Assembly: GCA_024278275.1 (NCBI GenBank)
Contig: JAJRTN010000133.1
Coordinates: forward strand, 1 to 44,561
Reading direction: 5' to 3'
Source: Candidatus Hydrogenedentota bacterium
GTDB lineage: Bacteria; Hydrogenedentota; Hydrogenedentia; Hydrogenedentales; JAJRTN01
Length of the DNA stretch: 44,561 nucleotides
A program made the translations under genes and the position numbers. The stretch's first letter is position 1; each line of letters starts with the position of its first letter. The notes under the pieces are model-generated. The model had not been told where the DNA came from and made no database searches. It saw only the letters and a list, made by a program, of their open reading frames with translations. Below are positions 1-44,561 of this stretch, piece by piece.

Positions 1-1
1 A

Positions 2-97
2 CACTACATGAACCTGCCCGAAAAACTGCGCGACGAGGGCATTGAGCCAAGAATACCTTGGCTATACGGACTCGAACTGGATTTCCGATTCAAATAA
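2..97 (+). CDS. C-terminal end of an unidentified protein (partial)
   Basis: An open frame enters from the left edge and ends at TAA 95-97. Only about 31 residues are visible, closing with GLELDFRFK. An alternating pattern ending in an aromatic or charged tail can be the last strand of an outer-membrane barrel, but this is too short to assign. I do not recognise the family. Confidence 0.45.
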   Translation, partial: HYMNLPEKLRDEGIEPRIPWLYGLELDFRFK

Positions 98-134
98 TAA
101 TAACTGTAAAATCATTCGACCTGAAAAAATCTCT

Positions 135-280
135 GCATTCGCGGGGATGACGGTTTATGGATGAGTCCATGGCGACCATCTTGTCACAACGTGGCCCGAC
201 AACGTAGAAGAGGCTTCCAGCCTTTTCAAAGCGGCTGGAAGCCGCTTCTACATGGGGCATGCTTCTCGTAAACGGTTACA
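135..280. repeat. Dispersed palindromic repeat, family A, copy 1
   Basis: The reverse complement of this stretch matches 11565-11680 almost base for base over the blocks GTTGTCGGGCC, GTTGTGACAAGATG and GCCATGGACTCATC, and both copies reach a GGTAAC/TGTAAC-like end. Copy 1 also holds a strong hairpin at about 205-250, whose arms GTAGAAG-GGCTTCCAGCC and their complement differ at one base. A solo version of that hairpin lies at 30640-30666. The repeat fills most of the non-coding stretch 98-302. Its left edge contains the GCGGGGATGAC block seen in many bacterial intergenic repeats. Confidence 0.8.
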
Positions 281-302
281 CTACCTGGAAGGACCCCATT
301 CC

Positions 303-2603
303 ATGAGCATCATCTCCGCATTCATCACCTCCATGGCTGTCGCGGCCGGCGCGGCGAACCACTACATTCCCAACGCGTATATCGATTCCGATACGGGGCA
401 CCGGGTGGTGCGGCTGACACGGGGCACGGGCTCCTATTCGTCGTTCTACTTTCACCAGAATGCCTTCACGCCGGAGGGGAACGAGATGGTGCTGGCCGCC
501 GCGATAGACGGAGAGCGGCGTCTTTACGCCATCGACCTGGACACCCTGGAGCGACGCAGGATTACCGACCGTCCGAGCGCCTTCGAGGTCGTGGCGCCCG
601 GGAGCCGGCGCGTCTTCTATCTCTCCGGATCGACGGTCTGCGTCACGGACCTGGACACCCTGGAGACGCGGGAGATCACCACCGTTCCCGAGAGCTGGAC
701 CCGGGGCACGGGATTGACCGTCAACGCGGATGAAACGCTGCTGGCGGGCAGTTTCGCGGAGGGCGTGGAGGCGTGGTTCGAGAAACCCCGTAGCGAATGG
801 TTCGTGGGTATCTACGAGGCCAAGCTTCCCAACGGACTCTACACCATCAATATCAAGACGGGGGAAAAGCGCGTTTTCCACCGGGAGAATACCTGGCTGG
901 GCCACGTCCAGTTCTCGCCCACCGATCCCGACTTGCTCATGTTCTGCCACGAGGGGCCGTGGGAGCGGGTACAGCGGATCTGGCTGATCCGCACCGACGG
1001 CACGGGGCGCCGGCCCATCCATGAGCGCACCATGAAAGGGGAGATCGCCGGACATGAGTTCTGGGACCCCACGGGAACCCGCGTGTGGTTCGATTTGCAG
1101 CGGCCCATGTGGCAAAACTTTTTCATCGGAAGCGCGGACATCAAGACGGGCGAGGAACGCAACTACCCTATCGAGCCTTTCCGCTGGTCCTACCACTACA
1201 ACATTTCTCCCGACGGCACCATGATCTGCGGCGATGGCGGCACGAAGCCGCCCGGGCGCGAGGATGAATCCAAGGCCATCCACCTCTTCCGGCGGCGGGG
1301 CGACCGCATGGAGGTGGAAACCCTCTGCAAGCTGACGGGCCATGACTACCGCCTGGAACCCAACGCGCGTTTTTCGCCCGACGCGAGGTGGGTCATTTTC
1401 CGGTCTAACATGCACGGATCCCCGCAGGTGTACGCGGTGGAGGTGAAACGCGCGGAGACAAGCAACATGGAAAGCAAGAGCGACGCCGGCAACTATTATC
1501 CCTTCCTCCAGGCCCACGCCGACGCGCGGCCCATGCCCTTGGCCTATGCCAAGGGCGACGACCCGGAGGCCTGGCGCGCCAGGGGCCGCGAAAAGATGGC
1601 GGAACTGCTCGCCTACGCGCCCGAACCCGTGCTCCTGGCGCCGGAGGTGCTGGACACGGTGAAGAAGGACGGCTATACCCGTTTACGCGTCTCCTACCAT
1701 GTGGCTCCCGGCCGTCGCACGGAGGCCTTCCTCCTCATCCCCGAGAAGCGACAGGAGAAAGCCCCGGCGGTGGTCGCCTTGCATGACCACGGCGGCTTCT
1801 ACTATTACGGCAAGGAGAAGATCACGGAAACGGAATCCCCCCTGCCCGTGCTGCAAGAGCACATCGACCGGGACTACGGCGGACGCACCTTCGCGGGCCA
1901 ATTGGCGCGGCGGGGCTTTGTCGTGCTCGTGCCCGACGCCTTCTACTTCGGTTCACAGCGACTGGACCCCAGGGAACTCCCCGACCAGTACGCCGCCCCC
2001 CTGGCGGGACTGGAGGAAGGGAGCGACGCCTACATCCGGGCCTACCAGGCCGTGGCCGGGCGGCACGAGGAACTCACCGCCAAGTCCATCTTCGACGCCG
2101 GAACCACCTGGCCCGGCATCCTCTTTCAGGGCGACCGCGTCGGCGTGGACTATCTGCTCACCCGGCCCGAAGTGGACTCCGAGCGCATCGGTTGCATCGG
2201 CCTTTCCATCGGGGGGTACCGCAGCGCCCACCTCTTCGGTCTCGACCCGCGCATCAAGGCGGGGGTCGTCGCCGGCTGGATGACCACCTACGGCTCCCTG
2301 ATTCGCAACCACCTGTGGTGCCACACCTGGATGGTCTACGTCCCCGGCCAGTTGAACTGGCTTGACCTGCCCGACGTGGCCACCCTCAACGCGCCGCGTC
2401 CCCTCATGGTGATCAACTGTCTCCAGGACATTCTCTTCCCCCACCAGGGGATGCGCGATGCCGAAGCGAAGATCGCGGGCGTCTACGCCACCCTGGGCCA
2501 AGCGGACCACTTCCAGTGCCGCTACTACGACGAGCCTCATTCACTGAAGGTCCCCGCGCAGGAAGACGCGATTGCCTGGTTGACCCGTTGGCTTTCACCC
2601 TGA
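303..2603 (+). CDS. Secreted oligogalacturonate-lyase-like propeller fused to an alpha/beta-hydrolase esterase
   Basis: The protein has 766 residues when started at ATG 303, which follows GGAAGGA by about 8 bases and gives a short hydrophobic leader (MSIISAFITSMAVAAGAA). An in-frame ATG at 252 lies inside the upstream repeat and has no ribosome site. Residues about 20-400 are TolB/oligogalacturonate-lyase-like (PF14583 type), with YFHQNAFTPEGNE near the start, then HVQFSPTDPDLLMFCHEGPW and GHEFWDPTG. Residues about 430-766 form a dienelactone-hydrolase/acetyl-xylan-esterase-like domain with nucleophile Ser635 in GLSIGG, Asp709 in CLQDILFP and His746 in DEPHSLK. The Q-x-x-H-x-H metal cluster expected late in the lyase propeller is not evident, since GHDYRLEPNARFSP occupies that region, so lyase activity is doubtful while the esterase looks complete. 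A role in degrading plant or algal polysaccharide is inferred. Confidence 0.8.
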   Translation: MSIISAFITSMAVAAGAANHYIPNAYIDSDTGHRVVRLTRGTGSYSSFYFHQNAFTPEGNEMVLAAAIDGERRLYAIDLDTLERRRITDRPSAFEVVAPGSRRVFYLSGSTVCVTDLDTLETREITTVPESWTRGTGLTVNADETLLAGSFAEGVEAWFEKPRSEWFVGIYEAKLPNGLYTINIKTGEKRVFHRENTWLGHVQFSPTDPDLLMFCHEGPWERVQRIWLIRTDGTGRRPIHERTMKGEIAGHEFWDPTGTRVWFDLQRPMWQNFFIGSADIKTGEERNYPIEPFRWSYHYNISPDGTMICGDGGTKPPGREDESKAIHLFRRRGDRMEVETLCKLTGHDYRLEPNARFSPDARWVIFRSNMHGSPQVYAVEVKRAETSNMESKSDAGNYYPFLQAHADARPMPLAYAKGDDPEAWRARGREKMAELLAYAPEPVLLAPEVLDTVKKDGYTRLRVSYHVAPGRRTEAFLLIPEKRQEKAPAVVALHDHGGFYYYGKEKITETESPLPVLQEHIDRDYGGRTFAGQLARRGFVVLVPDAFYFGSQRLDPRELPDQYAAPLAGLEEGSDAYIRAYQAVAGRHEELTAKSIFDAGTTWPGILFQGDRVGVDYLLTRPEVDSERIGCIGLSIGGYRSAHLFGLDPRIKAGVVAGWMTTYGSLIRNHLWCHTWMVYVPGQLNWLDLPDVATLNAPRPLMVINCLQDILFPHQGMRDAEAKIAGVYATLGQADHFQCRYYDEPHSLKVPAQEDAIAWLTRWLSP

Positions 2604-2791
2604 CGGATAGCCGGTCACGCCCACCCGGGCCGTCATGACGAGGGAGCCTCCGACGCCCGGCACGGCGGTCGGTGCCGGCAATGATGATTCGAGCGGGGCA
2701 TGAAGGATGGCCCAAGTCCTTTTCCCTGGTGGCGCGCGCTCGTGTACCATGGTGGCCGTCAACCCGGTCCTGTCAACACTATCGAGGTCCC

Positions 2792-2963
2792 CATGAGATT
2801 CTTGTCCGTCCTTTGCCTTTTTTTCTGTGCCTGGGCCTTGCCACGGGGGAAGGCGGCACGGTGGGCGACTTCGGTCTTCTCGCCACCGTGGGCAACTTCG
2901 CGGCGGGGGAAGGCATTCTCCAGGAAGGCTTCGGCGTGGGCAGCTACTACGTGCCCAACCGGA
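2792..2963 (+). pseudogene. 5' fragment of a secreted-protein gene, frameshifted and cut by a mobile element
   Basis: ATG 2792 follows GAGGT and opens a signal-peptide-like sequence (MRFLSVLCLFFCAWA). After a run of seven T at about 2818-2824 the sensible reading continues in another frame (LGLATGEGGTVGDFGLLATV and onward to SYYVPN), so a one-base slip in the T run is likely. Coding sense stops at 2963, exactly where the RAYT-derived element begins. I do not recognise the family. The remainder of the gene is not found downstream. Confidence 0.5.
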
Positions 2964-3219
2964 GTAACAGGGACAGACCCCTTAACTTTTGCCTGTTCGT
3001 CCTTCATCATGCTGCAATCGGCCCATGAGCAGAGTGGCGCGTATTGTTGTGCCGGGCTTTCCCCATCATGTGACGCAGCGGGGGAACCGGCGGGTGGCGG
3101 TACGGTATGTCGCGTTGAACCCGGGCGTGCGGGGATAGTCAAGCGTGCCCAAACCGTGCGGCCGAATGGGGGCACAAGTATGGGAAGGGCAATAAAGATA
3201 TGTAGCCTGTCCCTGTTAC
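2964..3219 (+). mobile_element. 256-bp RAYT-derived non-autonomous element with 13-bp terminal inverted repeats
   Basis: The left end GTAACAGGGACAG (2964-2976) and right end CTGTCCCTGTTAC (3207-3219) are perfect reverse complements. Inside lies a heavily deleted transposase reading frame (3025-3138). The left end also resembles the GGGACAGAC blocks at 5201 and 8746. No convincing target duplication is visible. The size, the inverted ends and the deleted internal gene fit a MITE-like derivative moved in trans by a full RAYT elsewhere, which is an inference. Confidence 0.75.
3025..3138 (+). pseudogene. Internally deleted REP-associated tyrosine transposase (RAYT, Y1_Tnp) remnant
   Basis: ATG 3025 to TAG 3136-3138 gives 37 residues. 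The start MSRVARIVVPGFPHHVTQR is a typical RAYT/IS200-like N-terminus including the H-x-x-x-R region. It joins directly to RYVALNP, a motif normally found more than 100 residues later. The catalytic tyrosine helix is missing, so the product cannot be an active transposase. The same junction occurs in the copy at 5256. Confidence 0.75.
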
Positions 3220-3263
3220 CCTGTTATCGGATGGAGAGTAGACACCGTCGGCGTGCCCGAAGT

Positions 3264-5063
3264 TCAATACTCACCGTGACGGGACACGGCACTGCGTAGC
3301 GGAGGCCGGACCCGATGATGGTAGGGGTCGTCGGTTTCCAGTTGACAGTGGTAGATCTTGATGAGGCGGAGCATGGCGGCTTCGGCCGTGGCCGTCTCCA
3401 ACCCCTCGCCAACGAAACGTTCCCGGTCCAACACTGTTCGCAGATAGAGGATCTCCCATCGCCAGTTCTGCCGGGCCCAAACAGGCAAAGCTTCCTGAAC
3501 GGCGTTCGCCAGCTCCGAGGCGTGCCGCACCGCATCGGCATTCACCGGCTTCTTCTGATAGAAGCATCCCGCCGTGGTCTCAAGAACATCAATGATGGAC
3601 AGTACGTCTTTCGTGCCCTCCGGGCCGAATTCATAGGCGATGTATTCCGCCAGTGTCGTGTGCGCCGATTGGTCGCGATCCCAGTAGAACTGGACAACCA
3701 CGGCTTTGTTCATGTCTTCATAGATGCCCTCGCTGTAGGGAAAGCCACCGGCCACCACGTGCTTAACCTGGTCCCACAGGTGTTGGAATCGCGCGGGCAA
3801 AGGGTGGGCGCCGACCCCGCCCCAAGGCGCGTTTCCCCACATGCTGATCTCGGGGAAATTGAGCAAAGGCAGGTTTCCGGGCACGCCCACCTCCAGGGGG
3901 TAGCGTGGGAAATCCTCGTGCGAATCGGCGAGTATGTAATCGACATATTCCGTGCTCTTCTTCAGGGCTTCGCTCAAGCCCTTCCACTCGCCTTCGGGCG
4001 GCGTGTCGAACATCCAGGTACTCATGATCGATTTCAGTTCGGGGAAGTACTCACGCCCCAATCGCGTAATATCACGCGAGAGCTTTACAAAACCGTTACA
4101 GCCCCATGGCCGACAGGTCTCGCAGGCGCATCCACCCTCGTCGTAGGGCCAGGTCATCACGAAATCCAGGCCAATATCCTGCACGCGCTCGAAGAGCTGA
4201 CGGATATTTCCCATGATGTAGGCATGTCCCGCGGGTTTGCCTGGACAGATGGGGTTCCCGCTATTGCCCCGCCGGTGGGTGGGATCGGGCAGCGGGACCG
4301 CCCGGATATCCTCGGGCGCACCAGTGAATAACGTGTTGTTTAATCCGATGCCGAACAGAAGCCCCAGGTCTTTCGTGATTCGCGCATACTTGCGTACCAT
4401 GGCCACGGCCTGATCCGTTTCCGGATCATTCCAGTCTTGCAGGTTGATGAAGGGGAACGTGATCTTGATGGCGTTCACGCCCCAGAGCGCAATATCCTCA
4501 ACGTACCGGGTGATCTCCGCCTCCGGTGCCTCGTGGTACCAGTTGTGAAAATGGGTCGCGAAGTACATGCCGCGAAGAGAGCACTGCGGCACGGAGGTCC
4601 CCCGCCAGGGAGAAGGGCGAAACGTCCCGTCATAGCGGCTGGTCCGAAGGAATTTCCCCACCCCGTAGATCAGACCCCGGCCCGATGCTCCACCAATCCG
4701 AACAGCGCCGCCGTCCTGATCGATACGGTAGGACTCGGACGGCAGGCCGGGGGAAACGGTCAGTATAATCTGCGCATCGGTCGTAACCTCAACCACCCGT
4801 GCCGGGCAACGTTGCTGGATGCGGTCTTTCAAAATCGCGAAGGCCCTGGCGACCAATGGGTCGGAACGTCCTTCGAGCTTGACCCGGATTTCAGGCGCAT
4901 TCTCCATGTCCTGTCTTTGTTCTCCGGCGCCAACGACCGCCGTTTGAGGCCGGTTGTCCGCGCTCGCCCGGCGATTACCACTCCCCATGATGGAAACGGT
5001 GCCCAAGACGGTGGTGGCCACGGCGGCCTTTCTCACAAAGTTTCTGCGTGACACATCCATCAT
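3264..5063 (-). CDS. Tat-exported glycoside hydrolase with GH67-like N-terminal domain
   Basis: The protein has 599 residues. The start at 5063 (MMDVSRRNFVRK) follows GGGAG by 7 bases and carries a twin-arginine leader; the frame stays open further upstream but only through transposase remnant. Residues about 50-140 resemble the alpha/beta domain that precedes alpha-glucuronidase and GH20-type barrels (read-outs such as QIILTVSPGLPSESY and GRGLIYGVGKFLRTS). The rest reads as a TIM-barrel-type enzyme with YDEGGCACETC around residue 312, a Cys-rich CxCxxC cluster that often marks uncharacterised GH67-related proteins. The family GH67 catalytic acids cannot be placed with confidence, so the substrate (uronic acid- or hexosamine-containing glycan) is open. 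The C-terminus ends 45 bp from the RAYT-derived element. Confidence 0.65.
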   Translation of the reverse strand: MMDVSRRNFVRKAAVATTVLGTVSIMGSGNRRASADNRPQTAVVGAGEQRQDMENAPEIRVKLEGRSDPLVARAFAILKDRIQQRCPARVVEVTTDAQIILTVSPGLPSESYRIDQDGGAVRIGGASGRGLIYGVGKFLRTSRYDGTFRPSPWRGTSVPQCSLRGMYFATHFHNWYHEAPEAEITRYVEDIALWGVNAIKITFPFINLQDWNDPETDQAVAMVRKYARITKDLGLLFGIGLNNTLFTGAPEDIRAVPLPDPTHRRGNSGNPICPGKPAGHAYIMGNIRQLFERVQDIGLDFVMTWPYDEGGCACETCRPWGCNGFVKLSRDITRLGREYFPELKSIMSTWMFDTPPEGEWKGLSEALKKSTEYVDYILADSHEDFPRYPLEVGVPGNLPLLNFPEISMWGNAPWGGVGAHPLPARFQHLWDQVKHVVAGGFPYSEGIYEDMNKAVVVQFYWDRDQSAHTTLAEYIAYEFGPEGTKDVLSIIDVLETTAGCFYQKKPVNADAVRHASELANAVQEALPVWARQNWRWEILYLRTVLDRERFVGEGLETATAEAAMLRLIKIYHCQLETDDPYHHRVRPPLRSAVSRHGEY

Positions 5064-5200
5064 GGGAAAACTCCCGCGTTCGTTTCGATAAACCTGCCGA
5101 CCCGAATCAGAGGGTAAACAAGAAAATGTCCATTCCGCAAGCTCCCGGATGGACCGCCGCACGCAACGGGCTGCCCTTGGCGAACATGGACTTGGCAAAT

Positions 5201-5449
5201 GGGACAGACTACGCAACGCAGGCCTGCTCGTCCCCGGCCATGCTACAATCGGTCTTTGAGCAGCGTCGCGCGTATTGTTGTACCGGGCTTTCCACATCAT
5301 GTGACGCAGCGGAGGGAACCGGAGGCGGCAGAGCGGTATGTCGCGTTGAACCCGGTGCGCGCGAGCATGGTCGAGCGTGCCGAGACCTATCCCTGGTCGA
5401 GCGCCGCGGCCCGCCGCGGTCTGCGTGAAGACGGCGTACTCTTCACCGC
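5201..5449 (+). pseudogene. Second RAYT-derived remnant sharing the same internal deletion
   Basis: It starts with GGGACAGACTACGCAAC and continues into a frame from TTG 5256 (LSSVARIVVPGFPHHVTQR) that jumps to RYVALNPVRASMVERAETYPWSS, a good RAYT C-terminal motif. The expected middle (about 100 residues with the catalytic tyrosine) is missing. The join lies at CGGTATGTCGCGTTGAACCC, the same place as in the copy at 3025. No matching right terminal repeat is found before the symporter gene. The remnant fills most of the gap 5064-5518, which also holds the upstream region of the two divergent genes. Confidence 0.7.
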
Positions 5450-5518
5450 TCTTGGCTCCGGCCTGGCCGGGTTATGGCATTTAAGGCGTGAACGGTTACG
5501 AAAAAGAGGAGAAAAACC

Positions 5519-7300
5519 GTGTTGCTGCACCCGATGGATTGGGCCTGTGTCGTCGCTTTCTTCGCGGTGTCCCTGGTTATTGGCGTGGTGGTGTCGCGAC
5601 GGGCGGGTTCCAGTTCCGCCGAGTTCTTCGCGGCGGGCCGCCGGATGCCGTGGTGGCTGCTGGGGGTCTCCATGGTGGCCACCACCTTCTCCACGGACAC
5701 GCCGAACGTGGTCACCAGCTTTGTCCGACAAAACGGCGTCGCGGGCAATTGGGCATGGTGGCCTTTTCTCATCACGGGAATGGTGACGGTCTTCATTTAC
5801 GCCAAGCTCTGGCGCCGTTCCGGGGTCCTCACCGACCTGGAGTTCTATGAACTGCGTTACAGCGGCAAGCCCGCAGCCTTCCTGCGCGGCTTTCGCGCCA
5901 TCTACCTCGGTGTGATCTATAACGTGCTCATCATGGCCTCCGTCTGCCTGGCCGCCATCAAGATTGGCGCGGTGCTGTTGAACCTCAGTCCCATGCAGAC
6001 CATCCTCCTGGCCTCCTGCATCACCGTGGTCTACAGTTCCCTCGGTGGACTGCGTGGCGTCCTGATCACGGACTTCATCCAGTTCATTATGGCCATGGCC
6101 GGGTCCATCGCCGCAGCCTACGTGGCCCTGGGCCATCCCGCGGTGGGGGGGCTCTCCGGCCTCCTCGCCAACAAAGCGATCATAGGCAAGACCGCCTTTC
6201 TCCCCGACCTGAGCCTGAATAACATGGACATTCTCATGGGGCTCCTCATCGTTCCCCTGGCCGTCCAGTGGTGGGCGGCGTGGTACCCTGGTTCCGAACC
6301 CGGCGGCGGCGGCTACATCGCCCAACGCATGCTGGCCGCGAAAGACGAGCGGAACGCCGTGGGGGCGGTGTTTTTCTTCAACGCCGCCCATTATGCCCTG
6401 CGGCCCTGGCCCTGGCTCATCGTGGCCCTGTGTTCCCTGGTTGTTTTCCCCGACGTGGCGTCATTGCGTCAGGCCTTTCCGAACGCCGCCAGCGTGGCCG
6501 GCGACGACATGGGCTATCCCGCCATGCTCACCTTCCTGCCACCCGGCCTGATGGGCCTGGTGGTGGCGTCGCTCATCGCCGCTTTCATGTCCACCATCTC
6601 CACCCACCTCAACTGGGGTTCCTCCTACATCGTCCATGATTTCTACCAGCGTTTCCTGCGGCCGGAAGGCAGCGAAAAAGAGTTCGTCCGGGTGGGGCGC
6701 ATCGTCACCGTGCTCCTCATGGTGCTGACGGGTATGCTGGCCCTGGTGATGGAGGAAGCGTCGAAAAACTTCATGATCATCCTCCAGGTGGGTGCCGGAA
6801 CCGGCCTGCTCTTCATTCTCCGCTGGTTCTGGTGGCGCATTACCGCCATGAGTGAAGTGGTCGCCATGACCATCTCCTTCGTGGTCGCCATGGTCCTTTT
6901 CTTCGGCGACCGTTTCGGCTACTTCACCCTCCTTGAATGGCAGAAATTCCTCATCATTGTCGGCATCACCACGCCCTGCTGGATGGCCACCGCCCTCTGG
7001 GGACCGGCCACGGACCGCGCCACCCTGGTTCGCTTCTGCCGTCTCGTGCGGCCCGGCGGCCCCGGCTGGCGGCGCATCGCACTGCAAGACGGCGGGAGCG
7101 GGGAGGAACTGGAGGATATGGCCTGGCAGGTACCCCAAGGCATCCTCTGCACCGTGCTGGGCTGCGTGGCCATTTACGCCGCCCTCTTTGCCACGGGGTA
7201 CTATATCTACGGGAACCTGGTCACCGCCGCGGGCCTGACCATCGTAGCCGTGACCGCCACGGCATTGCTCATCCGACAGTGGAGCCGACTTTTTCAGTAG
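5519..7300 (+). CDS. Sodium:solute symporter family protein (SSS)
   Basis: The protein has 593 residues. The GTG start at 5519 follows GAGGAG by 7 bases, better placed than ATG 5534. The first helix (about 8-26) leads to the SSS signature region with SAEFFAAGRRMPWW and STDTPNVVTSF, followed by about a dozen further hydrophobic helices such as GLMGLVVASLIAAFMSTIST. It would sit in the inner membrane and import a small solute with Na+. The neighbours, a Tat-exported hydrolase and a URO-D protein, hint at sugar or plant-derived solutes, but the substrate cannot be read from sequence. Length is at the upper side of the normal family range, with an extra C-terminal helix pair. Confidence 0.85.
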   Translation: MLLHPMDWACVVAFFAVSLVIGVVVSRRAGSSSAEFFAAGRRMPWWLLGVSMVATTFSTDTPNVVTSFVRQNGVAGNWAWWPFLITGMVTVFIYAKLWRRSGVLTDLEFYELRYSGKPAAFLRGFRAIYLGVIYNVLIMASVCLAAIKIGAVLLNLSPMQTILLASCITVVYSSLGGLRGVLITDFIQFIMAMAGSIAAAYVALGHPAVGGLSGLLANKAIIGKTAFLPDLSLNNMDILMGLLIVPLAVQWWAAWYPGSEPGGGGYIAQRMLAAKDERNAVGAVFFFNAAHYALRPWPWLIVALCSLVVFPDVASLRQAFPNAASVAGDDMGYPAMLTFLPPGLMGLVVASLIAAFMSTISTHLNWGSSYIVHDFYQRFLRPEGSEKEFVRVGRIVTVLLMVLTGMLALVMEEASKNFMIILQVGAGTGLLFILRWFWWRITAMSEVVAMTISFVVAMVLFFGDRFGYFTLLEWQKFLIIVGITTPCWMATALWGPATDRATLVRFCRLVRPGGPGWRRIALQDGGSGEELEDMAWQVPQGILCTVLGCVAIYAALFATGYYIYGNLVTAAGLTIVAVTATALLIRQWSRLFQ

Positions 7301-7362
7301 AAAAGAGGGAATCGTCCACGGCGTGTGTGCCAATGGAACAGGTTTTTCTCCCCCACAATAGG

Positions 7363-7466
7363 GCGTCATTGCCAGGAGCGCAGCGACGCGGCAATCTGGT
7401 GTAAGGGAGCGTCTTTTGGGTGTATTCAGATTGCCACGGTCGCCTGGGCTCCCTCGCAATGACGGT
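7363..7466. repeat. Imperfect long inverted repeat (CGTCATTGC type)
   Basis: CGTCATTGCCAGGAGCGCAG at the left mirrors CTGGGCTCCCTCGCAATGACG at the right, with inner arms CGGCAATCTG and CAGATTGCC. This is a widespread class of dispersed intergenic palindrome in bacterial genomes. It occupies the centre of the gap 7301-7655 and could fold as a long hairpin past the symporter stop. Nothing else is recognised in that gap. Confidence 0.7.
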
Positions 7467-7655
7467 CTATGTGTAGTGAAGGATTAGCGAAAAAGAGTAG
7501 CCACTCACATCCTTCGACAACAAATAGAATTACGGCATTTCGTGTTTGATGGGCAGTGTGTCATGGGAAGCTTCCCTGCCTGTGCCGTCGGTTCTTTACG
7601 GGTAGACCATCCCGCAAAGAAAGCGTGAACCATTATGAAAAAGGAGGATCATCCC

Positions 7656-8705
7656 TTGACCTCGCGAGAACGTGTACTTACCACCATTGCACGAAAAACA
7701 CCGGACCGGGTTCCCATCTACCTGTGGCTTACCCCGCACATCGTCGAGCGATTCAAGAAGGAACGCGACGCCGAAGACGTGGAAGAGAGCCTGTGCATGG
7801 ACCTGCGCATGATCGATTACATCGCCCGACCCGAATCAAACGACTTCTCCGCATACACCCGGGACTTCCCCCCGAACACCACCATCGATGCATGGGGGTG
7901 CGGTACCTACCCCGTCGGCTACTACCACTTCACCAAGGCCGTCTGCCCCCTGGCGCACGCTACCACGGTGGCCGAAGTGGAGGACTACCCCTTTCCCCGG
8001 CGCGAACCGGTTCCCGCCGAACTGACGCAAGCCGTGCGGGACATCAAGAACCGGGACCTGGCGGCCGTCTCCCAATATGAATGCGGCACCTTCGAGCAAG
8101 GCCACGCCCTCATGGGGATGGAGCCACTCTTGGCCGCCATGTATACCAACCCCGCCCTGGTGCATGCCCTCTTCGACCGTATCAGCGAGGTAAAGGCCCG
8201 CATGGCCGCCGCCTACGTGGAAGCCGGCGTGGATATCCTCTTCATCGGCGACGACATCGGCATCCAGTCCGGACCCGTCATGCCACCGGCCCTGTGGCGT
8301 GAATTCCTGATTCCACCATTGAAGAAGATCATCGCCCGCGCCCGTGCGGTTCGCCGCGACATCCCCATCGCCTACCACTCCTGCGGCGGCGTTGCCTTCG
8401 CCGTCGATGGCCTCATCGACGCCGGGATTACCATCCTCCAGTCCGTCCAGCCCGAGGCCAACGACACGGCCCGGCTCAAACGCGACCACGGTGATCGGCT
8501 GGCCTTCTGGGGCGGCGTCGGCAGCCAGAGCACCATGTCCCACGGCTCCACGCGGGACGTGAAAGACGAAATCAAGCGGCTCATGGAAACCCTCGGCAGG
8601 GGCGGCGGCTACATCTGTTCTCCCGCCCACTTCATCGAACCCGAATCGCCCCTGGAAAACCTCGACGCCTTCATGGAAGCCATCGAGGAATACGGCTACT
8701 ATTGA
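7656..8705 (+). CDS. Uroporphyrinogen decarboxylase (URO-D) family protein, methyltransferase-like
   Basis: The protein has 349 residues from a TTG start at 7656. That codon lies 8 bases after AAGGAGG (7641-7647) and yields LTSRERVLTT, the usual start of this family. The in-frame ATG at 7635 lies upstream of the ribosome site and is rejected. The body is a URO-D-type barrel with HSCGG at residues 241-245, as in corrinoid-dependent MtaA-like methyltransferases where a His-x-Cys element binds zinc. It lacks the context of haem synthesis genes. I infer a methyltransferase or demethylase using a corrinoid partner not present in the window. The N-terminal region does not show the classical HemE arginine pattern clearly. 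Confidence 0.8.
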   Translation: MTSRERVLTTIARKTPDRVPIYLWLTPHIVERFKKERDAEDVEESLCMDLRMIDYIARPESNDFSAYTRDFPPNTTIDAWGCGTYPVGYYHFTKAVCPLAHATTVAEVEDYPFPRREPVPAELTQAVRDIKNRDLAAVSQYECGTFEQGHALMGMEPLLAAMYTNPALVHALFDRISEVKARMAAAYVEAGVDILFIGDDIGIQSGPVMPPALWREFLIPPLKKIIARARAVRRDIPIAYHSCGGVAFAVDGLIDAGITILQSVQPEANDTARLKRDHGDRLAFWGGVGSQSTMSHGSTRDVKDEIKRLMETLGRGGGYICSPAHFIEPESPLENLDAFMEAIEEYGYY

Positions 8706-8745
8706 CCCCGGAGCCACGCCGTTGAGAACAGCCGATATAGTAAAG

Positions 8746-8965
8746 GGGACAGACTACGTAACTTTAGCCTTTTTTGTCTCGTTCCCATGGTCCCCCATGG
8801 GAAAGCAATCCCCCGCCGTCTCCGGCGGAATCTTCAGGTGGGATTGGGCGGCGTGGTTGCATGATCCCGTCGAGGACGAAGAGGCGGCCGATGCCTTCCT
8901 GCAACAGCGCATGCGCATCGGTCGGTCCGTCGGGGCAGGGACGGAACGGGCCGTTCGCCGGGTCT
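8746..8965 (+). pseudogene. Third RAYT remnant (C-terminal part)
   Basis: It opens with GGGACAGACTACGTAACTTTAGCCT, close to the starts of the copies at 2971 and 5201 (shown here only in part). It later reads WAAWLHDPVEDEEAADAF and RMRIGRSVG, resembling the RAYT C-terminal region (W-x-x-WL-x-x-P...RTGRPLG). No start or catalytic part remains. A short block TCTCGTTCCCATGGTCCCCC recurs in altered form near 23321. The remnant fills the gap 8706-9044. Confidence 0.55.
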
Positions 8966-9044
8966 GCTGCGTCCCCGGGGTCCACGTCCCTCCCACCCAT
9001 GATAGAATGGCCGCAATTCTCATCGTGGAGTTTTCCCCGGCATC

Positions 9045-10460
9045 ATGCTGTTCAATTCCTTCGAGTTCATGCTGTTCTTTCCCGCCGTCGTGGTGCTGCA
9101 TTTCGCCCTGCCGCAACGGTTCCGCTGGGTGCTGCTGCTCTTGGCGAGCTATGCCTTCTACATGGCGTGGAAGCCGGGCTACGTGGTGCTCCTCTGGTGG
9201 TCCACGGTGGTGGATTATTTCGCGGGGCTGGGCCTGGGCCGGGCCAGGCGCCGGGGGCTTCGGCGGCTCTTGCTCCTCGCCAGTCTCTTCACCAACCTGG
9301 GGCTGCTCTTCGTCTTCAAGTACTACGGTTTCTTCGCCGCGAGTCTCGATCCCGGGCTGGCGCGGCTCGGCTGGACCTTCCGCCTTCCCGACGCGCCCTG
9401 GGTGCTGCCGGTGGGGATCTCGTTCTACACCTTCCAGACCCTCGCCTATACCATCGAGGTCTATCGGGGCACGCAGGCGCCCGAGCGTCACTTGGGCCGT
9501 TTCGCGCTGTATGTCGCCTTCTTCCCGCAACTCGTGGCGGGCCCTATCGAACGCGCGCGTAACCTGTTGCCCCAGTTCCGCGAACACCACGGTTTCGACT
9601 ACGCCCGAGTGACCGACGGTCTCCGTTTGATGGGTTGGGGACTGTTCAAGAAAGTGGTCATCGCCGACCGTATCGCCGAGCTGGTCGATTCCGTGTACGG
9701 CGCGCCGGGGGACTATGCCGGTCCGGCCGTGGCGGTGGCCACCGTGTTCTACGCCTTCCAGATCTACTGCGATTTCTCCGGCTACAGTGACATCGCCATC
9801 GGCGCGGCGCGGGTCCTGGGCTACCGGCTCATGCAAAACTTCGACCGCCCCTACTTCGCCGTGTCCATCGCCGACTTCTGGCGCCGGTGGCATATCTCCC
9901 TTTCGACCTGGTTCCGCGACTATCTTTACATCCCTCTTGGTGGGAATCGCGTCGGTCTCCCGCGCTGGTGCGTCAACATCGTCATCGTCTTTGTCCTGAG
10001 CGGCCTCTGGCACGGCGCGAACTGGACCTTCCTCGGCTGGGGCGCGCTCCACGCGATGTACCTGTTGGCGGGCCGGGCCATGGCGCCCCTGTGGGCGCGG
10101 TGTGGCGACCATGCCGCCGTTCGGTGCCTGCGCGGTCTCGGCGTGTTCACCCTCGTGTGTTTCGCCTGGATCTTCTTTCGCGCCCGGACCCTGGGCGACG
10201 CAATGACCCTGATCCGCGCCCTGCCCACGGGCTGGGGTAGTTTTCCCCATTTTGCCGTGCCGGGACCGACCCTGGTCCTGCTGTCTTGCCTGGTTGTTTT
10301 TCTTCTGACGGTCCAGTTTGCGCAGGGCTTCGGTCCGCTGAACGAACGCTTCATTCATCAACCGCTCTGGCTTCGATGGAGCGTCTATTCCGCGGCACTC
10401 TGGGGGATTTTCCTCCTGGGCGCCCTGAAGCAAACCCAGTTCATTTACTTCGTTTTTTGA
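9045..10460 (+). CDS. MBOAT family O-acyltransferase (AlgI-like)
   Basis: The protein has 471 residues and many membrane helices. The start ATG 9045 gives MLFNSFEFMLFFPAVVVLHF, the standard MBOAT/AlgI opening. The invariant histidine is His323 in SGLWHGANWTF, and the family motif YCDFSGYSDIAIG is present before RPYFAVSIADFWRRWHIS. Members of this family move acyl groups, usually acetyl, across the inner membrane to polysaccharide or other exported acceptors. The next gene, 9 bases downstream, encodes an SGNH-like partner, the usual two-component layout for polysaccharide O-acetylation. The polymer itself is not encoded in the window. GGAG lies rather far (about 13 bases) from the start. Confidence 0.9.
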   Translation: MLFNSFEFMLFFPAVVVLHFALPQRFRWVLLLLASYAFYMAWKPGYVVLLWWSTVVDYFAGLGLGRARRRGLRRLLLLASLFTNLGLLFVFKYYGFFAASLDPGLARLGWTFRLPDAPWVLPVGISFYTFQTLAYTIEVYRGTQAPERHLGRFALYVAFFPQLVAGPIERARNLLPQFREHHGFDYARVTDGLRLMGWGLFKKVVIADRIAELVDSVYGAPGDYAGPAVAVATVFYAFQIYCDFSGYSDIAIGAARVLGYRLMQNFDRPYFAVSIADFWRRWHISLSTWFRDYLYIPLGGNRVGLPRWCVNIVIVFVLSGLWHGANWTFLGWGALHAMYLLAGRAMAPLWARCGDHAAVRCLRGLGVFTLVCFAWIFFRARTLGDAMTLIRALPTGWGSFPHFAVPGPTLVLLSCLVVFLLTVQFAQGFGPLNERFIHQPLWLRWSVYSAALWGIFLLGALKQTQFIYFVF

Positions 10461-10469
10461 GACGGCGCC

Positions 10470-11444
10470 ATGCGTGATTTCGCCAAACTGACTCTTCGGC
10501 TTATTCTCCTGCTCGGCATAAACGCCGTGCTCGGGTGGGCCGTGCTGTGTGTCCACGAGGCCGTCCTGCCCGACTACGCCCCCTGGGAGACGGACAGCCG
10601 CCTGCTCATCATGCCCGAGAACACCTATTTCGGCGCCGCTTTTCTCGGGACCAGCCACGCCTACCTCTTCTCGCGCTTCAAGAAGAACCACGCCATCACC
10701 GAATCGGAACTGGGCTGTACGGTCTTCAACATGGCCCTGCCCACCGGCGGCGGCGTACGGCCCGCCCGTTTCTACTTCGAGACCTTTCTCGCCCGAGGCA
10801 ACCGTTGCGATGTGCTCGTCTATTTCCTGGATCCCTTCGTCTTTTTCGCCACGGGTCCCAACGACGGCCACAAGTTCGTGTGGTTCGAGCCCTTTCGCCT
10901 GCGTTTCTTCCTCCGCCTGGCCCTCGACAGCTATCCCCACGCGCAACTCATCGACTATGTACGGTCCAAGTTCGGCCCGGACTGGCTTTTCCAACACTAC
11001 GAGCCCCTCATCGAGCACACCGGCCGCCTCACCCCCGCGGACCTGGATCCCGGGCGCATCCGTATGCGCCGTGACAGCCTCTACTACCAGGGCCTGTCCG
11101 ACGCCAACTTCCGCCGTTACCGCCGGGACTTCACGCGGATCGCCCGGCGCTGCGAAGAGGAAGGCATTCCCCTCGTCGTCATCATCCCGCCGACCCTCCT
11201 CGGCCCCGAAGCCGGCGCGGGCCCGGTGATCGCCTGGTTGAAGCAAAAGCAGGCGCGGTTCCCCTTCATCTTTCAAGACGATGTGGACGTCATGCCCGAG
11301 CCCCGCTACTATTACAACCTCGACCATCTCAACACCAAAGGCGTCCGGTACTTCATGCGCCACCATGTGGCGACGGTGGTCAAGGACGCACGCCAGGGCA
11401 TGGGGACAGGTGACGCAGCTTCCCGTGCATTGGTGCATGATTGA
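10470..11444 (+). CDS. SGNH-like (AlgJ/AlgX/DltD-type) partner of the acyltransferase
   Basis: The protein has 324 residues. An N-terminal helix (about 8-28) anchors or exports it. Ser62 sits in GTSH, the first SGNH block, and DHLN at 285-288 supplies the Asp-His pair of the last block, so the catalytic set looks complete. It would act in the periplasm, transferring or removing acyl groups delivered by the MBOAT protein. The gene follows the MBOAT stop by 9 bases and is probably co-transcribed. Its last 15 or so residues (after VVKDARQG) are encoded by sequence resembling the ends of the RAYT remnants (GGGGACAGGTGACGCAG), so the native C-terminus may have been replaced. Confidence 0.75.
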   Translation: MRDFAKLTLRLILLLGINAVLGWAVLCVHEAVLPDYAPWETDSRLLIMPENTYFGAAFLGTSHAYLFSRFKKNHAITESELGCTVFNMALPTGGGVRPARFYFETFLARGNRCDVLVYFLDPFVFFATGPNDGHKFVWFEPFRLRFFLRLALDSYPHAQLIDYVRSKFGPDWLFQHYEPLIEHTGRLTPADLDPGRIRMRRDSLYYQGLSDANFRRYRRDFTRIARRCEEEGIPLVVIIPPTLLGPEAGAGPVIAWLKQKQARFPFIFQDDVDVMPEPRYYYNLDHLNTKGVRYFMRHHVATVVKDARQGMGTGDAASRALVHD

Positions 11445-11564
11445 TGCGTGGAGTCGGGGAAAAACCGAGAAACGCGCGGGACAACGATGCGGTAGGCATG
11501 TTCTTCACGCCGGGGAGGACATGCACGACCGTGGCGGTTGAGATAATCCAAATGTTGCGTAAAG
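11445..11564. other. Non-coding spacer with a short palindrome
   Basis: No gene is seen. GCATGT (11496-11501) pairs with ACATGC (11519-11524) around a C-rich loop. This is a short palindrome of the kind scattered through the other gaps. Confidence 0.4.
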
Positions 11565-11680
11565 GGTAACCGTTCACGATTAGCATGCCCGAGGTGGAAG
11601 CCTCTTCTACGTTGTCGGGCCGCGTTGTGACAAGATGCTCGCCATGGACTCATCTATAAACTGTCATCCCCGCGAACGCG
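11565..11680. repeat. Dispersed palindromic repeat, family A, copy 2 (inverted relative to copy 1)
   Basis: It matches the reverse complement of 135-280, with differences at a few bases and loss of most of the internal hairpin. Shared blocks include AAGCCTCTTCTACGTTGTCG and TTGTGACAAGATG. Its right edge runs into the GCGGGGAT palindrome at 11663-11746. Confidence 0.8.
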
Positions 11681-11746
11681 GGGATCCATGAGTTGACGGC
11701 ATGACTTCACCCTTTTTCATGGATTTCCGCGTTCGCGGGGATGATG
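11663..11746. repeat. Inverted repeat of the CATCCCCGCGAACGCGGGGAT type
   Basis: The left arm around TCATCCCCGCGAACGCGGGG and the right arm around CCGCGTTCGCGGGGATGATG are near reverse complements, each also internally palindromic (CCCCGCGAACGCGGGG). This is a common dispersed repeat class. It could form a cruciform or a strong RNA hairpin. Confidence 0.7.
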
Positions 11747-11914
11747 GCTTGAGGGGGCGCCAACGGCTGGTCGATACCTTAATACTACTAACAGTCAGAA
11801 TCGTTAACTTTGTTTGCCCTTTTCGAGGGGGATGGGCCTAAGTCATTGTGCTATAACATGTTGGCGGAGATGGTAAAGAAGGAAATCTTGGCAGGGACGA
11901 AGGCTCTTGTCTTA

Positions 11915-12097
11915 TGTGGCACAGCCGCCCTCTGTGGGCCGTACTCGGCCCGAACCGGGGGCTGTGGAACCCGCAGGGTTCCATCCCCGCACCCCTACGG
12001 CTATTTGCCTTCTCCGAGCAACAGACCTTGAATGCGCGTAAAAGTTCGAGTCCAATTGGGGCCTATCGGCCCCACAGCCGAGGGCGGCCGTGCCACA
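11915..12097. repeat. 183-bp MITE-like element with TGTGGCAC ends
   Basis: The left end reads TGTGGCACAGCCGCCCTC and the right end is the reverse complement of TGTGGCACGGCCGCCCTC, extending to a second shared block TGTGGG(G)CC. No coding capacity is seen inside. To its left (11812-11914) there is a short protein-like reading stretch without a good start that the element interrupts. Together with the repeats before it, it accounts for the gene-free region 11445-12248. Confidence 0.65.
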
Positions 12098-12248
12098 TTC
12101 AAAAAGCCTCTGCGCCGTGATCGGTTGCGACCAGACGGTCGCGCTATGCAACAAGAGGATAAAGGCGACGGCGTAACCGCGGTTGGGTAGCTCTTTTCGC
12201 GCGGGACCCCATCACCATGGACGAAGTCCTCGCGATTTTCGTCGGTCG

Positions 12249-12285
12249 GGAGCGGGAGGTCAACAATTGACCGACCTCCCGCTCC
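12249..12285 (-). terminator. Terminator-like hairpin after the cytochrome gene
   Basis: GGAGCGGGAGGTC (12249-12261) and GACCTCCCGCTCC (12273-12285) form a perfect 13-bp stem with an 11-base loop. It begins 16 bases past the cytochrome stop on the - strand. No clear T run follows, so it may act as a factor-assisted terminator or an mRNA-stabilising stem. Confidence 0.65.
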
Positions 12286-12300
12286 TCCGATGTCGTGTCC

Positions 12301-13809
12301 TTACAACGCCGCCAGGATTTCCTCGGCTTTCGTGTTGGCGTCGTTGAGCACCGCCATAAGGTAGTTGTGGTTGTGGAAGCCGCCGCTTTCGTCACCCTCG
12401 GCGAGGGCGAGGTTGGTCTGTGCTTCCTCAAGCTTCGTCAGGAGGGTCGGGTCGGTCACTCCGTCCATGGCCTGCTCGGCAGCCGTCACGTTGTCCAGGG
12501 TCGTGGTGTAGAGCGTCTCGAATTCCGTCTGGAAGTCCGTGATCGTCGTCGAGGCGTCCATCCCCGGATGGCACTGCTCGCAGGACGCCGTGGTGTCGCC
12601 GTCCTCCTGCACGAACACCGCCCAACTATGTCCGTGGAACATGGACGAGTTCGTGTCTTCCACGTCGGCGGCGTACATGTGGCAACTGGTACAGGTCGCT
12701 CCCGGCATGGTGTGCGTCGAGGGCACGCCGACGCCGCCGGTGGCGCTCCAGATGTCGTAGCTCAGGTGGTCCGTGTCGGGGAAACGCAGGCTCCCGTGGC
12801 ACTGGCCGCACAACTCGGAATTGTTGGTCACCGCTTCGTACCGACCGGTCGACGAGTTGAAGTAGGCAGGCGTGCTGGGCTCGTGCGGGTTGTGGCAGGC
12901 CACGCAAGCCACGTCGGGCCACTGGTCGCCGTTGGCCGAAGCGGTGTTTGCGTCGAACACCCCTCCCGGAGCCGTGAAGAAATACGTTAGCGCCTCGGCC
13001 TCGCTCATCCCGCCGTTCGCCATCACCGCCGTGGGCCCGTGGCAGGCAATGCAATTCTCGGCATCGGCGCCGTTGATGACGTCGTCGGGGGTTTCACCCG
13101 CGCGCTCCGCGGCCAGCTCTTCGGCCACGTCAGCCTGAGTCAGGCTGTGCTTGCTGATCTTCCATGCGTCGAAGGTGAGGTGGTCCGTGTCGGGGAAACG
13201 CAGCGTGCCGTGGCACTGGCCGCACAACTCGGACGAGTCGCTCATCGGCACGTGCTGGGCCGTTCGCGAGTCGAATAACGCCAGGGCGGGCTTCGACTCC
13301 GGATGATCCGCGGGGGCGTCGTGGCACGACAAGCACCCCACATTTTCCCATTCGGTGGTGTTGGCGGGCAACGTGCCGTTGAAGAACGTTCCGCCCGAGG
13401 TGGTGAAGAAGTACGTCAGTGCCTCGGCCTCGCTCATCCCGCCGTTCGCCATCACCGCCGTGGGCCCGTGGCAGGCGATGCAATTCTCGGCATCGGCGCC
13501 GTTGATGACGTCGTCGGGGATTTCACCCGCGCGCTCCGCGGCCAGTTCTTCGGCCACGTCGGCCTGGGTGAGATAGTGTGGTTCCGCCACCCCTGCCTGC
13601 GCCACGTCGTTGTGGCATTGCATACACTGCGCCTGGGTCAGGGCTGGGGGAGGGGGGAGGGGGCACCCGGCAAGGAGGAGAGCCCCCACGGCGACCGTCG
13701 ATGCCCCGTACAGGCGCCAGCGGCCGAAAGCCTTCGGTCGGTGGTTGTTCAACCTTCTTATCGTCTTTCCCCCTACATTGGTCATTGTGGATTGGAATTC
13801 CGATTGCAT
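12301..13809 (-). CDS. Nine-haem c-type cytochrome lipoprotein with duplicated module
   Basis: The protein has 502 residues. ATG 13809 follows AGGAGGT by 6 bases; the frame stays open to 13881, but that part is promoter. LLLAGC with Cys49 is a lipobox. Nine CxxCH haem sites are visible: CMQCH, CIACH, CLSCH, CGQCH, CIACH, CVACH, CGQCH, CTSCH and CEQCH. A stretch beginning LTQADVAEELAAERAGE and ending EAEALTYFF occurs twice with almost identical residues and DNA. The C-terminal NHNYLMAVLNDA pattern resembles the end of cytochrome c552/NrfA-related proteins. It should carry electrons on the periplasmic face or outer membrane. Own promoter and hairpin suggest a single-gene unit. No oxidoreductase partner or c-type maturation gene is nearby, so the electron acceptor is unknown. 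Confidence 0.85.
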   Translation of the reverse strand: MQSEFQSTMTNVGGKTIRRLNNHRPKAFGRWRLYGASTVAVGALLLAGCPLPPPPALTQAQCMQCHNDVAQAGVAEPHYLTQADVAEELAAERAGEIPDDVINGADAENCIACHGPTAVMANGGMSEAEALTYFFTTSGGTFFNGTLPANTTEWENVGCLSCHDAPADHPESKPALALFDSRTAQHVPMSDSSELCGQCHGTLRFPDTDHLTFDAWKISKHSLTQADVAEELAAERAGETPDDVINGADAENCIACHGPTAVMANGGMSEAEALTYFFTAPGGVFDANTASANGDQWPDVACVACHNPHEPSTPAYFNSSTGRYEAVTNNSELCGQCHGSLRFPDTDHLSYDIWSATGGVGVPSTHTMPGATCTSCHMYAADVEDTNSSMFHGHSWAVFVQEDGDTTASCEQCHPGMDASTTITDFQTEFETLYTTTLDNVTAAEQAMDGVTDPTLLTKLEEAQTNLALAEGDESGGFHNHNYLMAVLNDANTKAEEILAAL

Positions 13810-13852
13810 AGTTCCACCTCCTGATGGTTCCGCCACACTTAAAAAACATTCC

Positions 13853-13881
13853 ATTGTACTATGGATGGGCATCAAAGTCAA
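13853..13881 (-). promoter_or_regulatory. Sigma-70-type promoter for the cytochrome gene
   Basis: On the - strand TTGACT (13881-13876) and TACAAT (13858-13853) are separated by exactly 17 bases. The predicted start of transcription would leave a leader of about 35-40 bases before ATG 13809. Confidence 0.7.
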
Positions 13882-13912
13882 ATTGGTAAATCAAACAATT
13901 GGTAAATCAAAC
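13881..13912. repeat. Two tandem 16-bp repeats at the -35 edge
   Basis: AATTGGTAAATCAAAC occurs twice back to back (13881-13896 and 13897-13912), followed by the partial CAATTGG. It is AT-rich in a GC-rich genome and touches the -35 box of the cytochrome promoter. It could be an activator or repressor site or an UP-like element, which is an inference. Confidence 0.6.
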
Positions 13913-14189
13913 AACAACAAACAATTGGTCGATCCGGATCGGCTTGGGTTAATCTCGGGAACACCGTATGTTCTTATAATTCTGGTGCATTGGGACACCA
14001 GCGAAGGTGTAATGTTGCCGTGGAGATGGGGGAACGGAATGGTTGCTCAGGGACCAGAGAGAAAGGGGGCACGCCGTAGCCTTCAAAAGGCCCACCATAA
14101 CCATGTGGCTTGGTTCAGGCGGTCTTGTAATCGGTAGCAGACCGATGGACACGGGTCCGCGTGCACGATACTCGGTGTCTCTTGAGGCA

Positions 14190-14324
14190 TTTGCGAAATC
14201 GAGGATTTCTTCACGTGCTATCCGCGGGACCGCGTTCGGTCCCAGTATTTCGTATGTTGCGGTTAAGATAGCCGGAACACACAGGATAATGTGGTGGACA
14301 TACTGAAAATCGTTTTTTCGCAAA
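14190..14324. repeat. 135-bp MITE-like repeat, family B, copy 1
   Basis: It begins TTTGCGAAA and ends TTTCGCAAA. Its sequence matches 36664-36794 in the opposite orientation, sharing TTTGCGAAATCGAGGAT, the palindrome-like CCGCGTTCGGTCCC and TTCGTATGTTG. It sits in the gap 13882-14382, between the cytochrome promoter and the GH5-like stop. I see no gene in that gap. Confidence 0.75.
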
Positions 14325-14382
14325 TGGCACTTTTGGGTTTGGTGCTTCTCCCGACCGGTTCGTGATCGTCCGGTCCGCCCCT

Positions 14383-15873
14383 TCACGCCTTCCGCATGAC
14401 CCGCACCACCAGGTCGTGCCTGAAATCGGGCAGTGCGATGGTCGTTGCCGAACCATCGTTGATGGTCACGGCGGGGGAACATTCCCCCGTCTTGGGGCTG
14501 ACCAGGCTTACGATCCAGTCGCCGTCGGGCAGATCGAGAACGACGCTCCCTCCACAGGGCTCCCCGTAAGCGGGGTTCAACCGTTCCCGCGCGTCCGCGA
14601 GGTAGATCGACAGGTCTTCATCCTCCACGCCAAAGACCGAGGCGACGCAATGTTCCGGCACCGCCTTCAGCCGGTCGCGCAGGGGGCGGCATCGCACCAG
14701 GTCCAGGCCGTGGATGTAGCGCGACAGGTGCATGAACCAGGTTCGAATCGATTTGCTCGATTCTTCCGTGCCCGTTTCCAGGTGGTTGTTGATGGAGAAG
14801 TCGATATAGTCATAATGGGCGCCGCAGAAGAGGGCCGTCCACGCGCGCTTGCGGTGGATGGTCCAGCCCATGGGGTCGCGGTACTGGCTGGCGCAGTTGT
14901 CTTCGTCGTGGTTCAGCGCCCTGGTTTCGTTGAAGTAGATATCCAGCGAGTAGTCCCGGAAGGCCTCCAGGTTCATTTCGGCGTGCATGAACCGGCCCAG
15001 GTTGTAGTGTTTGCCCCGGTAGCGCATGTTCGACAGGGCGTGGGCATTCACCACGTCGTAGTCCATCGTCGCGAAGGCCCGTTCGGCGAACTGAAACACG
15101 TCCAGCCGGTTTTCCACGCCGGGCAGGGCGTAGGCAAAGGCCTCCTGTCCGAAGACAAGATGCCGGTTCGGCAAGTCTGCCTCCGTCTCGCGAATGATCG
15201 CGATGAGGGCATCGAGCCAGGCGTTCACCTCGTCGGTGCCCGGCGCGCCTTCCACCGGCACATTTCCCCCCGGCTCGTTACATACCTCCCAGACGATGTT
15301 GTCGTACCCGTTCAGTTCTTCAACGATCTTTCGCGCAAAGGCTTGCTGCCGCGCCCACAGCTTTTCGTGGCGCATGGTGGTGTAGTCGTACCAGGAGATG
15401 GTTTCCACGTCGTTCAGGTTGTTCGCCCCATTCAACGGGTTCAGTGCCCAGATAGCGTCGGCGTAGGTGTTGCTGAAAAGCACCACCTCCACCACCACGC
15501 CACACTTGGAAGCCATGCTCAAGAATCCATTCAACCGGTAGAAGAACTCCGGATTCCACTGGTCCAGGTCATACTTGAATTGCCCGTCCTGCGCCAATTC
15601 CGGCGCCACCCGGCGATAGGGGGCCACGTAATCCGTGGACTCGGGTTTGCAGGTCGAATAGGGGTTCATGGAACTCTGCAATTCGCGGAACAGCAGGAAG
15701 AGTCGGCTGAAATGGATGCCTTTCTCCGCGCAATCCACCAGGTAGCGTTCATAGGAAAAGGGCCGGTTCATCACCGCGCCATAATGCTCCGTGGGGGTCA
15801 ACAGCATGATGGTCTTTCCCCGGAACTCGAAGACCTTGGGATTGTCGGGATGTAAGCGGATGGGATTTGCCAT
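14383..15873 (-). CDS. GH5-like (cellulase-superfamily) glycoside hydrolase
   Basis: The protein has 496 residues. ATG 15873 (MANPIRLHPDNPKVFEFRGK) follows GGAAGGA by 9 bases; the longer frame upstream overlaps the phosphoesterase gene. It has no export signal. The barrel includes NIVWEVCNEPGG with Glu200, the typical acid/base after Asn in clan GH-A. Later FGQEAFAYALPG and the region GRFMHAEMNLEAF contain candidate nucleophile glutamates. The tail (about 410-496) reads as a small beta domain (VVLDLPDGDWIVSLVSPKTG) common after such barrels. It is the last gene of the - strand series starting at 21580, only 49 bases after the phosphoesterase stop. Exact GH family and substrate are unclear; apiosidase-like or GH5-like relatives are both possible. 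Confidence 0.7.
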   Translation of the reverse strand: MANPIRLHPDNPKVFEFRGKTIMLLTPTEHYGAVMNRPFSYERYLVDCAEKGIHFSRLFLLFRELQSSMNPYSTCKPESTDYVAPYRRVAPELAQDGQFKYDLDQWNPEFFYRLNGFLSMASKCGVVVEVVLFSNTYADAIWALNPLNGANNLNDVETISWYDYTTMRHEKLWARQQAFARKIVEELNGYDNIVWEVCNEPGGNVPVEGAPGTDEVNAWLDALIAIIRETEADLPNRHLVFGQEAFAYALPGVENRLDVFQFAERAFATMDYDVVNAHALSNMRYRGKHYNLGRFMHAEMNLEAFRDYSLDIYFNETRALNHDEDNCASQYRDPMGWTIHRKRAWTALFCGAHYDYIDFSINNHLETGTEESSKSIRTWFMHLSRYIHGLDLVRCRPLRDRLKAVPEHCVASVFGVEDEDLSIYLADARERLNPAYGEPCGGSVVLDLPDGDWIVSLVSPKTGECSPAVTINDGSATTIALPDFRHDLVVRVMRKA

Positions 15874-15922
15874 GATCTTTCGTCCTTCCCGGGAAACGCC
15901 CCGGATGTTGCCAAGAAGCAGT

Positions 15923-16852
15923 TTAACGCACGAAGGTGGTGGCCACGGGATAATCGTAAGCGAACTGATCGCGCCAGGCATGGTGGGCGTGGTCGCGCAC
16001 CTTGACCCGGATGCCCTTTTTCCCGATGTAAAGAAAACTGCTGCCCTGGCCGTTGGCCGTGGCGCCGACGCTGAGGTGCAGCACCTCACCCTCACGGCAA
16101 TACCCGCCGCGGCCGTATTGATCCTTGACACCGTAACCGTGGTGCAGATGACCGTGGGCGAAGATCTTGATGTTGTCATACTTCGCGAAAAGGGCGCGCA
16201 TTTCCGCCGATTCCTTCAGATACATGGAGCCGGGGAAAGGCTGGTCTTTCCGGTCCTCGCTGTGCCACGTCGTCTCGAACACAGGCGCGTGGGAAAAGAT
16301 GATCGTCGTCGCCGACCGGTCGGCGGCGAGTTCCTTTTCGAGCCACGCCAACTGCTTCGCTTCCAACCCGCAGATGTGCCGTCCCTTGCCCGTCATGCTG
16401 ATGGTGCTGGTGAAGATGAAGCGGATGCCACGCCGATAGATGCGGTAGTAGAGGGGGAGCCCCGTCGCCTCCCGGTAGGCATCGAGACCGGCGCCGAGAT
16501 CGCCGTTACCCGCCAGGCTGAACACGGGACACGTTGACTTCGCCACCACGGCATCAAGGTAGTCCGCGTAATAGGCGGCGTTGTTCTGCGCCAGGTCACC
16601 CAACACCGCGAGGAAGTCGTGGGGGATCATGGCAAGGTCTTCCATGGCCGCTTTCACGTGGGCGGGTGTTTCGGGGGTCATGATGAGTTGCGGATCCCCC
16701 ATGAGCGCGATCACCAATTCATCGCTCGACACCCACGACGCGGCGGGATTTTCCGCCTGCCGGGGGGACGTCTTCACGCCGAAAGCCGACGATGCGGTGG
16801 ACAGCGCCGCTTCCGCGGCCAGGGTTTTCAGGAACCAGCGCCGATTATTCAT
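15923..16852 (-). CDS. Exported calcineurin-like metallophosphoesterase
   Basis: The protein has 309 residues. The N-terminus MNNRRWFLKTLAAEAALSTA is a twin-arginine-type leader. Metallophosphoesterase motifs appear in order: GDPQ (52-55), GDLAQN (85-90), GNGD (115-118), SHAP (187-190) and HGHLHH (233-238). The usual GNHD is GNGD here, removing the catalytic histidine, and the first motif has Gln instead of His. Metal binding should survive, but phosphoesterase chemistry may be weak or altered. The start overlaps the end of the ZnuA-like gene by 8 bases, which suggests translational coupling and a shared role. The substrate is unknown. Confidence 0.8.
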   Translation of the reverse strand: MNNRRWFLKTLAAEAALSTASSAFGVKTSPRQAENPAASWVSSDELVIALMGDPQLIMTPETPAHVKAAMEDLAMIPHDFLAVLGDLAQNNAAYYADYLDAVVAKSTCPVFSLAGNGDLGAGLDAYREATGLPLYYRIYRRGIRFIFTSTISMTGKGRHICGLEAKQLAWLEKELAADRSATTIIFSHAPVFETTWHSEDRKDQPFPGSMYLKESAEMRALFAKYDNIKIFAHGHLHHGYGVKDQYGRGGYCREGEVLHLSVGATANGQGSSFLYIGKKGIRVKVRDHAHHAWRDQFAYDYPVATTFVR

Positions 16853-17780
16853 CGCGTAGCGCCTCTTTCAGTTGGCGCGCGTTGGCGCGCATTACGCTCA
16901 TGTAACTGCCTTCACCGGGACGGTTGCCGCAGGGCGCGAAGACGGTCACCTTCAGACCCAAACGGTGCAACCGGTTCACCATGTCGGCGTCCGGTTCGCC
17001 TTCCCAGATCATGACCTTGGCCGGATGGGTTTTGAGTATGCTTTCGAGGCTCCGCCATTCCTTTTCCGGCGGCGTTTCCCCCGGCTCCCAGTGCAGCGAA
17101 ACCAGGTTCCAGCCATAACGCTTCGCCAGGTAGCCATACACCGGATGGGATGCGACGAGGGGCGCGTCTCCCGCCAGAACCGCGCATTCGCGCAGGGTCT
17201 TATCGAGCCCGGCGAGATCGTCCTTCAGCGAGGCCAGGCGGTCGCGGAAAACCGGTGCCTCTTCGGGAACCAGCCGGCCCAGGGCCGCGCACACCGCCTC
17301 GGCCTGTTGCGATGCCAATACGGGATCCAGCCATGTGTTGAAGTCGGTGCCTTCGTGGGCGTGCATCCCGCCCGGTCCATGGCTGTGCTGAATGGCGCCC
17401 GGCAGCCTGATATATTCCTCCGCGAAGGCGGCGGAGGTGTTTACCAGCGCGGCCTCGGGCAAGAAGGAGGTCTTCACCCACTTGGCGTAGTCCGCGCCAT
17501 TGAGGAGGATGCAATCCGCCTGCTGCATGGCGGCCAACAGGTCCCGGCCGGGTCGCCAGAAGGCGGGATCCACCCCGGAGGGCACGGGGAAACGCAGGTC
17601 CGCCGCATCCCCGCCCAGGCGTTCCGCGAACCGGGCCAGCGGGTAGTTCACGGCGTAGACCACGGGTTTGCGGGTCGAGGCGGCGGGCCGGATGGTGGGG
17701 GCTTCCACCTTGGCGCAACCCGCGAGGACCGAGACCAGGAACAGGGTTCGTGCGGTGCCGCGCAATGATGGGTAGTGCAT
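16845..17780 (-). CDS. ZnuA-like ABC substrate-binding lipoprotein (family A-1), metal site altered
   Basis: The protein has 311 residues with lipobox VLAGC (Cys22). The overall pattern is that of cluster A-I metal-binding proteins: the N-terminal VVYAVNYPLARFAERLGGD, a His-rich loop HSHGPGGMHAH (132-142), TWLDP (149-153) and SHPVYGYLAKRYG (211-223). Two of the three usual ligand histidines are absent: the DPHxY position reads DPAFW (71-75), and the histidine before WLDP reads Asn148. His212 remains. It may bind zinc or manganese through the His-rich loop, or another ligand. It lies downstream of an FtsX-type permease and a LolD-type ATPase instead of ZnuB/ZnuC. Confidence 0.75.
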   Translation of the reverse strand: MHYPSLRGTARTLFLVSVLAGCAKVEAPTIRPAASTRKPVVYAVNYPLARFAERLGGDAADLRFPVPSGVDPAFWRPGRDLLAAMQQADCILLNGADYAKWVKTSFLPEAALVNTSAAFAEEYIRLPGAIQHSHGPGGMHAHEGTDFNTWLDPVLASQQAEAVCAALGRLVPEEAPVFRDRLASLKDDLAGLDKTLRECAVLAGDAPLVASHPVYGYLAKRYGWNLVSLHWEPGETPPEKEWRSLESILKTHPAKVMIWEGEPDADMVNRLHRLGLKVTVFAPCGNRPGEGSYMSVMRANARQLKEALRDE

Positions 17781-17917
17781 GGTTCAGGGCTCCTCAACAC
17801 GGCCAAAAACATGTTCGCAGGCAGGGCCGGATTATTCGCGATTTCCTTCGAGAAGGCGGAGTCGGTGGCCGCCCCGTCCTTTGTCATTTCGAAAGTACGC
17901 ATGAGCGATTCGGACAC
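17781..17917 (-). other. Gap with a possible small open frame
   Basis: Between permease and ZnuA-like genes lies a 158-base gap. From ATG 17917 a frame reads MSESLMRTFEMTKDGAATDS and on to ALPANMFLAVL. These first 40 or so residues look protein-like, but the frame then runs on out of phase over the start of the ZnuA-like gene to 17648. No good ribosome site is seen. It could be a small protein, a decayed gene or chance. Confidence 0.25.
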
Positions 17918-17938
17918 CGCGCATGTTGGTGTCTCCGT

Positions 17939-19114
17939 CTATGCCAGCAACCAGGGGATGATGGCCCGTGCGAAATGTCCGGTCAAAGCGGCGAGCAACG
18001 CCGCCACCGACGCGCCCGCAACAAGGAGAATAGTCCATTCCCAGCATTGAAGCCAAAACATGGTTCCCCGGGCGCAACCCAGGCGGTGCATGGTGCGCAT
18101 TTCGCCGGCCCGCATACGCAGGGACAGCAGGACCACCAGTCCGAGCAGGAGCGTGGTGGATACCGTCACCAGCGCCACGTTGGCGTCGAAAAGCCGTTTG
18201 ACCCTGAACACGGTCGCCATCATTTCCTCCACCACGTCTACCGGCCGGGCCAACTGCCCCGGCGCGCCGTCCCGCTGAAAACGGCCCGCAAGGAGGGTTG
18301 CCGCCTTGGCGTTCCCGGGGATCACGATGGCGGCGGTAAGCGGATAATCCGCGGGCTCCCCGTGAAAGTGAAAGGAGTCAATGTTCTCCGGCGTCACCTC
18401 GTTGAACTGGGGCAGGGCAGCATTGGCTACGACCGCTCCCTCCGTGCGATTCAGCACCACGTCCTCCTCCGTCTTCTTCGCCAGGTTCTGGTGACCATGC
18501 CCCAGCCCCGCGATCACCCAGGCTGTTTTCACGTCCACGAACACCGCCCGGTCGTCATCCGAGTTAGACCGGGCGAGGATGCCCGCCACGTGCATCCGCA
18601 AAGGATAGGCCCCCGCGATATCGAAGACATTACGCGGGTCGGAAAGGAGCGCGTCTCCCGGTTCCAGGCCGAGCGCCTGGGCCACGTCGGCGCCGATCAC
18701 GCTATCGCCGAGGAGAAGCGGCAGGGAACCCGTATCGACCGAAAGGTGCCGGAACTTGAAGTAGGCCGGGGAGGTCCCGACGACCGGGTAATCCCGCGCC
18801 GTGAAGGCAAGGTAAAGGGGGATGACCTCGCCGAACCCCATGGAACGCACCGCATCAACCTCGGCCACGGAGATGACACCGGGCGTTTTCATGCGGAAAT
18901 GGAGCGCGTGGAGGGTAAGGTCGGTCCGGCTGCCCCGCGCGCCCACAACGAGGGGTGTGGTGCGGGCGCGCGCCATGAGTTGCGCTTGACCCCGCGCCAC
19001 CAGGGTGTTTACCGCGAGCGGCAGGTAGGCCGTGAAAGCCACGCAGGCTATGAGAATGGCGGACTTCACCATGTGACCGGTAACATAACGCCAGGCAAGG
19101 AAGAGGGTGTTCAT
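17939..19114 (-). CDS. FtsX/MacB-like ABC transporter permease
   Basis: The protein has 391 residues. One helix near the N-terminus (about 17-36, SAILIACVAFTAYLPLAV) precedes a large periplasmic domain (about 40-275). Three C-terminal helices follow: around 285-305 (ALVTVSTTLLLGLVVLLSL), about 330-350 and 355-375. This is the FtsX/MacB topology, used for lipoprotein release, peptide export and signalling rather than classical metal import. It overlaps the ATPase gene by 4 bases (ATGA), so the two are translationally coupled. RMRAGEMRTMHRLGCARG is the usual coupling stretch between C-terminal helices. Its function in this operon is open. Confidence 0.85.
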   Translation of the reverse strand: MNTLFLAWRYVTGHMVKSAILIACVAFTAYLPLAVNTLVARGQAQLMARARTTPLVVGARGSRTDLTLHALHFRMKTPGVISVAEVDAVRSMGFGEVIPLYLAFTARDYPVVGTSPAYFKFRHLSVDTGSLPLLLGDSVIGADVAQALGLEPGDALLSDPRNVFDIAGAYPLRMHVAGILARSNSDDDRAVFVDVKTAWVIAGLGHGHQNLAKKTEEDVVLNRTEGAVVANAALPQFNEVTPENIDSFHFHGEPADYPLTAAIVIPGNAKAATLLAGRFQRDGAPGQLARPVDVVEEMMATVFRVKRLFDANVALVTVSTTLLLGLVVLLSLRMRAGEMRTMHRLGCARGTMFWLQCWEWTILLVAGASVAALLAALTGHFARAIIPWLLA

Positions 19115-19779
19115 GCCGTTCCCTCCGCCAGATCGATGACACGGGGAAACCGGTCCAACAGGCTATGATCATGGGTGACCATGACGAGGGTTGAACCGTG
19201 GGCACGGGCCTGCTCCACGAGCAAATCCAGCAGGCGCCGCTTCAGCGCCGGGTCGAGGTTGCCCGTCGGCTCGTCCGCCAGCAGCAGGGCGGGACACGTC
19301 AGCAGTGCCCGGCACAGGGCCACGCGCTGCTGTTCACCCTGGGAAAGGCGTTGCACGTTGCGTCGAGCCAGGGAACCCAGCCCCATGCGCTTCGCGAGTT
19401 CCGCGGCACGGCCCCGCACGGCCCGGTCAAGCGTCAGGGCGCGGTTGATGTAGTAGGGGAAAAGGATGTTCTCGCCCACGTTCAGGTAGTCCACGAGGGC
19501 GAAGTCCTGGAACACGAAACCGACACGGCGGATGCGAAAGCGCCGCCGCGCGGCGTCGCCCATGGCGTGAAGCCTTTCGCCATCCACCACAACCTCGCCC
19601 GCGCGGGGCACGGCGATCCCGGCCATGCAATGGAGAAGGGTCGTTTTGCCCGATCCGCTCGGGCCGATGATCGCCGTGTGTTCGCCCCGTGCAATGGCGA
19701 GATGGGACACCTGGAGTTCGAAGCCGCCATGGGGGTAGGCGAAGCGAAGTCCGTCGATGGTGATCATGGGCGTTTCCAT
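19111..19779 (-). CDS. LolD/MacB-like ABC transporter ATP-binding protein
   Basis: The protein has 222 residues from ATG 19779, one base after the upstream stop (TAGcATG); a second start at 19767 is possible. Motifs are complete: Walker A GPSGSGKTT (39-47), Q-loop FQDFALVDYL (90-99), signature LSQGEQQRVALCRAL (145-159), Walker B LLLADEP (165-171) with D-loop GNLD, and switch His in VMVTHD. This is the LolD/FtsE class that pairs with FtsX-type permeases. It should drive the permease encoded immediately downstream. Confidence 0.9.
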   Translation of the reverse strand: METPMITIDGLRFAYPHGGFELQVSHLAIARGEHTAIIGPSGSGKTTLLHCMAGIAVPRAGEVVVDGERLHAMGDAARRRFRIRRVGFVFQDFALVDYLNVGENILFPYYINRALTLDRAVRGRAAELAKRMGLGSLARRNVQRLSQGEQQRVALCRALLTCPALLLADEPTGNLDPALKRRLLDLLVEQARAHGSTLVMVTHDHSLLDRFPRVIDLAEGTA

Positions 19780-19780
19780 G

Positions 19781-21580
19781 CTACCGCGATGCCTTTCGGA
19801 TCTCGGTGGTAAAGCGGACACGCGCTTCGTCGAGCACTTCCAGGCGGGTGATCTTCCAGGAGCCGTCCACCACGGCGACACCGAAGCGCGCCTCGTAGCG
19901 GTTGGTGCGGGTGTGGATATGCCCCCAATGCTCCACCGTGCCCTCCACCTCCCATCGGCACCGGTAGGAGAAGGCGTCCGGCCGGGCGCGACCGTCCAGG
20001 GCGCCCTCCAGGAGGCGGACCGCCTTAACCCGCGCCACCGCCCCGCCCTGTTCCTGCATGCGCATTCCCTCGTGAATTTGCAGGTAAAGGTCTTCCAGCA
20101 GATCTCCCGACACGCTCCGCGCCAGCACATCGTAAATGTCGCTTTCCCGCTGGTAATCGAAGGCGCGGTAGATGTTGGCGTGAAGCGCACCGAAAATGGC
20201 CCTCCCGTCTTCTTCTGAAACGGGTGGCTCAAAGACCGGCCAGGGCATGGGCATGGTCGCCGACGACGACCAGCAGACCACCGATGACGCCACGAGGCCC
20301 GCCGTCAGCAGCCATTTGAGTGCCCGCGGGACGCCGCGCCGCGCGGGAATAAGCAGCGCGGCAAAGGCCAGCAGGCCCAAACCCGCGACCATGGTCTTCG
20401 TGGGGAGCGGCCCCGTCCGCGCTTTCACGTTGACCTGCGTTACCGGGGGCCGCGGCGGCTGTCCGGGGTTCTCCCAGGTAAAGTCCTTGTCGTACTCGGC
20501 AAAGACCTTCTGCAGGGTCCTGTCATAGGCGTAGACCGTGGTGTACAAAGCGGGCATGAAGCCATTGTACATGTCCCACGTGAGTTTCACCGTGCCGGGC
20601 GCGCCCTTGCAACTGTAGGACAGGATGGCGCCCGCGCGGGCGGTGATGGCGCTCAGCCGCTTTTTCGGCCCCTGCCGGGCAAAATCCGTGAAGTCCAGGC
20701 CATAGAAGTCCAGCCGTTGCAGGGTGGGCTTCACTCCAATGCCGTCGATTTCGAGGGTGCCATGCTTCGCCAACAGCGACGCCACGGTATCACGAGCGGC
20801 CTCCTGTTCCTCGACGGTGATAAACGCTTTGTCCGCCCGTTCCAGGGGTGCCCACGATTCCAGGCTGAGGAGCGGAAGCAGCACCTCGTGGCGCACTTCC
20901 CCATCGGTAATGTAGAGGAAAGAGTAGGCCGCGCCGTAGCTGGAGATGCCCAGGTTGGATTCCGTCTCCATCTTGAGCCAAGCCACCTGCTCTTCCATGG
21001 GCGCGTCGGGAGAGAGGGGAGGGCGGCTCCAGTCGATGTGAATGGACGACGGGATACCCCGGGGCAACACGTAGCCGTAGCCCATTCTCTCGCCCTCACG
21101 AAAGAGGGTGATCCGCATGCTGGCGGGCATGAAGCCGTCTTCGCCGCCGAATTGCTGAAGAATGGTGATGTATTCCGGCGGCGTGTCCACGGTGAAAGAG
21201 AAATCGTACTCCACGCAGTACGCCATGAGGTCGGCCACGTGAATGCCTTTCTTTCCCATCTTGGGGAGACGCATGGCGGTGATCATGGCAGGGAGCCATG
21301 AGCCATCAAGATCCTGGATTCGGAACCACTGGAGCAGCAGGGCTTGGTGGCGCTCCGCCGCCCGGGTCAGTACCTCGGGGGAAAAACAGTAATCCGAACC
21401 GGGCTCGATGTCCTGGTAGAGGTAGAGATCCTCCAGCATCAGGGAGAGCGTGGCCGTGATGCCATCTTTCGCGATATTCATCCGCGCCTCGCTGAGCGAC
21501 ACGGGATGGGCTTGTGAAAGTAGAGGACACAGGACCGTCAGGATAATGGCGAAAAGGCTGTGGCGGATGTTGCGGCGCAA
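19781..21580 (-). CDS. Exported, membrane-anchored protein heading the ABC operon, unknown function
   Basis: The protein has 599 residues from a TTG start at 21580, 9 bases after GGGAG; this start gives LRRNIRHSLFAIILTVLCPL, a clear signal peptide ending near SQAHP. The 50 residues encoded upstream do not look real. The mature N-terminal half begins AHPVSLSEARMNI and alternates beta-rich segments, recalling the extracytoplasmic domain found ahead of HupE/UreJ-like proteins. Two helices (VAGLGLLAFAALLIP and LLTAGLVASSVVCW) lie around residues 408-450. The C-terminal part (about 470-599) resembles an NTF2/SnoaL-like fold with WEVEGTVEHWGHIHTRTNRY. It is the first gene of the operon and is probably a periplasmic partner of the transporter. 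I do not recognise a named family. Confidence 0.65.
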   Translation of the reverse strand: MRRNIRHSLFAIILTVLCPLLSQAHPVSLSEARMNIAKDGITATLSLMLEDLYLYQDIEPGSDYCFSPEVLTRAAERHQALLLQWFRIQDLDGSWLPAMITAMRLPKMGKKGIHVADLMAYCVEYDFSFTVDTPPEYITILQQFGGEDGFMPASMRITLFREGERMGYGYVLPRGIPSSIHIDWSRPPLSPDAPMEEQVAWLKMETESNLGISSYGAAYSFLYITDGEVRHEVLLPLLSLESWAPLERADKAFITVEEQEAARDTVASLLAKHGTLEIDGIGVKPTLQRLDFYGLDFTDFARQGPKKRLSAITARAGAILSYSCKGAPGTVKLTWDMYNGFMPALYTTVYAYDRTLQKVFAEYDKDFTWENPGQPPRPPVTQVNVKARTGPLPTKTMVAGLGLLAFAALLIPARRGVPRALKWLLTAGLVASSVVCWSSSATMPMPWPVFEPPVSEEDGRAIFGALHANIYRAFDYQRESDIYDVLARSVSGDLLEDLYLQIHEGMRMQEQGGAVARVKAVRLLEGALDGRARPDAFSYRCRWEVEGTVEHWGHIHTRTNRYEARFGVAVVDGSWKITRLEVLDEARVRFTTEIRKASR

Positions 21581-21785
21581 GATCAGGGACTCCCGGCTAC
21601 CGTGCCGAGCTGGCAGTGTAGCGCGGCGGGAAGGGATAAGCCAACCCGGCGACACCCGGCGCGGCCATTGGTGTGGCGCGCTTATTCCAGGTGTTTCGAT
21701 TTCGACCGGGCAGGGGACTGGAATGAGCAATCAAGCAGTGCCCGAGACAGGACACCGCCCGTAAACCCCGCATGAGCACCGGGAC

Positions 21786-22712
21786 CTATTCATCACGTCG
21801 CCGGACCTTAAGCATCTCCACCGCCTCTTTCCACCAGTTGCCGAGCGCTTTACCATCCAGACCCTGCCGTGGATTCCCGCGATTGGCCGCGGCGGGGTCC
21901 ACGTCCACCATCAGCATCGTGTCTCCCAGTTCGGGCGCCTGCGCCGTCACCCGGCCCGAGGGGGATACGACCACGCTGTTTCCCAGGCTGAGGGCCGGCG
22001 CGCCGACAGGGCCGATGCCGTTGGCTTGAACCCACCAGATGCCGTTCTCCATGGCGCGCGCGATGGATTGGGCGCGGTAGCTTTCACGCTTCGCTTCCGC
22101 CCGGCGTGCCTCGTTGATCTCGTAGCTGATGTAGAAGCAGATCCGCGCCCCGGCGAGCACGGGCACGCGCACCAGCTCGGGGAAGCGGTTGTCGTGGCAA
22201 ACGATGACCGTGCAGGGGACGCCGTCGATTTGGAACAGGGCGAGATGGTCGCCCGGCTCGAAATAGGACTCGGGAAAACTCTTGTGATAACGGTGAATCT
22301 CTCTGCCGTCGGGGCCGACCACGATGGCGGAGTTGTAGGGGCGTTCAAAGGGAGAGGGGGTGGCGCAGCCATAGACGACATAAATGCCGTGTTCGCGGGC
22401 GGTTTCGGCGACCGTTTGCATGGCGGCGGCGAGGCGGGGCCAATCCATGGCCTCGATAGTCCTCCTCTCGAAACCGGACAGGGCGGTCTCGGGAAACACC
22501 GCCACCCGCGCCCCGTCCGTTGCCGCCTCGGCTATGCCTCGGCGTATCCGCGCCAGGTTGGCATCAAGGTCGCCGGTCACGGCCATCTGAATGGAGGCCA
22601 TCCTCAGTGTTGGGTACGCGGTCTCCCCGTCCGCACTTTCTCCCGCGGCCCAAACCGTCGGGCATGAAAACACCAATGCCAGCCCCACTGTTGTCACGAT
22701 CCATCCGTACAT
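21786..22712 (-). CDS. Exported carbon-nitrogen hydrolase (nitrilase superfamily)
   Basis: The protein has 308 residues from ATG 22712, 6 bases after GGGAGGG; a TTG two codons upstream is less likely. A signal peptide (MYGWIVTTVGLALVFSCPTV) precedes the domain. The catalytic triad is visible: Glu75 in FPETALSG, Lys144 in RYHKSF and Cys172 in IVCHDNRFPE. Members hydrolyse nitriles, amides or carbamoyl compounds; the exported location suggests acting on an external amide. It is 205 bases upstream of the ABC operon on the same strand, so co-transcription is possible but not shown. Confidence 0.85.
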   Translation of the reverse strand: MYGWIVTTVGLALVFSCPTVWAAGESADGETAYPTLRMASIQMAVTGDLDANLARIRRGIAEAATDGARVAVFPETALSGFERRTIEAMDWPRLAAAMQTVAETAREHGIYVVYGCATPSPFERPYNSAIVVGPDGREIHRYHKSFPESYFEPGDHLALFQIDGVPCTVIVCHDNRFPELVRVPVLAGARICFYISYEINEARRAEAKRESYRAQSIARAMENGIWWVQANGIGPVGAPALSLGNSVVVSPSGRVTAQAPELGDTMLMVDVDPAAANRGNPRQGLDGKALGNWWKEAVEMLKVRRRDE

Positions 22713-22794
22713 TGCCAACCCTCCCGTCTTTGTTGTCTTTCATCACAGGCATTCCCCCCCCACCCACGGGAACATTCCCGCTATGTGGAGCCAG

Positions 22795-23238
22795 TCATTG
22801 GTCGCGCCAATAGAGTATCGCATCCAGCATGGCGCCACATGCGTAGAGCAGGAAGGATACGGACAAGACGATCCACGAGAACGGGGTGCCGTATTCGATC
22901 AAGGCCACTCCGGCCAGGCAAAGTACCAACAGCGGCAGCAGCCGGAACAGGACCAGCCCCTTGCTCGTGAGCCGTGGATGCACAAGGCCTTCTCCCGTGT
23001 CACTGTTCAGTGCGGCCAGGAATACGAGATTGGCGAGTATGAGCAGCACAAGCCCCACGCCACCCACCACGGCGCTGAAGGTGCCCGCGATTTCACGTGT
23101 GTCGAACCAAATCATCGCCGGAAAGAGCATAGCCCAATCCAGCAGTACGAACGCGGGACCGATTCCCTCACCGGTCTGGAGGAAATGCCGGATCCTCCGC
23201 CGCTTCATACGGCGCTGTTTGCGGTCTTCAATGGACAT
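22795..23238 (-). CDS. Small multi-pass membrane protein, unknown
   Basis: The protein has 147 residues from ATG 23238 (MSIEDRKQRRMKRRRIRHFL); the frame is open further but crosses the CheX gene. A very basic N-terminus is followed by four hydrophobic segments (about 28-46, 54-78, 93-113 and 118-138). No family is recognised. Its stop lies 82 bases from the nitrilase start on the same strand. Confidence 0.55.
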   Translation of the reverse strand: MSIEDRKQRRMKRRRIRHFLQTGEGIGPAFVLLDWAMLFPAMIWFDTREIAGTFSAVVGGVGLVLLILANLVFLAALNSDTGEGLVHPRLTSKGLVLFRLLPLLVLCLAGVALIEYGTPFSWIVLSVSFLLYACGAMLDAILYWRDQ

Positions 23239-23377
23239 GCTCACGGCAAGCAGCCTCCGGTTGCCATTCCCATATCTCTCATAGTATAGCGCCGAGAAGC
23301 GGCTGGCAAAATGCCGAATTGTCTCGTTCCCACGGTCCTCCTTGGGAATGCCGGTAAGGGAGCGTACGGGGCACGCT

Positions 23378-23878
23378 TCAGCCAATTTTCGCCACCGAAA
23401 TATCCAACGCAAAGGACTCGCCGCCGGGGACGGCGTCGAAGAGCACCACCATGCAGGGCGCGCCCTTGCCCCGGTAAAACTCGTGTGATGTGCCCGTGAT
23501 GATCGTTGGCAAAGTGAGATCGAACTTGTATTGCGTGGGCGACAGAATGGCCTTGGCACGGCCCGCCACCATGTTCACGATTTCACCCACCCCATCGCGC
23601 ACGTCCCGGGCCGATATGGTTTCGTCGTCCGGCACCATCAACATGGCCCGCACCACCCGCACGGCCAGGCGCGTCGGCATGCTCACCGCGCAGGTGCCCG
23701 CCGTGCTTCCCGACAGCCCGATAACCGCGCTGATCTCGCCGAACATGGCGTGGTCTCGCTTGAGATACACGTCACGCCGCCGCACCTGCATGGACGCCAC
23801 CGAGGAAAAGGTATCCTTCGTCCCTTCGATAAACGGCGCGATCATCTCGATTTTCAGGCCGTGTGATGCGGTGGTCAT
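23378..23878 (-). CDS. CheX-like chemotaxis phosphatase domain protein
   Basis: The protein has 166 residues. The fold signature is CheX/CheC-like, with the phosphatase helix DGVGEIVNMVAGRAK (Glu and Asn in E-x-x-N) around residues 94-108. CheX dephosphorylates CheY-P in the cytoplasm. No other chemotaxis or two-component gene is in the window, so this may serve a stand-alone response regulator. GGAG lies about 10 bases before ATG 23878. Upstream, the gene faces the exosortase pair divergently. Confidence 0.8.
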   Translation of the reverse strand: MTTASHGLKIEMIAPFIEGTKDTFSSVASMQVRRRDVYLKRDHAMFGEISAVIGLSGSTAGTCAVSMPTRLAVRVVRAMLMVPDDETISARDVRDGVGEIVNMVAGRAKAILSPTQYKFDLTLPTIITGTSHEFYRGKGAPCMVVLFDAVPGGESFALDISVAKIG

Positions 23879-23956
23879 TCCATGGACACTCCTTCTCCCT
23901 CATTCCCATTCGCCCGGATGACCGAGGCCGGGAAGTCATTGGATCATTTCGGGTAT

Positions 23957-23985
23957 TTGCGCATGTTTCGGAGGGTTGCTATCAT
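23957..23985 (+). promoter_or_regulatory. Promoter for the exosortase pair
   Basis: TTGCGC (23957-23962), 17 bases, TATCAT (23980-23985). It would give a leader of about 55 bases before ATG 24049. The same type of -35 occurs at 30695. Confidence 0.55.
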
Positions 23986-24048
23986 AACATCTTCATTATC
24001 TGTGGGCAGGCATCATGGCATGGCAACCGGGAAACGCGAAGGACGGGT

Positions 24049-24960
24049 ATGAGCGAGGAACGGGCGACGGCACCAAAACGTGGCGAACGACGGCAAGCCC
24101 TTCGTTTTGTCATCACCTTTTCCTTTTGTGTCCTGGTGCTGCTTTCGGGCTACCGGGCCGTCACCGATACCGCGCTGAACGACCGCTACCTCTTGCAGGT
24201 CGCGTGGAATACCACGTGGGTGCTGCACCATTTGGGGGACTCCGCCTACCTGGAGTACTACGGCGTCACCACGGCGCATCCCTCGCAGGTTCGTGCCGAA
24301 CTGGCGGCCTGGGAAAAAGGAGAGGACCACGCCGAAGTCGTTGAACCCCGCATGGATGAACCGCCCCTGACGCCGTGGGAAACCTGGCGTCATCGCGTTT
24401 TGCGGATGCGGAGAAACAACAGGGATGCTTCCGTGGGGCCCCGCGTGGTCTTCTTCCTGCAACGGGGACTGCTTACCGAAGACGTGGAACTTCGGAAATA
24501 TAAGAGCGATTTAGGGAAGGATCTTTCTCTAACCCGGCTCAAACGCCTGCAAATGCGCCGGGCCGTGGACAAGCGAAAGGCGGAAATCACCCGGGCCATC
24601 AGTCAAATCCGAAATGACCCGAAGGCTGACAAAACGCCCTTGGGCAGGATTTTCTCTTTTGACCTCGTGTCCGAGTGTGGTGCCATCGAGGTTATGGTCA
24701 TTTTTTTCGCCGCCGTGATTGCTTTCCCCACCCGGTGGTGGAAACGCTTCGTGGGGCTGGTTGTGGGCATTCCCCTCATGTATGGCGTCAACATCTTCCG
24801 CCTGGTCTGCCTGGGCATGATCGGCGCGCTCGACACCAGCCCGGGCCGCGAATACTTCAATTTCGCACACCACTACGTTTGGCAAAGTCTCTACGTGGTT
24901 TTTGTCGTGGCCGTGTGGTTGCTGTGGATTGAGTTGCTGGTCAAGAAAAGGAAAGGCTGA
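24049..24960 (+). CDS. Exosortase (H-like) with a large extracytoplasmic insertion
   Basis: The protein has 303 residues from ATG 24049, 5 bases after GAAGGA; the upstream open frame lacks a ribosome site. The catalytic set of exosortases is present: Cys210 in SECGAIEV, Arg251 in NIFRLVCLG, and His274/275 in FAHHYVWQSLY, each in or beside a membrane helix. Simple exosortase-H proteins are about 170-190 residues, but here about 140 polar residues (60-200, rich in Lys/Arg/Glu) sit between the first helix and the catalytic core. The enzyme should cleave a C-terminal sorting signal at the outer face of the inner membrane. The stop overlaps the next start (TGATG). No protein in this window shows a recognisable C-terminal sorting signal. 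Confidence 0.8.
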   Translation: MSEERATAPKRGERRQALRFVITFSFCVLVLLSGYRAVTDTALNDRYLLQVAWNTTWVLHHLGDSAYLEYYGVTTAHPSQVRAELAAWEKGEDHAEVVEPRMDEPPLTPWETWRHRVLRMRRNNRDASVGPRVVFFLQRGLLTEDVELRKYKSDLGKDLSLTRLKRLQMRRAVDKRKAEITRAISQIRNDPKADKTPLGRIFSFDLVSECGAIEVMVIFFAAVIAFPTRWWKRFVGLVVGIPLMYGVNIFRLVCLGMIGALDTSPGREYFNFAHHYVWQSLYVVFVVAVWLLWIELLVKKRKG

Positions 24961-25532
24961 TGGCACGGGAACATCCCATTGGACGCGCCCTCTTTTTCTG
25001 CGTGAAGTTCCTCCTTTTCCTCGTCGTCATCATGTGGGCGTGGCTTATGCTCATGCCGTACTACGGCTGGCTGCTCATGCAGGCGAGCGGCGGACTGCTG
25101 ATGAACGTCTTCGGCGTACCCCTTGAGCCGGGATGTTCGGTTCAGGCCAGCGGGTTCCTCAACTTCACCTCCACCATTACCCTGGCCATGGACGGACACC
25201 AGCCCGCCAGCAATTTCACCCAGGTGGCCGCCAACCTCGCACCCTTCCTCGCCCTGGTGCTGGCCACGGGGCGCCTGGGTCTGAAGCGACGCCTGCTCAT
25301 CCTCCTTGGCGGCAGCGCGCTCCTCGTCGCCTGTCACATCGCCTTCATGACCTACATTGGCTATCAGACGCATCGGGCCTTCACGAGCGGCGCCATGGCG
25401 GCCCATGCCGTCGACATCTCCCAAGTGGCCATTCAGTTCATGATTATGCTGCCCTTCCTCCTCTGGCTCGTACTCGCCTATTGGGACAAGCTCGCCGGGT
25501 ACTTCAGTGACGGGGCCGGCGAGGGCGAATAG
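24960..25532 (+). CDS. Exosortase-associated membrane protein
   Basis: The protein has 190 residues. Helices lie near 9-32, 84-103, 110-135 and 150-170, with an outer loop GVPLEPGCSVQASGFLNFTS. Its start shares bases with the exosortase stop, so translation is coupled. A two-gene layout with a small membrane partner is known for exosortase-H systems. The partner's biochemical role is unknown. Confidence 0.7.
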   Translation: MAREHPIGRALFFCVKFLLFLVVIMWAWLMLMPYYGWLLMQASGGLLMNVFGVPLEPGCSVQASGFLNFTSTITLAMDGHQPASNFTQVAANLAPFLALVLATGRLGLKRRLLILLGGSALLVACHIAFMTYIGYQTHRAFTSGAMAAHAVDISQVAIQFMIMLPFLLWLVLAYWDKLAGYFSDGAGEGE

Positions 25533-25569
25533 GGCCGGGCCGAGGTCCGCGCCGACACAGGAGAGATTC

Positions 25570-27045
25570 ATGCCAGATCGACCGAACATCCTCATTTTCA
25601 TGAGTGACCAGCAGCGGGGCGACTCAACACCGCCCCATGGCCGCGCCATCACCCCCAACCTGGATCGCCTCGCGCGGGAAGGCGTCACCTTTTCCCAAAC
25701 CTATTGCCCCGCGCCCCATTGCTGTCCCTCGCGGGCCACCTTCCACACCGGTCTCTACCCCTCCCAGCATGGCGTCTGGAACAACGTAGACGTGGGGAAT
25801 GCCCTCTCGCGCGGGCTCGTGCCGGGCACGCGCATCTTTGGCGATGACCTGCGGGACGCGGGATACCGGCTCTATTTCTCCGGCAAGTGGCATGTGAGCG
25901 CCGTGGAGAATCCGGCGGACCGCGGTTGGACCATGCGCTTTCCCAACCCCGGGAACCGGTCGCCCGGCGCGAGGGCAGCCGAAACGGGCCGCCCGCCGCT
26001 CCATGAGTGGGCGCAGTTCGAGAAAATGGCGAAGAACCCCGATCCAACGGTGCGCCGGGAAGCGGAGATTCTGCGCCCCGGCTACGGCACCTATACCCAC
26101 TACGGTGAGGGCGATGATTTCTTCATTGCCGGGTGGGACGCGCGGGTGGTCGGGGACGCGGAGGATTTCATTCAACACCGGGAACCCGGCGCCCCGTGGT
26201 GCCACTTCGTGGGCACCCTCGGACCGCACGATCCCTACTTCGCGCCCCGGGAATACCTGGATTTCTATGACCTCGATGCCATCGAATTGCCCGCCAGCTT
26301 CCCGGACCACATGGAAGACAAGCCCGCCCTCTACCGCCGCACGCGGGACCGTTTTGACCAGTTGCCCGAGGTGGAGCAGCGCGAGGCCGTGCGCCACTAC
26401 CTCGCCTTCTGCTCCTACGAAGACGCCCTCTTCGGCCGCGTCATGCAAGCCCTGGAGGCGGCGGGCGAACTGGACAACACGGTGATCGTCTACCTGTCGG
26501 ACCACGGTGATTACGCGGGCGATCACGGCCTGTGGGCCAAGGGCTTGCCCTGTTTCCGGGGCGCCTACCATGTGCCCGCCATCGTTCGTTGGCCGGGCGG
26601 CGTGGTCCGCCCCGGCCGCGACGTGGACGCCTTCGTTTCCCTGGCCGATTTTACGCCCACGTTCCTGGAGATCGCGGGAATTGAAACGGACCGTTCCTTC
26701 GCCGGACAAAGCCTCATGCCGTTCCTGCGCTACGAACCACCGGCCCAATGGCGCGATGCCCTGTTCACCCAGACCAACGGCAACGAACTTTACGGGATCC
26801 AGCGCTCCGTCATGACCCGCGACTGGAAGTACGTCTACAACGGCTTCGACTACGACGAGCTCTACGACCTGCGGGCGGACCCCGGCGAGACCCGGAACCT
26901 CGCCGCGGACCCGAAATACGCCGCCGTGGTGAAAGAATGCTGCGGCCGCCTCTGGCGTTTCGCCCACGACCACGATGACGTGTGCATCAATCCCTACATC
27001 ATGGTGGCCCTGGCCCCCCACGGCCCCGCCGAGGCCTTTCGATGA
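25570..27045 (+). CDS. Sulfatase (type I, formylglycine)
   Basis: The protein has 491 residues from ATG 25570, after AGGAG. The modification motif is C51-C-P-S-R, with Cys51 as the formylglycine site. Metal-binding Asp13-Gln14 lies in FMSDQQRGD, and SDHGDYAGDHGLW supplies later metal and sulfate ligands. No signal peptide is seen, so it is cytoplasmic or exported by other means. The family removes sulfate from sugars or related esters. No anaerobic or aerobic sulfatase-maturing enzyme is in the window. It overlaps the next gene by 4 bases (ATGA). Confidence 0.9.
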   Translation: MPDRPNILIFMSDQQRGDSTPPHGRAITPNLDRLAREGVTFSQTYCPAPHCCPSRATFHTGLYPSQHGVWNNVDVGNALSRGLVPGTRIFGDDLRDAGYRLYFSGKWHVSAVENPADRGWTMRFPNPGNRSPGARAAETGRPPLHEWAQFEKMAKNPDPTVRREAEILRPGYGTYTHYGEGDDFFIAGWDARVVGDAEDFIQHREPGAPWCHFVGTLGPHDPYFAPREYLDFYDLDAIELPASFPDHMEDKPALYRRTRDRFDQLPEVEQREAVRHYLAFCSYEDALFGRVMQALEAAGELDNTVIVYLSDHGDYAGDHGLWAKGLPCFRGAYHVPAIVRWPGGVVRPGRDVDAFVSLADFTPTFLEIAGIETDRSFAGQSLMPFLRYEPPAQWRDALFTQTNGNELYGIQRSVMTRDWKYVYNGFDYDELYDLRADPGETRNLAADPKYAAVVKECCGRLWRFAHDHDDVCINPYIMVALAPHGPAEAFR

Positions 27046-27641
27046 AGCGCGGCGGTTGGTATGGACTGCCCATGAAGCAGCGCTGGAAGGTCACGCTGAA
27101 GATGCTGCTCACCCTCGACCGCGCCGAGTACCTCGCCGCGGTGCTGGTGTTCCTCTCCCCCCTGGCGCAGCCCCCCTTCGCCATGGCGTTGTGTTGGATG
27201 GAGCGGCACGGTGTGCTGCCGGATGTCCTGGTAACCGGCATGCCGGATTTGCTGGGCCTTAATAAACCCGTCCTGCCGGGGGGGGCGCCACCCTTTCCGG
27301 AACTCCCCCCTGCCGTCGTGCTTTTCTCCATCAGCCTCGTGGTCTCGGCCTGCGTCCAATCCGTGGGCGCGGTCATGCTCATGGTCCGCCTCCACCGCCG
27401 CGCCATGACCGGGGATCCCCCATGGCGGCGCATGGCCGCACTCTTTTGGGGACCGGTTCTGGTGGGGGCGTTTACGCTTTTCGTCGCGTTCCATTCCCGG
27501 TATTCTGGCGTTCAGTTGTTCCTGATGACTTTTCCCGGCAGTGTTGGTGGCATGGCTTTCCTGGCACTCATCCTCGACAAGATGGCCGAGGAAGCGAAAG
27601 CAATCGCCGCCCGTCCCAAGGCGGAATCGGACGAGGGGTGA
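27042..27641 (+). CDS. Multi-pass membrane protein coupled to the sulfatase
   Basis: The protein has 199 residues from ATG 27042, overlapping the sulfatase stop; MKQRWK at 27072 is a possible alternative start. Hydrophobic segments lie near 32-52, 91-113, 128-150 and 155-175. I do not recognise the family. Context suggests co-expression with the sulfatase. Confidence 0.6.
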   Translation: MKRGGWYGLPMKQRWKVTLKMLLTLDRAEYLAAVLVFLSPLAQPPFAMALCWMERHGVLPDVLVTGMPDLLGLNKPVLPGGAPPFPELPPAVVLFSISLVVSACVQSVGAVMLMVRLHRRAMTGDPPWRRMAALFWGPVLVGAFTLFVAFHSRYSGVQLFLMTFPGSVGGMAFLALILDKMAEEAKAIAARPKAESDEG

Positions 27642-27734
27642 TGCCTTGGCCTTGTACTGGAGCGCGCCCCCTTCCCCGATGCCGAAACATGGGAATCACG
27701 CGTCCATTCATGGGGGAACGCGACAGGCGCGGGA

Positions 27735-28226
27735 CTATATCTCGCCGGCCTTTTCGAGGACCATGTCGGTCAGTGCCGCTATATCGGCTCTTGGCCAGAC
27801 CGGCAGCGACGTGTCCAGCGGGTCGTCCGTGATGATTCCCAGGATATCGTCGCGCTCGTTGGCGGCGGGGGGCGAACCCATGGCGGCCCGCCATACCTCG
27901 ACTTTGGGCCCCGGACCATCTTTATCCCCTTCGATCAGCACCAGGTCATACTGCGCGAAGGCGGGACGAAGGGCGGCGTAAGCGTCCACCGCCATGTCTT
28001 CGGTGGTGAAGACCGCGCTGATGCCGGGGGTAATCGCGGCCACCACGCCGGCCCCCGCATGGCGATGGAGAAAGGAATCCGTCCCCGGCCGGTCGAGTTC
28101 ATGGGGATGGCCGCAGTGCTTGATGACACCAACGGAGATTCCCCGGCCGGTGATTTCCCTGATCAACTCCACCATGAGGGTCGTCTTGCCGTGGTTTTTC
28201 CAGCCCACGATATGAATGACTTTCAT
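27735..28226 (-). CDS. mobB: MobB-like molybdopterin-guanine dinucleotide adapter protein
   Basis: The protein has 163 residues from ATG 28226; a longer frame upstream has no ribosome site. P-loop GWKNHGKT at 8-15, then VGVIKHCGH and LVLIEGDKDG, which are all MobB hallmarks. It binds GTP and helps MobA attach GMP to molybdopterin. No molybdoenzyme or other cofactor gene is in the window, so it acts with genes elsewhere. The gene reads divergently from the deacetylase-like gene at 28469; nothing else is seen in the 242-base gap between them. Confidence 0.85.
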   Translation of the reverse strand: MKVIHIVGWKNHGKTTLMVELIREITGRGISVGVIKHCGHPHELDRPGTDSFLHRHAGAGVVAAITPGISAVFTTEDMAVDAYAALRPAFAQYDLVLIEGDKDGPGPKVEVWRAAMGSPPAANERDDILGIITDDPLDTSLPVWPRADIAALTDMVLEKAGEI

Positions 28227-28468
28227 TACTGGCGTACTCCGATACAAAGACAGCGTTACATCAACAATGACTGCTTCTTCACGACATGATTGTACCCCCT
28301 CACCGGGGTCGATTCCGAGGCCCTGCCCGGTTCCCCCGCGAAAGAGCGTCACCTGGCGTGCGACCGCCTGCCGCAAAAGATGATTTCGAAGGGCCGGGGC
28401 TCTATGCTTAGCCCATCGAATGCTCACGGCTGTTTTTTCTGTACAACATCACAAGGAACCGTATCGCC

Positions 28469-29776
28469 ATGGGACAGCTCTATTACATGTTCGCCAGCCT
28501 GGCCGCCCGTCACGTCAATGGCCGCACCTGTTCGGAAGGCATGAACCTGCTCGCCCACACGCTGCACCCCCGCGGCGTCAAGATCACCTGGCTGGTAAGC
28601 CCCGAGTCCGCACATATCATGGCCGGCACCCTGACGGCCTGGCACGGTGACTTCGGGGATGACGTGGCCCTTTGCGCCCATATCACCGCCCGCGACCGCG
28701 CGGACAAGAAAGCGCAGTGGGCCGAACAGCGCGACGCCGTGTGCCGGGCCCTGCCCTGGGCGAAGGTATCGGTGGCCGCCGGCCATCACACCGATCCGGA
28801 CACGGCGCCCATCCTGGCCGAATTGGGTTTCGAGGGTCTCTGGGGGTTCTGCTGGGAGCAGATCGAGGTGGATGGCATTACGGATCGCGGTTGCCCCTGG
28901 GGACTGTACTATCTTGACCCGGAGCAGCGTCTTCGGCCCGCACCCGAACGCGGACTGGTTGCCATGGAATGGACCGCCCGTGACCTGCTCAAGAGCTTCC
29001 ACTCCGGCAATCCCTGTCTCTACTCCACCGACCCGAACGACGTGGCGCGGGGCGGCATCTGTTCCTGGGAAAACATCGATTACTGGCGGGGCCTGGCCGA
29101 CAATTATCGCCGTAACGCCCGGTACAACGACCACGTGTTTCTCCTGCAACACCAGGAAGCCCACGAGATGGAGTGGACTGAACAGTAGCGGTGCTACTCG
29201 CCGGAAGACGCCCGGGAGGCCGCCGTGATGCTCGATGCCTTCGTGGCCCATCTTCAACCCAATGCCACCATGATCACCTTGCCCGAGGCCGCCCGCCTCT
29301 ACCGCGAGGCCAACACGGAAACGGCGTCTTCCTACATGCTCTGGAAAGATCTGCCGACGCCGCCCTACAACCCCGACTACAACTGGAGCACTCCCGTCGG
29401 GCCCTGGCCGAAGACCTTCCTGTTTTACGACCGCCAGGCCCAGATGATGTTCATCGAAGGCAAGGTCGAGCCGGTGTGCATACGCAACTATGCCCTGTCC
29501 CCCGAACGCGCACGCTACTTCGCCGAGCCGGACATTCCTCGTGTACGCCTGGTCCGCGATACGCGCCTTCACTGGAGCCGCGAGCTCGAACTCACCGTCA
29601 CCGCGCCCTGCGCCATGCCCTTCGGCATAACCCTCTGGGGCGACTACAGCCTCTACTTGGTCGGTGAGGCGCCGGGACTCCTGGAAGGCAAAATCCTTTC
29701 GCCCGATCTGCTTTTCCTGCGCTACAATCTGGAGGCCGGGGAGAACCGGTTGCGCGTCACCTTGCCCGGAAAATAG
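28469..29776 (+). pseudogene. Polysaccharide-deacetylase-like gene interrupted by an in-frame TAG
   Basis: Two reading stretches, 28469-29188 and from 29189 to 29776, are in the same frame and separated by one TAG at 29186-29188. Without it the product would be about 435 residues: an N-terminal half resembling NodB-type deacetylases (LLAHTLHPRGVKITWLVSPE, AAGHHTDPD, GLWGFCWEQ) and a C-terminal beta-rich half (WELTVTAPC-like strands to RLRVTLPGK). The residues on both sides of TAG (EMEWTEQ and RCYSPEDAREA) read smoothly, so this looks like a fresh nonsense mutation or a sequence error. TAG is used as a normal stop by other genes here, which argues against recoding. Start ATG 28469 follows AAGGAA. 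Confidence 0.7.
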
Positions 29777-29906
29777 CCCACGCGGTAACACGCTACCCAC
29801 CTCCGGCAAGCGATTACGATCACCCCGGCGCGGATGATTCCGGGCACCGCCATGGGGTATAACGACGGGAATGGTGGCATCATCAAAACAGGGAGGAACC
29901 GGTGTC

Positions 29907-30482
29907 ATGAAGTGCATTGCCATTTGTGGAAGTCCACGGCCCGCGGGGAATACGGAGATTCTGCTGAAGAAGGCCCTCGCTGTCCTGGACCAGGCCGGAA
30001 TCAGGGGAGAACTTATCCGCCTGGCCGACCGGCCCATCAAACCCTGTACGGCCTGCGGTCAATGCCGGAAGAACAAGGACAAACATTGCACCCTCACGGG
30101 CGACGATTTCGAGGATATCTTTACCCGTATGCAGGAAGCCGATATTATCCTTACGGGTTCACCGGTCTATTTTGGATCCGCCACGCCCGAACTGATGGCC
30201 CTGTTGGACCGGGCGGGCTATGTGTCGCGGGGCAACGGCAACCTCTTTTCCCGCAAGCTCGGTGGCCCGGTTGTTGTTGGACGGCGGGCCGGGCACAATT
30301 TTACCTTTGCCCAACTTCTGTACTGGTACATGATCAACGGCATGGTTGTTCCGGGCTCCACCTATTGGAACATCGCTTTCGGTGGCGCCATCGGTGAAGT
30401 CAACGAGGACGAGGAAGGCGTGGAGACCGTCGAGGTATTCGCGCAAAACCTGGCCTGGTTGGCGGAGAAAATCGGGGCATAG
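29907..30482 (+). CDS. NADPH-dependent FMN reductase / iron-sulfur flavoprotein
   Basis: The protein has 191 residues from ATG 29907, 9 bases after GGGAGGA. The FMN phosphate loop CGSPRPAGNTEIL (7-19) and TGSPVYFGSATPEL are typical of the flavodoxin-like family. Cys47, Cys50, Cys53 and Cys61 (PCTACGQC then C) form the cluster motif of iron-sulfur flavoproteins. It likely moves electrons in the cytoplasm under low-oxygen conditions. The stop is followed at once by a GC-rich hairpin. Confidence 0.85.
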   Translation: MKCIAICGSPRPAGNTEILLKKALAVLDQAGIRGELIRLADRPIKPCTACGQCRKNKDKHCTLTGDDFEDIFTRMQEADIILTGSPVYFGSATPELMALLDRAGYVSRGNGNLFSRKLGGPVVVGRRAGHNFTFAQLLYWYMINGMVVPGSTYWNIAFGGAIGEVNEDEEGVETVEVFAQNLAWLAEKIGA

Positions 30483-30508
30483 GCGCACCCCCGCCGGGAG
30501 GGTGCGCC
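30482..30508 (+). terminator. Hairpin at the end of the flavoprotein gene
   Basis: GGCGCACCC (30482-30490) and GGGTGCGCC (30500-30508) form a perfect 9-bp stem with a 9-base loop, starting on the last base of the stop codon. No strong T run follows. Confidence 0.6.
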
Positions 30509-30639
30509 TTGGGCGAGAGGTTGTCTCCGGTCTCTCCACCGTATCACCCCCATTTCTTCGCGGTGCCCGGGCACCGGCACCTTTCCATATCGCCTTCGTG
30601 CCTCTCCTTTTCCATGGCGGACCGGGGGAGGCGGGAAAC

Positions 30640-30666
30640 GTAGAAGGGGCTTCCAGCCGCTTCTAC
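30640..30666. repeat. Solo hairpin of repeat family A
   Basis: GTAGAAGGGGCTTCCAGCCG followed by CTTCTAC folds with a 10-bp interrupted stem and matches the hairpin at about 205-250 in family A copy 1. It lies in the 283-base gap before the kinase gene. Confidence 0.65.
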
Positions 30667-30694
30667 GCGGAACGGCGTGTGACGCAATGGGCGC

Positions 30695-30723
30695 TTGCGC
30701 TGGGATGGAACGTGCGATATGAT
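30695..30723 (+). promoter_or_regulatory. Promoter for the ROK-like kinase gene
   Basis: TTGCGC (30695-30700), 17 bases, TATGAT (30718-30723), about 40 bases before ATG 30766. Confidence 0.55.
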
Positions 30724-30765
30724 GGGCACGATTTCCGTCAATACAGCCAAGAATCGAGGTGTACT

Positions 30766-32166
30766 ATGTCCCACGAATGGATGCTGGTTCCTCCTGCCAC
30801 CGTGCCTCCCCTTGACCCGGGATTCCGCCCCGCCGCCCTTGCCTGCAAGGCTTTTCTCGACGCCGTCGATGAAGCCGGAGGCGGCGAGCGGGTCGTGCTG
30901 GGCCTGGAACGGAGCAACGGCGCGGTGTCGCGATTCGAGACGCGGGTCTTTCCCGGTAACCACGAAAAGGCGGCGGCCAATGGCTTCTTTGTCGAACGGC
31001 TGCTGAAGTTTCTCATGTGGCAGAAGGGTGCCTGCAAGGTTTACGTGGGCGGACCGGCCTCGGTGGGCATCCATATCGGTGACTGTTATCGCGACGGTGG
31101 TCTCCGCTCTTTCGACTATCATTTTATGGGCGAGGATGTATACGAAACGCCCTTCATGGTCGTTACGTGCGCGCCGGAGGACGTGCCCCCGGAAAACGAG
31201 CGGGCCCAGGCCCTCGGACGACACCTGGAAGGCTGCCGTATCGGCTTCGACCTGGGCGCTTCCGACCGCAAGGTGTCGGCCGTGATCGATGGCGAGGCCA
31301 TCTTAAGCGAAGAGGTGATCTGGGAACCCCGCAAGCAGAGCGACCCCGATTACCATTACCGGGAGGTGATGGCCTCCATCCGCGCGGCCGCGGAAAAGAT
31401 GCCCCGCGTGGATGCCATCGGCGGGAGTTCCGCCGGGGTCTACATCAACAACCGCGCCATGATCGCCTCCCTTTTCCGGGGCATCCCAAAAGACCGTTTC
31501 CACGAGGTGCATGACATGTTCGAGCGCATCGGCCGCGAAATGGGTGTGCCCCTCGTCATTGTGAACGATGGCGAGGTGACCGCCCTGGCGGGATCCATGT
31601 CGCTGGAAGACAACGGCGTGCTGGGCGTGGCCATGGGGTCAAGCGAAGCAGGCGGATACGTGAATCTCCAGGGCAACATTACCGACTGGCTCAACGAACT
31701 GGCCTTCTGTCCCGTGGACTACAGCCCCACGGCCCCGGTGGATGAGTGGTCCCGGGATTTCGGGGTCGGCGCGCGGTACTTTTCGCAGCAATGCGTGTTC
31801 CGCCTGGCGCCCGAAGCGGGCATCTCGCTCCCCGAAGACGGTACCGACGCCGCGAAACTGGCTTTCGTGCAGGAAAAGCTCGCCGCAGGCCACGAGGGCG
31901 CGGTGAAGATCTGGAAGAGCATGGGGGTCTACCTCGGCTACGCCCTGGCGCACTACGCCACCTTCTACGATCTGAAACACGTGCTCATTCTCGGTCGCTG
32001 CACCTCGGGCCAAGGCGGAACGCTCATCCTCGACGGCGCGAAGGGCGTGCTCGAACGGGAGTTCCCGGAGATTGCGTCCTCCGTGAACATCCAACTCCCC
32101 GACGAGAAGAGCCGTCGCGTGGGCCAGTCCATCGCCGCCGCCAGCCTGCCCGCCTTGGACGGATAG
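30766..32166 (+). CDS. Divergent ROK-like sugar kinase / ASKHA-fold protein
   Basis: The protein has 466 residues. ATG 30766 follows GAGGTG by 5 bases; 140 upstream codons in the frame run through a repeat and the previous gene and are rejected. ASKHA motifs are visible: GFDLGASDRKVSAV (phosphate 1), VNDGEVTALAG with a candidate catalytic Asp, GVAMGSSEAGGYV (phosphate 2) and LILGRCTSGQGG (adenosine). The ROK zinc motif CxCGxxGC is absent, and an extra N-terminal domain of about 150 residues is present. It probably phosphorylates a sugar or senses one. The PIG-L deacetylase 157 bases downstream points to an N-acetylated sugar. Confidence 0.65.
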   Translation: MSHEWMLVPPATVPPLDPGFRPAALACKAFLDAVDEAGGGERVVLGLERSNGAVSRFETRVFPGNHEKAAANGFFVERLLKFLMWQKGACKVYVGGPASVGIHIGDCYRDGGLRSFDYHFMGEDVYETPFMVVTCAPEDVPPENERAQALGRHLEGCRIGFDLGASDRKVSAVIDGEAILSEEVIWEPRKQSDPDYHYREVMASIRAAAEKMPRVDAIGGSSAGVYINNRAMIASLFRGIPKDRFHEVHDMFERIGREMGVPLVIVNDGEVTALAGSMSLEDNGVLGVAMGSSEAGGYVNLQGNITDWLNELAFCPVDYSPTAPVDEWSRDFGVGARYFSQQCVFRLAPEAGISLPEDGTDAAKLAFVQEKLAAGHEGAVKIWKSMGVYLGYALAHYATFYDLKHVLILGRCTSGQGGTLILDGAKGVLEREFPEIASSVNIQLPDEKSRRVGQSIAAASLPALDG

Positions 32167-32216
32167 GGTTATTTAGAATAGTTACATCATGCAACGGTTA
32201 AACCAATCAATACGTT

Positions 32217-32287
32217 TTGACAGGATGAACAGGATGGGCAATCAAACAAATTAAGAATTCATTTTAATTGTCCTGTAATCCTGTCAA
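32217..32287. repeat. Inverted repeat TTGACAGGAT...ATCCTGTCAA
   Basis: Ten-base perfect arms (32217-32226 and 32278-32287) with further partial pairing (ACAGGA/TCCTGT) and an AT-rich centre. It belongs to a dispersed class built from CAGGAT units. It lies between the kinase and PIG-L genes; TTGACA in the left arm could also act as a -35 box. Confidence 0.65.
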
Positions 32288-32323
32288 GAATATTACTCCC
32301 TCTTGAAAGTAAGGAACTCCGTC

Positions 32324-33169
32324 ATGAAATTCGCTCTCGATACCGCCGGCCTGTATATCCCCGACAATGCGCCGGAAGCCGGCGCCCTGTCACGCACAAC
32401 GCACCTGGGCGTTGGCGCCCATCAGGATGATCTGGAAATCATGGCTTTTCACGGTATCTTGACCTGTTTTCAACAGGAAGACCAGTGGTTTACCGGCGTC
32501 ATGGTCACCAACGGCAGCGGCTCTCCCCGCGCCGATGTCTACGCCGACTTCACGGACGAAGCCATGGTGGCCATCCGCCGCCGCGAACAGAACAAAGCGG
32601 CGCTGGTGGGCGATTATGGCGCGCAGTTCCTCCTGGATCACCCCAGCGGCGCCGTGAAGGACGGGGCGAGTACGGTGGTGGTCGAGGATTTGGTGCGCAT
32701 CCTCGAAGCCACCCGGCCGGACTATATCTATACGCATAACCTGGCGGACAAGCACGACACGCATGTAGGGGTCACGCTGAAACTTCTCCAGGCGTTGCGC
32801 CAGGCCAAGGGCGTGAAGCCCCAAAAGGTCTATGGCTGCGAGGTGTGGCGTGACCTGGACTGGATGATTGACGCGGACAAGGTGGCCTTCGACGTGTCCG
32901 CCCATGAGAATCTCCAGGCGGCCCTGCTGGGGATTTTTGATTCCCAGATTGCCGGCGGCAAGCGCTATGACCTGGCCTCCCTCGGCCGCCGCCGGGCCAA
33001 CGCCACCTACCACGCTTCCCATGGCGTGGACGAGTCGACGGGCGCCATTTTCGCCATGGATCTCACCCCCCTCGTGGAGGACGGCACCATGGACCCGCTG
33101 GAATATGTCCAGGGATTCATGCGCCGCTTCACCGAAGAAATCACGGAGCGTTTTCGCAAGCTGGGATAA
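32324..33169 (+). CDS. PIG-L/LmbE family deacetylase
   Basis: The protein has 281 residues from ATG 32324, 8 bases after AAGGA. Zinc motif AHQDD (32-36) replaces the usual AHPDD, and HDTHVGVT supplies the later His. The family hydrolyses N-acetylglucosamine-type amides; Gln in place of Pro in the motif is known in part of the family. It follows the ROK-like kinase on the same strand, so a joint role with an N-acetyl sugar is plausible but unproven. It converges on the ATP-grasp gene; the 118-base gap between them shows no gene. Confidence 0.8.
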   Translation: MKFALDTAGLYIPDNAPEAGALSRTTHLGVGAHQDDLEIMAFHGILTCFQQEDQWFTGVMVTNGSGSPRADVYADFTDEAMVAIRRREQNKAALVGDYGAQFLLDHPSGAVKDGASTVVVEDLVRILEATRPDYIYTHNLADKHDTHVGVTLKLLQALRQAKGVKPQKVYGCEVWRDLDWMIDADKVAFDVSAHENLQAALLGIFDSQIAGGKRYDLASLGRRRANATYHASHGVDESTGAIFAMDLTPLVEDGTMDPLEYVQGFMRRFTEEITERFRKLG

Positions 33170-33287
33170 GGTGCGCTTCAGTCCACCGCCCAGGGCCAGG
33201 CGTGGGGCGGGAGGCTGCCCTTCGCGTCGCTTCGCGGTGCCTGGGAACAGGCATCCGCCCAATGCAAGTGTACGTGGCGGTTACCCG

Positions 33288-34472
33288 TCACAGCGTGGTT
33301 CGCGTCACCACTTCGATCAAACCGGCGGCGTTCCGGGCGGCGTCAATGGCTTCGCGCGGGGCCGTGCCATCGGCCATGACATAGCCAATACGGTCCCGGG
33401 AGGCTTGGTCCACCACGTGGCCCAAAGTGTCCCCGGCGCGAACGGCGATCTCCACGTGTCGGACGCCGGGATACTGTCGGGCACGGTCCACGCCTTTGAC
33501 CCGGTCCACCATGCCCGACCGCGACGGTATCCAGCAGATCGCGGCGGCCCGGTGGGGTGGTCGCACCGGCCGGGACGGCAGCCCTGCCGCGAGGCGCAGG
33601 CCCTGCTCGAGCAGGTCCGTGCCGGACACGTGGGCCACCAGGCGGCGGTCGATGGGGGCGGGGCCCGTGGCCACCTGTATGCCGCCGAGCAAGATGCCTT
33701 GTTCACACCGGACACATTCAAACTCGAGAAAGCCGGTACCGTCGGGCAATGCGGCACCCGCGCGCCGGGCCCATTGCAGCCATTCTTCGCGATCTATCTC
33801 ACCGGCGTGGGGCGCCCAACGCAGCATGGGCACGCAGAAGGCATCCTCGGTGCAGACCTCGCGCACGGCCGCCAGGGGAAGGTATGTTTTCCGGGTTTTG
33901 TAGCCCAGGATCCGAAAGATGGCGCCCTGCACGTGGCGTTGCACCATCACCCGCTTACTGGCGCTGTGCTTGCGCACCTTGGCGAGTGCCAACGGCAGGT
34001 CGGCCAGGTGTTTGACCAACATGCAACGGGGAGGGTCGGCCCATCCCGCCGTGCGAACGCGCAGGGGAAGCCCCAGTTCGCCGGCGGCCTCTTCGGCCAT
34101 GGCCGCATCATTCACAAGACGGCTGTCGATACAATCCACGTGATGGGCACGGAGCCGTTGGGCGTGCGAGACAAGCAGGCCTTCGCTTTTGCCCGGTGCC
34201 AGGGCGGGAAAACCCAAGCGCGCCGCGGATGCCGCCACGGCGGGCCACGCCTCGCGGGACGCCGCGTAAATGCCCCGGACGCCTTCGTCCCGCGCCCGTT
34301 TCGTGATGGTATTTTCATCGAGCCCCTTTTCCACCAAAACGGGGGCATCAAGAACGGCGGCGGGGGGATTGCCCACAAAAAGCAACACGGGCTCCACCTC
34401 CGCCCGCGTGGCGGTGTCCAGCAGGTCGGAAACCCTTTCGCCCGGGTCAACGATGAGCAAACGTTGCCACAT
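33288..34472 (-). CDS. ATP-grasp-like protein, function unknown
   Basis: The protein has 394 residues if started at ATG 34472 (MWQRLLIVDPGERVSDLL); ATG 34487 and 34562 are alternatives and the ribosome site is weak in each case. The fold order fits ATP-grasp ligases: a Rossmann-like N-terminal part, CMLVKHLADLPLALAKVRK (Lys-containing strand) and QRHVQGAIFRILGYK, followed by FLEFECVRCEQGILLGGIQV, which resembles the acidic metal-binding strand. It may make an amide or ester bond between small molecules. No partner gene is adjacent. Confidence 0.6.
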   Translation of the reverse strand: MWQRLLIVDPGERVSDLLDTATRAEVEPVLLFVGNPPAAVLDAPVLVEKGLDENTITKRARDEGVRGIYAASREAWPAVAASAARLGFPALAPGKSEGLLVSHAQRLRAHHVDCIDSRLVNDAAMAEEAAGELGLPLRVRTAGWADPPRCMLVKHLADLPLALAKVRKHSASKRVMVQRHVQGAIFRILGYKTRKTYLPLAAVREVCTEDAFCVPMLRWAPHAGEIDREEWLQWARRAGAALPDGTGFLEFECVRCEQGILLGGIQVATGPAPIDRRLVAHVSGTDLLEQGLRLAAGLPSRPVRPPHRAAAICWIPSRSGMVDRVKGVDRARQYPGVRHVEIAVRAGDTLGHVVDQASRDRIGYVMADGTAPREAIDAARNAAGLIEVVTRTTL

Positions 34473-34847
34473 GGTCCATGTCCCCATGGCACCGGAAAAC
34501 GCGGCCCAGACGGACACCCTCCGGCCACGCCGGTCTCCCGCGCCGGTGCTTTTCTCCAGCATAGCGTGTTTGTGCTAATATGGCAACGTTCTTATGGATC
34601 GTTACTGATCGACGAGGCGTCGGGCGTTCCTGGCGGCGAGGATTCGTGTACGGCCACATGAAAATGGGTACCCCGCGACACAGCCTGACGGGCCGCCGTG
34701 AGCGGTTGCGTGCCGGTGTGTGACACGAAGATCCCCACGGGCAGATGTACTGCCCATGGCACCCGCCCAACGCTGTTGCCGCAACGTTATGCGGATAACG
34801 ACTCGCAACATGTACCACAGGCCAGCCCATATTCCATGGAGTCCCCC
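34473..34847. promoter_or_regulatory. Gene-free upstream region with a palindrome before the peptide-binding gene
   Basis: No gene is seen in this 375-base region between two divergent genes. CGTTATGCGGATAACG (34785-34800) is a perfect 6-bp inverted repeat with a 4-base centre, next to GTTGCCGCAAC (34775-34785). It lies about 50 bases before ATG 34848 and could be a repressor site. No convincing -35/-10 pair was found. Confidence 0.3.
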
Positions 34848-36569
34848 ATGAAAAAAGTCATTCCCGTCCTGCTTATGGCCCTCCTGCCCCTGTTGTCTCT
34901 CCCCGGATGCCGGATCGAGGTGGGGGGCGAAACCCCTTCCGCTGCCACGCCCGCCACATCTTCCCCCGGAGCGGAGAAAGGCGCCGCGAACACGGGGCGG
35001 GAAACGACCGATGCACCGGAAAGTTCGCGTGAAAAGCCCGTGCCCGGTGACTGGATTGTGTCGAGCATGAGCGCGGAAATGCCGAATATCAACCCCATCA
35101 CCAGCACGGATGCCTATGCCCGCCGCATTGTGCGACAGGTTTTCGACAGCCTCCTGGAACGCGACCCCGAAACCCTTGAGTCTCTTCCCGGCGTTGCCGA
35201 GTCCTGGGAGGTGTCGGAGGACCATCTCACCTATACCTTCCACCTTCGCGAAGGCGTCGTGTTCTCCGACGGGGAACCGCTCACGGCGGCGGACGTGAAG
35301 TTTACCTTCGACAAAATCAAGGACCCCACGGTCGATGCGCTCCACATCCAGAACTACTACCAGAATGTGGCTTCCTGCGAGGCGGTCGATGCCCGAACCG
35401 TGCGCTTTACGTGTACCAAGCCCTATTTTCTCCACCTGGTCTACCTGGGTTACGAAATGGACATCCTGCCCCAACACATCTACGGCGTGGGGGACTTCGA
35501 CGATCATGACCGCGCGCCCGTCGGTTCGGGTCCGTACCGGCTCGAAGAATGGGATACGGGCAACCGCATCGTCCTGGCGCGCAATGAGCGCTACTGGGGC
35601 GGCGTCATCGGCAAGGTCGCCTACCTGGACAAGAAGGTCTACAAGATCATCACCGATGACAATGCCGCCTTCCTCGAACTGTTGCGCGGCGGTATCGACG
35701 TGAAGGGACTTCGGTCGGAAGACTGGGTGCGCCGTGCCAACACCCCCGAGTTCAACGAGCGTTTCAACAAGTACAGCTTTTACGGCCTTTTCTACACCTA
35801 CATCGGCTGGAACACGCGGCGCCCCCTGTTCCAGGACAAACGCGTGCGGCGCGCCATGACCATGATGCTCGACCGCGAAACCATCAAAAAGGCCATCTAC
35901 CACAACCTGGCGCGCATCGTGACCGGCAATTTCACGTTTGGCACCTATGCGCACAATAACGCTGTCAAGGCGTGGCCTTTCGACCCGGCGCAAGCGCTCG
36001 CGTTGCTGAACGAGGCGGGCTGGAAAGATACGGACGGCGATGGGATTCTGGACAAGGACGGCATGCCCTTCCGCTTTGAAATCCTGCTGACGAACGCCAG
36101 CGTGGACGGCGAAAAGATCTGCACCCTCTTCCAGGAGGAACTGCGCCGGGCCGGCATCGAGATGCGCATCCGCCAATTGGAATGGGCTTCCATGCTGGAA
36201 ATGGTGGACAACCGCGCCTTTGATGCCGTGGTCATGGGGTGGTCGGTGGACCCCGATGCCGACCCCTATCAGCTCTGGCATTCCTCCCAAATGGAAAAAG
36301 GCTCGAACTACGTGGGCTTCAGCACCCCCGAGATGGACGACATCATCGAAAAAGGCCGCGTTACCTTCGACCATGAGGAACGGGGCCGCCTTTACCACCG
36401 CTTCCACGAAATTATCCACGAAGAGCAGCCCTATACCTTCCTCTTCTCCCCCATGGCCCTGGTGGCCTATGACAAACGCTTTCACGGCGTCCACGTGACC
36501 CCGCTTGAACGGTACAAGCCCAACCTCAAGCTATTCGTGCCCGCCGACCTGCAGAAATACCCATTGTAG
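34848..36569 (+). CDS. Oligopeptide/dipeptide-type ABC substrate-binding lipoprotein (SBP_bac_5)
   Basis: The protein has 573 residues from ATG 34848, 6 bases after GGAG. Lipobox LSLPGC with Cys21 is followed by a low-complexity Ser/Thr/Ala linker (about 25-68). The body is the DppA/OppA fold: SLLERDPETLESLPGVAESW, YTFHLREGVVFSDGEPLTA and GWKDTDGDGILDKDG, the last being normal for the family. It should bind a peptide or related solute in the periplasm. No matching permeases or ATPases follow; the next gene is a DUF4037 protein after a repeat. Confidence 0.9.
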   Translation: MKKVIPVLLMALLPLLSLPGCRIEVGGETPSAATPATSSPGAEKGAANTGRETTDAPESSREKPVPGDWIVSSMSAEMPNINPITSTDAYARRIVRQVFDSLLERDPETLESLPGVAESWEVSEDHLTYTFHLREGVVFSDGEPLTAADVKFTFDKIKDPTVDALHIQNYYQNVASCEAVDARTVRFTCTKPYFLHLVYLGYEMDILPQHIYGVGDFDDHDRAPVGSGPYRLEEWDTGNRIVLARNERYWGGVIGKVAYLDKKVYKIITDDNAAFLELLRGGIDVKGLRSEDWVRRANTPEFNERFNKYSFYGLFYTYIGWNTRRPLFQDKRVRRAMTMMLDRETIKKAIYHNLARIVTGNFTFGTYAHNNAVKAWPFDPAQALALLNEAGWKDTDGDGILDKDGMPFRFEILLTNASVDGEKICTLFQEELRRAGIEMRIRQLEWASMLEMVDNRAFDAVVMGWSVDPDADPYQLWHSSQMEKGSNYVGFSTPEMDDIIEKGRVTFDHEERGRLYHRFHEIIHEEQPYTFLFSPMALVAYDKRFHGVHVTPLERYKPNLKLFVPADLQKYPL

Positions 36570-36663
36570 GCTCTTACCCGTGAAGTTCCGTACAAATTAC
36601 CACGAGAATGGGGAGAACGGTCGATGAACAGTGGACTTCCCAAAGGTGCTCCAAGAGCTGCCG

Positions 36664-36794
36664 TTTGCGAAAAGACGGTTTTCAGCACGCCCGCCACATG
36701 ATCCGGTATATTGTGGATCTCCAAGCCACAACATACGAAAACCGGGACCGAACGCGGCCCGGCGGATGGCAGATAGGATCCTCGATTTCGCAAA
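36664..36794. repeat. MITE-like repeat, family B, copy 2
   Basis: It starts TTTGCGAAA and ends TTTCGCAAA. Its reverse complement aligns with 14190-14324 at roughly three of four bases by eye, best at both ends and around GGACCGAACGCGG. It fills the gap 36570-36833 together with short unique flanks. Confidence 0.75.
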
Positions 36795-36833
36795 CGCCTT
36801 AAGAAACCGCCGGAAATCCACGGGAAGGACCGA

Positions 36834-37907
36834 ATGATGAACGGGAAAACGAACGAGCCTGACGCCATCTCGCTGAGCAAGGCGTTCTTCGAGGAAGTGG
36901 TGCGGCCGGCCATGGAAAAGACGTGCCCGGCGGTACTCGATAAAGCGGCGTGCGGACGTTTCGGCTGGGGCAGCGAATGCTTCGGCATGGACGACGCCAT
37001 CAGCCGGGATCACCATTGGGGTCCCCGCATCGACCTGCTCCTGCCGGACCGGGTCTTCCGCGATACGCCGGATGAACTGTGGGAGAAAGTAAGCCGTTAT
37101 TTCCCCGGCGAGTTTCGGGGTTTCAAGCTGGAACCGGGCCACGTGGGGGGCGCGGGGCTCGCGCCGGAATCCATGGATGAATTCCTCCTGCGCACCATCG
37201 GCCGTACCACCGCGCCCGAGAGCAACGAAGACTGGCTGGGGATCCCGGAGGAGGATATCCTCCATGTGATCAATGGCGAGGTGTGGCACGACGGCGCGGG
37301 GCAATTCTCCCACATACGCGACGTCCTCGGTGCCTACTACCCGGACGAAGTGTGGCGGCGGCGGTTGGCGAACTGGTGCCGCTACGCCTCGGGCATGGGG
37401 TTGTACGCCCTGCACCGCGCCCTGCTCCGGGAGAACCGGGCCTACGCCCACACCACCCTGGCGCGGACCTTGAAACTCAGCCTCGAACTGGCGTTCATGC
37501 TGAATCGCCGCTACTTTCCGTACGACAAGTGGCTCTATCCAACCTTCAGGAAGCTCCCGGAACTCGCCCCGGACATGTTGCCCCTGGTCGATGAATTGAC
37601 GGAGAACGGCACGGCCTGGCCCCGGCGCGTCGAATTGCTGGAGGCCATGCACGACATCCTCGACGCGAAGATGGTCGGCCTGGGGCTGGTGCGGCCCCAT
37701 CCGAAGTTCAAACGATCCGCAACCAGCGGCTACCGCCTGTTGGAGTGGTGCTACTATGATCTGCTGAAAGGGCTGCCCAGGGCGACCTACCCCCTGGTTC
37801 CAATCATGGAGCAGAGGTTCATGGAGCAATGGGTGGTGGAATACGTGGCCGGCCTGGGTGATGATGAATGGCGCCATCTGCTGTGCCTGGAGCCGGAAGA
37901 AGGGTAG
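36834..37907 (+). CDS. DUF4037 domain protein (nucleotidyltransferase-like)
   Basis: The protein has 357 residues from ATG 36834, with a second ATG at 36837 that is better spaced from GGAAGGA. The N-terminal region GSECFGMDDAISRDHHWGP (about 46-64) is the hallmark of DUF4037 and resembles the G-S-x(n)-D-x-D part of minimal nucleotidyltransferases. It is followed by a helical domain. The activity is unknown. Seven bases separate it from the AraD-like gene, so they form one transcription unit. Confidence 0.75.
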   Translation: MMNGKTNEPDAISLSKAFFEEVVRPAMEKTCPAVLDKAACGRFGWGSECFGMDDAISRDHHWGPRIDLLLPDRVFRDTPDELWEKVSRYFPGEFRGFKLEPGHVGGAGLAPESMDEFLLRTIGRTTAPESNEDWLGIPEEDILHVINGEVWHDGAGQFSHIRDVLGAYYPDEVWRRRLANWCRYASGMGLYALHRALLRENRAYAHTTLARTLKLSLELAFMLNRRYFPYDKWLYPTFRKLPELAPDMLPLVDELTENGTAWPRRVELLEAMHDILDAKMVGLGLVRPHPKFKRSATSGYRLLEWCYYDLLKGLPRATYPLVPIMEQRFMEQWVVEYVAGLGDDEWRHLLCLEPEEG

Positions 37908-37914
37908 GGGTGAC

Positions 37915-38604
37915 GTGCTGGAAGGATTAAAAGAAGAAGTCCTGGAGGCGAACCTGGCCCTGGTACGCCACGGTCTCGTACTGGGCACCTGGGGCAACGC
38001 CTCCGCCATCGACCGCGAACGGGGCCTGGTGGTGATCAAGCCGAGCGGCGTGCCCTACGACGGCATGACCGCCGATCAAATGGTGGTGGTGGATCTCGAC
38101 GGCAAGAGGGTCGAAGGCAAGCTGAATCCGTCGTCCGATACCCCAACCCATGTCGTGCTTTTTCGGGAATTCCCCGAGATAGGCGGCGTGGTGCATACCC
38201 ACTCGCACCATGCCACCTGCTGGGCGCAGGCCTCCCGGGGGATTCCCTGCTTCGGCACCACCCACGCCGACTACTTTTATGGCGAAGTGCCCGTAACCGA
38301 TGTCCTGACGGAGGCCGAGGTGGCGGGCGGTTATGAGCACAACACCGGCCAGGTCATCGTGCGCCGCTTCGAGGGCCTTGACCCGATGCTGTTACCCGGT
38401 GTTTTGGTGGCGCAACATGCCCCTTTCACTTGGGGCGCCACGGTCGGGAAGGCCGTGGAGAACGCGGTGGTACTCGAGGAGATTGCCCGCATGGCCCTCC
38501 ACACCCTCCAGCTCAGTCCGCGCCATACCCCCATCGCCGGCTATCTGCTCGACAAACATTTTCTGCGCAAGCACGGCACGGGGGCGTATTACGGGCAGGA
38601 ATGA
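37915..38604 (+). CDS. araD: L-ribulose-5-phosphate 4-epimerase-like class II aldolase
   Basis: The protein has 229 residues from GTG 37915, as in E. coli AraD (231). The start VLEGLKEEVLEANLALVRHG and GTWGNASAIDRERGLVVIKPSG (read in two blocks) are typical; zinc ligands come from HTHSHH and a later His in VAQHAPFTWG. It should interconvert L-ribulose-5-P and D-xylulose-5-P in the cytoplasm. No araA or araB is nearby; the coupled partner is the DUF4037 gene. Other class II aldolase activities, such as on fuculose-P, are possible. Confidence 0.85.
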   Translation: MLEGLKEEVLEANLALVRHGLVLGTWGNASAIDRERGLVVIKPSGVPYDGMTADQMVVVDLDGKRVEGKLNPSSDTPTHVVLFREFPEIGGVVHTHSHHATCWAQASRGIPCFGTTHADYFYGEVPVTDVLTEAEVAGGYEHNTGQVIVRRFEGLDPMLLPGVLVAQHAPFTWGATVGKAVENAVVLEEIARMALHTLQLSPRHTPIAGYLLDKHFLRKHGTGAYYGQE

Positions 38605-38650
38605 ATAGATACGCCTGACGCGGTGTAGCACACCCCGGGAGGACCGAAGG

Positions 38651-38977
38651 ATGAACGGCACGTCATGGATCGAGAAAGCATTGGCCGCCGTGCTGGCCCG
38701 CGTGATTTGGTTCGTGGTGGTGTATGTGTTCCTCTTTCTATACCTCCTGTACGCCGGCGAAGAGGTCTTCGGTCCCATGCTCTTCCTGGGATCACCCGCT
38801 CCGGTATTCCTCTTCGTCGCGATCATCGCCGGAGCCGTAGCCATCGTGGGGCCATGGGTATTGTCTGCCACGCGTAATCGCGGTTCGGGAAAGCTGGCGG
38901 AGATAAAGGCCATGAGCGCGACCCCCGAAGAAGAGGAAAGAAAGATAAACATCCCCGTGGCCAGCCCCAGGCGATGA
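38651..38977 (+). CDS. Small membrane protein, unknown
   Basis: The protein has 108 residues after GGGAGGA and ATG 38651. Two hydrophobic helices (about 17-36 and 50-72) and a charged, Glu/Lys-rich cytoplasmic tail ending VASPRR are seen. No family is recognised. It lies 46 bases after the AraD-like gene on the same strand. Confidence 0.5.
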   Translation: MNGTSWIEKALAAVLARVIWFVVVYVFLFLYLLYAGEEVFGPMLFLGSPAPVFLFVAIIAGAVAIVGPWVLSATRNRGSGKLAEIKAMSATPEEEERKINIPVASPRR

Positions 38978-39027
38978 AAGGAACGAGATGTCCGTGTCCG
39001 TCCCTGAAAGTCCGTGGGTTCCTTCCC

Positions 39028-39597
39028 CTACCGGGGCCGGTCCTTTCCGGCGCGTCTGCAAATCGCGTCGAAGAGATCGGACACGCATTCGAGGCCGTAG
39101 TCCCGAAAGTTTTTGGGGTTCTCCCAGAACTCGGCGAGGTTGCCCCGGTGTTCCCGTTCGTAGTGGATGATCTTCACCATCATCTGCGCCTTGTCGAGGC
39201 CGCGGAGCAGGCGGGCCTCGGGCGTTTCGGCCGCGCTGAACTCGGCGTGCAGGTCGGCCAGGTGTGGTGGGAATCCCTTCAGCAGGTCTTCGAGGATGGC
39301 CTGTTCGGCGCGGTCCTTGGCTTCGCTCATGTAGGCGTCGGCGTAGGGCATGGGGATATCCATGATGCGTGCCTCGGAGAGATCGTGAATGAGCTCCATG
39401 GCGAGAACCCGGTCGCGGTCGAAGCGGCCGGGATACTCTTCGACGAAGAGCAGCGCCATGAGCGACACGAAGTGACTGTGGGCCGCCACGGATTCGGGGT
39501 CGGCCACGCCGCGCAGGAGGTAGCCACTGCGGGGAACCCGGTCGAGGGGGTGGATGGCCTGGAAAAGATCGAGAATACGCGTGGGAAAATCACTCAT
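39028..39597 (-). CDS. HD-domain phosphohydrolase (YfbR-like)
   Basis: The protein has 189 residues from ATG 39597 (MSDFPTRILDLFQAIHPLDR). The HD signature is complete: His in VAAHSH, His-Asp in ELIHDLSEARIMDIP and Asp in RGLDKAQMM. YfbR-like enzymes dephosphorylate deoxynucleoside monophosphates. Its start overlaps the stop of the DnaA-like gene by 8 bases, so translation is coupled and a joint role is likely. Confidence 0.85.
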   Translation of the reverse strand: MSDFPTRILDLFQAIHPLDRVPRSGYLLRGVADPESVAAHSHFVSLMALLFVEEYPGRFDRDRVLAMELIHDLSEARIMDIPMPYADAYMSEAKDRAEQAILEDLLKGFPPHLADLHAEFSAAETPEARLLRGLDKAQMMVKIIHYEREHRGNLAEFWENPKNFRDYGLECVSDLFDAICRRAGKDRPR

Positions 39598-41275
39598 CCG
39601 TTTCGGGTGTTCCTTCCTCGGAGCCGGCCGATGGCTCCATGGCCGACATGGCCTCGGCGATTTCGTTGAGTTCCGTGGTGGGGGACCGCGGCAGGGAGAC
39701 AAACGCCTCCTCGCCGAACAGGGACGGCTGTTCCACCTCGGGCGCGTCCGCTTCGGGCGGCGGGCCGGGCACGTCGGGCAAACCGCCCAAGCGTTCGGCG
39801 GCGCCGGAAAGGAGGGCCGCGGCACGGGTCAATTCTCCGGCTTCCCGGTTCAGCATTCCGGCCACATCCTGCCCGGTTCCGTGATGCAGCGCCAGGGCGG
39901 CTTCAAGCGTCGTGACGCGGTGTTGCAGTTCGCCCACTTGTATGTTCGCCGAGGCCACCTGCGTGGCCGCTTCCTGGCGCAGGGCGTCCATTTCGGCCGC
40001 GGTCAAGCTCATCTGCCGCCGCGCCTTTTCAAGCTCGAATTCCATCGTGGAAAGACGCGCTTCCCGTTCGTCGAGCACATGGGCGATTCGTGCCTGTTCC
40101 TCCCGCGCGGCACGGGCGGCATCTTCCTGGTGCGCCACCGCCGCCTCCAGTTCCGCGACTTCCCGCGTGAGCGTTTCGGCGGCCTTCAGCGCATCCTCCC
40201 GCAAACGGGCGTTCTCCTCGAATACGGTGTGCCGGATGAGCAACAGCCGGCGCGCTTCCAATTCCGCCAGCAAATCAGGCAGCGCCTCCACCGGATCGCG
40301 ACCGGCCGCCTCCACATCGGTCCAGGCGAGCAGTCCCGCCACGGCCTGGCGCAGTGTCCGCAAAGCCCCTTCCACTTCCGTTCGCGCCGCTCTTTCCTTC
40401 TCCAGCTCTTCTTCCGCATGAATCCGGGCACCCAGTTGGCCCTGCAGGCGCGCCTGTTCGGCGAAAGCGCCCGCCGCTTCCGCTTCACTTTGCTTGAGGC
40501 GCTTCCGCAGAACCTCGGCCTCGGCTTCCGCCGCCGTCAGTTTGCCGTTGAGATCGGCCAGGTCCGAGGCCAGCCCGACATGGTCGGCCAATTGCTTCTC
40601 CAGGCGCGCCCGCTCCTCCCGCAGGGCCGTCACCTCGGCTTCCAGCCCGGCCACGCTCTCCCGGGCCAGGCGCTCCGCGTCGGCCTCCCGGGCGAGGCGG
40701 TTTTCCAGGTGGGCCCGCGCTTCCCGCAACGCGCCCAGTTCCGCCTGTAAACGGGTCGTGACCGTTGTCTCGCGGGTCTCCGGGGCAACCTCCGGGCGGG
40801 GCAGAGGCGTCATTTCAATCATGCGGGACGTCGTCAGCAGACGCCGGAAGTCGTCGCTGCATTGGGCCAGGCGGGCGGGATGGACCGCCGTGGCCACCAC
40901 GACCGTCTGCTCATGTTCCAGGAACAGGCGCACAACGGCCTCCAGGTCGGAGACCTCTTCGCGGAATTGTTCGAGCTGGTCCACCAGGAGGATGGCACGG
41001 TGCCCGCCGGAGATGACCCTGGGATCGTGAACCAAATCACGCACCTTCCGGGGAAACTCGCGGGCCATGATGAGCGCCAGGCCGATCCGCGCGCTGCCGC
41101 TTCGGACCTGTTTGGCAATGGACCATAGAAGGTGGCTCTTGCCGGCGCCCCCGGGTCCCAGCAGCACGGTCAGGCCGCCGCGGGCGGATTCGGGCGTGGC
41201 CACATCACGGCATGCCTCGAAGGCATCCCGATTCCCGTCCGTCACCTGAAATGTGTCAAAACCGAATCCGCGCAT
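39590..41275 (-). CDS. DnaA/Hda-like AAA+ ATPase domain fused to a long coiled coil
   Basis: The protein has 561 residues. Residues 1-165 match the DnaA/Hda AAA+ core: an N-terminal FDTFQVTDGNRDAFEACRDV, Walker A GPGGAGKS (40-47), Walker B ILLVDQLEQF (95-104, Asp99) and a sensor-1-like strand VVVATAVHPARLAQ. The RLRSRF-type arginine region reads DDFRRLLTTSR. The lid and DNA-binding domains of DnaA are missing. Residues about 165-465 are a heptad-rich coiled coil dominated by Ala, Glu, Leu and Arg. The last 95 residues are acidic, with EQPSLFGEEAF. I know no named family with this layout. It may position or organise a DNA- or cell-cycle-related complex. The promoter lies at 41314-41342. Confidence 0.7.
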   Translation of the reverse strand: MRGFGFDTFQVTDGNRDAFEACRDVATPESARGGLTVLLGPGGAGKSHLLWSIAKQVRSGSARIGLALIMAREFPRKVRDLVHDPRVISGGHRAILLVDQLEQFREEVSDLEAVVRLFLEHEQTVVVATAVHPARLAQCSDDFRRLLTTSRMIEMTPLPRPEVAPETRETTVTTRLQAELGALREARAHLENRLAREADAERLARESVAGLEAEVTALREERARLEKQLADHVGLASDLADLNGKLTAAEAEAEVLRKRLKQSEAEAAGAFAEQARLQGQLGARIHAEEELEKERAARTEVEGALRTLRQAVAGLLAWTDVEAAGRDPVEALPDLLAELEARRLLLIRHTVFEENARLREDALKAAETLTREVAELEAAVAHQEDAARAAREEQARIAHVLDEREARLSTMEFELEKARRQMSLTAAEMDALRQEAATQVASANIQVGELQHRVTTLEAALALHHGTGQDVAGMLNREAGELTRAAALLSGAAERLGGLPDVPGPPPEADAPEVEQPSLFGEEAFVSLPRSPTTELNEIAEAMSAMEPSAGSEEGTPETDE

Positions 41276-41313
41276 GGTCGCCCCAGCGTCTCCTTCCGTT
41301 CCAGCCCGGGGCG

Positions 41314-41342
41314 ATTGTATAGGTGGCCCGGCGGGCAGTCAA
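41314..41342 (-). promoter_or_regulatory. Sigma-70-type promoter for the DnaA-like/HD operon
   Basis: On the - strand TTGACT (41342-41337), 17 bases, TACAAT (41319-41314). Both hexamers and spacing equal those of the cytochrome promoter. The rest of the gap 41276-41472 shows nothing else. Confidence 0.7.
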
Positions 41343-41472
41343 ACGGGACGAAGAAGGGGACTGATGAGAAGGAGCCGGACGAATGCGGCGCGTGGAAAAG
41401 CCTGGCCCACGCCCACGAGATCTTTGACCACGAAGGCGCCCGGCTACACGCACGGTGAAACATTTTTCAGCC

Positions 41473-44152
41473 TCACGGTTCAATGATGTAATAGGCCGTG
41501 TTATCGCGAAGGCGGATACCCAGGCGCCCCGCGCCGCGCTCCGTTTCCACATCGACCTCCCGCTCGTAGCCGTTCTCGTCGAGGGGAATAACGTTCCGAC
41601 TGTCAATGCCTTTGCCGGAAAGGCGCACCCGGCCCCGGATCTTCTCCACGCCGAAAGGGCCGCCGCCCAGCCGTGTAATGGTGCCCTCCGCCCTGCCCCC
41701 GCTCGCGTGGAAGCCATAGGGCCGGTCCACCGTCATAACCTGCAAAAGCATCCGTCGGCTTTCCGCCAGCGGTGTGCCATCAAGGGAAACAAGGAGGATG
41801 CTGCCGTACTCGTTTTCGAGGGTCGCTTTCAGGATGCCGCAGTCCACGGTGCCCGCGGCCCCCAGAAAACCAACCGCGCCTTGCGCCCGGTCGGCGCGAA
41901 CGGTTAGAACACCCGCGCCATAATCCCATTCGAGCTGGCCGTTGAGGCTTCGCACAGTCGTGCCGTTTCGGTCGATGAAAGACGAAAGATCCTCTTCGAC
42001 GGCCTCGGCGCTGTTCCCGGTGAAGCTGCGGGTGACCTGGCCGACATAGCAGGTCAGGGGATCAAAAACCCCGGTTTTGGCATCGGCGCGCGTGTCCTTG
42101 GGAACATCCTTTCGCCGGAACTTCTCCAGGGATTGCCCGGCCACCGCGCGGGAACCCTTGAGCCGGTAGAGTGCTTCCAGGTCCAGGACCTCCTGGAAGA
42201 CGGGCGCTGTTTCCGCCACGTAGCCCCGGCGGTAGATCAGCGACAGGGCGGGCGAAGTGCCGAACACGGAGGGCGTCGCCAGGGCGAACTTCTTCATCGT
42301 CTGGTCCCAGGAAGGGCCGTTGATCGCGAAATGGCAGATGGCATCAACGCCCTGCAACGCACCATAACAGGCGGAAAGAAAGAGCCCTTCCGAGCGGTAG
42401 AGATTAGGCTGGGGCCAGCCGATCTCGGAAATCATCTGGGGCTTGCCCGCGACCTGGACGGTCTGGATGGGGAGGTTCGAGGGGTCGCGCAGGGCGGACC
42501 GGCTGGTGAAGGTGTGGCCCACGCGCACGGCATAGCTGCTCGCCTCCCCGTCATGGGGCGGGTCGAAGTAGCCGTGCTGGTCGATGATATCGGTCGCGGC
42601 GTAGGTATAACGCTCCAGGGCGTCCAGGAGCCGTGCGTCCGTAACGTGCCAGTTGCTGGCGCCGACCAGGCACCGGAGACCGAGCTCCTCCTTGAGGAAA
42701 GCGCGCGTGTCGGCGTAGAAGGCCCGCTGGGTCTCCGCCAGGAAACGAACCTGGTCCCCAACGCGCCGGCGTTGACCTTCCTCCATCTGGCGCCGGCCGT
42801 CGCCCGTCATGAACCAGGCCTCGTAAAGCACGGCGCGTTCTTCTCCGTCGCCTTTTTCGCGGTACCCCCATACCGTTTGCGCGCGCGACCGATCCGTACC
42901 GCGCCTTGAGCCAATTGGCGAACTTGCCTTCAAGCCGTGCCCAGTACGATGGGCCCACACGGTCCTTCATGAAGGTCCAGAAGAAAAAGCTGTCTTCATT
43001 GACCAGCTCCACGATAGCCACCGCCGGTTCGCGGGCCAGAGGAACACCGGTATACGGGTTGGGCGTGGTCAGGATGCCCCGTGCCCAGGCCCGGTGGGCC
43101 GCCTGAAGGGTCTCATCAAAGAAAATGCGGGCAAAGGGCCGTCCGCCTTCCGTGGTCATCCACAGGGGAAAGTAGAAGCTGATACTCGTGTAGATGCCAT
43201 GCTTCTTGTTGACCGTTGCCAGCCGGAAAAGGTCGTCCAGGCGCTTTGTGTCCATGACGGGCGGGCTGAGCTTGCCCGTGTCGTAAAGGGCACTGTGGTA
43301 ACGCACCAGGTTCACGCCCTGCCTGGCCAGCCGCCCGGCGAGATAGTCCAGGGATTTCGTGTCCAGCGCGGCAATACCGGCCCCCATGTTCACCGCCCAA
43401 AAGCGCACAGTGGTGCCGCCGCCAAGCACAAGCCGGTCGCCCTCCGCGCGAACAAAGCCGTCCTGTCCCGCCACGGCCTCGTTCAGCCCGCGCAGGTCAA
43501 GCAGCGCCTTCCCGTCCAATGGATCCAGGGGCGGCTCCCAGGCGAAATAGCCGGGATCCGCCAAGCCCGAAAGTTCTCCCGGCTTGAGCTTGCCCCGGGG
43601 CTCAAAGGGTTCCGTGGTGAGCAGGAAGGCGTCGAAGCAGGCGGTAAGACGCTCCCCCTCCTTGGCCAGGAGGCGCAATTCAAAGGTGTGCGGACCGCGC
43701 TCCAACCGGACCTGGCCCAGGTAAACCCAGTTGGCACCCACATGTGTGATAAGTTCACAGGAGTCCGCGAGTGCAATATCACGGCCACAGGTGCGCCAAA
43801 CCCCGTCATCGAAACGCCACCGAAACGGGCCATGCTTCCAGAACTTGCGGCACCAGAAGTCATACACCCCCGTTGCGGGAACCGTAACGTCATACCGCGC
43901 AAAGGCTTCCGGTCCCCTTCGATTTCCCTCGTTCGTGAGCCAGTCCCCCGCCGAAAGGAGGTGACGCGTATCAGGAAAAGTCTTCGGGGAGAACCATGTT
44001 TCCCCGGGAAAATTGGTCGCCGACGGGTTTTCCCCTTCCCACCACACAAATGAGGCGGAGCTGGACGGGGCCGGAGTCGCCTGGGCAACAAGGCAGCTCC
44101 CCAGGAGAAAGGCGAAGAGGCCCCCGGAGCACAACATGTGAAAGCTTAACAT
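41473..44152 (-). pseudogene. Large secreted glycoside hydrolase, frameshifted at a GC-dinucleotide run
   Basis: ATG 44152, 7 bases after GGAGGG, starts a signal peptide (MLSFHMLCSGGLFAFLLGSC). A carbohydrate-binding-like beta domain (about 35-180; YDVTVPATGVYDFWCRKFW) precedes a clan-A-type barrel with VELVNEDSFFFW (acid/base Glu386). Good coding sense in this frame ends near ARYGSVARA; it resumes in another frame at QTVWGYREKGDGEE and continues through KPQMISEIGWP (candidate nucleophile Glu at 42424-42426) to stop at 41473. The break coincides with GCGCGCGCG at 42879-42887. One extra GC unit would restore a single protein of about 893 residues. Because the two catalytic glutamates lie on opposite sides, neither fragment should be active. 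Confidence 0.75.
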
Positions 44153-44239
44153 ACGTTAACCCTCCGGTAAATCGAAGACGGCCCGCGGAGGGGCGCTTCC
44201 CGGGGACAATTTCATTGATTCGGCGGGACGGTACGAAAC

Positions 44240-44268
44240 AGGGTATAACGCACGGCGTCATATGTCAA
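44240..44268 (-). promoter_or_regulatory. Candidate promoter for the frameshifted hydrolase
   Basis: On the - strand TTGACA (44268-44263), 17 bases, TACCCT (44245-44240). The -35 is ideal and the -10 weak. It would leave a leader of about 80 bases. Confidence 0.4.
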
Positions 44269-44363
44269 GGAATCCATGTTTGCCTGTCGCGACTCTTTGA
44301 TAATGTCACATATCGGACTCATTAGAAATGTCACAATTGGAGCCTTTCAAGTGGAGGGTTCCC

Positions 44364-44522
44364 ATGGAAGGACATTTGTTGATGAGTCGCAAGGAGTTGG
44401 ACCGCCGTTGGGTTCTTGAACCTAAAAACGGCAGTTGCGTCTTGCATTGTTCTCCGGAAGTGATTCATTCTCTTTGGCATGGACAGGAAAGAGCATTCGG
44501 AATTGGCTCACCCTTTGGGTGA
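44364..44522 (+). pseudogene. 5' fragment of a transposase-like gene at the right edge
   Basis: ATG 44364 gives MEGHLLMSRKELDRRWVLEP, resembling the start of ISNCY-type transposases, whose first helix-turn-helix begins MSRKEL-like. After about 20 residues the resemblance ends and the frame stops at 44522. Upstream, AATGTCACA occurs twice (about 44302 and 44328), possibly part of an element end. The fragment is too short to be sure. Confidence 0.4.
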
Positions 44523-44561
44523 GGAGAAATCGTTGTTTTTGGAGCTTGCCGCCTCGCCGGT

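Follow-up and report, generated by a model that had tools for sequence, protein, structure and literature searches.

Hda and YabA are two ways in which the control of replication initiation is tied to the sliding clamp of the DNA polymerase. Hda combines a DnaA-type AAA+ core with a clamp-binding peptide (PMC3836487), and YabA forms a helical multimer that serves as a hub linking the clamp and DnaA (PMC4705661). Here, we analyze a window of 44,561 nucleotides (the whole stretch of DNA considered in this work) from a member of the Hydrogenedentota. It contains a gene, here called gene A (39590..41275, minus strand), that encodes a 561-aa protein with a DnaA-like AAA+ head, a coiled-coil rod and an acidic tail, and that is followed by a gene for an HD-domain phosphohydrolase. 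The Hydrogenedentota are a little-studied bacterial phylum, and a literature search found no paper on DnaA in this group. To our knowledge, little is known about the coupling of initiation to elongation outside Proteobacteria and Firmicutes.

Homologues of gene A occur in 58 of 67 other Hydrogenedentota genomes; with the window's own genome, the count is 59 of 68. Both the architecture of the protein and its pairing with the HD gene, which an earlier note had described from the letters of the window, are real and conserved. Our best explanation, to which we assign a probability of about 0.42, is that gene A encodes a clamp-tethered, nucleotide-binding rod on a head derived from DnaA or Hda, with a coupled HD enzyme. 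On the best reading, the protein belongs to neither the Hda nor the YabA family, though it might act somewhat like both. We found no canonical Hda in the window's genome, and this conserved protein of DnaA descent, with its clamp-type tail, is a concrete and testable candidate for initiation-elongation coupling.

The DnaA-like head of gene A

The head (residues 1-157; 40805..41275, minus strand) is a lidless AAA+ core of the DnaA/Hda type. Residues 3-145 match the Pfam family Bac_DnaA (PF00308) with E=3e-8 and 34.4 bits, above the curated cut-off of 23. The earlier note had proposed a DnaA-like N-terminal domain, and this proposal holds: Bac_DnaA is the top Pfam family for the head, and the ABC, STAND and AAA P-loop families, each of which scored lower, were ruled out. 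In NCBIfam, Hda ranks first and DnaA second for the gene A protein, both far under their equivalog cut-offs (for Hda, 31.1 bits against a cut-off of 194.8). An AlphaFold (AF2) model of the domain, made with 13 sequences in the alignment, has a pLDDT of 87. The top PDB match of this model in Foldseek is domain III of DnaA (8bv3; E=7e-11, TM 0.71), and the order of matches is DnaA domain III of Bacillus, Aquifex and Thermotoga, then Hda, ahead of other AAA+ proteins.

The AAA+ core fold of DnaA is thus the best structural match of the head, but gene A lacks domains I, II and IV of DnaA and the lid. The head ends past the last core strand, and in the full AF2 model the core is followed by a linker and then by coiled coil. 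A Pfam scan of the protein found no DnaA C-terminal (DNA-binding, domain IV) domain. The loss of the lid and of the DNA-binding domain, both suggested in the earlier note, is borne out by the scan and the model.

The nucleotide-binding motifs are better preserved than the catalytic ones. Among 40 members of the family, G45, K46, H48 and L49 at Walker A (residues 40-47, GPGGAGKS; 41135..41158, minus strand) are invariant, as is D99 of Walker B (residues 95-100, ILLVDQ; 40976..40993, minus strand). The next position, 100, is that of the catalytic acid and is Q, E, D, G, N or H across these members. Alignment with the genome's own DnaA, together with column counts, places the sensor-1 strand at residues 125-133 (40877..40903, minus strand). 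At position 130, where DnaA has Asp, the window's protein has A and its relatives mostly have S, R, N, Q or K, or else A or C. In the equivalent of box VII (residues 142-146; 40838..40852, minus strand), D142 and L146 stand at the places of DnaA Arg281 and of the Arg finger, Arg285 (numbering from PMC5742627), so that neither arginine is retained. Position 146 is mostly Leu in the family and Arg in 4 of the 40 members. Of the DnaA/Hda-type Walker A, Walker B and sensor 1 that the earlier note had read, the Walker motifs stand; closer inspection shows residues unlike those of DnaA at the sensor-1 and catalytic positions.

Since the P-loop and D99 never vary, while the Arg-finger site, sensor 1 and the catalytic acid are eroded and the lid is gone, the head probably binds ATP without acting as a motor and probably without hydrolyzing it. 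If this reading of the alignments is right, gene A would illustrate that an AAA+ initiator core can shed its lid, Arg finger and catalytic residues and still retain a strictly conserved nucleotide pocket as the head of a scaffold.

The rod, the tail and a candidate clamp motif

The coiled-coil rod (residues 175-465; 39881..40753, minus strand) is predicted to consist of two long helices and spans about 290 residues, close to the 300 or so estimated from the letters. Its heptad periodicity, taken over residues 165-480, is about 5 SD over that of shuffled sequences. The full AF2 model, which is of lower confidence (mean pLDDT 69), has helices at residues 175-323, 328-465 and 471-493, and past these the tail is disordered. 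Coiled-coil matches to SMC, TrlF and others were discarded as compositional. One element of the rod, AEMDALRQEAATQVASANIQVGELQHRVTTLE (residues 427-458, 32 residues; 39902..39997, minus strand), is conserved. A profile of this element, made from a small seed of three sequences that includes the window's protein, exceeds 13 bits in roughly half of the 64 members scored, whereas heptad-register shuffles reach 9.7 at most. We infer that the rod is dimeric or of higher order.

The tail (residues 494-561; 39593..39796, minus strand) is acidic, as had been noticed earlier, with a net charge of -15 across residues 480-561; it is also Pro-rich and disordered in the model (pLDDT mostly <50). Within it lies QPSLFG (residues 516-521; 39713..39730, minus strand), a candidate sliding-clamp-binding motif of the QxxLF type. 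QPSLF itself (516-520) sits in an accessible, disordered segment (pLDDT<50, AF2). A short C-terminal helix (residues 533-544, LNEIAEAM; 39644..39679, minus strand) resembles in position the L..vv..AL of relatives. QxxLF is the typical bacterial clamp-binding pentapeptide (PMC12309361). In the window's genome, a broad clamp-motif pattern matches DnaE (QTSLFD), DinB (QLQLFD) and MutS (QTYLFG) at a single site apiece. All three are standard clamp clients. What is new here, judged by sequence, is that the tail of gene A has a clamp-type QxxLF motif of the same type as those of the genome's own clamp clients.

In the window's group, [QE]xxLF[DEG] is present in the last 120 residues of 10 of 11 members, against 0.13 expected from shuffling, a comparison in which the pattern was chosen after the tails were inspected and the related sequences are not independent. 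Nine proteins of the group have strict QxxLF tails, usually 44-57 residues before the C-end, and Q..LF[DG] arises in 0.7% of shuffles of the window's own gene A protein. One of the nine (in G008; L184:3227-4285, plus strand) has lost the AAA+ domain and kept the rod element and a QEFLF tail, with an HtrA-like gene upstream. Beyond the window's group, strict QxxLF is found only as QLELF in two f5 proteins (L193 and L194), outside their last 220 residues. Three members (L036, L038 and L064) lie near the window's protein on the tree, yet are without the motif. Most other lineages also have no QxxLF, and their tails finish in other conserved peptides, e.g., -D(P/H)SI or AFGDP. Clamp binding therefore cannot be the function of the whole family, and the client may differ by lineage.

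A different way to account for such variety is that gene A encodes an ATP-gated coiled-coil scaffold of a general kind, or a polarity factor, with no link to replication. The head would then be a mere nucleotide switch, and the tails would recruit lineage-specific clients, perhaps those of envelope, pilus or c-di-GMP-linked assemblies. The range of lengths among relatives (about 295 to 1576 aa) and the variation of tails by lineage would fit this account, as would the MshEN domain in which basal paralogs of the family finish, the PilB/GspE-like ATPase gene that adjoins an MshEN-DnaA paralog, and the divergent neighbor with a PP2C phosphatase-like start at several f4/f5 loci. However, the motif of the window's group is of exactly the type seen among the clamp motifs of its own genome, and a Pfam scan of the window's gene A protein found no MshEN domain. 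We consider a scaffold unrelated to replication rather doubtful.

The candidate motif also raises the question of whether gene A encodes an Hda-type inactivator of DnaA, that is, a clamp-bound AAA+ protein that gives an Arg finger to DnaA-ATP. Hda is the closest curated family by score, a clamp-type motif is present, and no canonical Hda was found in the window's genome, since its only other Bac_DnaA proteins are DnaA and an MshEN-containing paralog of DnaA. In contrast to Hda, however, gene A has no lid and has Leu at the Arg-finger site, as do most members, and its QxxLF is limited essentially to one group and lies C-terminal, past a long coiled coil, whereas the clamp-binding hexapeptide of Hda is N-terminal. 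In Hda, R153 is essential for RIDA (PMC3836487). Because the loss of the Arg finger and the lid removes the known Hda mechanism, Hda-type RIDA by gene A was rejected; an Arg-finger mechanism is unlikely for this protein, and an Hda-type inactivator is very improbable. The differences from YabA are of another kind: YabA has 119 aa, is not AAA+ and is without a classical clamp motif, and Pfam and NCBIfam scans gave no YabA match for gene A.

The HD enzyme and a possible place at the replisome

The HD gene (39028..39597, minus strand) encodes a 189-aa HD_3 phosphohydrolase of the YfbR/HDDC2-like kind (HD_3 3.4e-27, YfbR-like 1e-10, Pfam scan). Like the YfbR/HDDC2 5'-nucleotidases, it has an HD_3 domain with the full set of motifs (H40, H71-D72, E75, D80 and D135), the spacing of which is presumably as in YfbR. 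The earlier note had called the enzyme complete and YfbR-like; it is complete, but it is not YfbR proper. Its score against the YfbR equivalog NF003009 is 26.8 bits, under the cut-off of 122, and it is closer to the PF0395/HDDC2 type, known from the structures of archaeal PF0395 and human HDDC2. The enzyme is probably a deoxynucleoside 5'-monophosphatase (dNMP phosphatase); relatives of it are described in PMC5098729.

The stop of gene A overlaps the start of the HD gene by the 8 bp that the earlier note had counted (39590..39597, minus strand), and a 4-bp stop/start overlap is found in about one third of the adjacent pairs among relatives. Among 52 assessable genomes, the HD gene is directly downstream of gene A in 40 and not adjacent in the other 12; this count relies on MAG contigs and excludes 7 gene A genomes in which contig ends make adjacency unjudgeable. 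The pairing is thus conserved, as the earlier note's interpretation requires. No other neighbor is widely conserved around gene A in relatives; the class II aldolase, DUF4037 protein and solute-binding protein genes near the pair in the window are not kept beside it. In a tree, the gene A family is one group separate from DnaA, and HD adjacency is clustered.

These relatives were retrieved by an alignment-based contig scan; a query with the single protein gave no match. Among the matches listed (GTDB genomes, and a pattern scan with one conserved motif), no gene A member was found outside Hydrogenedentota, and 68 weaker loci are mostly ordinary DnaA, plus a few other DnaA-domain fusions. An apparent outsider, the 'Rhodothermaeota' MAG of L083, was rejected as such, as its genome belongs to the same phylum (G068 = G028). 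A horizontal or viral origin of gene A was also set aside: no viral contig matched the single motif pattern scanned.

The linkage of the two genes could simply reflect a two-gene transcription unit in which the HD gene encodes a housekeeping nucleotidase that is unrelated to gene A and shares no function with it, and this would fit any other reading of gene A itself. The HD gene persists without gene A in G013, G019, G025 and G041 (family f7 and others), gene A persists without a detectable HD gene in G012 (99%-complete) and G028, and the two genes are separated in an f5 subclade. Yet adjacency to the HD gene is widely kept while that of no other neighbor is, and the stop and start codons often overlap. 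We regard an independent HD enzyme as a serious possibility, at a little under even odds. The coupling to an HD nucleotidase that the earlier note had postulated thus stands as operon linkage; joint action of the proteins does not follow, as each gene occurs alone.

We favor, tentatively, the clamp-tethered rod. In this model, a head from the DnaA/Hda AAA+ core, nucleotide-binding and probably non-hydrolyzing, would be mounted on the coiled-coil rod, and in the window's lineage the flexible acidic tail would dock on the DNA polymerase sliding clamp through QxxLF. The rod could then keep the DnaA-like head and the partner of the head close to the replisome. AAA+ cores of the DnaA clade pair with each other, and the nucleotide face of the head is kept; we therefore infer that the partner is most likely DnaA, or another AAA+ protein, contacted via this intact face. 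The gene A protein would serve initiation as a tether or regulator linked to the clamp, broadly Hda- or YabA-like, and would work without an Arg finger. The translationally coupled HD enzyme would be made in step with the gene A protein and might tie the device to the deoxynucleotide pool. The earlier note had imagined a nucleotide-linked scaffold or cell-cycle device. For a role as scaffold or in replication, the QxxLF motif now adds sequence support, whereas the link to the HD enzyme is operonic only.

A bolder form of this idea would be a phylum-specific replication control. An Hda-derived, finger-less and ATP-locked head, tethered to the clamp, would capture or cap DnaA at the fork, and the co-made dNMP phosphatase would adjust the local nucleotide pool. 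We consider this distinctly unlikely.

Other proteins with DnaA-type domains

In the DnaA paralog of the window's own genome (L178, G000:C193, 1261-3471, minus strand), an MshEN domain stands at the N-terminus, followed by a long linker rich in Ala and Pro and by an AAA+ domain of the DnaA type. This paralog adjoins the gene for a PilB/GspE-like ATPase, which itself reads as MshEN-type. In divergent, basal paralogs of the gene A family from G002, G010 and G054 (L187:2052-4466, minus strand; L188:3413-5836, plus strand; L189:1351-2922, minus strand), the DnaA-like AAA+ domain is N-terminal and the MshEN domain C-terminal.

DnaA-type domains were also seen in other settings. A 761-aa frame in a Ruminococcus MAG (L093, from 5935, plus strand) has a DnaA-like AAA+ domain and then BspA-like repeats. 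Two loci in Euryarchaeota MAGs (L125:5458-7314 and L136:475-2367, both plus strand) code for proteins of about 620 aa in which a bacterial DnaA-type AAA+ domain (Bac_DnaA 5e-17 and 8e-16) is accompanied by a C-terminal part that looks helical. Lastly, a conserved divergent gene lies about 1 kb upstream of gene A at L051, L059, L063, L065, L068, L070 and L083; at L083, the start of its product, GRRKRENEDSFGVF, resembles PP2C phosphatase.
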